From Closterium sp. NIES-65 (Eukaryota; Streptophyta; Zygnematophyceae; Desmidiales; Closteriaceae), in contig CANXME010002087.1 of assembly GCA_948144175.1 (NCBI GenBank), positions 558,001 through 622,000 on the forward strand: a stretch of DNA of 64,000 nt. Direction: 5' to 3'. This document shows positions 1 through 64,000 of this stretch, one piece after another. A program made the position numbers and the translations under genes. Within the stretch, counting starts at the first letter, position 1. Each line of letters begins with the position of its first letter. The notes beneath the pieces are model-generated. The model saw only the letters and a program-made list of their open reading frames with translations, did no database searches and was not told the origin of the DNA.

Positions 1-1670
1 CCAGGCTCAGCACCCCCAGGCTCAGCACCCCCAGACTCGGCACCTCCAGGCTCAGCACCCCCAGACTCCGCACCCCCAGGCTCAGCTCCCGCAGCAGCAC
101 CAGAGTCACCAGTGACCTCGACAGGCTCTACCGCGTCTACCTGGGACACACCTGAAGGGGCAGGACCCTGAGGGGGGGGGGGGACTACCGGGGGGGGACC
201 TGGTACCAAGAAGAGCGGGGGTGGGGGGAGGGACGGAGTGCGGTAGGGGAAGAGGCGGTAGTAGGGTACCGACTCGTCGAACGTGACGTCCTGGGAGGAC
301 AGAACACGTCGAGAGGTGGGGTGGTAAAACTGCCACCCAGGGGCGTCGGGGGGGAACCCCAGGAAGACGCAGGGAGAAGCACGAGGGGACAGCTTGTCCG
401 CAGACAGGTCGCGAACAAACGCCCGAGATCCCCAGACCCGGAACGCCGACGCATCGCCAACCTTCCCCGTCCACAGCAGGGCTGGGGAGGTCTCCGGTCG
501 AGAGACCCTGGGGTGGAGGTTGATCTGGTGCGCAGCGTACCTGACCGCAAACGGCCACAGAAAATGGGGAGCAGCCGCATGCATCATGGACGTACGAGCG
601 ACGTCCATGACCATGCCAATGCGGCGCTCAGCAATCCCATTTTGCTGCGGTGAGTCCGGAAGCGTGAAGGTCTGACGGATGCCTCGCACACGACAGTAGG
701 CACTTAGGAGGCCGGAGGAGAACTCTCCACCTCTGTTCGAGTGCAGACGCAAAACAGGGAAGTCAGAGCCAAAGCTCCTCCGAAGCTGGAGACGAGCTGC
801 GCGGATCCAGTCGATCAGCACCTCAGTGACCTCACCCTTGCTGCGCAAGGGGAAGACTGTGGTGTAACGCGAGTAGTCGTCAACCACCAGCAGGAAGTAG
901 CGCTCCTGACCCTGTCCACGGACGCGGGCTGGGCCCCACACGTCCATGTGAAGCGTCTGCAACGGGGCCTCTGTGGGAGGAAACTGGGAGGAGTGAGGGG
1001 CAGCACGCTGCCGCCCCTCGACACAGGGGACACAGGTGGGGCCAGGGCCCGGAGGAAGGGGAGGGAGAGACCGGGGAAGACCAGACACAAGGACTCGCGA
1101 GGCCATGCCTCTGAGCCGAAGCAGAGAGGGGTGGCCAAGGCGGTGGTGCCAGAGGAGGGTCTCGTGAGACAGACGACGACACGAGCAGGGGGCAGACTCA
1201 GGACCAGACCTGGACGCTGCAGCAAACACCTGACCAGACGAAGGGACCCTACCAGACTCAGCACCTGGAGGAGAAGCAGTGGTCAGTGTGTACAGGCTCG
1301 ACCCTGGCCGACGTGTAAACGTAGCCAGGTGGCGACCTGTATCCTCCTCCGTGCAGTGGGTCACCCGCTGACGAGCAGGGGTGAACTGGTGGACACCCGC
1401 ATCCTGGAGGTCAGCACCACTCACCAAGTTCGTCGAGAACGAGGGGAGGTAGAGACCAGTCAGGGTGCCAGAGGGGGCCGCCGGACACGGGAGGACAGTG
1501 GAGAAGCGAGCCAGGACAGGCCCCCCAGAGGGGTCAGCCAGGGACACTGCAACCGGCCGACTCAGCGGCGTGAGAGTGGTGCGGTCCCTAAAGAAGGAGC
1601 GAGACGCTCCAGAGTGAAGGGTGAAGGTGTGAGAGGCCGAAGCCGACACAGTACCTGAGAGGGCAGACTC
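1..1670 (-). pseudogene. Copia A protease and integrase region
   Basis: Translated on the minus strand, this shows an aspartic protease signature followed by RDRTTLTPL (about 1530-1650). A GAG-pre-integrase block (LGHPSLLRLR, about 1100-1200) follows, then an integrase core with HMDVWGPARV, DDYSRYTTVFPLRS and PQQNGIAERR (about 1000-600). The left end enters the integrase-RT linker with its Gly-Ala-Glu-Pro repeats (1-110). It is broken. Confidence 0.8.
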
Positions 1671-1899
1671 ACCAGCACCTGAGAGCACAGACGCACTGGC
1701 ACCTAGAGCAGCAGCCTCACTAGTACCTGACGCGGCAGTACCAATGCCCGGGTCAGGCGGGAAACACCGGTAACAGTCATCCTCATCACTACCAATCGCA
1801 GCATACATAGCAGAGAGAATAGCATCAAAATCAAGATCATAAATAGCTACACCAGCCCTAGACAGCTCTCCCCAGCGGGGGATCTCAGCTGCCTCCGGA

Positions 1900-3209
1900 A
1901 ACTGCTGACGCCAGGCGTCAGTCAGGCGGCCAAAGCAGCGGCGGGCAGTGTGGGCACCTCCACACCTCTCCCCTGCACGGTCACCGGTGCGGAGAACGTA
2001 GGGGCAAGGACCAAGCGCACCACCACGCTGACGCTGCGAGTACCACTCACGGAGCTGCTGAGGGGCGGGGACGGTGCGAGAGCGCTGTTGCTGCTGTGGC
2101 TGCTGCTGCGGCTGCTGCTGCTGCTGCTGCTGGCGCTGACCACCCCCGGAGCTGCTCCGCTGGGACGAGCCACTCCGACCCCCGCCTCCACTGCCACCCC
2201 CGCCTCCACCGCCACCCCCGTCTCCACCTCCACCTCCCCCACCAGGACCGTCGCTCCCACCGCTCCCACCGCCTCCTCCGCTACCACCCCCGCCGCCACC
2301 TCCGCCTCCACCGCCGCCACCAGTACCTCCACTCCCACCACCACCCCCACCGCCACCCCCGCTCCCCCCGCCACCCCCACCGCCTCCTCCACCGCCCCCT
2401 CTAGCTCCACCCGCTCCCTTGCCCCCCTTGCCCTTGCCAGCGCGGCGCCTGCCGCTGGGGGCAGACGCCGCGCCGACCGACTCAAAACCAGTGAGGTCGG
2501 CCGCAGCGGCAGAGGCGACAGAGGGCAGCAGGGGGGAAGGACCACACCCCTCAAAGATGGGGGTGCGAGGGTCACCCCGAGAGGCCCCTACAGCGACAAT
2601 ACTCTTCTCAGCCGCTAGCAGGGACTCCTCAAGGAGGTCGACAGTGAGAGTGGTGGGACAGACAGAGAGAAACTGGTCCCTAACGACACGAAGGGACTCA
2701 GGGAGACGGGTGACGAGAAAGTAGAGAGTGATGTACATGGGAGGAGGGTTCGCAGCGCGGAACTCAGCAGGAAGGGCAGCGCGGTAGCGGGTGTCACTAG
2801 CACGGAGGTGGGTAACGAGGTCAGCGACAGTGGGAAAGGAAGCGAGGTCAGGGAAGAGAAACGGTAGCATGAGGCGGCTAAGGGTAGCGGAGGAAGGGGA
2901 GGAGTAGCGTGCAACTACAGCGTCGTACAAGGCCTGAGCGGTCTTGCACTGACTAAAGTGGGCACGCTCAGAGGAAGGGAGGTGGCGACGCACAGCAAGA
3001 CGTGCAGCAGCATCGCGGGTCGCCCACTTGGAGCGAACGGCAGAGTCATTATCAGCAGGTGGGGCAGGGACAGCGCTAGAGACAAAGTCAAAGAGAGAGA
3101 CCTCATCTATCGCATCACACAGTAAGTACAGCTGCAGGTCTTCAATCCAGACGGCAAAGTCAACGGCCCTCCCCTCTGCGTCAAAGGTAAGAACATTGGG
3201 GGTGGCCAT
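1900..3209 (-). pseudogene. Copia A gag region
   Basis: The region encodes a Gag of the UBN2/retrotran_gag type, starting MATPNVLTFDAEGRAVDFAV. A glycine-rich stretch follows (about 2160-2420), then the LREW motif (about 2030-2065), then a Cys-His motif with spacing C-X13-C-X3-H-X4-C (about 1935-2005). Close relatives lie in elements I (45172-46405) and K (57600-58816). It is broken. Confidence 0.75.
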
Positions 3210-3259
3210 GACAGCAGCTGAAAATCTCACCGGGCTGGGAGAGGCGGGTAGGTCAGCAG

Positions 3260-4160
3260 CAGTACGGCTCCGCAGGCGGCTCGGGCAGCGCGGGCGGCTC
3301 GGGCAGCGCGGGCGGCTCGGGCAGCGCGGGCGGCTCGGGCAGCGCGGGCGGCTCGGGCGGCACAGGCGGCTCGGCGGCGGCTCGGGCGGCGGCTCGGCGG
3401 CGGCTCGGCGGCGGCTCGGCGGCGGCTCGGCGGCGGCTCAGGCGGCGGCGGCTCGGCGGTGGCTCGGCTGCTGCTGGGTGGCGCGGGCGGCTCGGGCGTC
3501 ACGGGCGGCTCGGCGGCGGCTCGGGCGGCGGCTCGGCGGCGGCTCTGCGGCGGCTCGGCGGCGGCTCGGCGGCGGCTCGGCGGCGGCTCGGCGGCGGCTC
3601 AGGCGGCGGCGGCTGCTGCTGGGCGGATCGGCGGGGCCGCGTAGCAGAGTGGCGGCGGGGCCGCGACCGAAAAGAGCGGCGGGGCCGCGTAGCAGGGGGC
3701 GGCGGGGCCGCGTAGCAGAGGGCGGCGGGGCCGCGTAGCAGAGGGCGGCGGGGCCGCGATCAAAGGGCGGTGGGGCCGCGTAGCAGAGGGCGGCGGGGCC
3801 GCGTAGCAGAGGGCGGCGGGGCCGCGTGGCAAAGGGCGGCGGGGCCGCAATCGAAGGGCGGCGGGGCCGCGTAGCAGAGGGCGGCGGGGCCGCGAGGCAG
3901 AGGGCGGCGGGGCCGCGTAGCAGAGGGCGGTGGGGCCGCGTAGCCGAGGGCGGCGGGGCCGCGATCGAAGGGCGGCGGCGGGGCCGCGTAGCAGAGGGCG
4001 GCGGGGCCGCGATCGAAGGGCGGCGGGGCCGCTAGGGAAGGGCGGCGGAGCCGCGAGGGGAAGGGCGGCGCAACGGTCCGTTAGGGGCGACACGACGGGT
4101 CGCTAAAAAAAACGCGCCTCGGGGCGCGGTTCGGTGGGCCCTAGAAGCAGTCCCTAGGAG
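3260..4160 (-). repeat. GC-rich repetitive leader of Copia A
   Basis: The stretch between primer-binding site and gag is built of short units. One array repeats 'ggcggctcgg' variants (about 3270-3610). A second repeats a ~22-bp unit beginning 'ggcggcggggccgcgtagca' (about 3640-4050). I see no protein family in it. The long open frames across it are a by-product of the composition. Confidence 0.8.
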
Positions 4161-4179
4161 GGAACCTGCTCTGATTCCA

Positions 4180-4311
4180 TGTGAAAACAAAGAACGAGAA
4201 TGAAATGACTAGGAACGAAGTGAGTACAAATAGGAAACCCTAATTGTGTTGTACCCCCTATGGGATACCCCACTATAGCCTACAGAAACAAGTAAGCTAT
4301 ATGTTCTGACA
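4180..4311 (-). repeat. 5' LTR of Copia A
   Basis: The 132-bp sequence starts TG and ends CA in element orientation. It is recognisably the same LTR as those at 10819, 40119, 47557, 49222, 52506, 59715 and 60270. The core shared by all copies is a block reading 'ggataccccactatagcc' on the plus strand. Confidence 0.85.
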
Positions 4312-5040
4312 CCCGCTACCCCGTCGCGCTGCCCTAGCGGCCGCGTCGCGCCGCCCTCGCGGCCCCGATCCGCCGCCCTGCTGGCCCCGTCGCCTGCCCC
4401 TGCAGCCCCGGCTCGGCCCTTCCCGGCCCCGGCGCCACCTCGGCTGGCCCCGTCGCCTACCCCGGCGACCCCGACGCCGCTCTTCCCGACCCGGCCCCGC
4501 CTCTGCTGGCCCCGTCGCCTACCCCTGCGGCCCCGGCGCTGCCCTTCCCGGCCCCGGCGCCACCTCTGCTGGCCCCGACGCCGCCCTTCCCGGCCCCGAC
4601 GCCGCCCTTCCCGGCCCCGTCGCATACCTCCCCGGCCCCGGCGCCGCCTCTGCTGGCCCGGTCGCCTACCCTGCGGCCCCGGCGCCGCCTCTGCTGGCCC
4701 CGACGTCGCTCCACCCGGCCCCGCCGCCGTCCCCAAGCGGCCCCGCCGTCACCACCGAGCCGCCGGCGCCGCCGAGCTAGTGCCGAGCCACCCGCAGCGC
4801 CACCTCAGCCGCCCGAGCCGCCGGGTCGCCGAGCCGCCGAGCTTCAGATGCTGCCGAGCCGCCGTACCGCTGAGCCGCCCAAGCCGCCGAGCCGCCGAGC
4901 CGCCCGAGTCGCCCGAGCCGCCGAGCCGCCCGAGTCTCCCGAGCCGCCGAGCCGCAGTTACTGCAGTGCCGCCGTGCCGCCGAGCCGCCCGAGCCACCCG
5001 CACCGCCGAGTCGCCGAGTCGTCGAGCCTGCTCTTCCCAC
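4312..5040 (+). repeat. GC-rich repetitive leader of Copia B
   Basis: The stretch is low-complexity sequence rich in 'gccccggcgccgcc' and 'gagccgccgagccgcc' units. It corresponds in position and style to the leaders of A, I and K, but the units differ between copies. I see no coding signature. Confidence 0.7.
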
Positions 5041-5676
5041 CACTGGTGAGCCCTTGCCTTACTAGCGCGCTGCCTGCCGCTTGCTTGGCTGCCTGCCTTA
5101 CTGCTGCTACTCCTGCTCCTGCTTCTACTGGCGGAGCCAGATGCAGCCCCAGCGACGTCCGCGTGAGTCCCTCACGCCCCAGCAGCTGCGTGAGTGGTAC
5201 GCTGGTTGGGGTTGTAGGGGTGGCGGCGCTACTACTACTACTACTACTACTACTACTGGCGGCGGCCAGATGCAGCTCTAGCGACGCCCACGAGCGTCTC
5301 TCACGCCCCACCAGCTTCGTGAGTGGTACGCTCAGAGTAGAGGGTCTCTCAGTTCTGTTCGCTGCTCTTACGTGATTCGCACTGGTGCTCGGACTGGTTA
5401 GCCTTGTGGGACGCCTAGTCACACACAGTCCCGCTGCTTCGCCCGTTTGAGCGACGCCTAGCGTACCGAGTTTGGCGACGAGGCTGAGCTCCCCGACTGG
5501 GTGGAGTTGCTTAGGCAGAGGGTAGATATATTTGCTCTTGACTATGATGCTATTCTCACTGACATGTATGCATTGCCTACTAGTGCTGACCGTGCCGGTC
5601 ACCTGTGCGTACCGCCTGACCCGGGTATAGAGCCTGCTGCTCTAGCTGCTCATGGACTGCTGCTCTGGGTGCTAGT
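5041..5676 (+). pseudogene. Copia B remnant of gag C-terminus
   Basis: Only the end of Gag is recognisable. There is a TPQQLREWYA motif near 5175, which recurs in a second, diverged copy about 125 bp further on. A worn Cys-His block follows (about 5360-5450), then the acidic FALDYDAILTDMYAL block that precedes protease in the relatives. An (ACT)n microsatellite lies at about 5226-5257. The N-terminal Gag domain was not seen. Confidence 0.6.
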
Positions 5677-8600
5677 GTGTCTCCTGCTCCAAGTACAGGT
5701 GCGGCTGCTGCTCTAGGTGCTAGTGAGTCTGCTTCCTCAGGTGCGGGTGAGTCTGCTCTCTCAGGTACCGCGTCGGCTCCGGCCTCTCACACCTTCACCC
5801 TTGACTCGGGGGCTTCCCGCTCCTTCTTTCGAGACCGCACCACACTCACGCCGCTTGGTCGGCCAGTTGCAGTCTCTCTGGCAGACCCCTCTGGGGGCCC
5901 TTTCCTTGCTCACTTCTCAACTGTCCTCCCGTGTCCGGCGGCCCCTTCTGGCACCCTGTCTGGTCTTTACCTCCCCTCGTTCTCTACGAACTTGGTGAGT
6001 GGTGCTGACCTGCAGGATGCGGGGCTTCACCAGTTCACTCTTGCGAGTCAGCGGGTGACCCACTGCACGAACGCTCGGACAGGCCGACACCTGGCCACGT
6101 TTACTCGTCGGCCGGGGTCGAGACTGTACACACTTACCACTGTGTCTCCTCCAGTCACTGCGTCTGGTCAGATAGCTGCATCGGGTGAGGTGTTTGCTGC
6201 GGCGTCCAGGTCTGGTCCTAAGTCTGCCCCCTGCTCGTGTCGCCACCTGTCTCACGAGACTCTCCTCTGGCACCACCGCCTTGGTCACCCCTCCCTGCTT
6301 CGTCTCCGAAGCATGGCCTCCCGTGTCCTTGTCTCTGGTCTTCCCCGGTCCCTCCCTTCCCTTCCTCCCGGGCCTGGCCCTACCTGCGTCCCCTGTGTCG
6401 AGGGGCGGCAGCGTGCTGCCCCTCACTCCTCCCAGTTTCCTCCGACAGAGGCCCCGCTGCAGACGCTTCACATGGACGTGTGGGGCCCGGCCCGCGTCCG
6501 CGGACAAGGTCACGAGCGCTACTTCCTGCTGGTGGTTGACGACTACTCGCGTTACACCACAGTCTTCCCCTTGCGCAGCAAGGGTGATGTCACTGAGGTG
6601 TTGATCGACAGGATCCGCGCAGCTCGTCTCCAGCTCAGGCGGAGCTTCGGCTCGGACTTTCCTGTTCTGCGTCTGCACTCTGACAGAGGCGGAGAGTTTT
6701 CCTCTGGCCTTCTGCGAGCCTACTATCGTGCACGAGGCATCCGCCAGACCTTCACGCTTCCGGACTCTCCACAGCAAAATGGGATTGCTGAGCGCCGCAT
6801 TGGCATGGTCATGGACGTCGCCCCCCATTTTCTGTGGCCGTTTGCGGTCCGGTACGCGGCGCATCAGATCAACCTTCACCCCAGGGTCTCCATGTCGGAG
6901 ACCTCCCCAGCCTTGCTGTGGACGGGGAAGCTTGGCGATGCGTCTGCGTTCCGTGTCTGGGGATCTCGGGCGTTTGTTCGCGACTTGTCTGCGGACAAGC
7001 TGTCCCCTTGGCTGCTCCTTGCGTCTTCCTGGGTTTCCCCCCTGACGCGCAAGGGTGGCAGTTCTACCACCCCACCTCTCGCCGTGTTCTGTCCTCCCAG
7101 GACGTCACGTTCGACGAGTCGGTCCCCTACTACCGTCTCTTCCCCTACCGCACTCCGTCCCTCCCCCCACCACCGCTCTTCCTTGTGCCAGGTCCCCCCC
7201 CCAGTAGACCCCCTCCCCCCTCAGGGTCCTGCCCCTTCAGGTGTGTCCCAGGTAGACGCTGTCGAGCCTGTCGAGGTCACTGGTGACGCTGGTGCTGCTG
7301 AGGGTGCTGAGCCTGGGGGTGCTGACTCTGGGGGTGCTGACTCTGGGGGTGCTGAGCGTGTGGGTGCTACGCCTGGGGGTGCTGAGCCTGAGGGTACTAG
7401 GACTGGGGGTGCTGAGCCTGGGGGTGCTGAGCCTGGGGGTGCTGAGCCTAGGGGTGCTACCCTTGGGGGTGCTGAGCCTGGGGGTACTGAGCCTGGGGGT
7501 GCTACGCCTAGAGGTGCTGAGCCTGAGGGAGCTGGGCCTGCTCGTGGGGCGTCTGGCGGTGCTGAGCCTGGCGGTTCTCCGGGTGCTTCGTCTCGCCGGG
7601 AGCCACTCTCTCCACAGGAGTTGCGTGAGTGGTTTGCCCGGCGCTGGAGGCGAGCTGCTGGAGCTGGAGGTGCTGCGGGTACTGGAGGTTCTGCTGCTGC
7701 TGTGGGTGCTGGTGCCGCGGGTCGCGGAGGTGCTCGTACTCGGAGTACTGGAGCTGCTGGGCCTGCGGGTACTTCTGGAGCGGGAGCTGCTTCGGGTGTT
7801 GGCGCAGAGGCTACTGCTGTCGGTCCTGGAGGCGGTCCTGCTGAGGGTGCTCCTGGTGCTGCTGGAGGTACAGGAGCTGGAGGTGCTGCTGGTATTGGTG
7901 CTTCCGCTTGGGGTACTGGTGCTGTCCCTGCTGTGTCTGGAGTCGCCGCGCGGCCTCGGCCGTACTTCGTTCTGCTCCTTCAGCAGGTTCTTGGTCTCCC
8001 GCCTTCTACTGGTCCTCCTCCTCCTCTAGAGTGTCCACAGCCTGTCCAGTCACAGTTACGGTTACAGCCGGCCTCCCCACTGCCTGCTCCGTCTCCCTAC
8101 ACTGGTCCTACTGGAGGTCTTGCTGAGCGTCTTGAGCCTGCGTCTCGCCCTGCGTCGCCTGTCCGTACTGCTCGCGCTAGTGGTCGTGGTTCACGTCAGC
8201 GTCCTCCTCCTGTCCCTAGCACGCACCGGATGTCTCTACGTCCGTCCACTGCTCCTCTGCGTGCCCCTTTGCCTTCTCCTCCTGAGTCTTCTCTTCCTGC
8301 TCTTGTCGACCCGGAGTCGGACTCTCTTCGTGCTGCCAGTCCTACTGTCACGCGTCTCCTTGCTACTGTTGTCACTGAGCCTTTCTTTGAGTCCACTTCT
8401 GCGTGTGCCCTAGTTGTTGAGCTCGTCGACTTTGCTGCTCACTGTCGTCTAGACTACGCTGCTGGTCTTGTTGCTGAGTCTGAGTCTGTCTGTCCTCCGT
8501 CCTTCGGGGGTGAGTGTACCCTTGGCACGGACGTCCTTGAGGACAGGCAGGAGGAGTTCCAGTGCTTGGCCGCTGCTTCACCTCATCTCGTGTCCGTACT

Positions 8601-9317
8601 ACTTACCCCTGAGGGAGACCTTGATGCACTTGACATCCCGACTCCGCGCTCTTACGCGGAGGCGATAGAGGGTCCCTACTCTTCTCAGTGGCAGGCAGCT
8701 ATGGATGCAGAGATGGCTTCCTGGAAGTCCACAGGCACCTACGTTGACGCTGTCCCCCCTCCTGGGGCGAACATCGTCAATGGCATGTGGATCTTCAGGG
8801 TGAAGCGGCCGCCGGGTTCTCCGCCTGTCTTCAAGGCGCGTTACGTGGCTCGTGGCTTCAGTCAGCGGCAGGGAGTTGACTACTTTCAGACCTTCTCTCC
8901 CACCCTGAAGATGACCACTCTTCGGGTACTGCTGCACGTTGCTGCTCACCGTGACTATGAGCTGCACTCTCTCGACTTCAGCACAGCTTTCTTGCAGGGC
9001 AGCCTGCACGAGGAGATCTGGCTGCGCCGCCCACCTGGCTTCACTGGGTCTTTCCCTCCTGGTACCCAGTGGAGTCTCCGGCGTCCAGTCTACGGTCTCC
9101 GCCAGGCGCCACGTGAGTGGCACGACACACTGAGGACTACGCTTGCGGCTCTTGGGTTTGCTCCTTCTAGTGCCGACCCGTCGCTGTTTCTGCGCACCGA
9201 CACCTCTCTGCCGCCGTTCTACATCCTCGTGTACGTCGACGACTTGGTCTTTGCCACAGCTGACACTGCTGGACTCGCCTACGTGAATTCCGAGCTGCAG
9301 AAGAGACACACGTGCAC
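5677..9317 (+). CDS. Copia B protease-integrase-RT polyprotein region
   Basis: This is the longest readable pol region in the window. In order it shows an aspartic protease (LDSGASRSFF, ~5800), GAG-pre-integrase (HHRLGHPSLLRLRSM, ~6265), and an integrase core (HMDVWGPARV ~6470, HSDRGGEFSS ~6678, PQQNGIAERRIG ~6770). A repeat-rich linker follows (7290-8640), then Copia reverse transcriptase (MWIFRVKRPPG ~8785, LDFSTAFLQG ~8970, YVDDLVFA ~9232). Copia order, integrase before RT, is clear. RNase H continues beyond the solo LTR. It is a fossil copy; several relatives occur in the window. Confidence 0.85.
7290..7580 (+). repeat. Minisatellite in integrase-RT linker of Copia B
   Basis: A 15-bp unit, ggtgctgagcctggg, is repeated with variants. 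It encodes Gly-Gly-Ala-Glu-Pro runs. Equivalent arrays sit at the same polyprotein position in I (about 43080-43310), J (about 49770-50060) and K (about 55480-55770), with different copy numbers. Confidence 0.85.
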
Positions 9318-9705
9318 TGTGAGGATCAAGGATCGAGTTCAGAAAAGAGAATGAGAATTGAGTCGAATTGAATTGAATTGAATGTCCACCTGGGTACAAC
9401 ACGAGGCTCTATATAGGCTCGACACAAGGCCCCGTAACCAGGTGTTACGCGAAGGTTCCGCGGGTCGCGAAGCGTCCCGAACAAATCCTTACCGAATTCG
9501 GTAGATGGCAATTCGGTGGCAACCGAAAAGCCAGAATTCGGTGCACGCAACCTAGCTCGGTGCTATAACTATAATAAAATATAGGAAAGCACCTAGCCTA
9601 GGAAATCAAGCAATTCATGCATGCATATAATTATCCTATGCTACAAATAGCATAACAAAATAAAGGTAAGCAAGCATAGCTGGCATAAGCCGTCGTAATC
9701 TCACA
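9318..9705 (-). mobile_element. Solo LTR inserted in Copia B
   Basis: The 388-bp insertion starts TGTGAG and ends CTCACA, and is flanked by the 5-bp direct repeat tgcac (9313-9317 and 9706-9710). It splits the RT-RNase H reading of B. A TATA-like 'ctatatag' lies near 9410. Minus orientation is inferred because, read that way, its end (cattctcttttctg...) resembles the 3' ends of the other Copia LTRs. No internal sequence is present, so it is a solo LTR left by recombination. Its family is not otherwise present in the window. Confidence 0.85.
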
Positions 9706-9710
9706 TGCAC

Positions 9711-10608
9711 AGACCTGGGTGAGCTGCGCAGCTACCTTGGCTTGCAGATCACCCAGGACAGAGCACGCCGCACCATTACCCTGACTCAGTCACACATGGT
9801 GCAGCAGGTCCTTCAGCGCTTCGGCTTCACGTACTCCTCGCCTCAGGCCACTCCTTTGCCTACTCGTCACTCGCTCTCAGCTCTGCCTTCGGATGAGTCC
9901 GTAGAGTCGAGTGGCCCGTATCCAGAGCTTGTTGGCTGCCTCATGTACCTGATGACCTGCTCACGACCTGACCTTGCATGCCCTCTTAGCATTCTCGCAC
10001 GCTATGTTGCTCCTAGGAGACACAGACCGGAGCACATGGCTGCAGCGAAGAGGGTGTTCCGCTACTTGTGCAGTACGTCAGGCATGGGGCTAGTGCTTGG
10101 AGGGCAGAGTCTAGTGGTCCTCACTGGGCACGCAGACGCTTCTTGGGCTGACGACCAGGCTACGCAGCGGTCGTCACAGGGTTACACCTTCAGCCTTGGT
10201 TCCGGCTGTGTTTCGTGGCGAGCTACTCGCTCGTCTTCTGTTCTCGGCTCCAGTTGTGAGGCTGAGATCTATGCCGGGGCCATGGCTGCGCAGGAGCTTC
10301 GCTGGCTCACCTAGCTGCTGACCGACCTTGGAGAGTCACCTCGTTCTCCTCCAGTCCTGTACGTAGACAAAAAGGCCATGCTGGCCTTGTGTCGAGAGCA
10401 GAGACTGGAGCACAGAACAAAGCACATTGCTCTTCGCTACTTCCTTGCTCGTGAGCTACAGCAGCGTGGTCAGTTGCGGTTTTCGTACGTGGCCTCTGAG
10501 GCCAACACTGCTGATGTCTTCACCAAGGCACTTGCGCCTTGTGATCATCAGCGCTTGTGCACGCAGTTGGGTCTTGTGCCTGTCTTGCCTCACTTGCTCA
10601 CCTCTTGA
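9711..10608 (+). pseudogene. Copia B end of RT and RNase H
   Basis: The region continues the Copia pol: LTQSHMVQQVLQRFGF, the thumb/connection (YPELVGCLMYLMT), then RNase H with LTGHADASWADD, SSCEAEIYAGAMAAQELRWL, and the C-terminal LEHRTKHIALRYFLAREL with TADVFTKALAP. It closes at 10608 with PHLLTS, as in J and K. It is broken. Confidence 0.8.
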
Positions 10609-10795
10609 CCTTGCTTGTACTGTTGCATATATATACACCTGCTCTTGCTTGTCTAGTCCTTTATATATATGTACTCCTGCATGTGAACTGGCCTTGTGTC
10701 CTTGAACTTGTGCTCAGAATGTGTGGTGACTTTGTGATCCACCCTGAGCTTGCTTTGCTTTGCTTTGCTTGACTGGTCTTGTGACCCCTTGTTCT

Positions 10796-10818
10796 CCCCC
10801 ACTTTGCCTATGGGGGTG
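10796..10818 (+). other. Polypurine-tract hairpin of Copia B
   Basis: Directly before the 3' LTR the sequence reads CCCCCA, then nine bases (ctttgccta), then TGGGGGTG. The last purine run is the expected plus-strand primer. The two arms can pair. The same block precedes the 3' LTRs of I (40252-40275), J (60247-60269) and K (52640-52663). Confidence 0.6.
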
Positions 10819-10949
10819 TGTCAGAACATATAGCTTGTGCTTATTGTGTAGGCTATAGTGGGGTAGCCCATAAGGGGTGCAACCCAATTAGGGTTAGTAC
10901 TTGTACTCAGTTCGTTCATAGTTCATTCATTCTCGTTTTTGTTTTCTCA
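10819..10949 (+). repeat. 3' LTR of Copia B
   Basis: The 131-bp LTR begins tgtcagaacat and ends tttctca. The hAT coding sequence starts at the next base. Confidence 0.85.
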
Positions 10950-13170
10950 TGAACGACTCTCTGAAGGCACGGAGGTGAGGCAGCGCAGCCTCTTGAATAT
11001 GCTCAGCAACGATCCTGTCATGGCGGGGGCCATCAAATGCATGCAAGGAGCTCACTCAATTGCGCGGAACGATTCACCTATCGCGCTCTACCCCATGCTG
11101 GTGCGGTTCATGGCGGAGCAAGGATGCCCCGACATGATGACCAACGAATCGTACGGTCGTTATTACTCGCGGTACGTGCTTGTTAGCCTCTGTTTCTGCT
11201 CCTGATTTCCTGCTTTTGCTTCTGTTCGTATGCTTCTGCTTTGTTCTACTTCTGCTGTTCTGTTGTGGATAACTTACTCCCATTTTCATTCGGTGCTCAT
11301 TGTAGATACGCCTTCGGCGAGTTCGTAAAGGCTATGGCGGAGCATCTGGTGGCCAAGCAGCTCGAGGACATGAAAGAGTCGGCCTGGTACAGCCTCTCCT
11401 TCGATGAATCCACGGATCGTGTGCGTGGAAAGCATCTCATCGTGTATGTCACGTTTGAGAGAGCCGAGGCCGTGGTGTCCAAGTTTCTTGCTCTCCTGTC
11501 ACTCGAACGTTGCGACGCTGCAGCACTGCACGACACGATCGTGAAGTGTCTGTGGTCGAAGGACATGTCGCTGGACAAGCTTGTCGGGGTGTCAACGGAT
11601 GGTGCATCCGTGATGACTGGCGCGAAGAACGGCGTTGTCGCCATGCTTCGGAAACGTTGCCCGTGGTTGGTGGCGATTCACTGCGCGGTGCATCGGTAAG
11701 GTTGCACTGCACTGCTTCCGATCGTATTGTACACCTGTCCCCTCCCCAACCATACTCACGCACGTCTCGTGCTTGTGCGGCGAGGCATTGGCTGCCAAGG
11801 ATGCCGCGAAGAGCTTCAAGGAGTTCAACGTCGTAGATCATATGATATGCCAGACTACAGAGCGTCTCGGGCGTTCATCGACCGATCACAAGACCTACAT
11901 GCATCTCCAGGACGACATTCTGCAGACGCACCTGGAGGTGCAAGGCTTCTGCACCGTCTGTTGGTTGTCTCGCGAGGATGCTGTGAGTCGCTTCTGTGAC
12001 GTGCTGCCGGTGCTGATGTGGATGTGGACGAAGGAGAAGGGCGAGACGGAGAAACTCGCTACCAGCTTCAAGTTCCACTACATGCTGTATCTCCTGGCTG
12101 ACGTGCGTGCGCTGCTCAACGGACTCAATCCGTCTTTCCAGAAGCAGATGGTAAGGTGCAAATGAGCATGGCGTTGTCGCTTCTTGACATGTGTGCTTTG
12201 CTCTAATTTTTTCGCGCTCTGTTTGCTTTCAGGTCGACATTACAGAGGTGAAGAACCATGTCGACAAGGTGAAGACCAAGCTGTCGCAGTACTACGTCGA
12301 ACCCGGCGCATCCAACGGGCCGAACACCTCTCGCCTGAACAAGTTCCTTGCTGCACACGGCAGCAAGGACAAGCGCAAGATGGAGCTCAAGGGAGTGGAC
12401 GAGAACGGAAAGCATGCAAAAGCCGAGATCGAGCTTCACGAGGACATCATCGACCCTGAAAACCCTGGGGGGGGATGCGACTTGGAGGCCTGCATGGACC
12501 TGGCGAGGCCTTTCGCTCAGCGCCTGATTAAGGCGCTGGGGAAGAGGATGGCGGATCTGCGTCATTTCAATGGTGTTGGTTTTTTCTCCCCTGATAAGTA
12601 TCCTGACCGTGCAGGAGAGCAGGACGCGTGGGTGAAGCTCCATCTCTCCGAGCTCCTTGACATGTTCAAGAACAAGCTACCTGGTAAGACGAGAGGGGTA
12701 GAGTAGGAACCTTGTAAAGGTTCTAACCTTGTTTATGTTCTAACCTTGAATATGGTTTTCTCCAGCATTGGCATGTTCTAACCTTGTTGTATATGTCCTT
12801 GGCAGGAGTCGCTCTTGCTAACATAGAGCCGCAGATGCGCCTCTTCACAGCCACCATGGAGAAGAAGTTCAAGAAGCAGAGCTTCCATCAGGCTCTCACC
12901 AACATGCTGCGCACGGCAGACTGGAAGGATGACTATCCCACCATAGTCTCCCTCTGGCGTGCAGTCTCTGTGTTGCCCCTCAGCACTGTTGAGTGTGAGA
13001 GGGGCTTCTCCTGCCAAAACATTATTAAGTCGTGGGATCGTGTTGCTCTTACTGATGTTAGGCTAGGGGAGCTGATGACGGTGAAGATGCTAGACTACCC
13101 AGTGGACTGGGCAGCGGCCTATGCCTTGTTTGAGGAGAAGGGGAGGAAGGGGAGGAAGCCTGCCAAATAG
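10950..13170 (+). CDS. hAT-family transposase gene, five visible exons, 5' end missing
   Basis: This gene encodes a hAT-type transposase of the ZNF862-like kind. Exons read by eye: 10950-11171, 11306-11695, about 11785-12150, 12233-12683, 12806-13170. The donors (gtacgt, gtaagg, gtaagg, gtaaga) and acceptors (tgtag, cgag, ttcag, ggcag) look canonical. Phases agree at junctions 1, 3 and 4. At junction 2 the best splice sites leave the frame one base off, which may mean decay. Motifs include SLSFDESTD and GVSTDGASVMTG (DDE acidic residues), CPWLVAIHCAVHR, and the C-terminal dimerisation block LPLSTVECERGFS. The basic tail ends RKGRKPAK. The N-terminal BED/zinc-finger part and terminal inverted repeats were not seen; Copia B starts where they should be. 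Confidence 0.8.
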
Positions 13171-13788
13171 GCTTGCATTAGAGTAGGGTAGTTAAATCTG
13201 CATGCTAAATCTGTAGTTAGTGAAAAGTAGAACATTGCAGGCAAGGTAGGTTTTATGACCATTGAAGACATGTGTAGTATTAGGTATGACTGACATCTAA
13301 TATAAGTTGAAAACTGCACGTATCACAGTAAAATACAGTGTAAGTGTAAACTTCAAATATGCCCGGATTTCAAGTTTTCACTTTGGGGTGCGCCCGTGAC
13401 CGTTAAGGGCGCCAAAACGCACACCTACACCCAACCAAGGGTCAGATGCGGAGGAGCTGGGGAGCGCAAGTACGAGCCCCAGAAACTTCGACAGGCCTGC
13501 TACTGACCACGACCAGTCACCTGGATATCAACTTGGGTAGCAGATGCATATGTCGGATGGAGGTACATTCGATCTTTCTACTTTCTTATATGTAGCTGAA
13601 GTGATTTCATCTTTATGTGGGTTGCACCTTCTTGTAATGTAAATTGTTGGTCTCATGCACGATGCACCTAACTGACATGTATCCGCTGATGTTTATGGTT
13701 ATTTTGAGCCAATAACATGAAGGAAAATAATATTCCCTACTGATACACTAAATTCCACTACACTTACTAACACATTACGTGTTTAGGG
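13171..13788. other. Non-coding stretch after the hAT gene
   Basis: This AT-richer sequence follows the transposase stop. It presumably holds its 3' untranslated region. I see no gene, RNA or repeat in it. Confidence 0.5.
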
Positions 13789-13906
13789 TGTGTAGAGGAA
13801 AGTGTGCATTAGGGATGCAAGCAGTACAAATAGCAACCCTATAAATGTGTTGTACTCCCTACAGTGCTACTCACTGTAGCCTAACAAGATATTATAACAT
13901 TTGACA
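13789..13906 (-). mobile_element. Worn solo LTR of the short-LTR Copia family
   Basis: About 118 bp, tgtgtagagg...tttgaca, resemble the Copia LTRs in inverted orientation, most closely the LTR at 63628 (shared 'gagtacaac', 'gggtt.gctatttgta' blocks). No clear target duplication was found, which fits an old insertion. It ends 50 bp downstream of the recA stop codon. Confidence 0.6.
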
Positions 13907-13956
13907 CGCATGCACACAATTCATTTTTGAGACGGCCCAAAAATAACATGCTGTAG

Positions 13957-14403
13957 TTAACCGGACACTCCAGTGACAACACTGCTGTCAACAACTTCCA
14001 AACTAATCTCTTCTCCCTCACTCTCCTCCTCACTTCCCTCCTCTTTCCCTCCCTCTCCACTTTCCACACCTTTCCCTCCCTCCACTCCCCCCTTCTTACC
14101 CTCCCCATCGACCTCTCTCCTCCGTCCACCCAGCCTCTCCCTAATCCCCTCCTCAATCTCCCTCGCAACCTCCACGTTCTCCTTAAGAAAGTTCCTCGCG
14201 CCTTCCTTCCCCTGCCCGATCACTTCACCATCCTTTTTGTACCACGCACCAGACAGCGTAAGCAAGCCTTCTTTCACCCCCAAATCCAGGAGTTCCCCCT
14301 CCCGGGATATCCCGTGGCCAAACTCAATGTCGAATTCTGCCGTGCGGAAGGGCGGCGCAAGCTTGTTCTTGTTCACAGTTACGCGCACGCGGTTACCAAC
14401 AAT
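13957..14403 (-). CDS. recA: recA exon 8, C-terminus and stop
   Basis: It encodes [20 protein letters not shown], then [39 protein letters not shown] and [20 protein letters not shown]. This is the conserved RecA C-terminal domain. A tail rich in Glu, Gly and Lys follows ([15 protein letters not shown]), comparable with the acidic tail of bacterial RecA. It is 149 codons including stop. Confidence 0.85.
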
Positions 14404-14534
14404 CTGAGGCAGAGAACGGGATGATGGGGTAGCAGGGGAGAAGCGGGGGGAGCGGGAAGGGAGGAGAGAATGGGGGGAGACGGAGGTAGAAGGAGCATGG
14501 GAGAAGGGAGGGAGGAGAAGTAAGTGTGAGCAGG

Positions 14535-14930
14535 CCCTCACTCATCTCCAAGTCTAGGAGTTCCCCCTCCCGGGATATCCCGTGGCCAAACTCAATGTCA
14601 AACTCTGCCGTGCGGAAGGGCGGCGCAAGCTTGTTCTTGTTCACCGTTACGCGCACGCGGTTACCAACAATCTACAACGAAGAGGTGAGGATAGGTTAGC
14701 AGGGGAGGGGGGTAGGGGTGTGGGGGAAGCGAGGAGAGAACGGGAGGGAATGGCGGTAAACGGGAAATGAGGAGTGAGAGTGAGAAGGCCATCTTTACTC
14801 CCAGCTCCAACAGTTCCCCCTCCTGGGATATGTCCAGTGACCAAACTCAGTACTGAACTCTGCCGTGCGGAAGGGCGGCGCGAGCTTGTTCTTGTTCACC
14901 GTTACACGCATGCGGTTACCAACAATCTGA
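14535..14930 (-). repeat. Two extra copies of the recA exon 8 acceptor edge
   Basis: Copies at about 14540-14672 and 14795-14927 repeat the acceptor, the [18 protein letters not shown] coding stretch and part of the upstream intron. The period is about 255-270 bp. The nearer copy still reads cleanly to GELLDL. The farther one is decayed. Confidence 0.8.
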
Positions 14931-15199
14931 GGCGGAGAGGTGAGGATGGGTTAGCAGGAGGGGGGAAGGGGGGGAGAAGGAAAGTGGGAGGGGACGGGGT
15001 AGCGAGAGGATGGGAGCAAGGAAAGGAGGAGTGAGTGTGAGCGATTTTTTTCTCATCCGCAGGTCTAGGCGTTATCCTTTCTGATAGAGTGGTGAGTGCT
15101 GGCTTATCTCAATGTCACACCTGAGTGCTGTAGAGTGCTGAGTGGGGCTGTAAGGTGCTGAGGGGTGTTATGGGATGTTGTGGGATGCAGCGGGGTACA

Positions 15200-15600
15200 G
15201 AGGGGCGCTGGACCCAGCTCTCCTCCCAGCTTCAGCTGCGCCACTCTCTTAATGTGCAGCCGCAGCAACGCAGAGAACCTGACTGCCTTAGGGTGCACTG
15301 TTCTGTGGTGCTGCAGGGTGCCGAGGGGTGCTTGAGATTTCCCACCTTTTCTCCCTGCTTCAGCTGTGCCACTCTCTCAATGTACAGCTGCAGAGACGCA
15401 TAGAACTTGAGAGCATCGTCCCAGTGTGTGCCACTCACTAAAGAGATGCCATGCCTGAGTGCTGTAGGGTGCTGTGGGGAGCTGCAAGGTGCTGTGGGGT
15501 GCTGCAAGGTGCTGTGGGATGCTGAGGGGTGATTGGGAGTTGATAAATGCACCTTTTCTCCCTGCTTCATCTACGTCACCCTCTCGAGTAAATGCTGTGG
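15200..15600 (-). repeat. Three extra copies of the recA exon 7 donor edge
   Basis: Copies at about 15210-15270, 15345-15440 and 15540-15590 carry parts of [19 protein letters not shown]. Two keep a GT donor. Between them a 'cccctcagcacc'-type unit recurs. Confidence 0.8.
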
Positions 15601-15674
15601 AGTGCTTGATGGTGCTGAGTGGTGCTGAGGGGTGAGTTAGGGTGCAGAGGGGTACAGAGGAGCGCTGAACCCAC

Positions 15675-15812
15675 CTTTTCTCCCTGCTTCAGCTGCGCCA
15701 CTCTCTTAATGTGCAGTCGCAGCGACGCATAGAACTTGAGCGCATTCCCCCCCGACGTCACCTCCACCGGCATGCCCATGCCTGGCCCTCCCATCATGAG
15801 CTTCGACCGCAC
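15675..15812 (-). CDS. recA: recA exon 7, loop L2 and following helix
   Basis: It encodes [20 protein letters not shown], then [20 protein letters not shown] and LKQGEK. It matches [33 protein letters not shown] of bacterial RecA, which includes L2. The 138 bp is in phase 0 at both ends. Confidence 0.85.
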
Positions 15813-15867
15813 CTGAACATGAACAGGGGAGAGCGGAGGGAGGAGCGAAGGAGTTTAGGGAAGGAGC

Positions 15868-16060
15868 ACTCCCCCCAGACGTCACCTCCACCACCATGCC
15901 ATGCCCATCCCCGGCCCTCCCATCATGAGCTTCGATCGCACCTGCATGTGGACAGCGAGACACGGGGAAGAGGGAAGGGAGGAGCAATGCCTCCAGACGT
16001 CACCTCCACCACCATGCCATGCCCATCCCCGGCCCTCCCATCATGAGCTTCGAGCGCACT
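15868..16060 (-). repeat. Two extra copies of the recA exon 7 acceptor edge
   Basis: Copies at about 15870-15945 and 15985-16055 each encode [13 protein letters not shown] and VEVTSGG in part, next to acceptor-like sequence. They lie directly upstream of the true exon. Confidence 0.8.
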
Positions 16061-16099
16061 GCACCCACCCACTTACCATTCCAACCGCACTGTACCCAC

Positions 16100-16246
16100 C
16101 TGATTGACGAAGATGAGCACTGCCTGCGAGCGGTTGAGCGCCCCTGACAGCTTCCTCAGCGCCTGAGACATCATGCGCGCCTGCAGGGCTATGAAGGAGT
16201 CCCCCATCTCTCCTTCCAGCTCCGCTTGGGGCACCAGCGCTGCCAC
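16100..16246 (-). CDS. recA: recA exon 6, loop region
   Basis: It encodes [20 protein letters not shown], then [20 protein letters not shown] and QAVLIFVNQ. This is the RecA segment with the MMSQAMRKL and LLIFINQ blocks, next to DNA-binding loop L1. The 147 bp is in phase 0 at both ends (acceptor cacag, donor gtgggt). Confidence 0.85.
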
Positions 16247-16267
16247 CTGTGTTGCACAAGCAATATG

Positions 16268-16408
16268 GGGGAAAGTGGAGCATGGAGGGAAAAGTGGAGC
16301 ATGGAGGGGAAAGTGGAGCATGGAGGGGCAAGTGGAGCATGGAGGGGAAAGTGGAGCATGGAGGGGCAAGTGGAGCATGGAGGGGAAAGTGGAGCATGGA
16401 GGGGCAAG
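16268..16408. repeat. 19-bp minisatellite in recA intron
   Basis: The unit agtggagcatggaggggaa (variant ..ggggcaa) is repeated about seven times. It lies just upstream of exon 6 and before a partial exon 6 copy. Confidence 0.85.
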
Positions 16409-16429
16409 AGGGGACAAGTGAGGAAAATG

Positions 16430-16505
16430 AGACATCATGCGCGCTTGCAGGGCTATGAAAGAGTTTCCCATCTCTCCCTCCAGCTCCCGCGTGCAGTACA
16501 AGTTC
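16430..16505 (-). repeat. Extra copy of recA exon 6 acceptor half
   Basis: It encodes [20 protein letters not shown], close to exon 6, and then runs into unrelated intron sequence. Confidence 0.75.
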
Positions 16506-16632
16506 TGTCAGCTGTCGTAAGAACAAGGGAGAATTGATGATTGAAGAGAAGGGGGGAAAGAAGAAGGGTAGAAGACAGAACCTTAAACCTTGCCATGACA
16601 TTTAACACCTAAAGCTCCTCCCCACCACTCAC

Positions 16633-16741
16633 ACTATCAACCACAATGACGTCATAAGCACCGCTCCTGACGTTCTGATCCACAAGAGCCAACCCTGTCT
16701 CGCCACTGTCAGGCTGAGACAGGTGATGCGAGTCATATCCA
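16633..16741 (-). CDS. recA: recA exon 5, Walker B (best copy)
   Basis: It encodes a VDMTRI-like start, then QPDSGETGLALVDQNVRSGA and YDVIVVDS before donor gtgagt. That joins in phase 0 to VAALVPQ of exon 6. The 5' border is uncertain: as read, the exon is one base short of the frame set by exon 4. Incomplete copies of this exon lie at about 16780-16860, 17550-17620 and 17693-17775. Confidence 0.65.
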
Positions 16742-16779
16742 CTCCGAAAACCTATTTCCCAGATCCCTACGCCACTCAC

Positions 16780-16860
16780 ACTATCAACCACAATCACGTC
16801 ATAGGCGCCACTCCTAACGTTCTGATCCACCGGAGCAAGTCCTGTCTCCCCACTGTTCGT
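16780..16860 (-). repeat. Extra copy of recA exon 5
   Basis: It encodes SGETGLAPVDQNVRSGAYDV and IVVDS with a gtgagt donor, about 145 bp upstream of the best copy. Confidence 0.75.
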
Positions 16861-16918
16861 AAACCGTAATCCTGAAGCCCACAACTCGAAAGCACTCGCA
16901 CTATCACCACAATCACGA

Positions 16919-17550
16919 AAGGAAAGGGCTCGATGGATATGAAGGCCCATGCTGCTTTGTTTGTTTGTTTGTTTGTTTGTCTTTTTTTCCGCAACAAATT
17001 CTTGACAAGAAAAATGTTAGCTCGACGTGTCAAATCTGAAATTCTTGCTTTGCCCCCATTCAGGAAGAGCAAGATGCTGCGTTAAAGAAGCAGTGGGAGG
17101 TGGGGAAGTTGAATGCGCAGCTGGAGAGTTCGAGGGAGAGGTGGAGGCTGGAGGAAGAAGAAATGAGGGCTGAAATTGAAGAAATGAAGAGCAAATGGGA
17201 GGAGCAGAAAGAGGAGGCAAAAGACGACTCCACTTGCTCAGCACTGCAGGGCAGCGGTGCGCGGAGCAAGTCCTCTTTTGCCTCCTCCCATTTGCTCTTC
17301 ATTTCTTCAATTTCAGCCCTCATTTCTTCCTCTTCCATCCTCCACCTCTCCCTCGAACTCTCCAACTGTGCATTCAACTTCTCCACCCTCCCACTGCAGC
17401 TTTAACGCAGCATCTCGCTCTTCCTTAATGGGAGCAAAGCAAGAATTCAGATTTGACACGTCGAATAATATTTTTCTTGTCAAGAATTCGTTGCGGAAAA
17501 AAAAAAACTAAAACAGCATGTGCCTTCATATCCATCGAGCCCTTTCCTCC
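16919..17550. repeat. Long inverted repeat (foldback) in recA intron, encoding a coiled-coil fragment
   Basis: The arms are about 16919-17228 and 17273-17550, with a spacer of about 44 bp. They are near-perfect complements apart from small indels and a (TTTG)n run in the left arm only. Each arm holds an acceptor-like 'cccccattcag' followed by an open stretch with QLESSRERWR and EMRAEIEEMKSKWEE, a coiled coil. Neither the coiled coil nor the repeat resembles RecA. It could be a foldback-type DNA element that captured an exon, or an inverted duplication. No target duplication was found. Confidence 0.8.
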
Positions 17551-17775
17551 CAGTTTTGATCCACAAGAGCCAGGCCCGTCTCGCCACTATCAGGTGGGAC
17601 AGGTGCATGCGAGTCATGTCCACTCCACCCCCAGAGCCTTAAACTTGAAACCCCATACCCGACCCTAAACCTGAAAATCGGAACCTTGTTCCACTCACGC
17701 TGTCCACCACAATGACGTCATAGGCACCACTCCTGACGTTCTGATCCACCAGGTGAATGCGAGTCATGTCTGTCC
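17550..17775 (-). repeat. Two further partial copies of recA exon 5
   Basis: One part (about 17550-17620) reads GETGLALVDQ with flanking VDMTRMHL-like sequence. The other (about 17693-17775) reads VDQNVRSGAYDVIVVDS with a gtgagt donor. They lie just beyond the right arm of the inverted repeat. Confidence 0.7.
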
Positions 17776-17839
17776 ACTGTCCACCCCCAGCGCCCCCTGC
17801 TTTTGCCCCCCTCCCTCCCCCACTCACACTCCTCTCCTC

Positions 17840-18165
17840 TCCTCTACGCCTCTGCTGCCACCACATGCGGCGCCAGTGTTGTGTTGCATGTTGCCTTCGC
17901 CACAAGCAGTCACAATGTTGCCAACACCCCCCTCTCTTCCCCTCTATCCCCTCCCCACTCACCTCCTCGCTTCTGCGCCTCTGCCTGCTGCCTTCGATAC
18001 AAGCAGTCACATGTTGCCAACACTATGCACGAGCACAACTCACCCCCCCGTCCCCTCCCTCCCCCCCATTCCCCCTCTCCTTCCCCACTCTCACCTCCTC
18101 TCTTCTGAGCCTCTGCCACCACATGTAGCGCCAGGGTTGTCTTGCCTGTTGCCCTTCGCCACAAC
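17840..18165 (-). repeat. Extra copies of recA exon 4 donor edge
   Basis: Partial copies of [20 protein letters not shown] sit at about 18090-18160, and shorter worn ones at about 17965-17995 and 17840-17880. Each is followed by 'cacaatgttgcc'-type intron sequence. Confidence 0.7.
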
Positions 18166-18244
18166 CTCTTGAGAAATCGAAAAAATCACAATGTTGCCAG
18201 CACTACACACGCGTGAGAACACATACCCACTCCCCTTCTCTCAC

Positions 18245-18332
18245 CTCCTCTCTTCTGAGCCTCTGCCACCACATGTAGCGCCAGGGTTGTCTTGCCTGTT
18301 GCCTCGGGCCCATAGATCTCCACCACTCGGCC
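18245..18332 (-). CDS. recA: recA exon 4, Walker A
   Basis: It encodes [20 protein letters not shown] and [10 protein letters not shown]. The P-loop GPEATGKTT corresponds to GPESSGKTT of E. coli RecA. The acceptor is cccag and the donor gtgaga. Exon 3 joins in phase 0 ([11 protein letters not shown]). It ends in phase 1. Confidence 0.85.
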
Positions 18333-18421
18333 CTGGGGGACGCCCAAGGTACAGAGGCACAGAGGCACAGAGTGACAGGCGAATAAATGCCAGGGGAGAA
18401 AAAAAGAAAGCATGTGTTGAC

Positions 18422-18520
18422 TTTTGAGACGTCTCAAAACAGTGCCAGGGTAGTCTTGCCCATTGCCTCGGGCCCATAGATCTCCACCACTCGGCCCCGG
18501 GGGACGCCCAAGGTACAGAG
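18422..18520 (-). repeat. Extra copy of recA exon 4 acceptor edge beside an 18-bp palindrome
   Basis: The stretch repeats [11 protein letters not shown] with an altered acceptor (about 18430-18520). A perfect palindrome, TTTTGAGACGTCTCAAAA, sits at 18422-18439 between this copy and exon 4. Confidence 0.8.
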
Positions 18521-18614
18521 GCATGGAGTGACAGAGGGAAATAACAGAAAAAGGCATGGTGCGGGGCCTTCGGAGGTTGCGTAATGTCAACTCTTTAGCT
18601 GAGCTGCTACTCCT

Positions 18615-18684
18615 CCGAAGGAGCAGAGGGGGGACGTAGCTGAGCTGCTACTCCTAATCCTACGTCCCCCCTCTGCTCCTTCGG
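18615..18684. repeat. Perfect 24-bp inverted repeat
   Basis: The arms 18615-18638 and 18661-18684 are exact reverse complements separated by 22 bp. A direct repeat, tagctgagctgctactcct, overlaps the left arm and recurs in the spacer. Confidence 0.85.
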
Positions 18685-18696
18685 TGCGAGTTCGCC

Positions 18697-18766
18697 AAGC
18701 AAGCGTCTAATCTTGAAATCACTTTTGAGAATTCTCAAAAGTGTTTGCCAAGCAAGCGTCTAATCT
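18697..18766. repeat. 24-bp palindrome between direct repeats
   Basis: A perfect palindrome of the type cTTTTGAG-AATT-CTCAAAAg occupies 18720-18743. It is flanked on both sides by the direct repeat gccaagcaagcgtctaatct. Confidence 0.85.
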
Positions 18767-19080
18767 TTAGCGAAAGCAGGCTTGCAAAGAGAAGAACGGC
18801 GTGTACGAGGAATACATAAGTTGAGCTGCCACAACACAAAAAAAAGGGTAACTGTTCTGGAAAAAGCGCCAGCTGCAAATGGCTGGTGAGGAAAGGGACG
18901 GCGAGAAGCGGAAGAGCGTGTGAGGGGTGAGTGCGTGTAGAAGAGAAAGAATAAGGCACCACAGAACGAACGACTGTTGATGGAAAAAGGCTTGACCGAA
19001 GAATACGAAAAGAAAAGGCAGCACGCGAAGCACCGGCGTGCGGCTGCAATCCGAGAAGATGGCTGGTGAAAAAAGAAGAG

Positions 19081-19099
19081 TTTTGAGACGTCTCGAAAA
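19081..19099. repeat. Near-palindrome of the TTTTGAG..CTC type
   Basis: TTTTGAGACGTCTCGAAAA differs by one inserted base from the palindrome at 18422. It is followed by 'ggcagcatgc', which matches 'ggcagcacgc' near 19015. Confidence 0.7.
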
Positions 19100-19226
19100 G
19101 GCAGCATGCAGAGGTCAGCATCCAGAGGGAAGCACTCGAGCTCTGGTGGGACGCATCTGTTCTGTGCTTCAGTGAGTGCCTGATTGCCAACAGAATTCTC
19201 CTAAAACTTGCATTGTACTCATAGAA

Positions 19227-19560
19227 AAACTCACCCGAGGGAATCCTCCAATCCCAGGGGCGGCATCCAGGGCAATGGAGCCTGCCTGAGGAGATGACCG
19301 GGACGCAGCAGGCTGCCATGTTGGTATTGGTGGTTCAGTACGTGTCTGACTGCTTGCAGTAGGAGGCATGTACAGCACGCATGTTGACTTTTGGGTCGAC
19401 TCAAAAGTTGACTGCTTGCAGTAGGAGGCATGTACAGCACGCATGCGTTGCCCGCACACACACTCACCCAAGGGAAGCCCCCAATCCCAAGGGCGGAGTC
19501 CAGGGCAATGGAGCGCGAGGGAATGACCGGGACGCGGTGCAAGGTCAGGTCAGCATTGGT
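19227..19560 (-). repeat. Two extra copies of recA exon 3 donor edge
   Basis: Copies at about 19466-19560 (HRVPVIPSRSIALDSALG, donor kept) and about 19227-19325 (GSIALDAAPGIGGFPR, donor kept) lie downstream of the full exon. Confidence 0.85.
19345..19450. repeat. Imperfect palindrome between direct repeats
   Basis: A palindrome with one mismatched pair (19387-19408, centre GTCGAC) lies between two copies of gactgcttgcagtaggaggc and the bases that follow. It has the same TTTTG..CAAAA outer arms as those at 18422 and 18720. Confidence 0.8.
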
Positions 19561-19645
19561 GCTTCGGTGAGTGTTTGATTGCAACAAGATTCACCTGGAG
19601 CATGCAGTGCATTGCCCAGTGCCCACCCACAAACTCGTGACTCAC

Positions 19646-19783
19646 CCGAGGGAAGCCCCCAATCCCGAGGGCGGAATCTAGGGCGATGGAGCCTGAGGGG
19701 ATGACTGGGACGCGGTGGGCGGCCAAGTCCGCCTCAGTGCCGCCCAGAACCATCACTGCCTCCCGCCCAAACTTGGCTCGCAG
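19646..19783 (-). CDS. recA: recA exon 3
   Basis: It encodes LRAKFGREAVMVLGGTEAD, then HRVPVIPSGSIALDSALG and IGGFPR before donor gtgagt. This matches the bacterial RecA core start (FGKGSIMRLG ... ISTGSLSLDIALGAGGLP). The 138 bp is in phase 0 at both ends. Confidence 0.85.
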
Positions 19784-19849
19784 CTGTAGGGGTGCGTGGG
19801 AAGGGTGGGAAAGGGTTGAGAGCATGGGAAAGCGTGTGGGGAAGGAGCG

Positions 19850-20030
19850 TCAGCCTCAGTGCCGCCCAGAACCATCACTGCCTCCCGCCCAAACTTGGCT
19901 CGCAGCTGCAGAGGTGTGTGGGGTGGGGTGGGGGGAGACAAAACAAGGGGGGTGAGCGACTAGCTCAGCATCAGTGCCGCCCAGAACCATAACTGCCTCC
20001 TGGAGAGACTTGGCTCGCAGCTGAAGGGGC
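19850..20030 (-). repeat. Two extra copies of recA exon 3 acceptor edge
   Basis: Copies at about 19855-19910 and 19962-20025 encode LRAKFGREAVMVLGGTEAD or a variant, each with a cag acceptor-like end. They lie upstream of the full exon. Confidence 0.85.
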
Positions 20031-20159
20031 GAGTGGGGCGAGGGAGGAATGCAAAAAGCAGTCCTGGTGGTGAGTGAGAGGAAGGGAGAAAATGCGGAGG
20101 AGAGTGTGAGGAAGGTGAGAAGGGGAAGGAGAACGTGGGGAAGAGGAGACGGTGGAATA

Positions 20160-20690
20160 GCATGGTCTTGCACCATATCTGCTCACACCACCACACCTCC
20201 TCACCTCCGTTACTTCTCACACCAGTATACCTGCTTGCACGACCATATCTGCTCACTCCACCACACCTCCTCGCTCCACCATACCTCCTCACACCTCACA
20301 CCTCCTCACTCCATCATACCTCCTCACACCTCAAACTTCCTCATTCCACCAAACCTTACCTCCTCACACCACCATCATACCTCCTGAACGGCTTGCTCCA
20401 GCAGCTGCTGCTTCCTTGTGACTAGGTCCTTCTCAATCTTCTCCTCCACCTTCCCTCCTCTCCCTGCCTTTCCTCCTCACCATACCTCCTCACACTACAA
20501 TACCTCCTCCCACCTCATACCTTCTCACACCACCATACCTCCTGAACGACTTGCTCCAGCAGCTGCTGCTGCTGTTGCAAGAATTCTCGAAATCAGGTTA
20601 CCACCATACCTCCTCACCATACCTACCTCCTCACCATACCTCCGCACCACCATACCTACTCATCACCATACCTCCTCACACCACCATCAT
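20160..20690. repeat. CACC/CCTC-rich intron repeats with two exon 2 donor-edge copies
   Basis: The stretch is a degenerate array of 'caccatacctcctca'. Embedded are a good copy of exon 2's end (about 20381-20470, DLVTRKQQLLEQAVQE with donor gtatga) and a shorter one (about 20540-20590). Confidence 0.75.
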
Positions 20691-20692
20691 AC

Positions 20693-20829
20693 CTCCTGAA
20701 CGGCTTGCTCCAGCAGCTGCTGCTTCCTTGTGACTAAGTCCTCCTCACTCTTCTCCTCCGCCTTCCCCCCTCTCCCTGCCTTTCCGTCCCTCGCCTGCTG
20801 CACTGCTGCTGCCTTGCCAGTGCGCCGAC
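20693..20829 (-). CDS. recA: recA exon 2
   Basis: It opens after acceptor gtgcag and encodes RRTGKAAAVQQARDG, then a charged helix EEKSEEDLVTRKQQLLEQ ending AVQE at donor gtatga. The last helix aligns with the N-terminal helix of RecA that precedes QIEKQFGKG. The 137-bp length takes phase 1 to phase 0. Confidence 0.65.
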
Positions 20830-20879
20830 CTGCACGGATCAAGTGCAGATGCAGTGACAGGGACAATAAGCAATGGGTC

Positions 20880-20945
20880 TTCATCCCTCTCCTCGCCCCT
20901 CGTGTGCTGCACTGCTGCTGCCTTGCCAGTGCGTCAACCTGAAAG
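20880..20945 (-). repeat. Extra copy of recA exon 2 acceptor edge
   Basis: It encodes the start of exon 2 (ALARQQQCSTRGARRG in one frame) after an acceptor-like cag, about 60-115 bp upstream of the true exon. Confidence 0.65.
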
Positions 20946-21175
20946 ATCATCAGCGCACGCATTATCAGCAAATAAATGGGCGCATGCATGATCAGTGCAT
21001 GTGCATGCACACAGAGGCAGGCCAAAGTATCACCACACATCCATTCCCCTTTCTAGGGAATACATGCTGACGTGGCACTTCTGAACGTAATAACGGATCA
21101 TTGCTACATCAATTCAGCTTCATGACGTGGCTGAATGAATTACACCACATGTGAATACAACCCAACCTATCTCAC

Positions 21176-21755
21176 CTTTCGCTGAGCTGAATCTAGCAAC
21201 AGAGAGCCCGCCATAAATGCCGCTCGTTCGGATTCCATCGCCACCAACTGCGATTGTCCCATTCCGAACCAAGCCATGCAGTTGAACCGAAGCAGCTGCC
21301 GAGCCTGCTGTGCCTACATGGCCTGCCGAACTAAGAGGTTCGGCAACAGCCCAGTGACCAGGCTTGCTGAGCGGCATGGAATTTGCCAAAGCCCAGGGTT
21401 GATGGCGACAAGGTTCTTTACTGCAGTTGGCCACGTCAAATGTGGTCACGGCCACATCAGCTGTGGCCCAGGCTGCATTGTTGGTCAACATTTGTGTGTC
21501 CGTACTCAAGCTGCTTGTAAGCACAGGGATGTTACTGCTGGTAACCACAAGGGCGCTGCTGCTGTTGCTTCTATCTGTTTGCCTTGTGACTTTGTTACAA
21601 ATGCTGCTGTCACCGTTTATGCTGACTGGACTATCCAACCCTAAAGAGCCACGCGTACAACCAATTTGACAAGCTGAGCCCTGCCACGTGTGTCCGAGGC
21701 ATTGGCGGGCCCTTCTGCCTGAAAGCCGCCGCGCTAAAACGCCAAGACCAGACAT
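21176..21755 (-). CDS. recA: recA exon 1: start and transit-peptide-like extension
   Basis: It starts MSGLGVLARRLSGRRARQCL, which is Arg-rich and lacks acidic residues, typical of a mitochondrial or plastid presequence. About 190 residues of Ser/Ala/Thr-rich sequence follow with no recognisable domain. It ends GLSVARFSSAK and the donor gtgaga. The 580-bp length leaves phase 1, which matches exon 2. The start is the first Met of the frame; whether a further upstream exon exists cannot be told. Elements elsewhere in the window make the promoter context unclear. Confidence 0.6.
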
Positions 21756-21888
21756 GGTCTAAGAATCTCTACTATTTCACAAGCTTTAAACGCCTTTAGT
21801 GAATTAAAAGAGGTCCGTGAGAGGCGAAGAAACGCGCGAGTTACTCGATGCTGCTGCGACAGCTGAGACTCACATCTGACATCCCCTA
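21756..21888. other. Gap between recA start and gypsy element H
   Basis: These 133 bp between the recA start codon and the H LTR hold no feature I can name. Any recA promoter must lie here or in the LTR. Confidence 0.4.
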
Positions 21889-22511
21889 TGTTAGATCCCT
21901 AGATTGCGGTTCTGGGATAAACTACTCTCGGGTGTGTCCGAATGGTGGACAGCAGCGCAATTGTGAATCACACGTATAGAATCTATGAAACAAAACAGAA
22001 GCACAATATGCCGGGAAGGGACGCACCAGCTCACAAGGTCAGCAGACAGAATGTCTGCGGGGGAAGACACGGACGAGGAAACAGATCCGCACGGAGCAAT
22101 CCGTATATGCGGGTGAGCCGGGTAGTAACAACGATTGGTGGCGTCTTTATGACGATTCTGTCTTCAATCGGAAACTACACCTCAGATTCTATCTTTATAT
22201 TTTATTGAATTAGGTTCTGTAAGAGTTCTTCAAGGAAGGCTGTTTTGTAAGGAATTCTCCGGATTCCTTACTGGGTCACACTGTACGCGTACAACTCCGA
22301 CTTTCGGAAAACCAGGCTCGGCCCGCTGACCTCGCCTTCCGAGCCACCACCGCGTCGCTTTCGGGTTTTCCAACCCCGAACCTGCACCTAACCATCTCGC
22401 GACCCTGTGACCTCGGCCTAGCTAACCTTGCTATATTGTGCCTAGGCATCGTTGTTCATTCAGACGTTGTAATCACTTCCGCATTATTGAGTTCTGCGCA
22501 CTCTTTCCTTT
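21889..22511 (+). repeat. 5' LTR of gypsy H, left part
   Basis: It starts TGTTAGATCC. With the 14 bases at 28618-28631 (ending TTATAACA) the LTR is about 637 bp. It ends directly before the gypsy-type primer-binding site. Element E sits 14 bp before the LTR's end. Confidence 0.75.
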
Positions 22512-22946
22512 TGTTGGGAACAATAAGTCTTAAGCGCCTCTGTCGTGTCGAAACTCAGGACGCTAGCGAAGCAGTCCGAATCGAAGCATCGCGAGTCAAC
22601 CCTCGGAGGTTAGGGTAACCGCCTGGAGGTTACAGGAAAGTCAAAGGTCAGCGACCTTTGACTCGACAATTACAGCGCGACAGCAAGGACACACAACTGA
22701 CTCGACATTGAGCAGTTGCCCGAGTCGCACTGTATCGAATCGCAACAGTAAAACGGTTTAAATCTATCTATTCGTATTCCCTGTACTCTTATATAAACCT
22801 TGTATTTGCTTGTTTAATTCAACTTTACTTTGCTCTCACATACCAGTGCAAGGTGGTTCAATCATTCCTTACTTCAACGCTTCCGCTATTACAATCCTAC
22901 TCAGTCCTTAAACTCTACAAAGATCCTAGGGCTTTTCAGCCCAACA
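22512..22946 (+). repeat. 5' LTR of Copia E
   Basis: It runs TGTTGGGAAC to CAGCCCAACA, 435 bp. It contains a TATA box (22790-22797) and a 23-bp hairpin at about 22649-22671. Confidence 0.92.
22790..22797 (+). promoter_or_regulatory. TATA box in LTR of Copia E
   Basis: tatataaa lies about 155 bp before the end of the LTR, where the retrotransposon promoter is expected. The 3' LTR has the same site. Confidence 0.6.
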
Positions 22947-23013
22947 TGGTATGAGAGCAGTTAGAGTATAAAGGCTATTTTTTCTCTCAACACTCAATAC
23001 AAAGAAACTAGAC

Positions 23014-24450
23014 ATGTCTGCAAGAAAGGAAAGGAGCTCCTCCAACGGCTCTCCAGGCACTACTCCTACTCCACCTCCTACCTCTGGTCTACAGACAGAG
23101 GAAGGCACTACCGCAAGACCAGCAGCTGGGTCCACGGAAACACCCGCAGGCTTCGATCCAAACATGATGGAGAAATTTTTCTCCTTCATGTCCTTCTACG
23201 AGCAACACCAGCAAGGAGTGCCTGCGCAGTCAAATAACAGCAACAACAACAACGTTACTCCGATGAGTCTCGACGGCTCATCCAACGCACGCGGGATTCA
23301 ACAACAACAACAGCAGCCTACCTTTGCGCCGTACGAGCCTCAACGTGGCTCCGTCAGCTTCATGCCGCAACCGCAACCTGCATCGGGACAAGAAAGGACA
23401 TTGGATGCGTTACAAGTCCAATCGCAATTCGCACACGTCCTAAAACTACAAACGACGAAGCCTTTCGACGGCAAAGATTTCTTCACCTGGTCGTTCGAGT
23501 TTGAACTGATGATGGAAGGAGCACAGATTCTCGGCTTCTTCGACGGGTCCCTGCCATATCCAACAAACGGGACACAATATGAGAAGCAGCAATATACATA
23601 TCAATCGATGATGGCGTACACGATTCTGCTGAGGAACATCACCCCAACCCAGCAGCAGAACATCAGGACTTACCGAGGCTACGGCAACTCCGCGGAGCTC
23701 GCGTACAACCACCTGAAGAACCTGTATCAAGCAACAGACAGCGTAAACCAAAGCAGGTTAATGGCGTAGTTTACAACGATTGAAATGAAACCAGGCGAGA
23801 AAGGCATGGCTTATATCAGCCGCTGCCGCGAACTGCGCGACAAGCTTCTTCGATGCGGCGGGTCAATTTCAGAAGACGCCTTTGTCACGGTGGTCATCGG
23901 CGGTCTCGGCCCCCACTGGCGCTCCACTCGCGCCATATTACGAGCACACGGGAGGATCTCCGAAGCGGCACTCTGCGCCGAAATTCATGCTGAGCAACAG
24001 GACATGGACCTGCAAGAAGAAAGACACAAGAAGAAAACATTAGCACCAGAATTTGCTTTTCACACTCAGCGTCGACACAACGGCAACAACAATCGACAAC
24101 AGCAAGTGAAAACGGTACCTCCGTTCTGCCACATCTGCAAGACCTCGGGCCATCCTCGCACGCATTGCCCGTCTCGTCAGACGACACCACGGCGACAACT
24201 GCGGCCTTCAAGCTCCCAAGTTGCTTCAACGCAAGCAAGTCCGACGACCACGATCCAAACTTCAACGACTTCAACTGGACAACCTGCACAAGGAACAAGA
24301 AGCATCGTCAACTGCATGGTGAAGATAAACGACTCGTGCACAACCGAATCACCACCGCACTACTCACCGGAAGAAGAACTTGACAACAGGACGCCTCGCC
24401 GCGAATCACTCCAGCCGAATCCAACGTACGCCGCAATCGCTCAAAGCGAA
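23014..24450 (+). pseudogene. Copia E gag region
   Basis: It starts MSARKERSSSNGSPGTTPTP. A Gln/Asn-rich stretch follows, then a UBN2-type Gag core (KPFDGKDFFTWSFEFELMME ... LAYNHLKNLYQATDSVNQSR) and a CCHC knuckle, CHICKTSGHPRTHCP (~24130). F carries a close relative. It is broken. Confidence 0.85.
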
Positions 24451-27400
24451 CCGTCCGGCCAAGACACTTGGTTCCTGGATAGTTGCTGCGGGCAACACAT
24501 GTGCTCCTCCGGGCGCTTCGTACAACGCGAACATCGACTCCAGCGAGAAGTAGTCATCACGGTCGCCAACAACCAGAACCTGCGCACAAGACGACAAGGA
24601 GTCGTTCAGCTTCAATCAAGAGAAACCAACGTCATACTACACATGTCGAAAGTACTCATCGCAGAAGGACTCGGTTACAACTTACTGAGTGTTAGCCAGC
24701 TGATGGCGAAGGGGATTCACCTGGAAGCCGACAGCACCACCCAGGAGTTCAAGTTATACCACGGGAGAGGCGGTCTCTACATCGGGAAAGCAGTACTGAA
24801 GAACAACGTTTTCGTTCTTGACTTCGTCCCCGACCTGGGCACTGCAGACAGCGACGCCATCGTCAATTTTACCGACTAGACACACCCTCCGGATCTCGAT
24901 CCCGACTTCAGCCCCGGAGGCTTCTGGTACTCACACACCATCCCTGAAGCAGAGCGAACACGAGCATTAGCAACAATTCAACAATCGACAACAGCAGAGA
25001 CAACATCGGCAGCAGCAGAAACAACATCGGCAGCAGCAGAGACAACATCGGCAGCAGCAGAAACAACATCGGCAGCAGCAGAAACAACATCGGCAGTAGC
25101 AACAACATCGGCAGCAGCAGGAACAACGACACCAGTCATCGTCGACGAAGCACCGCCAACACCCGCACAACAGCTGAACCCGACTCAACAAGAAATCCAC
25201 CGCAACGCCAACTTCGTCGCCAGTTTTTACTCCAACTCCGACGCATATCAACGATCACCCGGACACCGTGCCTCCGAAGAAATTTGGCACGCACGCACAG
25301 GACATCCAAGCAACACGGTATTAAACAATACGATACGAGCAGGAGTGTTAGACAAAGACTCGCTCCTACTACTCGACGGCAGAGAACTCCAACGGGCACG
25401 AGGAACTTGCCTCATCTGCCCCGAAGAAGACTTACCACATCGATCATTTTCTTCTCACCACAACCCGAGCGCACCTGCATACGCACCACTCGAAAAGGTC
25501 TACAACGATATCCTCTACAATCGAGAACCAGGTCAAGTGACCTATAATTACACGATTACCTTCATCGACGCCGCCACTCGATACGTCTGGCATCGCAACC
25601 TACCCAGCCGCGACATGGCACTCGCAGCGTTCGCCGCCTGGCTACCGATAGCAGAGAGAGAATCAGGAACGCAGCTAAAAAGCTTCCAGTCAGACGGAGG
25701 TGGCGAGTACACCTCTCAGCGCTTCAAGCAGTACCTGGCGGAAAGGGGGATCAAGCAACTCCTCTCCCTTCCCTACGCACATCAGCAGCAAGGTGTTGCA
25801 GAAAGAATGAACAGGACTCTGCAGAACAGCATGCGCAAACTGTTACGTGGCATGCGGCTACCCAACCACCAGTGGCCAGCAGCAATGGACCATGCTGTCA
25901 TGCTGCACAACTTGCTGTCGTCGTCGTCACTCCCGAACAACGCATCACCGCATCTGCTGTGGACAGGAAAGCAGGGCAGCACAAAAATGTTACGAGTTTT
26001 TGGGTGCATGGTAACGTACCGACCCCCAGAAGCACGAGCGGGAAGATTTTCGCAACGGGCACTGTGGGGACTACACCTCGGCATCGAGAAAAATTACAAC
26101 GCGTGGAGAATCTTCGACGTCCACACAAAAGAAACAGTAGCAGCACGTGATGTGATCTTCTACGAACGACTCACCCTTCAGACGCACCTCGCCAACTTGC
26201 ACGAGAATCGGGACCTCACCGGTGGCTTTTGTGGTGACCGAGCCTTCGCCTCAGCAGCGGACGAAGCAGACTGGGATGAGCAGAACGTCGACAACGCATC
26301 GGAGGAAGCCGGACCTCTCCCGTACTGCTCCGTCGACGTGCCCATGGATGAAGACAATCCTCGCGACAGTAACAACGGCGAAGTCTTCTACCATTTCGCC
26401 GACAATGGTTACGCAACACCTGCGACAGTCAACACCAACGAAGCAGAAAGGGTAGGGCCAAATTTCACACCCGACCCAGAAGCGGGAGACGAAGCAGCTT
26501 ATCCCGAGGATCTAGAACTCCCTCGATACTCACAGACTGGGCTGCAAATCCTTGGTCTCGTCACCGCAGTCCACGGGAACGCCGGCAGCACTCTTCCTAA
26601 AGAGCCTGCGACAGTTCAGCAGGCTCTGGGGGGGGAACACAGGGAGAAATGGCGTGAAGCCATGGACAGGGAAATAAAGGCACTGGAGGAACGCAACACC
26701 TGGAAGGTCGTTCCCGCAAGCGTGGCACGGAACAAGACCATTCTCACCGGGAAATGGGTCTTCCGCATCAAGACGAAAGCTGACGGCACAATCGAGAAAT
26801 TCAAAGCACGCTGGGTCGTGCGTGGACTCGACCAGGAACAAGGACGAGACTTCACCGAGACCTTCGCCCCAGTTAGTCGACATACCTCTCTCCGCATTCT
26901 TCTCGCCGTCGCCGCCATGAAGAAGAAGAAGCTGCGACAGATCGATGTCGCCAACGCATTCCTCTACGCACCCGTCGACGCCGAAATCTTCGTCGAACTC
27001 CCACACGGCACTCACGGAAACCCCAACCAAGTCTGTCAACTACTAAAATCGCTCTACGGGATCAAACAAGCCCCGCGACTCTGGCAACAGCACCTACACA
27101 CCCGCCTCACCCGCATCGGATTCCGACAGCTGCCTCACGACCAAGGAATGTATCGCCTCACCAAAGGCGCAGACTACATTTTGCTGATCGTCTACGTCGA
27201 CGACTTGCTTTACATCGGCTCCACCGACGACGTCATCACTTGGTTCGAAGGGGAGCTGCAGAAGGACCTCACGCTCACCGTCTCCTCCAGCGTCACCCAG
27301 TATCTCGGGCTCAACATCCGCGAAGAAGAAAACGCTATCTACCTCAACGCCGAGAAATACGCCGACACTATCGCCAAGCGCTTCTCACTCACACCTACCG

Positions 27401-28165
27401 CCATCGCCACGCCATACCGCCACACAACAGGAAGCGGCAAGGGAAATTCCGCTCCACTTAAGGCTGCCGGAATACGAGACTACCAGAGGAAACTGGGCTG
27501 CCTCCTCTTCGCAGCCGTAACCTGTCACCCGGATCTATCCTACTCCGCGAGTCAACTCGCCACTTATCTCAAGAAACCCGAAGCAGAGCACATGGCGGAG
27601 CTCGATCGCGCACTGCACTACTTCGTGAGCACACCGACGATCGGCCTAACTTACTACAAGGGCGAAGCTACGACGACGAAACTAATCGGCTACGTCGATG
27701 CTGACCATGCCGGCGATTCTGATAATAGGCGTTCTCGCACCGGCTACGTCTATCGTCTCGAGCCTATCGGACCTATTTCCTGGCAGTCGAGTAAGCAGGA
27801 ACAAATCGCTCTCTCTTCAGCTGAAGCAGAATATATCGCCCTCTACTCAGCCACCAAGGACTCTACCTTCGCGAATTGCTGGAAGAAGCAAAGTTAGCCA
27901 AGTTACCCAACTTCACCGTGTTCTGCGACAACCAATCCGCAATTCGCATCGCCAACAAAAGCGGATTCGCGAACAGAACGAAGCATATCGCTCTGCGATA
28001 CTTCTTCGTAAAGGACGAGATCGAGAAAGGGAAACTCGAATTATCCTACTGTCCCACGTCCGAGATGGCAGCCGATTATTTGACCAAGAAACTCGGAAAA
28101 CAGAAGTTCGAGTACTGCATGGTGCTGACTGGACAAGGCCACGTCACCATCAGCGACACTCCAGA
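24450..28165 (+). pseudogene. Copia E pol region
   Basis: In order: protease (WFLDSCCGQHMC, ~24470), a repeat array (24985-25125), GAG-pre-integrase (GHPSNTVLNN, ~25300), integrase (FIDAATRYVWH ~25565, FQSDGGGEYTSQRF ~25685, HQQQGVAERMNRT ~25780), RT (GKWVFRIKTKADG ~26750, FAPVSRHTSLRILLAVAAM ~26865, VYVDDLLYIGS ~27190), RNase H (GYVDADHAGDSDNRRSR ~27690, SSAEAEYIAL ~27815) and the C-terminal RTKHIALRYFFVKDEIEKG. Copia order is clear. It is broken. Confidence 0.88.
24985..25125 (+). repeat. Minisatellite in Copia E
   Basis: A unit acaacatcggcagcagcaga and variants is repeated about six times, encoding Thr-Thr-Ser-Ala-Ala-Ala-Glu runs. F has a matching array at about 36290-36425. Confidence 0.85.
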
Positions 28166-28177
28166 AACGAAGGGGAG

Positions 28178-28612
28178 TGTTGGGAACAATAAATCTTAAG
28201 CGCCTCTGTCGTGTCGAAACTCAGGACGCTAGCGAAGCAGTCCGAATCGAAGCATCGCGAGTCAACCCTCGGAGGTTAGGGTAACCGCCTGGAGGTTACA
28301 GGAAAGTCAAAGGTCAGCGACCTTTGACTCGACAATTACAGCGCGACAGCAAGGACACACAACTGACTCGACATTGAGCAGTTGCCCGAGTCGCACTGTA
28401 TCGAATCGCAACAGTAAAACGGTTTAAATCTATCTATTCGTATTCCCTGTACTCTTATATAAACCTTATATTTGCTTGTTTAATTCAACTTTACTTTGCT
28501 CTCACATACCAGTGCAAGGTGGTTCAATCATTCCTTACTTCAACGCTTCCGCTATTACAATCCTACTCAGTCCTTAAACTCTACAAAGATCCTAGGGCTT
28601 TTCAGCCCAACA
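28178..28612 (+). repeat. 3' LTR of Copia E
   Basis: 435 bp, with two differences from the 5' LTR by eye. Confidence 0.92.
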
Positions 28613-28639
28613 CCTTTCACAACTTATAACACTTGGTAT
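28613..28639 (+). repeat. End of gypsy H LTR and start of its primer-binding site
   Basis: The stretch holds the second copy of E's target duplication (ccttt), the last 14 bases of the H LTR, and 'cttggtat'. It continues at 38916 as 'tagagcc' after element F. 'ggtat' is F's target duplication. Confidence 0.75.
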
Positions 28640-29087
28640 TGTTGGGCTGAATGCCCCTTAGGATCTTTGGTAGGATGAAACTCTGAGTAAGGTGATGTAG
28701 TAGCGGAAGCGTTTAAGAGAAGATTCTGAACCACCTTGCGCTGGTATGTGAGGGCAAAGTAAGTTGACTAAAGCATGCAAATACAGAGTTTTATATAAGA
28801 GTACAAGGAATACGAAGAGATACGAATGATAGCCGTTTTACTGTTGGCTGTTGCGGTTCGATACAGTGCGACTCGGGCAACTGCTCAATATCGAGTCAGT
28901 TGTGTGTCCTTGCTGTCACGCTGCATTTGTCAAGTCAAAGGTCGCTGACCTTTGACCTTCGCTTAACCTCCGGCTGTTACTTTCAACCTCCGAGGGTTGA
29001 CTCGCTGGTGCCTCGATATGATCTGCTTCGCTTGTGTCTTGGTGTTTCGACACGATAGAAGCACTTTAGGCCCGATTGTTTCCAACA
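28640..29087 (-). repeat. 3' LTR of Copia F
   Basis: 448 bp, tgttgggctg to tttccaaca on the plus strand. It holds the same hairpin as the E LTR (about 28934-28956). Confidence 0.9.
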
Positions 29088-29099
29088 CTCCCCTTCTGG

Positions 29100-30930
29100 A
29101 GTGTCGCTGACGTGGCTCTGTCCAGTCAGCAACATGCAGTATTCGAACTTCTGCTTCCCGAGCTTCTTGGTCAGGTAATCAGCTGCCATCTCGGACGTGG
29201 GGCAGTATGACAGCTCGAGCCTTCCCTTTTCAATCTCGTCCTTCACGAAGAAATATCGCAGGGCGATGTGTTTCGTCCTGTTCGCGAAGCCGTTCTTGTT
29301 GGCGATGCGAATTGCAGATTGGTTGTCGCAGAACAGGGTGAAGTTGGGTAACTCGGCTAACTTAGCTTCTTCTGGTAGTTCGCGAAGGTAGAGTCCTTCC
29401 TTGGTGGCTGAGCAGAGTGCAATATATTCTGATTCAGTTGACGAGAGAGCAATTAGTTCTTGCTTGCTCGATTGCCAGGAGATAGGCCCGATAGGTTCGA
29501 AGCGATAGATATAGCCGGTGCGCGATCGTCTGTTGTCGGAGTCGCCCGCGTGATCTGCGTTGACGTAACCGATTAACTTAGGCGGTGCAGTTGTGTTCTT
29601 ATGGTAGGTCAGGCTGACCGTTGGGGTGCTGACGAAGTAGTGAAGAGCGCGGCCGAGTTCCGCCAGATGTTCTGCTTCAGGCCTTTTGAGATAGGTAGCG
29701 AGCTGGCTTGCGGAGTATGAGAGGTCGGGACGACATGTGACGGCTGCGAAGAGAAGACATCCCAGCTTCTTCTGGTAGTCTCGTATGCCGGCGGGTTTGA
29801 GTAGGGCGGAGCCTCCTTTGTCGTTCCCTGCCGTGTAGCGGTATGGCGTGGAGATGGCTGTTGGTGTGATCGTAAAGCGTTTGGCGATAGTGTCGGCATA
29901 TTTTTCGGCGCTGAGATAGATCGCGTTCTCTTCTTCGCGGATGTTGAGGCCGAGGTACTGAGTGACGGTAGATGAGACTGTGAGCGTGAGATCTCGCTGT
30001 AGCTCCCCTTCAAACCAGGTGGTGATGCCGTCAGTCGAGCCGATGTAGAGAAGATCATACACGTAGACGATTAGCAGAATGTAGTCTTCGTCTTTGGTGA
30101 GCCGGTACATGCCTTGATCGTGCGGTAGTTGATTGAAGCCGATGCGGATGAGGCGAGCGTGCAGGTGCTGTTGCCACAGTCGCGGGGTCTGCTTGATGCC
30201 GTAGAGTGACTTGAGTAGCTGGCAAACTTGGTTGGGTTCTCCGTGGGAGCTGTGTGGTAACTCAACGAAGATTTCGGCATCAACAGGTGCGTAGAGGAAT
30301 GCGTTGGAGACGTCGATTTGCCGTAGTTTCTTTTTCTTCATGGCGGCGATCGCGAGGAGGATTCGAAGTGAGGTATGTCGGCTAACCGGGGCGAATGTCT
30401 CGGTGAAGTCCCGTCCGTGCTCCTGATCGAATCCACGCACAACCCAGCGTGCCTTGAACTTCTCAATTGTGCCATCTGCTTTTCTTTTAACGCGGAAGAC
30501 CCACTTCCCGGTGAGGATGGTTTTGTTCCTCGCCACGCTGATGGGGACGACTTTCCAGGTGTTCCGTTCCTCCAGTGCCTTTAACTCTCTGTCCATGGCT
30601 TCACGCCATTTTTCCCTGTGTTCCCCCCCCAGAGCCTGCTGAACCGTTGCAGGCTCCTTAGGAAGAGCGTTGCCGTGGACTGCGGTGACGAGGCCGAGAA
30701 TCTGTAGTCCAGTCTGTGAGTAGCGGGGGAGAGTTGCGTCCTCGGGATAAGCTGCTTCATCTCTCGCTTCTAGATCGGCTAAGAAATTTGGTCCTACTCG
30801 TTCTGCTTCGTTGGTGTTGACTGTCGCAGGTGTTACGTAACCGTTGTCGGCGAAGTAGTAGAAGGTTTCGGCGATGACACTTTCGCGAGGGTTGTCGTCG
30901 TCCATGGGAACGTCGACGGAGCAGAACGGA
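29100..30930 (-). pseudogene. Copia F RT and RNase H region
   Basis: It reads NTWKVVPISVARNKTILTGK, the RT core (FAPVSRHTSLRILLAIAAM, then the catalytic block with the YIGSTDG context), RNase H (NADHAGDSDNRRSRTGYIYR, SSTESEYIALCSATKEGLYL) and the C-terminal RTKHIALRYFFVKDEIEKG. It is close to E throughout. Confidence 0.85.
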
Positions 30931-30935
30931 AGAGG

Positions 30936-32047
30936 TGTCAACGGGAGTTGTGTGTTGGCCCCGTCCTCGCTTGGGCGGAGCCGACATCGTGGTGGGGTGT
31001 GAGGGGAGCAGTCGACCAGCAGCAGTGGGTGAGCTGGTTGACGAGGAGGTCGACCTGCACAGGGACCACTGCACAGGCGCCGACTTCAGGATGGCGCCGA
31101 CTTCGGGGAGGTCGACTTGGGAGTCCGCCTGCGGAAGACGTCAGCTTGGTGACGTCAACTTGGGGAAGCCGAGTTCGATGGTCGGCTGACGGACTGCTGG
31201 TCGACCTGCGGGTGGTCGACTGGACCTGGTGGTCGACGAAGGAGGGGCCGACGTCGACCTCGACTCAGGACGCCGAGCAGTTGGGCGTCGAGTAGCGGGG
31301 CGTCAACTTCGTGACGCCGACTGCGGGTGGCCGACGTGGGCAGTCGGCCGACAACTGCGCTGGCCGACTTGGTGGTTAGTCGACCAGAAGGAACGTCGAC
31401 CTGGAGGAGGTCGACTGATGGAGGTGGTCGTCGACTTGGGAGGTCGACGGGCACGTACGGGAGCTGCTGGTCGACATGGTTGCCCGGTCGACCAGGTTAC
31501 CTAGGTGACGAAGTGCTGCGGAGGAGTGCGACGGTCGCCCAGGCGAAGTTGGCGAGCCCGACCTCGGTGGTGGTATCCCGAGGTCGTCGTGGCGGATCAG
31601 AGGCAGTCGTCAGCTCGAGGTTGACGTGGTGTGTGCGCTGTGCAGGTGACGGGACTCTGCACGCCAATCATCTACGCGCACCTGCGAAGCGGGTGCATTG
31701 CTGTCCTGCGTGAGCAACGCTGGCACGCCGTCAACCTGCGACGTTGGCACGCCGTCGACCTTGCCTTGCTGGAGCGCGGTCGACCAAGTCGTGCTGGAAC
31801 GCACTCGACCAAGCTGCGCTGGCAGTTGGCCGACCTGAATGCTTGCTCTGATGTAGTCTTGCTATGCCAACTTCATTGAACCTTTTGTTCTGAACTTTTT
31901 CCTAGTGGAACTCTTGCCAACTTTCCCCGTGAACTAGCAAGTAGTGTGCGCACAAGGAAAACGACTAAGGACTAACGAACGCAGAGATCACACGAGCACA
32001 CGTGCCTAGCCCGTAGCCTAGCTCCCGTTGTAGCAGTTATCTCCGCA
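30936..32047 (+). repeat. 5' LTR of Copia G, dense in GTCGAC
   Basis: The 1112-bp LTR ends TCTCCGCA and is followed by tggtgcggtgagc as candidate primer-binding site. Its last ~105 bp recur at 34990-35095. GTCGAC or one-base variants occur well over ten times. Confidence 0.8.
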
Positions 32048-32123
32048 TGGTGCGGTGAGCGTGGACGGCACACGACTTACCTTTCAGTCAGGTCGACGTA
32101 GACACCACTTACCTATTTCGTAG

Positions 32124-33680
32124 TTGCAGGCCGGCAACTGTGCGGTAGTCACTATGGTAGGAGCCGTAGGTGACGCGGGGGTGGTGGACACCCTAGAGGC
32201 ACGGTTGGAGAACGCGAGGAGGAAGCACGAGGCCAACGAGTATGGCGACTTGCCCTGGCTGGTCGTTGAGGCTGGACTCCGCTCCATGTGGGCGACGGAG
32301 CACCCGTCTCGACCTGCCTCTCCTCGTCCGGTGAACAACGAAGGCGGCGTCGACGTGGGCGTCAACGCCGGTGGTGGTCAAGTCGGCAGCAGTGCTGGAG
32401 GCACGTCGAGGCAGAGAGGTGTGATACACGCCGGTGAAGTCGGCGGCGTTCAGGCGCGAGGGATGCAGTCGTCGGCGGCTGCAAGCTCTTCGCGGGGTGA
32501 CGTCGGAGGTCGACGGAGTGGGCTGTCGCCGATGTCGGCGTCCCAGGTGACGGCAGGTGGGATTGCGCCGAGCTACGGCTACTTCAAGTTCACGCCGGAC
32601 AGGATCTCAGTCACCCCCCCACTGGTCGGTCGACCCGACATTCTCACCTGGAAGGAAGCTATCGAGCCCCAGTTGGAGATGGCCGGGCTGATCGGCTTAG
32701 CCCGAGGGACCGTGGCGACGCCGGGGGAGCACCACCCCGACTAGCGGGCGGAGTTTCGCGCCGTGCAGCTGTTGACCTTCACGGTCAACTCGCGGTGCTG
32801 CTCGCCGGGCGTGCAGATCGCCTTGAAGTGGTGCCAGGAGTACATCGACGCCGGCCACCGGGCGTGGCACTTCATTGAGTCGACGTACCAGGTCACCGAC
32901 GACCTGTTCATCGCCCAGCTGGAGGGACAGCTGACACACCTGCGTATGGGCGACGAGGAGAGTGCGACCGACTACTGCAACCGAGCCAGGCGAATTCTCG
33001 CCACCATCAGAATGGCCGGCGCGCAGTACTCCACGGCGTCGTACATCACCCATGTCATGCAGGGACTTTCTAGCAGCTATAACCTCTTGAAGCGGCTGTC
33101 CATGGCGCCGAGCACGAGGGCGACGCTCAATGAGGACAACCTGACCTCGTACATCCTGCAGGACGAGGCGATGCAGGAGGCTGAGCGGTCACAGGAACTC
33201 TTGGCGCAGGCCCACTTCGTCGCCCCGGCGAAGCAAGGAGGCCGACCAGGACAGCGTGGGAAGTTGGGCGGCGGAAGTAGCAGTGGCTGGAAGCCAGCCA
33301 AGGAGGTCGACAAGAAGTCGACCAAGGACAGCGGTCGAGGGGGAGGAGGTCGACGACGGGAGTGCTGGCTGTGCGGCGACCCCGACCATCTCTCCTTCGA
33401 GTGTCCCAACCGCAGTGACTCCGACGACGACGATGCTAAGGGAGGCCGTGGGAGGTCTGGCAGCCGTCGTCCTCGTCGTGGAGGAAACCAACCGCGCAAG
33501 GAGAAGCAGTCGACCAAGACATCGACTTCGGCGAAGGACGCCGACTCCGCTGCAGGCGGCAAGGGGCGAGACGACAAGACGACGTCGTGCTCGCTGGTTG
33601 GCGTCGTGGAGCCGACCATCTCTCTGGCGCCAGAGGCCGGAGAGGACTTCCAGGCGGTGGCGGCAGCTGTGCAGGCGAAC
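32124..33680 (+). pseudogene. Copia G gag region
   Basis: It reads a variable N-terminal part, then YFKFTPDRISVTPPLVGRPD (Gag start of the UBN2 type), CQEYIDAGHRAWHFIESTYQ, and the CCHC knuckle CWLCGDPDHLSFECPNRS (~33363). Basic low-complexity sequence follows. It is broken. Confidence 0.8.
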
Positions 33681-34990
33681 CCGGCGGTGGTCCTGCTCGA
33701 CAGCGGTTGCTCCCACCACCTGATGGGGACAAAGGAAGCCTTCGTCGACCTGCAGCCGAGCGGCGCCATCAAGCATGTGCGCGGCTTCAATGGGGCGCTG
33801 TAGGACGTCCAGGGCCGTGGCACCGTCGCCCTACAAGGGGAGGCCGGGAAGCAGGTACTCATCCCCGACGTACTGTATGTTCCGGGTGTGCGGGCCAACC
33901 TGCTGTCGTCCGGCCAGCTGAAGGAGCACGGCGTGAAGCTGCAGGAGGACGGAGACGGAATGATGCTCGTCTCTGTAGCCGGAGTGGTGCTCGGTTGGGC
34001 GACGTACTCCGGGCGTGTCCTCTGCACCGACCTGCGTCCCTGCTCAACGAGGTCGACGTCGCCCATGACGGAGGTTGTGGCTCTGCGGGCGATCGTCTCG
34101 AAGACGAAGTCGACGCCGGACCGGATGCATGCGCGGCTTGCACATGTCGGCGTGGACACCATACAAAGCTCGGCAAAGAACGAGGTCGCCATTGGGCTGG
34201 ACCTCAAGACGGTGAAGGACGCCGACTCCCCGTGTGTGTCGTGCGTCGGCGGGAAACTGGCACGACACACCTTCCCCGACCAAGGCTCCGACGCCGACGA
34301 CGTGCTGGCTGTCGTGCACATCGACCTGTGCGGGCCGTTCCGCGTGGCTGCCAAGGACGGCAGACTGTACTTCTTGCTGCTGAAGGACCGCAAGACCCGC
34401 TACGTGTGGGTGAAGCCGGTCGCCAAGAAGTCAGATGCGTTGCCGGTGTTCGTGCAGTGGCTGGCGGTGGCTGAGCGGCAGACGAAGAAGTTGGTGTTGA
34501 TGCTGCGCTCTGACCGGGGAGGGGAGTTCCTCGGGAAGCAGTTCACCGACTTCGTGAACGACAAGGGGATCGTCCACGACCTGACCTGCCCATACACCCC
34601 GCAGCAGAACGGCATGGCGGAGCGGGAGATGAGGACGGTGGTGGAGTCGGTGCGTACAATGCTGCTGCACATGGGCGTGCAGCACCACTGGTGGCACCTC
34701 GCTCTCCGGCAGGCCGTCTGGGTCCGCAACTGCCTTGAGAGGTCGGCGCTGCCGCCGGGGACGACGCCGTACTAGCTGCTGACCGGGAAGAAGCCCGACT
34801 TGTCGCTAGCGCGGGTGTGGGGCTGCATGGTGCAGTTCCTTGTCCCTGAGCAACAGCATGGTGGAAAGCTGAAGCCGAAGGCCAGGTGGGGCCTGCACCT
34901 TGGCGTGTCGGCGGCGAGCAAGGGCTGGGAGCTCCTCGATGTCGACACCGACCGAGTGGTCACCACGTCGGACGTGGTGTTCTACGAGGA
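33680..34990 (+). pseudogene. Copia G protease and integrase region
   Basis: It reads VVLLDSGCSHHLMG (protease), MHARLAHVGVDTIQSSAKNE and CVSCVGGKLARHTF (GAG-pre-integrase), HIDLCGPFRV, LRSDRGGEFLGKQF and YTPQQNGMAEREMRTVVESV (integrase). It ends near DVVFYEE, the block that follows integrase in Copia. It is broken. Confidence 0.85.
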
Positions 34991-35095
34991 GATGTGCGCA
35001 CAAGGAAAACGACTAAGGATTAACGAACACAGAGATCACACGAGCACACGCGCCTAGCCCATAGCCTAGCTCCCGTTGTAGCAGTTTTCTCCGCA
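34990..35095 (+). repeat. Partial 3' LTR of Copia G
   Basis: The last ~105 bp of the LTR (gtgcgcacaaggaaaacgac... to TCTCCGCA) directly follow the integrase region. Confidence 0.85.
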
Positions 35096-35100
35096 AGAGG

Positions 35101-37110
35101 TCCGGCTTCTTCTGACGCGTTGTCCACATTCTGCTCGTCCCAGTCATCTTCGTCTTCTGGGGAGGCGAAGGCTCGGTCGCCACGAAAGCCACCTGTGGGA
35201 TCTTGGTCCTCTTGCAGGTTGGCAAGGTATGTCTGGAGCGTGAGTCGTTCGTAGAAGATGACGTCGCGTGTTGCTACTGTTTCCTTGGAGTGGACGTCGA
35301 AGATTTTCCATGCGTTGTAATTCTTTTCGATGCCGAGGTGTAATCCCCACTGTGCGCGTTGTGAAAATCTTCCCGCTCGTGCTGCTGGGGGTCGATACTG
35401 TACCATGCATCCGAATACTAGTAACATTTTTGTGCTGCCCTGTTTCCCTGTCCACAGCAGATGCGGTGATGCGTTGTTCGGAAGCGATGATGACGACAGC
35501 AAGTTGTGCAGCATGACAGCGTGGTCCATTGCTGCTGGCCACTGGTGGTTGGGTAGCCGCATGCCACGTAACAGTTTGCGCATGCTGTTCTGCAGAGTCC
35601 TGTTCATTCTTTCTGCTACACCTTGCTGCTGATGGGCGTAGGGAAGAGAGAGGAGCTGCTTGATGGCCCTTTCCGCCAGGTACTGCTTGAATCGTTGAGA
35701 GGTGTATTCTCCTCCTCCGTCTGACTGGAAGCTTTTCAGCTTTACGCCCGACTCTCTCTCTGCTACTTGTAGCCAGGCAGCGAATGCTTCGAGGGCTATG
35801 TCGCGGCTGGGTAAGTTTAGGTGCCAGACGTAGCGAGTGGCAGCGTCGATGAAGGTGATTGTGTAGTTGTAGATTACTTGTTTTGGCTCCCGATTGTACA
35901 GGATGTTGCTATACACCCTTTCGAGTGGTGCGTACGCGGGTGCGCTCGGGTTGTGACGAGGAGTGAACGACCGATGTGGTAAGTCGGCTTCGGGGCAGGT
36001 GAGGCATGTTCCTCGTGCTTGTTGGAGTTCTCTTCCGTCGAGTAGTAGTAACGAGTCCTTGTCAAGGACTCCTGCTCTTATTGTGTTGTTTAACACAGTG
36101 TTGCTTGGGTGTCCCATCCTTGCGTGCCAGGTACTTTCGTCGGCGCGATGCCCGGGTGATCGTCGGTGCATGTCGGAGTTGGAGTAAAAGCTGGCGATGA
36201 AGTTTGCGCTACGATGAACTTCTCGTGGTGCTGGGTAGAGCTGTTGTGCTGGTGTTGGCAGTGTTTCATCGACGAGGACTGGTGTCATTGTTGCTGCTGC
36301 TCTTGTTGTTCCTGTTGCTGCCGATGATGTCTCTGCTGCTGCCGATGTTGTTTCTGCTGTTGTTTCTGCTGCTGCCGATGTTGTCTCTGCTGCTGTCGAT
36401 GTTGTCTCTGCTGCTGCCGAATGTTGAATTGTTACTAACGCGCGTATTCGCTCTGCTTCAGGAATGGTATGTGAATACCAAAAGCCTTCCGGACTGAAGT
36501 CTGGATCAAGATCTGGAGGGTGTGTCCAGTCGGCAAAGTTCACGATGGCGTCGCTGTCTGCGGTGCCCAGGTCTGGAACAAAGTCGAGGACGAAGACGTT
36601 GTTCTTCAGGACCGCCTTTCCGATGTAGAGTCCGCCCTTCCCGTGGTACAGCTTGAACTCCTGGGTGGTACTGTCAGCTTCCAGGTGTATGCCTTTCGCC
36701 ATCAGCTGACTGACGCTCAGTAAGTTGTAGCCGAGTCCCTCCGCGATTAGTACTTTTGACATCTGTAGTATAACGTTTGTCTCTCGTGACTGAAGTTGCA
36801 CAATCCCTTGTCGTCGTGTGCGCAGGTTCTGGTTATTGGCGACTGTGATGACGACCTCTCGTTGAAGTCGGTGCTCACGTTGAACGAAACGTCCCGAGGA
36901 GCACATGTGTTGTCCGCAGCAACTGTCCAAGAACCACGTGTCTTTCCCGGACGGCTCGCTTTGAGCGATGGCGGCGTACGTCGGGTTCGGTTGAAGTGAC
37001 TCGCGGCGAGGCGTACTGTTGTCGAGTTGTTCTTCTGGTGAGTAATGTGGTGGTGATTCAGTTACGCAGGAGTCGCTTAATCTTGCCATGCAGCTGATGA
37101 TGTTTCTTGT
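35101..37110 (-). pseudogene. Copia F protease and integrase region
   Basis: It reads WFLDSCCGQHMCSSGRFVQR (protease), the Thr-Ser-Ala-Glu repeat, WHARMGHPSNTVLNN (GAG-pre-integrase), FIDAATRYVWHLNLPSRDIA, FQSDGGGEYTSQRFKQYLAE and HQQQGVAERMNRTLQNSMRK (integrase). G interrupts the following linker. Confidence 0.85.
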
Positions 37111-38410
37111 TTCCTTTGTAGATTGTCCCGTTGATGTTGTTGAGACTTAAACTGAGGTTGTCGGACTTGCTTGCGTTGAGGCGACTTGACTGCTTGAAGG
37201 GCGAAGTTGGCGTTGCGGCGACGTTGACTGTTGACGATTCGGGCAGTGTGTACGAGGATGCCCTGAAGTCTTGCAGATGTGGCAGAACGGAGGTACTGGC
37301 TTCGGTTGTTGCTGCAGGTTGTTGTTGTTGTAGTTGTAGCGTCGCTGAGTGTGGAACGCGAATTCGGGTACTGATGCCCTTTTCTTGTGTCGTTCTTCTT
37401 GCAGGTCCATGTCTTGCTGCTCAGCATGAATTTCGGCGCAGAGTGCTGCTTCGGAGATTCTCCCGTGTGCTCGTAGTATGGCGCGAGTGGAGCGCCAGTG
37501 AGGACCAAGACCGCCGATGACAACCGTGACGAAGGCGTCTTCTGAAATCGATCCTCCACATCGAAGAAGCTTGTCGCGCAGCTCGCGGCAGCGACTGATA
37601 TACGCCATTCCTTTCTCGCCTGGTTTCATTTCGATTGTTGTCAGCTGCGCCATTAACCGACTTTGGTTTACGCTGTCTGTTGCTTGATATAGGTTCTTCA
37701 AGTGGTTGTACGCGAGCTCCGCGGAGTTGCCATATCCTCGGTAACTCCTTATGTTCTGCTGTTGAGTCGGGGTGATGTTCCTCAATAGTATCGTGTACGC
37801 CATCATTGATTGATAGGTGTACTGTTGCTTCTCATACTGTGTGCCGTTTGTTGGGTATGGCAGGGAAACGTCGAAGAAGCCAAGGATTTGCGCTCCTTCC
37901 ATCATCAGCTCGAATTCGAACGACCAGGTAAAGAAATCCTTCCCGTCGAAGGGTTTTGTCGTTTGCAGTTTTAGAACGTGCACGAACTGCGACTGAACTT
38001 GTAGTGCGTCCAGTGCTCTTACTTGTCCCGGTGCAGGTTGCGGTTGTGGCATGAAGCTGACGGAGCCGCGCTGGGGCTCGTACGGAGCGAAGGTAGGTTG
38101 TTGTTGATTCCCGCGTGCGTAGGATGAGCCATCGAGACTCATGGGCGTCACGTTGTTGTTGTTGTTGCTGTTGTTTGATTGCGCAGGTAGTCCTTGCTGG
38201 TGCTGCTCGTAGAAGGACATGAAGGAGAAGAATTTCTCCATCATGCTTGGGTCAAAGCCCGCGCCTTGGTTTGCGGGTGTTTAAGTACACCCAGCGGCCG
38301 GTCTCGTTGTTGTGCCTTCCTTTGTCTGTAGGCCAGAGGCAGGAGGTGGAGTAGGAGTAGTACCAGGAGAGCCGTTGGAAGAGCTTCTCTCCTTTCTGGT
38401 AGACATGTCC
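37110..38410 (-). pseudogene. Copia F gag region
   Basis: The Gag core matches E: KPFDGKDFFTWSFEFELMME, TPTQQQNIRSYRGYGNSAEL, and CHICKTSGHPRTHCPNRQ as CCHC knuckle. It is broken. Confidence 0.85.
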
Positions 38411-38462
38411 CTTGTGTAATTGTTGGAGAAATAGAGTTTTACCCTAACCTCCTCTCATACCA

Positions 38463-38910
38463 TGTTGGGCTGAATGCCCCTTAGGATCTTTGGTAGGATG
38501 AAACTCTGAGTAAGGTGATGTAGTAGCGGAAGCGTTTAAGAGAAGATTCTGAACCACCTTGCGCTGGTATGTGAGGGCAAAGTAAGTTGATTAAAGCATG
38601 CAAATACAGAGTTTTATATAAGAGTACAAGGAATACGAAGAGATACGAATGATAGCCGTTTTACTGTTGGCTGTTGCGGTTCGATACAGTGCGACTCGGG
38701 CAACTGCTCAATATCGAGTCAGTTGTGTGTCCTTGCTGTCGCGCTGCATTTGTCAAGTCAAAGGTCGCTGACCTTTGACCTTCGCGTAACCTCCGGCTGT
38801 TACTTTCAACCTCCGAGGGTTGACTCGCTGGTGCCTCTATATGACCTGCTTTGCTTGTGTCTTGGTGTTTCGACACGATAGAAGCGCTTTAGGCCCGATT
38901 GTTTCCAACA
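38463..38910 (-). repeat. 5' LTR of Copia F
   Basis: 448 bp, with about seven differences from the other LTR. A TATA-like tatata lies near 38614-38621 (minus-strand reading ctcttatataaaac). Confidence 0.9.
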
Positions 38911-39035
38911 GGTATTAGAGCCTTAAGTCCTAGGTTACCCTCACGTTTCCGGGGTAGTTTGTAGAAGGGGAGCGATAGACTTGGTGGGCTGTTAAGCGGT
39001 CGGCCTGTGGAATAGATCTGATTATTCCACTCCAA
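38911..39035 (+). other. Gypsy H leader after the primer-binding site
   Basis: It continues H from the split primer-binding site ('tagagcc') to gag. No other feature was seen. Confidence 0.6.
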
Positions 39036-40118
39036 CTATGATAGCATTAACGCCTTCACCGAAGTCAGCAAAATCGCGAGCCACCCCCTGCCTGTTCGAC
39101 GAAGCCTGAGGCACAGGGAGCAGGCCGAGTTCAACGAGTTCATGCAACAGTTTCGTGCGATGCAGGCCAACTTGCAGGGTATGACTGCAGAGATGGAGCG
39201 TCTATGGAAGGAAAACGCCGAACTACACCAGGCGTGTGGTGAAGCGCGCCGGGAGTCGCCTGTCGTGGACGACGGAAGTAGTAGCACTACACCAGATGAG
39301 CGGGTCTGGAGCGAGCTGGAAGGCGAGATGGATGCGGACGAAGCGAGGCAGGCGCAGCAGGAACAATCGCCACAACAGTCGCGTGCAGTACCACCACGTG
39401 GAGCAGCGACGACGACGGCGACGCCAGCAGCAATGCCAACGGCCCCGATGGCAGCAACGACTTTTGTGAAAATCAAGCCGACAAACCCGCCCCCGTTTAA
39501 CCCGAGTGACAAGTTTGTCACTGTTTCTGCGTGGTTGTTCGGTGTGGAGGTGTTCTTTAATGCTGCTATGATTTATGACGACGCCACCCGCATTAATTTC
39601 GCAGTTTCACTGTTGCGAGGACCTGCGCTGGAGTGGTGGAGGCGAACGCTGCAACACGAAGGGACTTCGGCAGGAACAGCACGTGCGAATGACGGGACTT
39701 CAACACCTGTCACGCATCAGGCAGCATCGATTTTCGGGACGGCCACGATACGCACATGGAAGGAGTGGGGCGCCGCCTTGCGAACCAGATTCGAGCACGT
39801 ATCCGCCTCGGGCTCTGCTCGCATGCAGCTGCGTACCTGGAAGCAGCTGATTTCAGTCCAAGACTACACCAGCAAATTCTGCAACTTGGCGGACCAGGTG
39901 GACGACATGAGCGACGCGGAGCGTTTGGATCGCTACGTGGCAGGCCTGAAATACGAGATACAGTACGAGGTCCGACGAACCCGACCACGCAGCTTCAACG
40001 ACGCCGTCCGGGAAGCCGAGTCAACGGATGCGCTGATGCAGTGGGCGAGATCGAGCTCCCAGGAGGGCCCTCGATTTCGTGGACCGACACAGCAGCCCAC
40101 GATCAACGGCGTGGATGC
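39036..40118 (+). CDS. Gypsy H gag
   Basis: The retrotran_gag core reads NPPPFNPSDKFVTVSAWLFG, VSLLRGPALEWWRRTL and TWKEWGAALRTRFEHVSAS, with LADQVDDMSDAERLDRYVAG and the C-terminal RSFNDAVREAESTDALMQW. A short coiled coil (QFRAMQANLQGMTAEMERLW) lies upstream. Element I interrupts it before the CCHC knuckle, which reappears at 47695. Confidence 0.85.
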
Positions 40119-40251
40119 TGTGAGAATGAGAACAAGAATGAATGAACTATGAAATGAGTGAGTACAAGTACTAACCCTAATTGGGTTGTACCCCCTATGG
40201 GATACCCCACTATAGCCTACACAAATGTATAAGCTATATAATGTTATGACA
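40119..40251 (-). repeat. 3' LTR of Copia I
   Basis: 133 bp, tgtgagaatg to tgttatgaca on the plus strand. The polypurine hairpin follows at 40252-40275. Confidence 0.9.
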
Positions 40252-40459
40252 CACCCCCATAGGCAAAGTGGGGGAGAACAAGGGGTCACAAGACCAATCA
40301 AGCAAAGCAAAGCAAGCTCAGGGTGGATCACAAAGTCACCACACAGTCCGAGCACAACGACAAGGCCACAAGGCCAGTTCACATGCAAGAGTACACACAT
40401 ATATATATATAGCTAGACAAGCAAGAGCAGGTATATATATATGTGACAGTACAAGGAAG

Positions 40460-42620
40460 GTCAAGAGGAGAGCAAGTGAGGCAAGACAGGCACAAGACCC
40501 AGCTGAGTGCAGAAGCGCTGGTGATCACAAGGCGCAAGTGCCTTGGTGAACACATCAGCAGTGTTGGCCTCAGAGGCCACGTACGCAAGCCGCAACTGTC
40601 CACGCTGCTGTAGCTCACGAGCAAGGAAGTAGCGGAGAGCAATGTGCTTTGTTCTGTGCTCCAGTCGCTGCTCTCGACACAAGGCCAGCATGGCCTTGTT
40701 GTCTACGTACAGGACTGGAGGAGAACGAGGCTGCTCTCCAAGGTCGGTCAGCAGGTAGGTGAGCCAGCGAAGCTCCTGTGCAGCCATGGCCCCGGCGTAG
40801 ATCTCAGCCTCACAACTGGAGCCGAGAACAGAAGACGAGCGAGTAGCCCGCCACGAAACAGAGCCGGAACCAAGGCTGAAGGTGTAACCCTGTGACGACC
40901 GCTGCGTAGCCTGGTCGTCATCCCAAGAAGCGTCCGCGTGCCCAGTAAGGACCACTGGACTCCGCCCTCCAAGCACTAGCCCCATGCCCGACGTACTGCA
41001 CAAGTAGCGCAACACCCTCTTCGCTGCAGCCATGTGCTCTGGTCGGTGTCTCCCAGGAGCAACATAGCGTGTGAGAATGCTAAGAGGGTATGCAAGGTCA
41101 GGTCGTGTGGAGGTCATCAGGTACATGAGGCAGCCAACAAGCTCTGGGTACGGGCCACTCGACTCTACGGACTCATCCGAAGGCAGAGCTGAGAGTGAGT
41201 GGCGAGTAGACAGAGGAGTGGCCTGAGGCGAGGAGTACGTGAAGCCGAAGCGCTGAAGGACCTGCTGCACCATGTGTGACTGAGTCAGGGTAATGGTGCG
41301 GCGTGCTCTGTCCCGAGTGATCTGCAAGCCAAGGTAGCTACGCAGTTCACCTAGGTCAGTGCACGTGTGTCTCTTCTGCAGCTCGGACTTCACATAGGCG
41401 AGTCCAGCAGTGTCAGCTGTGGCAAAGACCAAGTCGTCGACGTACACTAGGATGTAGAACGGCGGCAGAGAGGTGTCGGTGCGCAGAAACAGCGACGGGT
41501 CGGCAGTAGAAGGAGCAAACCCAAGAGCCGCAAGCGTAGTCCTCAGTGTGTCGTGCCACTCACGTGGCGCCTGGCGGAGACCGTAGACTGGACGCTGGAG
41601 ACTCTACTGGGTACCAGGAGGGAAAGACCCAGTGAAGCCAGGTGGGCGGCGCAGCCAGATCTCCTCGTGAAAGCTGCCCTGCAAGAAAGCAATGCTGAAG
41701 TCGAGAGAGTGCAGCTCGTAGTCACGGTGAGCAGCAACGTGCAGCAGTACCCGAAGAGTGGTCATCTTCGGGGTGGGGGAGAAGGTCTGAAAGTAGTCAA
41801 CTCCCTGCCGCTGACTGAAGCCACGAGCCACGTAACGCGCCTTGAAGACAGGCGGAGAACCCGGTGGCCGCTTCACCTTGAAGATCCACATGCCACTGAC
41901 GATGTTCGCCCCAGGAGGGGGGACAGCGTCAACATAGGTGCCTGTGGACTTCCAGGAAGCCATCTCTGCATCCATAGCTGCCTGCCACTGAGAGGAGTAG
42001 GGACCCTCTATCGCCTCCGCGTAAGAGCGCGGAGTCGGGATGTCAAGTGCATCCGGGTCTCCCTCAGGGGTAAGCAGTACGGACACGAGATGAGGTGAAG
42101 CAGCTGCCAGACACTGGAACTCCTCCTGCCTGTCCTCAAGTACGTCCGTGCCAAGGGCACACTCACCCCCGACGGACGGAGGACAGACAGACTCAGACTC
42201 AGCGACAAGACTAGCAGCGTAGTCTAAGCGACAGCGAGCAGCAAAGTCGACGAGCTCAGCAACTAGAGCAGACGCAGCAGTGGACTCGAAAGAAGGGTCA
42301 GTGACGACAGTAGCAAGGAGACGCGTGACAGTAGGACTGGCAGCACGAAGAGAGTCCGACTCCGGGTCAGCAAGAGCGGGAAGAGAGGACTCAGGAGGAG
42401 AAGGCAAAGGGGCACGCAGAGGAGCAGTGGACGGACGCAGAGACATCCGGTGCGTGCCAGGGACAGGAGGAGGACGCTGACGCGAACCACGACCACTAGT
42501 GCGAGCAGCACGGACAGGCGACGCAGGGCGAGACGCAGGCTCACGACGCTCAGCAAGACCTCCAGTAGGACCAGTGTAGGGAGAAGGAGCAGGCAAAGAG
42601 GAGGTGGGCTGCAACTGTAA
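40460..42620 (-). pseudogene. Copia I RT and RNase H region
   Basis: RT reads NIVSGMWIFKVKRPPGSPPV, HSLDFSIAFLQGSFHEEIW and YVDDLVFATADTAGLAYVKS. RNase H reads LTGHADASWDDDQATQRSSQ, SSCEAEIYAGAMAAQELRWL and LEHRTKHIALRYFLARELQQ. It is broken. Confidence 0.85.
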
Positions 42621-44870
42621 CTGTGACAGGACAGGCTGTGGACACTCTAAGGGAGGAGGAGGACAAGTAGAAGGTGGAAGACCAAGAACCTACTGCAGGA
42701 GTGGAACAAAGTACGGTCGAGGCCGCGTGGCGACGCCAGAAGCAGCAGGGACAGCACCAGTACCCTCAGCAGGAGCACCCGCTCCAGCAGCACCTCCAGC
42801 AGCTCCAGAACCTCCAGTAGCACCAGGAGCACCCCCAGCAGGACCGCCAGTGGTAGTCTCAGCGCCAACACCCTCAGCAGCACCAGCTCAAGGAGAACCC
42901 GCAGACCCAGCAGCTCCAGTACTGCCAGTACGAGCACCTCTAGGACCCGCGACTGCAGCACCCTCAGCACTTGAAGAACCTCCAGCACCAGCAGTACGGC
43001 TCCAGCGCCGGGCAAACCACTCGCGCAGCTCCTGTGGAGAGAGTGGCTCCCGGCGAGACGAAGCACCCTGGGAACCTCCAGGCGGAGCACCTCCACCCTC
43101 AGCACCCCCAGGCGTAGCACCCCCAGGCTCAGCACCCCCAGGCGTAGCACCCCCAGGCTCAGCACCCCCCGGCTCAGCACCCCCAGGCTCAGCACCCCCA
43201 GGCTCAGCACCCCGAGGCTCAGCACCCCCAGACTCAGCACCCCAGGCTCCGCACCCCCAGGTCCAGCACCCCCAGGCTCAGCACCCCCAGCGGCAGCACC
43301 CTCAGCAGCACCAGAGTCACCAGTGACCTCGACAGGCTCGACTGCGTCTACCTGGGACACACCTGAAGGGGCACCACCCTGAGGGGGAAGGGGGTCTACC
43401 TGGGGGGAACCTGGTACAAGGAAGAGCGGAGGCGGGGGGAGGGACGGAGTGCGGTAGGGGAAGAGGCGGTAGTAGGGGACCGACTCGTCAAACGTGACGT
43501 CCTGGGAGGACAGAACACGTCGAGAGGTGGGGTGGTAGAACTGCCACCCAGGCGCGTCAGGGGGGAACCCCAGAAAGACGCAAGGAGCAGCACGAGGGGA
43601 CAGCTTGTCCGCAGACAAGTCGCGGACAAACGCCCGAGATCCCCAGACCCGGAACGCGGACGCATCGCCCACCTTCCCCGTCCTCAGCAAGGCTGGGGAG
43701 GTCTCCGGCCTGGAGACCCTGGGGGGGAGGTTGATCCGATGCGCCGCGTACCTGACCGCAAACGGCCACAGAAAATGGGGGGCAGCCGCATGCATCATAG
43801 ACGTACGAGCGACGTCCATGACCATGCCAATGCGGCGCTCAGCAATCCCATTTTGCTGCGGGGAGTCCGGAAGCGTGAAGGTCTGACGGATGCCTCGTGT
43901 GCGACAGTAGGCTCGCAGAAGGTCAGAGGAAAACTCTCCGCCTCTGTCCGAGTGCAGACGCAGAACAGGAAAGTCCGAGCCAAAGCTCTGCCTAAGCTGG
44001 AGATGAGCTGCGCGGATCCAGTCGATCAGCACCGCAGTAACATCACTCTTGCTGCGCAAGGGGAAGACTGCGGTGTAACGCGAGTAGTCGTCAACAACAA
44101 GCAGGAAGTAGCGCTCGTGACCCTGTCCACGGACGCGGGCTGGGCCCCACACGTCCATGTGAAGTGTCTGCAACGGGGACTCTGTCGGAGGAAACTGGGA
44201 GGAGTGAGGGGCAGCACGCTGGCGCCCCTCGACACAGGGGACACAGGCAGGGCGAGGGCCCTGAGGAAGGGGAGGGAGGGACCGGGGGAGACCAGACACA
44301 AGAAGACGGGAGGCCATGCCCCTGAGCCGAAGCAAAGAGGGGTGGCCAAGGCGGTGGTGCCAGAGGAGAGTCTCGTGAGACAGGAGACGACACGAACAGG
44401 GGGCAGACTCAGGACCAGACCTGGACGCCGCAGCAAACACCTGACCCGACGCAGCTACCCTACCAGACTCAGCAACTGGAGGAGACGCAGTGGTCAGAGT
44501 GTACAGGCTCGACCCCGGCTGACGGGTGAACGTAGCCAGGTGTCGGCCTGTGCTAGCCTCTGTGCAATGGGTCACTCGCTGACGCGCGGGAGTGAACTGG
44601 TGGACACCCGCAACCTGTAGGTCAGCACCACTCACCAAGTTCGTCGAGAACGAGGGGAGGTAGAGACCAAACAGGGTGCCAGAGGGAGCCGCCGGACACG
44701 GGAGGACTGTGGAGAAGCGAGACAGTACAGGACCCCCAGAGGGGTCAGCCAGAGACACCGCAACCGGCCGACTAAGCGGTGTGAGTGTGGTGCGGTCCCG
44801 AAAGAAGGAGCGAGACGCCCCAGAGTCAAGGGTGAAGGTGAGGGAGGCCGAAGCCGGCGTAGTACCTGAG
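42620..44870 (-). pseudogene. Copia I protease, integrase and linker region
   Basis: It reads the protease tail (SLADPSGGPVLSRFSTV), HHRLGHPSLLRLRGMASRLL, HMDVWGPARVRGQGHERYFL, HSDRGGEFSSDLLRAYCRTR and PQQNGIAERRIGMVMDVART. The linker follows with its Gly-Ala-Glu-Pro minisatellite (about 43080-43310). It is broken. Confidence 0.85.
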
Positions 44871-44889
44871 AGCGCAGACTCACCAGTAC

Positions 44890-46405
44890 CTCAGGACGCG
44901 GACACACTAGCACCTAGAGCAGCAACGTCGCAAGCACCTAGGGCAGCAGCCTCACCAGTACCTAGAGCAGCAGTCTCAATGCCCGGATCGGGCGGGAAAC
45001 ACCGGTAACAGTCACCCTCATCACTAATAGACACAGCATACATGGCAGAGAGAATAGCATCAAAGTCAAGATCAAAGATGGCAACACCCGCCCTAGACAG
45101 CTTGCCCCAGGGAGGCATCTCTGAGGCCTCCGGGAACTGGTGACGCCACGCGTCCGTCAGGCGGCCAAAGCAGCGCTGGGTGGGGTGCGCACCCCCACAC
45201 TGCTCACCCGCACGGTTGCCGGTGCGCAGGACGTAGGTGCACGGACCAAAACCCCCACCCCGCTGGCGTGCAGTGTACCACTCACGGAGCTGCTGAGGGG
45301 ACAGGGTCTCACGACCGCGCTGCTGCTGCTGGCGCGAGCCACCACCGGAGCCACTCCTCTGCGACGACCCGCAACCAGCTCCACCGCCACCCCCACCGCC
45401 TCCGCCTCCTCCGCTGCCTCCACCACTGCCGCCGCCTCCGCCGCCGCCTCCACCGCCGCCTCCTCCGCCACCTCCGCTCCCACCGCCACCGCCGCCGCCG
45501 CCTCCGCCTCCACTGCCGCCACCGACCCCCCCACCCCCACCTCCACTCCCACCGCCACCCCCACTCCCCCCACCGCCTCCACCTCCACCTCCACCGCCCG
45601 CTCCTCCAGCTCCCTTGCCCCCCTTGCCCTTGCCAGGGCGGCGTCTCCCGCTAGGGGCAGACGCCGCGCCGACCGACTCAAGACCAAGGAGGTCGGCCGC
45701 AGCAGCAGAGGCAACAGAGGGCAGCAAGGGGGAGGGAGAACACCCCTCAAAGATGGGGGTGCGCGGGTCGCCTCGAGAGGCTCCTACAGCGATGATGCTC
45801 TTCTCTATCACTAGGAGGGCCTTTTCGAGGAGGTCTACGGTGAGCGTGGTGGGACAGACTGGGAGAAAGTGGTCCCTGACTACGCGAAGGGAGTCAGGGA
45901 GGCGAGTGACTAGGAAGTACAGAGGGATGTACATGGGGGGGGGGTTTGCGGCGCAGAAGTCAGCAGGGAGTGCAGCGCGGTAGCGAGTGTCACTAGTGCG
46001 GAGGTGCGTGATGAGGTCAGCTACGGTGGGAAAAGCAGCAAGGTCAGGGAAGAGTTACGGCAGCATGAGACGGCTCAGTGCAGCAATGGCAGGGGAGGAG
46101 TAGCGCGCGACTACAGCGTCGTACAAGGTCTGAGCACTCTTGTACTGGCTAAAGTGCGCACGCTCGGAGGTAGGGAGGTGGCGACGCACAGCAAGACGTG
46201 CAGCAGCGTCGCGCGTGGCCCACTGGGTGCGAACAGTGGTGTCAGCATCAGCAGCAGGGGCAGGGGAAGCGCTAGAGGTAAGGTCAAAGAGAGAGAGGCC
46301 GTCTGCCCTATCGCACTGTAAGAACAGCTGCAGGTCGTCTACCTAGACCTCAAAGTCAACGGCTCGTCCCTCAGCGTCAAACGTGAGGACACTAGGGGTA
46401 GCCAT
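44890..46405 (-). pseudogene. Copia I gag region
   Basis: It starts at 46405 (MATPSVLTFDAEGRAVDFEV). The Gag core includes FLVTRLPDSLRVVRDHFLPV. A glycine run follows (about 45375-45610), then LSPQQLREWYTARQRGGGFG and the Cys-His block CTYVLRTGNRAGEQCGGAHP (about 45172-45245). The acidic block FDLDFDAILSAMYAV ends it. It is broken. Confidence 0.82.
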
Positions 46406-46489
46406 GACGACAGATGACGAGCAGTGCAAACAGTAGGGGAGGGAGGGCCGTGCAGTGGGAGAAGGCACTGTGCTCACCAGACAGGGCAG

Positions 46490-47500
46490 CTTTGACGGTC
46501 CAGCTGCTGGGCGGCTCGGCGGCAGGGCGGCTCGGCGGCAGGGCGGCTCGGCGGCAGGGCGGCTCGGCTCCCGGGCGGCTCGGCTGCTGGGCGGCTCGGC
46601 GGCAGGGCGGCTCGGCTCCCGGGCGGCTCGGCTGCAGGGCGGCTCGGCTCCCGGGCGGCTCGGCTGCAGGGCGGCTCGGCTCCCGGCGAATCTGCTGCTG
46701 GGCGGCTCTCGTGTAGGGCGGCGCGGCGGCGCTGGTTCAGGGCGGCGCGGCTGTCGTAGGTAGGGCGGCGGGTGCGCCGCAGGTAGGGCGGCGGGTGGGT
46801 CCGCAGGTAGAGCGGCGGGTGGGCCGCAGGTATGGCGGCGGGTGAGCCGCAGTTAGGGCGGCGGGTGCGCGGCAGGTAGGTCGGCGGGTGGCCGCAGGCA
46901 GGGCGGCGGGTGCGCCGCAGGTAGGTCGGCGGGTGGCCGCAGGTAGGGCGGCGGGTAGGGCCGTAGGTAGGTCGGCGGGTCGGCCGCTTGTAGGGCGGCG
47001 GGTCGGCCGTGAGTAGGGCGGCGACGGGCCATAGGTAGGGCGGCGACGGGCCGTAGGTAGGGCGGCGACGGGCCGTAGTTAAGGGCGGCGACGGGCCGTA
47101 GGTAAGGGCGGCGACGGGCCGTAGGTAGAGCGAAGACGGGCCGTAGGTGGGGCGGCGACGGGCCATAGGTAAGGGCGGCGATGAGCCGGTGCAAGGGCGG
47201 CGCGAAGCCGCGGGTAAGGGCGGCGACGGGCCGGGGCGGCTCGAAGCCGCAGGTAGAGGCGGCGCGAAGCCGCGGGAAGGGCGCCGACGGGCCTGGGCAG
47301 CACGAAGCTGCAGGTAAGGGCGGCACGAAGCCGCCGGTAAGGGCGGCGCGAAGCCGCGGGTAAGGGCGGCGACGGGCCGGGATAAGGGCGGCGCGCCGCA
47401 GCCACTAGGGCGGCTCGACGCGACCGTAAGGGCGGCGCGACGGGCCGCCAAGTGCGACTCGACGGGCCGCTAAAATAAAAAGAGACAAGCGCGACTCGAG
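46490..47500 (-). repeat. GC-rich repetitive leader of Copia I
   Basis: Units of 'ggcggctcggctcccgg' (about 46500-46700) give way to 'gtagggcggcgggt' units (about 46760-47000) and then 'gggcggcgacgggccgta' units (to about 47400). No protein domain was seen. Confidence 0.8.
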
Positions 47501-47556
47501 GCGCGCTTCGGTGGGCCCAAGGAACAGTCCCTAGGAGGGGACATGCTCTGATTCCA

Positions 47557-47689
47557 TGTGAGAATGAGAACGAGAATGAATGAACTATGAAATGAGTGAG
47601 TACAAGTACTAACCCTAATTGGGTTGTACCCCCTATGGGATACCCCACTATAGCCTACACAAATGTATAAGCTATATAATGTTCTGACA
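47557..47689 (-). repeat. 5' LTR of Copia I
   Basis: 133 bp, with two differences from the other LTR. Confidence 0.9.
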
Positions 47690-47694
47690 GATGC

Positions 47695-49221
47695 ACCTAG
47701 CCGAGCCCTTGGGCCGTGCTTTTTATGCAACCAGCTGGGCCACCTGAAAAAAGACTGCCCGAGGCTTAAGCAGGGGAAGAAGAGCGACGGAGAAGGGTCG
47801 GGAAAAGATACGAGTCAGTAGCAGACGGGCCACCTACCGACGAGACCCTGTCGCCCGAAAATCACCATCCACACCGGGTCGTGGTACCGATCAGCGCTAT
47901 CAACCAGAACCGGACGAATAACGTGGGTGAACACGTAGACTACCCTGTGCTAGAGGTAGGGAGGGTTAACGGTTATAAAATTAAAATCTTCGTTGACGGT
48001 GGGGCGAGCCACAGTCTCGTCAACCTGGCAACGGCCAAAAAAATGGGGGTGAAGCTGACCAGGTGTCTGCCAGAGATCGATGCAAGGTTGGTGGACGGGA
48101 CACCGCTGGCCATCCGAGATGAGGCGCGAAAAATTCGGATACAGTGCGGCGACAAATTCGGGTTTGGCATGAGGATGTTGGCGACGACGTTGGACGGCTA
48201 CGATGTGCTGCTGGGGAGGGATTGGCTGCAGCGCTTCAATCCGACGATCGACTGGACGACTGGGGCGTGCGTCGTGCGAGGATACGGAGGGAAGACGACG
48301 CTTCCGAAATGGACGGAGCCGGAGCCGGTGACGACACGTGTCAACGCGGTCAACATGCAGCGTGCGATGAACAGCGGAGCTCAGGCCTTCTTAGTGCACC
48401 TGTACGAAGTGGCAGCTTCCGAAAAAATCGCGGACATCGACACCCTCTGCGCGGCAGTCCCCGAGGAATTGGCGAGCATTATTCGGAAGTATCCCAAAAT
48501 TTTCTCGGATGACCTCCCGGATGGTTTGCCCCCCCAACGACCTGAGGATCATCGGATCCAGCTGGAGCCCGGCGCGCAACCTACTGTGCGGACACAGTGG
48601 CGGCTCAGTCAACCAGAACTTGCCGAGTTGCGGGCCCAGCTGGATTACCTGCTCGCCAAGGGATTTATCCGGCCCAGCACGTCGCCGTATGCAGCACCGA
48701 TACTGTTCACGCCGAAGAAGGATGGTGGCCTACGCATGTGCATTGATTATCGGGCGCTGAATCGGGTCACGATAAAGTCGCGTTACCCGATCCCGCGAAC
48801 CGATGATCTACTGGATCAACTTCGCGGAGCTCGGTATTTTTCGAAAATCGACCTGCGAGGAGGCTACCACCAAATTCGCGTATTCGCCGACGACTGCCCG
48901 AAGACCGCTTTTCGCACACGCTACGGCAGTTACGAGTTCACAGTGATGCCGTTCGGCCTGACAAACGCGCCCTCGACGTTCCAGCTCACCATGAATGGAA
49001 TTTTTCGGGACATGCTGGACAAGAAGGTCATCGTGTACCTGGACGATATCCTGGTGTACAGCGCGACAAAAGAGGACCATCTCCGGGATTTAGAGGAGGT
49101 GTTCCGGCGTTTACAGGGGCATCGGCTGATTACAAAGGGGTCTAAGTGTGAGTTCCTGAAGCCGGAATTAGAGTTTTTGGGGCAAGTGGTTTCTGGCGAA
49201 GGGATTAAAATCGACCCGCGT
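47695..49221 (+). CDS. Gypsy H CCHC knuckle, protease and reverse transcriptase
   Basis: The CCHC knuckle is [14 protein letters not shown] (~47720). Protease reads [20 protein letters not shown] and [12 protein letters not shown] reads [75 protein letters not shown] and YLDDILVYS, typical of Ty3/gypsy. It stops at GIKIDP, where element J is inserted. Confidence 0.9.
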
Positions 49222-49348
49222 TGTCAGAACATATAGCTTATGCATATTGTGTAGGCTATAGTGGGGTGGCCCATAAGGGGTACAACCCGATTAGGGTTAG
49301 TACTTGTACTCAGTTCATTCATAGTTCATTCATTCTCGTTTCTTCTCA
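49222..49348 (+). repeat. 5' LTR of Copia J
   Basis: 127 bp, tgtcagaacat to cttctca, followed at once by the primer-binding site. Confidence 0.9.
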
Positions 49349-49419
49349 TGGTATCAGAGAAGGTTCCCTAGTGGAAACGCTACCTAGGGCCCACCACGAT
49401 TTTGTTTTTAGGTTGGCAA

Positions 49420-52400
49420 TGCGTCTGCGTTCCGTGTCTGGGGATCTCGGGCGTTTGTCCGCGACTTGTCTGCGGACAAGCTGTCCCCTCGTGCTGCTCC
49501 TTGCGTCTTCCTGGGTTTCCCCCCTGACGCGCCAGGGTGGCAGTTCTACCACCCCACCTCTCGCCGTGTTCTGTCCTCCCAGGACGTCACGGTTTGACGA
49601 GTCGGTCCCCTACTACCGCCTCTTCCCCTACCGTACTCCGTCCCTTTCCCCGCTGCCACTCTTCCTTGTACCAGGTCCCCCTCCGGTAGACCCCCTCCCC
49701 CCCCAGGATCTGTCCCCTTCAGGTGTATCCCAGGTAGACGCAGTCGAGCCTGTCGAGGTCACTGGTGACTCTGGTGCTCCTGAGGGTGCTGAGCCTGGGG
49801 GTGCTGAGACTGGGGGTGCTGAGCCTGAGGGTGCTGTGCGTGGGGGTGCTGAGCCTCGGGGTGCTGAGCTTGGGGGTGGTGAGACTGGGGGTGCTGAGCC
49901 TGGGGGTGCTGAGCCTGGGGGTGCTGTGCCTGGGGGTGCTACGCCTGGGGGTGCTTTGCCTGGGAGTGCTACGCCTGGGGGTGCTGAGCCTGGGGGTGCT
50001 ACGACTGGGGGTGCTACGCCTGGAGGTGCTGAGCCTGGGGGTGCGGAGCCTGAAGGAGCTGGGCCTGCTCGTGTCGCGTCTGGCGGTGCTGTGCCTGGAG
50101 GTTCTCCGCCTGGAGGTTCTCCGGGTGCTTCGTCTCGCCGGGAGCCACTCTCTCCACAGGAGCTACGCGAGTGGTTTGCCCGGCGCTGGAGCCGTGCTGC
50201 TGGAGCTGGAGTTTCTTCGGCTTCTGAGGGTGCTGCTGTCGCGGGTCCCGAAGGTGCTCGTACTGGGAGTACTGGAGCTGCTGGGCCTGCGGGTTCGAGT
50301 GGAGCTGGTACTGCTGAGGGTGTTGGCGCTGAGACTACTGCTGGCGGTCCTGCTGGGGGTACTACTAGTGCTGCTGGGGGTTCTGGAGCTGCTGGAGGTG
50401 CTGCTGGAGCAGGTGCTCCTACTGGGGGTACTGGTGCTGTCCCTGCTGTGTCTGGCGTTGCCGCGCCGCCTCGACCGTACTTCGTTCCACTCCTGCAGCA
50501 GGTTCTTGGTCTTCCGCCTTCTACTGGTCCTCCTCCTTCTTTAGAGTGTCCACAGCCTTTCCCGTCACAGTTACCGTTGCAGCCTACATCCCCTTTGCCT
50601 GCTCCTTCTCCCTAGCCTGGTCCTACTGGAGGTCTTATTGAGCGTCGTGAGCCTGCGTCTCGCCCTGCGTCGCCTGTGCGTGCTGCTCGCACTAGTGGTC
50701 GTGGTTCGCGTCAGCGTCCTCCTCCTGTTCCTGGCACGCACATGATGTCTCTGCGTCCGTCCACTGCTCCTCTGCGTGCCCCTTTGCCTTCTCCTCCTGA
50801 GTCCTCTCTTCCTGCTCTTGCCGACCCGGAGTCGGACTCTCTTCGTGCTGCCAGTCCTACTGTCACGCGTCTCCTCACTACTGTCATCACCGACCCTTCT
50901 TTCGAGTCCACTGCTGCGTCTGCCCTAGTTGCTGAGCTCGTCGACTTTGCTGCTCGTTGTTGCCTAGACTACGCTGCTAGTCTTGTCGCTGAGTTTGAGT
51001 CTGTCTGTCCTCCGTCCGTCGGGGGTGAGTGTGCCCTTGCCACGGACGTCCTTGAGGACAGGCAGGAGGAGTTCCTGTGTCTGGCAGCTGCTTCACCTCA
51101 TCTCGTGTCCGTACTGCTTACCCCTGAGGGAGACCCGGATGCACTTGACATCCCGACTCCGCTCTCTTAGGCGGAGGCGATAGAGGGTCCCTACTCCTCT
51201 CAGTGGCAGGCAGCTATGGACACGGAGATGGCTTCCTGGAAGTCCACAGGCACCTACGTTGACGAGGTTCCCCCGCCTGGGGCGATGTGGATCTTCAGGG
51301 TGAAGCGGCCGCCGGGTTCTCCGCCTGTCTTCAAGGCACGGTACGCGGCTCATGGCTTCAGTCAGCGGCAGGGAGTTGACTAATTTCATACCTTCTCTCC
51401 CACCCCGAAGATGACCACTCTTCGGGTACTGCTCCACGTTGCTGCTCACCGTGACTACGAGCTACACTCTCTCGACTTCAGCACAGCTTTCTTGCAGGGC
51501 AGTCTGCACGAGGAGATCTGGCTGCGCCGCCCACCTGGCTTCACTGGGTCTTTCCCTCCTGGTACCCAGTGGAGTCTCCGGCGTCCAGTCTACGGTCTCC
51601 GCCAGGCGCCACGTGAGTGGCACGACACACTGAGGACTACGCTTGCGGCTCTTGGGTTTGCTCCTTCTACAGCCGACCCGTCGCTGTTTCTGCGCACCGA
51701 CACTTCTCTGCCGCCGTTCTACATCCTCGTGTACGTCGACGACTTGGTCTTTGCCACAGCTGACACTGCTGGACTCACCTACGTGAAGTCCGAGCTGTAG
51801 AAGAGACATACGTGTATAGACTTGGGAGAACTGCACAACTACCTTGGCTTGCAGATCACCCGGGACAGAGCACGCCGCACCATTACCCTGACTCAGTCAC
51901 ATATGGTGCAGCAGGTCCTTCAGCGCTTCGGCTTCACGTACTCCTTGCCTCAGGCCACTCCTCTGCCTACTCGCCACTCGCTCTCAGCTCTGCCTTCGGA
52001 TGAGTCCGTAGAGTCGAGTGGCCCGTATCCAAAGCTTGTTGACTGCCTCATGTACCTGATGACGTGCACACGACCTGACCTTGCATACCCTCTTAGCATT
52101 CTCGCACGCTATGTTGCTCCTAGGAGACACCGACTAGAGCACATGGCTGCAGCGAAGAGGGTGTTGCGCTACTTGTGCAGTACGTCGGGCATGGGGCTAG
52201 TGCTTGGAGGGCGCAGTCCAGTGGTCCTCACTGGGCACGCGGACGCTTCTTGGGCTGACGACCAGGCTACGCAGCGGTCGTCACAGGGTTACACCTTCAG
52301 CCTTGGTTCCGGCTCTGTTTCGTGGCGGGCTACTCGCTCGTCTTCTGTTCTCGGCTCCAGTTGTGAGGCTAAGATCTACGTTGGGGCCATGGCTGCATAG

Positions 52401-52505
52401 GAGCTTCGCTGGCTCACCTACCTGCTGACTGGCCTTGGAGAGCCGCCTCGTTCTCCTCCAGTGCTATACGTAGACAACAAGGCCATGCTGGCCTTGTGTC
52501 GAGAG
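49420..52505 (+). pseudogene. Copia J integrase end, linker, RT and RNase H start
   Basis: It begins at the integrase C-terminal block (RVWGSRAFVRDLSADKL in relatives). The linker with Gly-Gly-Ala-Glu-Pro repeats (49770-50060) and PQELREWFARRWSRAAGAG follow. RT shows HSLDFSTAFLQGSLHEEIWL and YVDDLVFATADTAG. RNase H follows up to the insertion of K. It is broken. Confidence 0.85.
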
Positions 52506-52639
52506 TTAGAAGAAGTGAACGAGAGAATGAGTGAACTATGAACGAAGTGAGTACAAATAGGATGCCCTAGTTGGGTTGTACCCCCTATGGGATACCCCAC
52601 TATAGCCTACACAAATAAGTAAGCTATAATATTCTGACA
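52506..52639 (-). repeat. 3' LTR of Copia K
   Basis: 134 bp. The polypurine hairpin (cacccccatag...gtggggg) follows at 52640-52663. Confidence 0.9.
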
Positions 52640-52849
52640 CACCCCCATAGGCAAAGTGGGGGAGAACAAGGGGTCACAAGACCAGTCAAGCAAAGCAAAG
52701 CAAAGCTCAGGGTGGATCACAAAGTCACCACACATTCCGAGCACAAGGTCAAGGGCCACAAGGCCAGTTCACATGCAAGATCATATATAAAGATATACAA
52801 GAGTCAAGCAAGCAAGAACAAGAGTAAATATAGGTCAAGGTACAAGCAA

Positions 52850-54370
52850 GGTCAAGAAGTCAGCAAGTGAGGCAAGACAGGCACAAGACCCAGCTGCGTG
52901 CAGCAAAGCTGATGATCACAAGGTGCAAGTGCCTTGGTGAAGACATCAGCAGTGTTGGCCTCAGAGGCCACGTACGCAAGTCGCAACTGTCCACGCTGCT
53001 GTAGCTCACGAGCAAGAAAGTAGCGGAGAGCAATGTGCTTTGTCCTGTGCTCTAGTCGCTGCTCTCGACACAAGGCTAGCATGGCCTTGTTGTCTACGTA
53101 CAGGACTGGAGGAGAACGAGGCGGCTCTCCAAGGTCGGTCAGCAGGTAGGTGAGCCAGCGAATCTCCTGAGCAGCCATAGCCCCGGCGTAGATCTCAGCC
53201 TCACAACTGGAGCCGAGAACAGAAGACGAGCGGGTAGCTCGCCACGAAACTGAGCCGGAACCAAGGCTGAAGGTGTAACCCTGTGACGACCGCTGCGTAG
53301 CCTGGTCGTCAGCCCAAGAAGCGTCCGCGTGCCCAGTGAGGACCACTGGACTCCGCCCTCCAAGCACTAGCCCCATGCCCGACGTACTACACAAGTAGCG
53401 CAACACCCTCTTCGCTGCAGCCATGTGCTCTGGTCTGTGTCTCCCAGGAGCAACATAGCGTGCAAGAATGCTAAGAGGGTATGCAAGGTCAGGTCGTGTG
53501 CAGGTCATCAGGTACATGAGGCAGCCAACAAGCTCTGCATACGGACCACTCGACTCTACGGACTCATCCGAAGGCAGAGCTGAGAGCGAGTGGCGAGTAG
53601 GGAGAGGAGTGGCCTGAGGCGAGGAGTACGTGAAGCCGAAGCGCTGAAGGACGTGCTGCACCATGTGTGACTGAGTCAGGGTAATGGTGCGGCGTGCTTT
53701 GTCCCGGGTGATCTGCAAGCCAAGGTAGCTACGCAGTTCACCCAGGTCAGTGCACGTGTGTCTCTTCTGCAGCTCGGACTTCACGTAGGCGATTCCAGCA
53801 GTGTCAGATGTGGCAAAGACCAAGTCGTCGACGTACACGAGGATGTAGAACGGCGGCAGAGAGGTGTCGGTGCGCAGAAACAGCGACGGGTCGGCAGTAG
53901 AAGGAGCAAACCCAAGTGCCGCCAGCGTAGTCCTCAGTGTGTCGTGCCACTCACGTGGCGCCTGGCGGAGACCGTAGACTGGACGCCGGAGACTCCACTG
54001 GGTACCACGAGGGAAAGACCCAGTGAAGCCAGGTGGGCGACGCAGCCAGATCTCCTCGTGCAGGCTGCCCTGCAAGAAAGCAGTGCTGAAGTCGAGGGAG
54101 TGCAGCTCGTAGTCACGGTGAGCAGCAACGTGCAGCAGTACCCGAAGAGTGGTCATCTTCGGGGTGGGGGAGAAGGTCTGAAAGTAGTCAACTCCCTGCC
54201 GCTGACTGAAGCCACGAGCCACGTAACGCGCCTTGAAGACAGGCGGAGAACCCGGCGGCCGCTTCACCCTGAAAATCCACATGCCACTGACTATGTTCGC
54301 CCCGGGAGGGGGAACAGCGTCAACGTAGGTGCCTGTGGACTTCCAGGAAGCCATCTCTGCATCCATAGCT
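52850..54370 (-). CDS. Copia K RT and RNase H region
   Basis: It reads MWIFRVKRPPGSPPVFKARY, HSLDFSTAFLQGSLHEEIWL, YVDDLVFATSDTAGIAYVKS, then RNase H with LTGHADASWADDQATQRSSQ, SSCEAEIYAGAMAAQEIRWL and the C-terminal RTKHIALRYFLARELQQRGQ. It ends LPHLLTS. Confidence 0.88.
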
Positions 54371-54379
54371 GCCTGCCAC

Positions 54380-57300
54380 TAAGAGGAGTAGGGACCCTCT
54401 ATCGCCTCCACGTAAGAGCGCGGAGTCGGGATGTCTAGTGCATCCGGGTCTCCCTCAGGGGCGAGCAGTACAGACGCGAGATGAGGTGAAGCGGCGGCCA
54501 GACACTGGAACTCCTCCTGCCTGTCCTCAAGGACGTCCGTGCCAAGGGCACACTCACCCCCGACGGACGGAGGACAGGCAGACTCAGACTCAGCGACAAG
54601 ACTCGCAGCGTAGTCTAGACGGCAGCGCGCAGCAAAGTCGACGAGCTCAGTGACAAGGGCAGACGCAGCAGAAGACTCGAAAGAAGGGTCAGTGACAGCA
54701 GTAGCAAGGAGACGCGTGACAGTGGGACTGGCAGCACGAAGAGAGTCCGACTCCGGGTCGGCAAGAGCAGGAAGAGAGGAAGAAGGAGGAGAAGGCAAAG
54801 GGGCACGCAGAGGAGAAGTGGACGGACGCAGAGACATCCGGTGCGTGCCAGGGACAGGAGGAGGACGCTGACGCGAACCGCGACCACTAGTGCGTGCAGG
54901 ACGAACAGGCAACGCAGGACGAGACGCAGGCTCACGACGCTCAGTAAGACCTCCAGTCGGACCAGCGTAGGGAGAAGGAGCAGGCAAAGGGGAGGCAGGC
55001 TGTAGCTGTGACTGGGACTGGACAGGCTGTGGACCCTCTAAGGGAGGAGGAGGAGGACCAGGAGAAGGTGTAAGACCAAGAACCTGCTGCAGGAGTGGAA
55101 CGAAGTACGGTCGGGGCCGCGTGGCGACGCCAGAAACAGCAGGGACAGCACAAGTACCCCCACCAGGAGTACCCGCTCCAGCAGCACCTCCAGCAGCACC
55201 TCCAGTAGCACCTCCAGTAGCTCCAGAACCCCCAGCAGCACCAGGAGCACTGCCAGTGAGACCGCAAGCAGTAGTCTCAGCGCCAACACCCTCAGCAGCT
55301 CTACCTCCAGGAGAACCCTCAGGCCCAGCAGCTCCAGCACCCACAGCACGAGCACCTCTGGGACGCGTGGCAGCAGAACCCTCTGCAGCCGAAGAACCTC
55401 CAGCACCAGCAGCACGCCTACAGCGCCGGGCAAACCACTCACGCAGCTCCTGTGGGGAGAGTGGCTCTCGGCGAGACGAAGCACCTCCAGGCGGAGAACC
55501 TCCAGGCGAAGATCCTCCAGGCTCAGCACCCTCAAGCAAAGCACCTCCAGGCGGAGCACCCCCAGTCTCAGCACCCCCAGGCTCAGCACCCCCAGGCCCA
55601 GCACCCCCAGGCTCAGCACCCCCAGACTCAGTACCCCCAAGGCTCAGCACCCCCAGGCTCAGCACCCCCAGACTCAGCACCCCTAGTCGTAGTACCCACA
55701 CGCTCAGCACCCCCAGAGTCAGCACCCCCAGAGTCAGCACCCCTAGGCTCAGCACCCTCAGCAGCACCAGAGTCACCACCAATCTCGACAGGCTCGACAG
55801 CGTCTACCTGGGACACACCTGAAGGGGCAGGACCCTGAGGGGGGAGGGGGTCTACCGGGGGGGGACCTGGCACAAGGAAGAGCGGTGGCGGGGGGAGGGA
55901 CGGAGTGCGGTAGGGGAAGAGACGGTAGTAGGGTACCGACTCGTCGAACGTGACGTCCTGGGAGGACAGAACACATCGAGAGGTGGGGTGGTAGAACTGC
56001 CACCGAGGGGCGTCGGGGGGGAACCCCAGGAAGACGCAGGGAGCAGCGCGAGGGGACAGCTTGTCCGCAGACAAGTCGCGGACAAACGCCCGAGATCCCC
56101 AGACCCGGAACACCGACGCATCGCCAACCTTCCCCGTCCACAGCAGGGCTGGGGAGGTCTCCGGCCTGGAGACCCTGGGGTGGAGGTTGATCTGATGCGC
56201 CGCGTACCTGACCGCAAACGGCCACAGAAAATGGGGGGCAGCCGCATGCATCATAGACGTACGAGCGACGTCCATGACCATGCCAATGCGGCGCTCTGCA
56301 ATCCCATTTTGCTGCGGTGAGTCCGGAAGCGTGAAGGTCTGGCGGATGCCTCGCGCACGACAGAAGGCACGCAGAAGGCCAGAGGAGAACTCTCCGCCTC
56401 TGTCCGAGTGCAGACGCAACACAGGAAAGTCCGAGCCAAAGCTCTGCCTGAGCTGGAGACGAGCTGCGCGGATCCAGTCGATCAGCACCTCAGTGACATC
56501 ACCTTTGCTGCGCAAGGGGAAGACTGTGGTGTAACGCGAGTAGTCGTCAACCACCAACAGGAAGTAGCGCTCGTGACCGAGGCCACGGACGCGGGCAGGG
56601 CCCCACACGTCCATGTGAAGCGTCTGCAACGGAGCCTCTGTCGGAGGAAATTGGGAGGAGTGAGGGGCAGCACGCTGGCGCCCCTCGACACAGGGGACAC
56701 AGGCAGGGCCAGGGCCCTGAGGAAGGGGAGGGAGGGACCGGGGGAGACCAGACACAAGAAGACGGGAGGCCATGCCTCTGAGCCGAAGCAGAGAGGGGTG
56801 GCCAAGGCGGTGGTGCCAGAGGAGAGTCTCGTGAGACAGACGGCGACACGAACAGGGGGCAGACTCAGGACCAGACCTGGACGCTGCAGCAAACACCTGA
56901 CCAGACAAAGGGACTCTACCAGACTCAGCACCGGGAGGAGAAGCAGTGGTCAGTGTGTACAGGCTCAACCCTGGCTGACGTGTAAACGTAGCCAGGTGGC
57001 GACCTGTCCTAGCCTCTGTGCAGTGTGTCACCCGCTGACGAGCAGGAGTGAACTGGTGGACACCCACATTCTGTAGGTTAGCGCCACTCACCAGGTTCGT
57101 AGAGAACGAGGGGAGGTAGAGACCAGTCAGGGTGCCAGAGGGAGCCGCCGGACACGGGAGGACTGTGGAGAAACGAGACAGGACAGGACCCCCAGAGGGG
57201 TCAGCCAGGGACACCGCAACCGGCCGACTAAGCGGCGTGAGAGTGGTGCGGTCCCGAAAGAAGGAGCGAGACGCCCCAGAGTCAAGGGTGAAGGTGTGAG
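54380..57300 (-). pseudogene. Copia K protease, integrase and linker region
   Basis: Protease reads LDSGASRSFFRDRTTLTPL (~57240-57300). Then HHRLGHPSLLRLRGMASRLL (~56790), HMDVWGPARV (~56600), HSDRGGEFSSGLLRAFCRAR (~56390) and PQQNGIAERRIGMVMDVART (~56300). The linker holds Gly-Ala-Glu-Pro repeats (55480-55770) and PQELREWFARRCRRAAGAG (~55440), then Pro/Ser-rich sequence. It is broken. Confidence 0.87.
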
Positions 57301-57399
57301 AGGCCGAAGCCGACACAGTACCTGAGAGTGCAGACTCACTAGTACCTGAGAGCACAGACGCACTGGCACCTAGAGCAGCAGCCTCACTGGCACCTGACG

Positions 57400-58816
57400 C
57401 AGCAGTACCAATGCCCGGGTCGGGCGGGAAACACCGGTAACAGTCACCCTCATCACTAACAGCCACAGCATACATGGCAGCAAGGATAGCATCAAAGTCA
57501 AGATCAAAGATAGCTACACCAGCCCTAGACAGCTCTCCCCAGCGGGGGATCTCAGAGGCCTCCGGAAACTGCTGGCGCCAAGCGTCGGTCAAGCGGGCAA
57601 AGCAGCGGCGAACGGTGTGGGTGCCCCCACACTGCTCACCCGCGCGGTCGCCGGTGCGAAGGACGTAGGTGCAGGGACCGAACGCCCCACCACGCTGACG
57701 CTGCGAGTACCACTCACGGAGCTGCTGAGGGGTGGGGACGTCGCGAGAGCGCTGCTGCTGCTGCTGGCGCTGACCACCCCCAGTGCTGCTCCGCTGGGAC
57801 GAGCCACTCCGACCACCTCCACCACCGCCACCCCCGCCTCCGCCGCCACCGCCACCCTCGCCCCCGCCGCTCCCACCGCCACCTCTGCCACCACCTCCGC
57901 CGCCGCCTCCGCCTCCACTGCCGCCACCAGTACCTCCACTCCCGCCACCACCTCCACCGCCACCCCCACTCCCCCCGCCGCCCCCACCTCCTCCGCCACC
58001 GCCCCCGCTAGCTCCACCCGCTCCCTTGCCCCCCTTGCCCCTGCTAGAGCGGCGCCTACCGCTGGGGGCAGACGCCGCACCGACCGACTCCAAACCAACG
58101 AGGTCGGCCGCAGCAGCAGAGGCGACAGAGGGTAACAGGGGGGAGGGAGAACACCAATCAAAGATGGGGGTGCGAGGGTCACCACGAGAGGCCCTTACAG
58201 CGACTATACTCTTCTCAGCCGCTAGCAGGGACTTCTCAAGGAGGTCGACAGTGAGGGTGGTGGGACTGACAGAGAGAAACTGGTCCCTAACGGCACGAAG
58301 GGACTCAGGGAGACGGGTGACTAGAAAGTAGAGAGTGATGTACATGGGAGGAGGGTTTGCGGCGCGGAAGTCAGCAGGAAGCGCAGCGCGGTAGCGAGTG
58401 TCACTAGCGCGGAGGTGGGTAAAGAGGTCAGCGACTGTGGGAAAGGCAGCGAGGTCAGGGAAGAGGTACGGTAGCATGAGGCGGCTCAGCGTAGCGGAGG
58501 AAGGGGAGGAGTAGCGCGCAACTACAGCGTCGTACAAGGCCTGAGCGGTCTTGCACTGACTAAAGTGCGCACGCTCGGAGGAAGGGAGGTGGCGACGCAC
58601 AGCAAGACGTGCAGCAGCATCGCGTGTGGCCCACTTGGAGCGAACAGTGGGGTCAGCATCAGCAGGAGGGGCAGGGACAGCGCCAGAGACAAAGTCAAAG
58701 AGAGAAACCTCATCTATCGCATCGCACAGTAAGTACAGCTACAGGTCCTCGACCCAGACTGCAAAGTCAATGGCGCGACCCTCAGCATCAAAATCCAGGA
58801 CAGTGGGGGTGGCCAT
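57400..58816 (-). pseudogene. Copia K gag region
   Basis: It starts at 58816 (MATPTVLDFDAEGRAIDFAV). The core reads HLPSSERAHFSQCKTAQALY, YLFPDLAAFPTVADLFTHLR and FLVTRLPESLRAVRDQFLSV. A glycine-rich run follows (57810-58030), then TPQQLREWYSQRQRGGAFGP, the C-X13-C-X3-H-X4-C block (57600-57680), and the acidic FDLDFDAILAAMYAV block before protease. Confidence 0.85.
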
Positions 58817-58939
58817 TATAGCAGCTGACAGTCTCCCCGAGCAGGAAGAGTCGATAGCTCAGTAGTACAGGAACACGGCAGCACAACGGCTGCGCCGGTC
58901 GAAGAGCAGCAGCAGCCCCACAGGAGCAGGAGCTCGGCA

Positions 58940-59650
58940 CCTCAGGTTGCTTGGGCGGCTCGGGCGGCTCGGGCGGCGCGGGCGTCTCGCGGGCGGCGCA
59001 CGGGTGACTGCACGAGCGGCCGGGGCGGGTCAGGGGCGGCGCGCGGGCGGCTCACGGGCGGCTGGGGCGGCTCACGGGCGGCTGCACGGGCGGCTGGGGC
59101 GGCTCGCGGGCGGCTCGCGGGCTGTGCACGGGCGGCGCGGGCGGCGCACGGGCGGGTGGGTGGCTCGCGGACGGGCGGCGCACGGGCGGGCGGCTCACGG
59201 ACGGGCGGCGCACGGGCGGCGCCAGCGGCTCACGGGCGGGCTGGTGGCGCACGGGCGGGCGGCTCACGGGCGGCGCTGGCGCACGGTCGGGCGGCGCGCG
59301 GGTGGGCGGCTCACGGGCGGCGACTCACGGGCGGCGGCGCACGGGCGGCGTCTGACGGGCGGCTGCTTACGGGCGGCGGCTGACGGGCGGCGCTCACGGG
59401 CGGCGGCTGACGGGCAGGCCGCGGGCGGCTCACGGGCAGGCCGCGGGCGGCTCACGGGCGCTAGGGCAGGCCGCGGGCGGCGGCTCACAGGCAGGCCGCG
59501 GGCGGCTCACGGGCGCTAGGGCAGGCGCCGGGCGCTAGGGCGCTAGGGCTGGCGCTAGGGCGGGCGATAGGGCGGGCGCTAGGGCGGGCGCTAGGGCGCT
59601 AGGGCGGGCGCAAGGGTGGGCGCTAGGGCGCTAGGGCGCTAGGGCAGAAA
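58940..59650 (-). repeat. GC-rich repetitive leader of Copia K
   Basis: On the plus strand, 'cgggcggctcacgggcgg' units (about 58960-59500) pass into 'gggcgctagggcg' units (about 59510-59645), ending in an A-run. No protein domain was seen. Confidence 0.8.
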
Positions 59651-59714
59651 AAAAAAAAATTCCGAAGTGGTGGGCCCTAAGCAAAGTTCCCACAGGGGAA
59701 CCTGCTCGATACCA

Positions 59715-59848
59715 TGAGAAGAAGTGAACGAGAGAATGAGTGAACTATGAACGAAGTGAGTACAAATAGGATGCCCTAGTTGGGTTGTACCCCCTATGGG
59801 ATACCCCACTATAGCCTACACAAATAAGTAAGCTATAATATTCTGACA
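59715..59848 (-). repeat. 5' LTR of Copia K
   Basis: 134 bp, with one difference from the other LTR. Confidence 0.9.
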
Positions 59849-59853
59849 GAGAG

Positions 59854-60063
59854 CAGCGACTGGAGCACAGAACAAAGCACATTGCTCTTCGCTACTTCCT
59901 TGCTCGTGAGCTACAGCAGCGTGGTGAGTTGCGGCTTGCGTACGTGGCCTCTGAGGCCAACACTGCTGATGTGTTCACCAAGGCACTTGCGCCTTGTGAT
60001 CATCAGCGCTTCTGCACGCAGCTGGGTCTTGTGCCAGTCTTGCCTCACTTGCTCACCTTTTGA
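59854..60063 (+). pseudogene. Copia J end of RNase H
   Basis: It resumes after K with LEHRTKHIALRYFLARELQQ and TADVFTKALAPCDHQRFCTQ. The J polypurine hairpin follows at 60247-60269. Confidence 0.85.
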
Positions 60064-60269
60064 CCTTGCTTGTACTGTTGCAAATATATACTCCTGCTCT
60101 TGCTTGTCTAGTCTTTTATATATATGTACTCCTGCATGTGAACTGGCCTTGTGGCCTTTGAACTTGTGCTCGGAATGTGTGGTGACTTTGTGATCCACCC
60201 TGAGCTTGCTTTGCTTTGCTTGACTGGTCTTGTGACCCCTTGTTCTCCCCCACTTTGCCTATGGGGGTG

Positions 60270-60396
60270 TGTCAGAACATATAGCTTATGCATATTGTGT
60301 AGGCTATAGTGGGGTAGCCCATAAGGGGTACAACCCAATTAGGGTTAGTACTTGTACTCAGTTCATTCATAGTTCATTCATTCTCGTTTCTTCTCA
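60270..60396 (+). repeat. 3' LTR of Copia J
   Basis: 127 bp, with two differences from the 5' LTR. Confidence 0.9.
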
Positions 60397-60401
60397 CGCG
60401 T

Positions 60402-60551
60402 AAGGTGGACGCCATCGTTAAGTGGAAGCCGCCTACTAATATCCCTGAGTTGCAAATTTTCTGGGGTTTGTTAACTACGTTCGTCGTTTTGTACCCAATA
60501 TGGCAGGGATAACCAAGCCGCTGACCGACCTGCTGCACCACGACAGTGATT
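60402..60551 (+). CDS. Gypsy H RT/RNase H connection
   Basis: It continues H with VDAIVKWKPPTNIPELQ, FVPNMAGITKPLTDLLHHDS, the block that follows RT in gypsy elements. Element L cuts it off. Confidence 0.8.
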
Positions 60552-61004
60552 GAGAAAGCTTGCTTTCTTATTCTTATCAATTGGCATCGTTCTCATTACA
60601 AAAGGCATCGTTCTCATTACAAAATTCATCGTTCTCATTACAAATGGCTTATTACAACATTTGCATCAACGTTGAACACAAGCTAGTGCAATCGAATAAC
60701 ACTAGCTAAGATGTACCCTATCCAAGTGGCATTAGCAAGGCGGTTTACTCTGGGGTGGGTGGTGGGAATGTTGAGTGAGCCGTTTGAAAATCGAGAAGCG
60801 TGGGTGGAGGGAAATGAACTCCAACCCACGGTTTTTGTAGTTGGAGAAGGGCGTTTAGCGCGCTTCGACGATGCCAATTGTGTAGTACAAGCAGCTTCGC
60901 TTTCACAATACACAATTTTAAACAACACAATGTGTGTTTAAAAATTATAATATTGAGAAATCTTGCTTTCTTATTCTTATCAATTGGCATCGTTCTCATT
61001 ACAA
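60551..61004 (-). repeat. Terminal split repeats of element L
   Basis: The block cttgctttcttattcttatc with its flanks occurs at 60551-60603 and 60953-61004. A ~21-bp unit, ggcatcgttctcattacaaa, is repeated three times at 60583-60645 and occurs once in the inner copy. Confidence 0.8.
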
Positions 61005-62035
61005 ATGGGGTCTCTGAGACATGGGCAGCGGGGGCCTCCGGTTGCGTACGAGTGCCTCTGAGTGTTGTGCCGATGACGCTGCATGCGTCAGGTCTTGTAG
61101 GTTGCGGGAGGCTTCGATAAGAGGCTCGACGTATGGTGTAACATACATTTCTTTTGCTGAGTCGCTTCGCCATCTGCCCAGCCGTTTGAAGACCCTGTCT
61201 GGCACGCCCGTGTTGGCTGCTACTGTGGCTGCACCTTTTCGGAAAGAATGTGTGCTGAGCTGCAGGTCTCCAAGGCCCACCTTTGCGAAGGCTTCCTTGC
61301 ACTAGTTCCGGATCGTGGTGTATGAGGGTGGGCTTGCTTGGCCCTCGCTGGTTGAAGCGTGGCCGAAGACCCGAATCAATGGTTCTTCTGACTGTGGGCC
61401 ATAGCCGGCCGGTTGGATGAAGCGTCGGGTGCAGCGCACTGGGCAACAAGGGTCTGTCGTTGCTGCAATGGGAATCCAAGTGCCATGACCAGCCTGATCG
61501 GTCTTGGAGTGTGGTATGAGAATCCACATGACGGCGTCGTCGAATTGGATGTCTTGCCATTTTATGGCTGCCAAGTCAGAATATCGCAGGAATCCTGAGT
61601 ACATGAGGATGGGATCAACCCTTTCTGAAACGTCGCGGGATCGTCGGACTGCAAGTAACTCGCGGCCATGTCCCGGACTTGTTGGATGGATACGGGTTCC
61701 TTCATACGAGTAGGGCGAGGGCAGTGTCGTTTTGCACAGTCACGGACTTGGGTGGTGAACGGTCCTGTTGTCGGGCATTTGCTCCCAGTCATGCGGTGAG
61801 CGAAGCTGACCGCCGAGCACGTCAGCTGCACTACGGACAGGGTGGCTTTGCGTCGGATTGCGTGTACCAGGTAGAGCGCGAGGGTCATGTCAGATGCCGG
61901 AAGAAATGGGAGGTTCACTTTTGTGCAGAAGGCTCGAAACTTGGCCCAGTATGGTTCGTATGTCCGGATCGTAGAATCGGCGCGAGATTGCGCGAGCATG
62001 TTGATCATTTGGTCGTGTAACTTTGGGAGCAAATC
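61000..62035 (-). pseudogene. Element L tyrosine recombinase
   Basis: It reads RADSTIRTYEPYWAKFRAFC (N-terminal SAM-like domain), GFLRYSDLAAIKWQDI (catalytic Arg), HSFRKGAATVAANTGV (the H-x-x-R box), GRWRSDSAKEMYV (Trp in the third position, catalytic Tyr). This is the recombinase that would integrate the circular cDNA. It is broken. Confidence 0.85.
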
Positions 62036-62061
62036 TGAACACAGGGCGTTGATGTTTTGAA

Positions 62062-63627
62062 TTAGTCAAATGCCATTCTCAGTGCAATAATTGGGCTGTG
62101 CGGTAGTCCCATGCCTGAAAAAGCATTGGAATGGGACCCTGCGTCTAGGCATTGGCTTCCGTGTGTCAGAGGGATGTGCGCGTGGATGTGTGGAGCCCAA
62201 GTACATGGGGAGGGTTGCAAAAGTGGCCACCAGCTTGCGCCTGGCCAGTGCGGAACTATCAGTGTGAGTGATGCATGGGTGCGTTGTGCGTGATGGAGGA
62301 CGGCTGGGACCAGTTGGGGCGGGGGGAAGGCGAAGTTGTTTTCGGGTGTCCACGCGATCGAGAACGCATCAGCTGCGATGGCTTCTGGGTGGGGAATCTT
62401 TGTGCAGAAGCGCGGCAGTTGGGTGTTGCGGGAGTTTGCGAAGAGGTCGATGGAGTGGGGCCCCCAACGACGTTCCAAGATGCGGAACCACGGCGTTTTC
62501 AGCGCGTAATCGTCGTGGTCAACCATTTTTGAAAGTTCGTCGGCGTGTGTATTGAGCTCGCGCGGAATCCATTCGATGATCAAGCGCGTGCCAAGCTCCA
62601 TGCATGTTCGGATGATGCTCTTGCATGCCGTTGCGAGGTCAGGGCTGTGAGAGCTGCCTTTTCGAAGGATGAAGAACACGCCCTGGTTGTCCACCCGCAC
62701 GAGAACGTGTTTTTGCTTGATCTTGGTCGCGTATGTTTGGAGCGCCCAAAGGACGCCTTTAATCTCCCGTCGCGTGCTGGACGTTCCTCGTAGCGGCTGT
62801 GACATGGTTGCGCTGGCTTCTTCGAGGCCGCCCGGAAATGTGGTCAGAGTGGCGCCCCAACCATGAGAGCTGGCATCCACATGGATTACTGCGTCGTAGC
62901 TGTTCCTGACGTGAAAAGGTGCGCCGTTGAAACGGTCAAACTCCTCGAGCCAAAATTGAAGCTCCTCTGCTGCAGATGGGGGGATAACGACGCTGCTTTT
63001 CCAAGACGGTGCTTCGTTGATCACTTGTAACATAGCGTGGCTGAATGCGCGAGCGGTCGCGCCAAGTGCGACACCCATCGATGCAAGCATGCCAGTGATT
63101 CTGGCCACGTGGCGGACCGGGACTGGTTGGCATGCCTTGCTTGCGCTCAGGAGGTTCCGGATGGTTGCATGTAGTGAGGCTCGTCGGTCGGGACCGATGG
63201 AGAATCGGCCGGTGTCGGTCTCCAGTTCTACGCCCAGGAATTGGAGATGTTGCGATGGTGACAGTTGTGATTTCTTCGCGTTTATCACAAGGCCTGCCTC
63301 TTTGAGGTCCAATATCACCTGCTGGCAGATTGCTTGCCCATCGGCTTTCGACTGGCAGAGAATTAAGATGTCATCTACGTAAGGTACGACTCGGATGCCT
63401 TGTTCTCGCCAACGCCAAGCTAGTTGCTTGATGAGCTGTGTAAAGACGAATGGAGCCGTCGCGAGGCCGAATGGTAGTGAACGAAATGCGTATGTGCGCC
63501 TATCGAATTCGAAGCCAAGGAACTTCCAGCACGATGGGTAGATGTCGATGTGATGGTAACCAGATTTGAGGTCAATGGAGAACATCCAGTCCCCAACGCG
63601 CGCCAGGTCGGCGACACGGCTGAGCCC
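62062..63627 (-). CDS. Element L reverse transcriptase and RNase H (5' end cut by M)
   Basis: RT reads FSIDLKSGYHHIDIYPSCWK, LPFGLATAPFVFTQLIKQLA and PYVDDILIL. RNase H reads HVDASSHGWGATL, RREIKGVLWAL, VRVDNQGVFFIL and NTHADELSK. The C-terminal block SIDLFANSRNTQLPRF is typical of DIRS-type pol. It lies directly upstream of the recombinase. The N-terminal part is beyond M. Confidence 0.87.
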   Translation of the reverse strand, partial: GLSRVADLARVGDWMFSIDLKSGYHHIDIYPSCWKFLGFEFDRRTYAFRSLPFGLATAPFVFTQLIKQLAWRWREQGIRVVPYVDDILILCQSKADGQAICQQVILDLKEAGLVINAKKSQLSPSQHLQFLGVELETDTGRFSIGPDRRASLHATIRNLLSASKACQPVPVRHVARITGMLASMGVALGATARAFSHAMLQVINEAPSWKSSVVIPPSAAEELQFWLEEFDRFNGAPFHVRNSYDAVIHVDASSHGWGATLTTFPGGLEEASATMSQPLRGTSSTRREIKGVLWALQTYATKIKQKHVLVRVDNQGVFFILRKGSSHSPDLATACKSIIRTCMELGTRLIIEWIPRELNTHADELSKMVDHDDYALKTPWFRILERRWGPHSIDLFANSRNTQLPRFCTKIPHPEAIAADAFSIAWTPENNFAFPPPQLVPAVLHHAQRTHASLTLIVPHWPGASWWPLLQPSPCTWAPHIHAHIPLTHGSQCLDAGSHSNAFSGMGLPHSPIIALRMAFD

Positions 63628-63756
63628 TGTCAGAATGTTATCTTATGTTCTAGCCTGTAGTGGGGTGCTCTATAGCGAGTACAACCCTTCTAGGGTTTGC
63701 TATTTGTATCCTCATTCCTGCTAGTTCAATCCTCTTTCTTTCTTCTAATTTTGACA
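63628..63756 (+). repeat. 5' LTR of Copia M
   Basis: It runs tgtcagaatg to attttgaca. It shares the 'gtagtggggt', 'gtacaaccc' and 'agggttt' blocks with the other short LTRs, and is closest to the worn solo LTR at 13789. Confidence 0.8.
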
Positions 63757-64000
63757 TGCTATCAGAGCAGGTCGATCCCCTTGGATCGATCCTGTGGGTG
63801 GGTTACCACCCCCTTGCTTCCGCTGCAACTTTTCCTTCCCGCCGTGCGCCCCGAGGCGCGCGGCGGTTTTCTGCCCGCCGTGCGCCCCGAGGCGCGCGGC
63901 GGTTCTCTGCCCGCTGTGCGCCCCGAGGCGCGCGGCGGGCTTCTGCCCCGTCGTTCGCCGCGTCGCCTTCTGGAGGCGACGCGACGGGTGACGGGGACCC
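63628..64000 (+). mobile_element. Copia element M, 5' end, runs off right edge
   Basis: It has a 129-bp LTR (63628-63756) and primer-binding site tgctatcagagcagg (63757 on). A GC-rich leader follows with about three copies of a ~36-bp unit (gccgtgcgccccgaggcgcg...) at about 63838-63945. It is inserted in the RT gene of L. The LTR and leader style match the A/B/I/J/K family, though its LTR is the most diverged. Confidence 0.8.

Follow-up and report, generated by a model that had tools for sequence, protein, structure and literature searches.

Intron growth and intron origin are an old question, and few genomes let the steps be watched. Introns can be gained by tandem genomic duplication, with the RdRp gene of potato as an example in the sections consulted of PMC4974935. 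Introners, as treated in the consulted part of PMC9860276, have target duplications of 3–9 bp in families with signs of cut-and-paste movement. In the mitochondria of Lobosphaera, LIMP exists in 19 copies with a 7-nt loop and has been linked to rearrangements (PMC4524435, parts consulted). For the Closterium peracerosum-strigosum-littorale complex, the consulted part of PMC10407611 describes haploid-phase material, and more than half of the gene groups are duplicated in NIES-65. The main text of PMC10407611 contains no word beginning with palindrom-, and no mention of exon-edge copies was found in the parts consulted. The window analysed here is a 64,000-nucleotide stretch of Closterium sp. 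NIES-65 (contig CANXME010002087.1, positions 558,001 to 622,000), which carries a recA gene with repeated exon edges in its introns.

Exon-edge copies in the introns of recA

The recA gene of the window is read on the minus strand, from exon 1 to the end of exon 8 at 13957 (Table 1). The exon lengths proposed from the sequence-only reading (580, 137, 138, 88, 147, 138 and 447 bp) match the recA found here. By reading, exon 1 appears targeting-like and has the C-terminal end SVARFSSAK. Exons 2–8 of a sister recA copy, with a 92-nt piece standing in for exon 2, were used as queries against the gene region of the window. The search gave 35 same-strand matches; the opposite strand yielded 2, and a control with reversed letters 7. 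The 35 matches consisted of 6 exons proper, 1 remnant of exon 5, 21 partial copies and 7 low-identity matches to the GA-rich tail of exon 8, and these last 7 are omitted from the copy count. A full-length exon 2 query added one further copy, that of intron 1, which brings the total to 22 partial copies.

The partial copies are adjacent direct copies that contain an exon edge, as expected of tandem duplication across splice sites. Nine of them are acceptor-edge copies (one each for exons 2, 4 and 6, two each for exons 3, 7 and 8), and AG is retained at the correct position in seven. Twelve are donor-edge copies (two each for exons 2, 3 and 5, three each for exons 4 and 7), with GT retained in ten. 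The acceptor-edge copies that had been described upstream of exons 2, 3, 4, 6, 7 and 8 were thus all recovered, as were the donor-edge copies downstream of exons 2, 3, 4 and 7, their frequent GT or AG and the enlargement of introns by duplication across exon edges; exon 5 has donor-edge copies besides. All seven recA introns hold at least one copy. Many of the copies are 78–98% identical. Of the 8.8-kb gene region, 39% lies in local direct repeats, versus 4% and 3% of the remaining window; such repeats reach up to 23% in some other contig stretches without near-exact palindromes.

Table 1. Exons, exon-edge copies and palindromes of the recA gene in the window
Feature	Position	Strand	Remark
Exon 1	21176..21755	-	580 bp; stop-free frame continues through exons 2 and 3; donor GTGAGATA
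Exon 2 acceptor-edge copy, intron 1	20894..20938	-	AG kept
Exon 2	20693..20829	-	137 bp
Exon 2 donor-edge copies, two	20381..20570 (20570-20539, 20473-20381)	-	GT kept
Exon 3 acceptor-edge copies, two	19849..20020 (20020-19951, 19905-19849)	-	about one unit (127 bp) missing from sister copy
Exon 3	19646..19783	-	138 bp
Exon 3 donor-edge copies, two	19235..19562 (19562-19472, 19321-19235)	-	exon search
Palindrome	19389..19406	.	1 mismatch; between 37-bp direct repeats
Palindrome	19081..19098	.	1 mismatch
Palindrome TTTTGAGAATTCTCAAAA	18723..18740	.	between 25-bp direct repeats
Exon 4 acceptor-edge copy	18441..18496	-	cut off beside palindrome 18422-18439
Palindrome TTTTGAGACGTCTCAAAA	18422..18439	.	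junction of exon 4 copies
Exon 4	18245..18332	-	88 bp
Exon 4 donor-edge copies, three	17834..18153 (18153-18095, 17985-17963, 17896-17834)	-	exon search
Exon 5 remnant	17699..17752	-	last 54 of 173 nt; 581 bp absent at 17752/17753
Exon 5 partial copies, three	16634..17626 (17626-17553, 16854-16781, 16745-16634)	-	exon search
Exon 6 acceptor-edge copy	16428..16510	-	exon search
Exon 6	16100..16246	-	147 bp
Exon 7 acceptor-edge copies, two	15866..16059 (16059-15984, 15941-15866)	-	exon search
Exon 7	15675..15812	-	138 bp
Exon 7 donor-edge copies, three	15218..15584 (15584-15553, 15416-15346, 15289-15218)	-	exon search
Empty site	14805..14807	.	sister recA carries 40-bp insertion here (palindrome and 16-bp duplicate)
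Exon 8 acceptor-edge copies, two	14523..14926 (14926-14777, 14671-14523)	-	exon search
Exon 8	13957..14403	-	447 bp
Palindrome	13925..13942	.	1 mismatch; directly after exon 8 stop

Gain and loss of units in recA and in other genes

The intact sister recA lies about 370 kb from the window copy, inverted on the same contig. Its exons 3–8 form one open frame, and it has the core and C-terminal domain of a bacterial-type RecA at full length (PF00154, E 2.7e-105, positions 13–262 of 262; PF21096, E 1.1e-18). The two copies differ by 34 mismatches in 6328 aligned bases (0.54%). Most duplicates stand at identical places in both, and whole units distinguish the two. The differences are one exon-edge unit of 127 bp, a 42-bp repeat, the 40-bp insertion with the palindrome, and the missing stretch of 581 bp. 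The 92-nt exon 2 piece has 14 full-length copies in the sister and 2 in the window gene. Since whole units differ at only 0.54% mismatch, unit gain and loss must be recent.

The 581 bp absent from the window contain, in the sister, the full 173-nt exon 5 and three upstream acceptor copies. The three incomplete exon 5 copies seen earlier in the window are present, but of exon 5 itself the window has only the 54-nt remnant. The old partial copies lack the first 59 nt, and the exon bearing the FVDAEH segment, which a bacterial-type RecA requires, is missing from the window gene. Because most of exon 5 is lost, the window copy is broken and probably not a working gene. Recombination between exon copies is disfavoured as the cause of this loss, as the breakpoints by reading share about 3 bp.

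The retained AG and GT would also suit a system in which selection maintains the copies as alternative or mutually exclusive exons. However, the copies are partial and change within the 0.54% divergence, and we regard such a system as highly improbable.

The pattern is not confined to recA; a search of the same genome found it in other families as well. With the criterion that one profile range recurs inside 3 kb, repeated exon stretches were found at 22 of 74 loci in four further protein families: CCT/cpn60 (6/22), proteasome (2/28), RNA polymerase (6/7) and MCM (8/17). The RNA-polymerase count leaves out 34 of 77 rows, which are organelle or bacterial-like single-frame matches. Whole duplicated units also differ between paired contigs elsewhere; C1969 and C2027 have 4 versus 3 units by profile match and 5 versus 4 by reading. 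In an RNA-polymerase gene, the acceptor edge of an exon is duplicated around a palindrome.

Collapsed or interleaved copies in the assembly, or sequencing hairpin adapters, might be suspected behind such a pattern, given that genes occur as paired contigs and that the two recA copies are inverted on one contig. A missed hairpin adapter yields inverted copies, not direct ones. The copies have diverged, the duplicates are common to both sister genes, and palindromes are co-located at the identical place in two or three contigs. Interleaved haplotypes, the objection raised along with the first description, are unlikely because the sisters share the duplicates in place, differ by whole units, and other genes behave alike. 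An artefact of either kind therefore has very little probability. That the paired contigs are unpurged diploid haplotypes was set aside, without proof; the gene pairs are treated as sister copies because the samples in the consulted part of PMC10407611 are haploid-phase with many duplicated genes.

A palindrome between duplicated flanks

The palindromic core TTTTGAGNNNNCTCAAAA, part of palindromes that measure 18 to about 40 bp, occurs 30,327 times in the assembly, versus 4 times for the pattern read backwards. Judged by the centre, 56 of 61 sites have a perfect palindrome core, so that two inverted ends are joined. No GT...AG pair was seen at the ends of the core by reading. Four core sequences gave no match as text in the open-licence literature, and no title on palindromes of the Closterium genome was among those listed there; the titles listed for broader topics held no match either. 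The five palindromes in Table 1 had not been recorded in the sequence-only reading.

At 33 sites, compared with one core per locus, the flanks were mutually repeated above 99% of 1056 cross-locus controls in 29 cases and above all controls in 25. The order at palindrome-marked sites is duplicate, palindrome, duplicate, and a copy-insert-copy parse with gaps of up to 30 bp was obtained at 31 of 59 sites. The duplicates are 16–137 bp long, and their ends abut in many sites. One full/empty pair was found, between sister and window recA, with a 16-bp duplicate. When 14 palindrome sites were compared with partner contigs by flank spacing, none was empty and 12 were equal in length in every partner found; at L050 one of the two partners differed by 1 bp, and the 37-bp difference at L042 is a plain repeat. 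The 38-bp difference between C9 and C1759 is also a plain repeat. The conserved palindrome at duplication junctions is a new observation, and it concerns part of the duplications.

Most duplications were seen without a palindrome. It is present within 3 mismatches in 6 of 22 repeat pairs of the window recA, and in one of the eight examined length differences that were made of duplicated units. Among 25 close pairs there was no trend between palindrome and copy age, and the proposal that palindromes are confined to young repeat pairs was rejected. A palindrome could nevertheless have been behind all exon-edge copies, inserted with a long target duplication and later decayed or deleted. Degenerate palindromes adjoin the copies in the exon 2 array as well as one copy of exon 4, and intact cores are abundant. 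However, fresh unit differences are free of palindromes (127 bp, the RNA-polymerase unit, 37 bp, 38 bp and 72 bp), and by reading none lies between the four exon 5 acceptor copies or between the three exon 8 copies. We consider this origin improbable.

The palindromes could instead be a known miniature DNA transposon or its footprint, with a target duplication that appears long because it landed in tandem repeats. The joined inverted ends would fit, and on C1658 a plain repeat adjoins a palindrome-marked one. In MITE and other cut-and-paste families the length of the target duplication is fixed. Here the duplicates have no such short, fixed length, their ends abut in many sites, and the full/empty pair carries its own duplicate. 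Moreover, half ends are not in excess in 306 kb (6 versus 9 for the reversed 8-mer), which also leaves paired ends of an abundant longer transposon unsupported in these 306 kb. Half-sites at spacings of 5–30 number 2,251 versus 164, and many of them are compound or damaged palindromes. A known miniature transposon is thus unlikely, although less so than a palindrome behind every copy.

Origin of the copies and comparison with known systems

The evidence points to frequent short tandem duplication and deletion as the likely process that fills the introns with exon-edge copies, together with a distinct palindrome-marked share. Gene DNA would often gain and lose units of tens to hundreds of bp. 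If a duplication runs across an exon edge, the extra copy may be tolerated because it can be removed by splicing together with the intron. Tolerated copies would persist and decay while selection preserves one full exon, so that decoy splice sites and copies of exon edges would build up in introns. A real exon could also be lost through this instability, as in the window recA.

In the palindrome-marked share, a short palindrome lies exactly or nearly between both copies. We suggest that a small hairpin-forming palindrome enters a widely staggered break and that the single strands are filled in, which would leave 16–137 bp of host DNA on both sides. Candidate sources are a palindrome moved by an enzyme, a reverse-transcribed hairpin RNA or a filler captured during repair. 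The palindrome may represent a type of sequence, mobile or made by repair, that has not been described before. More tentatively, and at somewhat less than even chances, it could be a new genome invader that is empty inside and at each entry duplicates its target over a length from 16 bp to above 100 bp. Such an invader would have stamped genes with duplicated exon edges and decoy splice sites.

Near-identical sister genes that differ by whole exon-edge units make the junctions and rates directly readable. If mobile, the palindrome would be far shorter than usual elements and would break the rule of a fixed target duplication. If it is repair filler, it would indicate an unusual route of break repair in an alga that is probably a close relative of land plants. 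If an invader, it would drive intron growth with no part played by transposons that carry splice sites, and would have more than 30,000 copies in the assembly.

The following comparisons refer to the consulted parts of the papers. Like the intron gain by tandem duplication in PMC4974935, the duplications here include splice-site sequence. Unlike that case, existing introns grow and gather partial copies, many genes are involved and a share carries the palindrome. Introners (PMC9860276) are similar in their many dispersed insertions, some of them in genes, but the duplicates here are 16–137 bp long and the palindrome has nothing inside. LIMP (PMC4524435) likewise consists of short, dispersed, hairpin-forming palindromes in a green alga; it belongs to a mitochondrial genome, whereas the palindrome of the present assembly has more than 30,000 copies and stands beside host duplications.

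The recA gene and its sister copy

Contig C1789 belongs to an 874-Mb genome assembly of 2400 contigs and carries a bacterial-type recA in the window and a near-identical second recA, the sister copy. A third, more distant recA locates on contig C2111. Exon 1 ends with SVARFSSAK and, by reading, looks like a targeting peptide. In the sister copy, AG and GT are found at all inner edges, exons 3–8 form one open frame, and the product matches RecA throughout its core and C-terminal domain. Exon 5 of this copy, 173 nt long, encodes FVDAEHSLD. This segment, which holds the catalytic glutamate, lines up with FIDAEHALD in a RecA of solved structure. In the window, 581 bp are absent, and with them have gone 119 nt from the start of exon 5 as well as three acceptor copies that lie upstream of it. 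Because of the loss of these 119 nt, the window copy, judged from its sequence, is predicted to be broken. The sequence-only reading had listed the exon lengths without exon 5, which fits this loss; the full exon is in the sister copy.

Features of the window and of contig C1789
Feature	Position	Remarks
recA, window copy	exon 1 at 21755-21176; exon 8 ends 13957 (window)	minus strand; bacterial-type
recA, sister copy	~C1789:193.7-206.4 kb	inverted relative to window copy
581 bp absent from window copy	17752/17753 (window)	
Inverted-repeat stretch	16920-17548 (window)	629 bp; arms 86-92% complementary
Perfect 25-bp inverted repeat	18615-18684 (window)	20-bp spacer; intron 3
Stretch missing from sister arm	22245-64000 (window) and beyond (C1789:580245-635650)	~55 kb
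Joined flanks of that stretch, sister arm	193668-193672	5-bp overlap
Large inverted duplication	C1789:163107-278000 and 649210-500001	many insertion differences

Exon-edge copies in the introns

Searching the exons against the window gene region gave 35 same-strand matches, versus 2 for the opposite strand and 7 with reversed letters. Of the 35, 7 exon 8 tail matches were discounted, along with the matches of exons to their own positions and to what is left of exon 5; one further copy, found with full-length exon 2, was added to the count. The window recA contains 22 partial exon copies, with at least one in every intron. The exon-edge copies reported earlier are thus real, but they affect all introns rather than six of seven. 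AG is retained in 7 of 9 acceptor-edge copies and GT in 10 of 12 donor-edge copies, in agreement with the proposed abundance of usable-looking decoy edges. Local direct repeats make up 39% of the recA region versus 3–4% of the remaining window. Both inverted repeats locate in introns, the 629-bp one among partial exon 5 copies and common to both recA copies.

The two recA copies differ by only 34 mismatches in 6328 aligned bases, yet whole units differ, so their gain and loss are recent. The window copy has an extra 127-bp unit with an acceptor edge of exon 3. Present in the sister copy instead are the 581 bp, a repeat of 42 bp and a palindrome insertion of 40 bp. A 92-nt piece of exon 2 occurs in 14 full-length copies in the sister versus 2 in the window. 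The arms around recA contain inverted-order blocks of 0.7–10.6 kb (96.9–99.9% alike), which sum to about 76 kb within a 108-kb span of the left arm and are separated by large insertions; a stricter block set gave 924 mismatches in 69,476 aligned bases, and an additional 7.2 kb aligns further out. The sister arm flanks of the ~55-kb stretch join as after a large insertion. The C1789 inverted duplication could be a real palindrome-like duplication or a joining error.

Similar repeats in other genes

Enlargement had been proposed for one gene, with a genome search suggested for others. Other genes with repeated exon stretches were found, and the pattern is not confined to recA. The C2111 recA has partial copies similar to those of the window recA. 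The same profile range was repeated within 3 kb in 6/22 CCT/cpn60, 2/28 proteasome, 6/7 RNA-polymerase (34 of 77 rows left out before counting) and 8/17 MCM loci. The total was 22/74, counted in this genome only; short copies are missed, and the loci are not independent because paired contigs were counted separately. In one RNA-polymerase gene, an exon-intron unit occurs 4 versus 3 times on contigs C1969 and C2027 by profile match, and 5 versus 4 times by reading. A 38-bp unit close to a palindrome site was found twice on contig C1759 and once on contig C9.

A palindrome marking part of the duplications

The short palindrome TTTTGAGNNNNCTCAAAA occurs 30,327 times in the assembly, paired contigs and arrays included, versus 4 for the same pattern read backwards, likewise palindromic. 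Longer centres of 5–30 bases gave 2,251 versus 164 in total. Half sites showed no excess in 306 kb (6 versus 9 for the reversed 8-mer). Among 61 sites, the centres were TCGA (22), ACGT (18), GCGC (12), AATT (4) and five others once each. Pairing of at least 3 bases per arm past the core was found at 31% of sites, against an expectation of 1.6%, and at its longest it makes a palindrome of 40 bp. Folded as single-stranded DNA, the longer form is a stable hairpin, and two 20-base forms are less stable.

All five near-exact palindromes in the window fall in the recA region, with none in the other 55 kb, and two further palindrome-bearing stretches contain a YCII and a CcmE match; therefore gene DNA seems to be favoured in this small sample. 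In an RNA-polymerase gene, on both C1969 and C2027, a palindrome sits between two copies of an acceptor edge (pyrimidine tract, AG and ~38 further bases), and the exon itself is in two copies, either of which may be the one used. In recA, an exon 4 acceptor copy terminates at a palindrome, and degenerate palindromes adjoin partial copies of exon 2 and a single copy of exon 4.

The flanks were compared in 33 clusters, all those among the matches listed, which follow contig order over three contigs and are no random sample. In 29 of them the two flanks resemble each other more than do 99% of 1056 cross-locus controls, and in 25 more than any control. In 11 of these 25, neither copy is more than 10 bp from the core, and in 19 this holds for at least one copy. 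A copy-insert-copy parse was obtained at 31 of 59 sites when gaps of up to 30 bp were allowed, with inserts of 18–55 bp (median 28) and duplicates of 16–137 bp (median 54), some sites being arrays with palindrome and target repeated jointly up to five times. At three palindrome sites (L043, L049 and L065), a unit of one palindrome and one target copy is arrayed four to five times; there, the stamped duplication itself is apparently amplified again. The one full/empty pair is an insertion only in the sister recA, with a 16-bp target duplicate. A mobile hairpin inserted at a wide staggered cut would fit, as would a hairpin captured during repair. Since a palindrome lies at the junction in just 6 of 22 repeat pairs of the window recA, we see two putative layers, one of tandem instability in general and one formed by those duplications that carry a palindrome.
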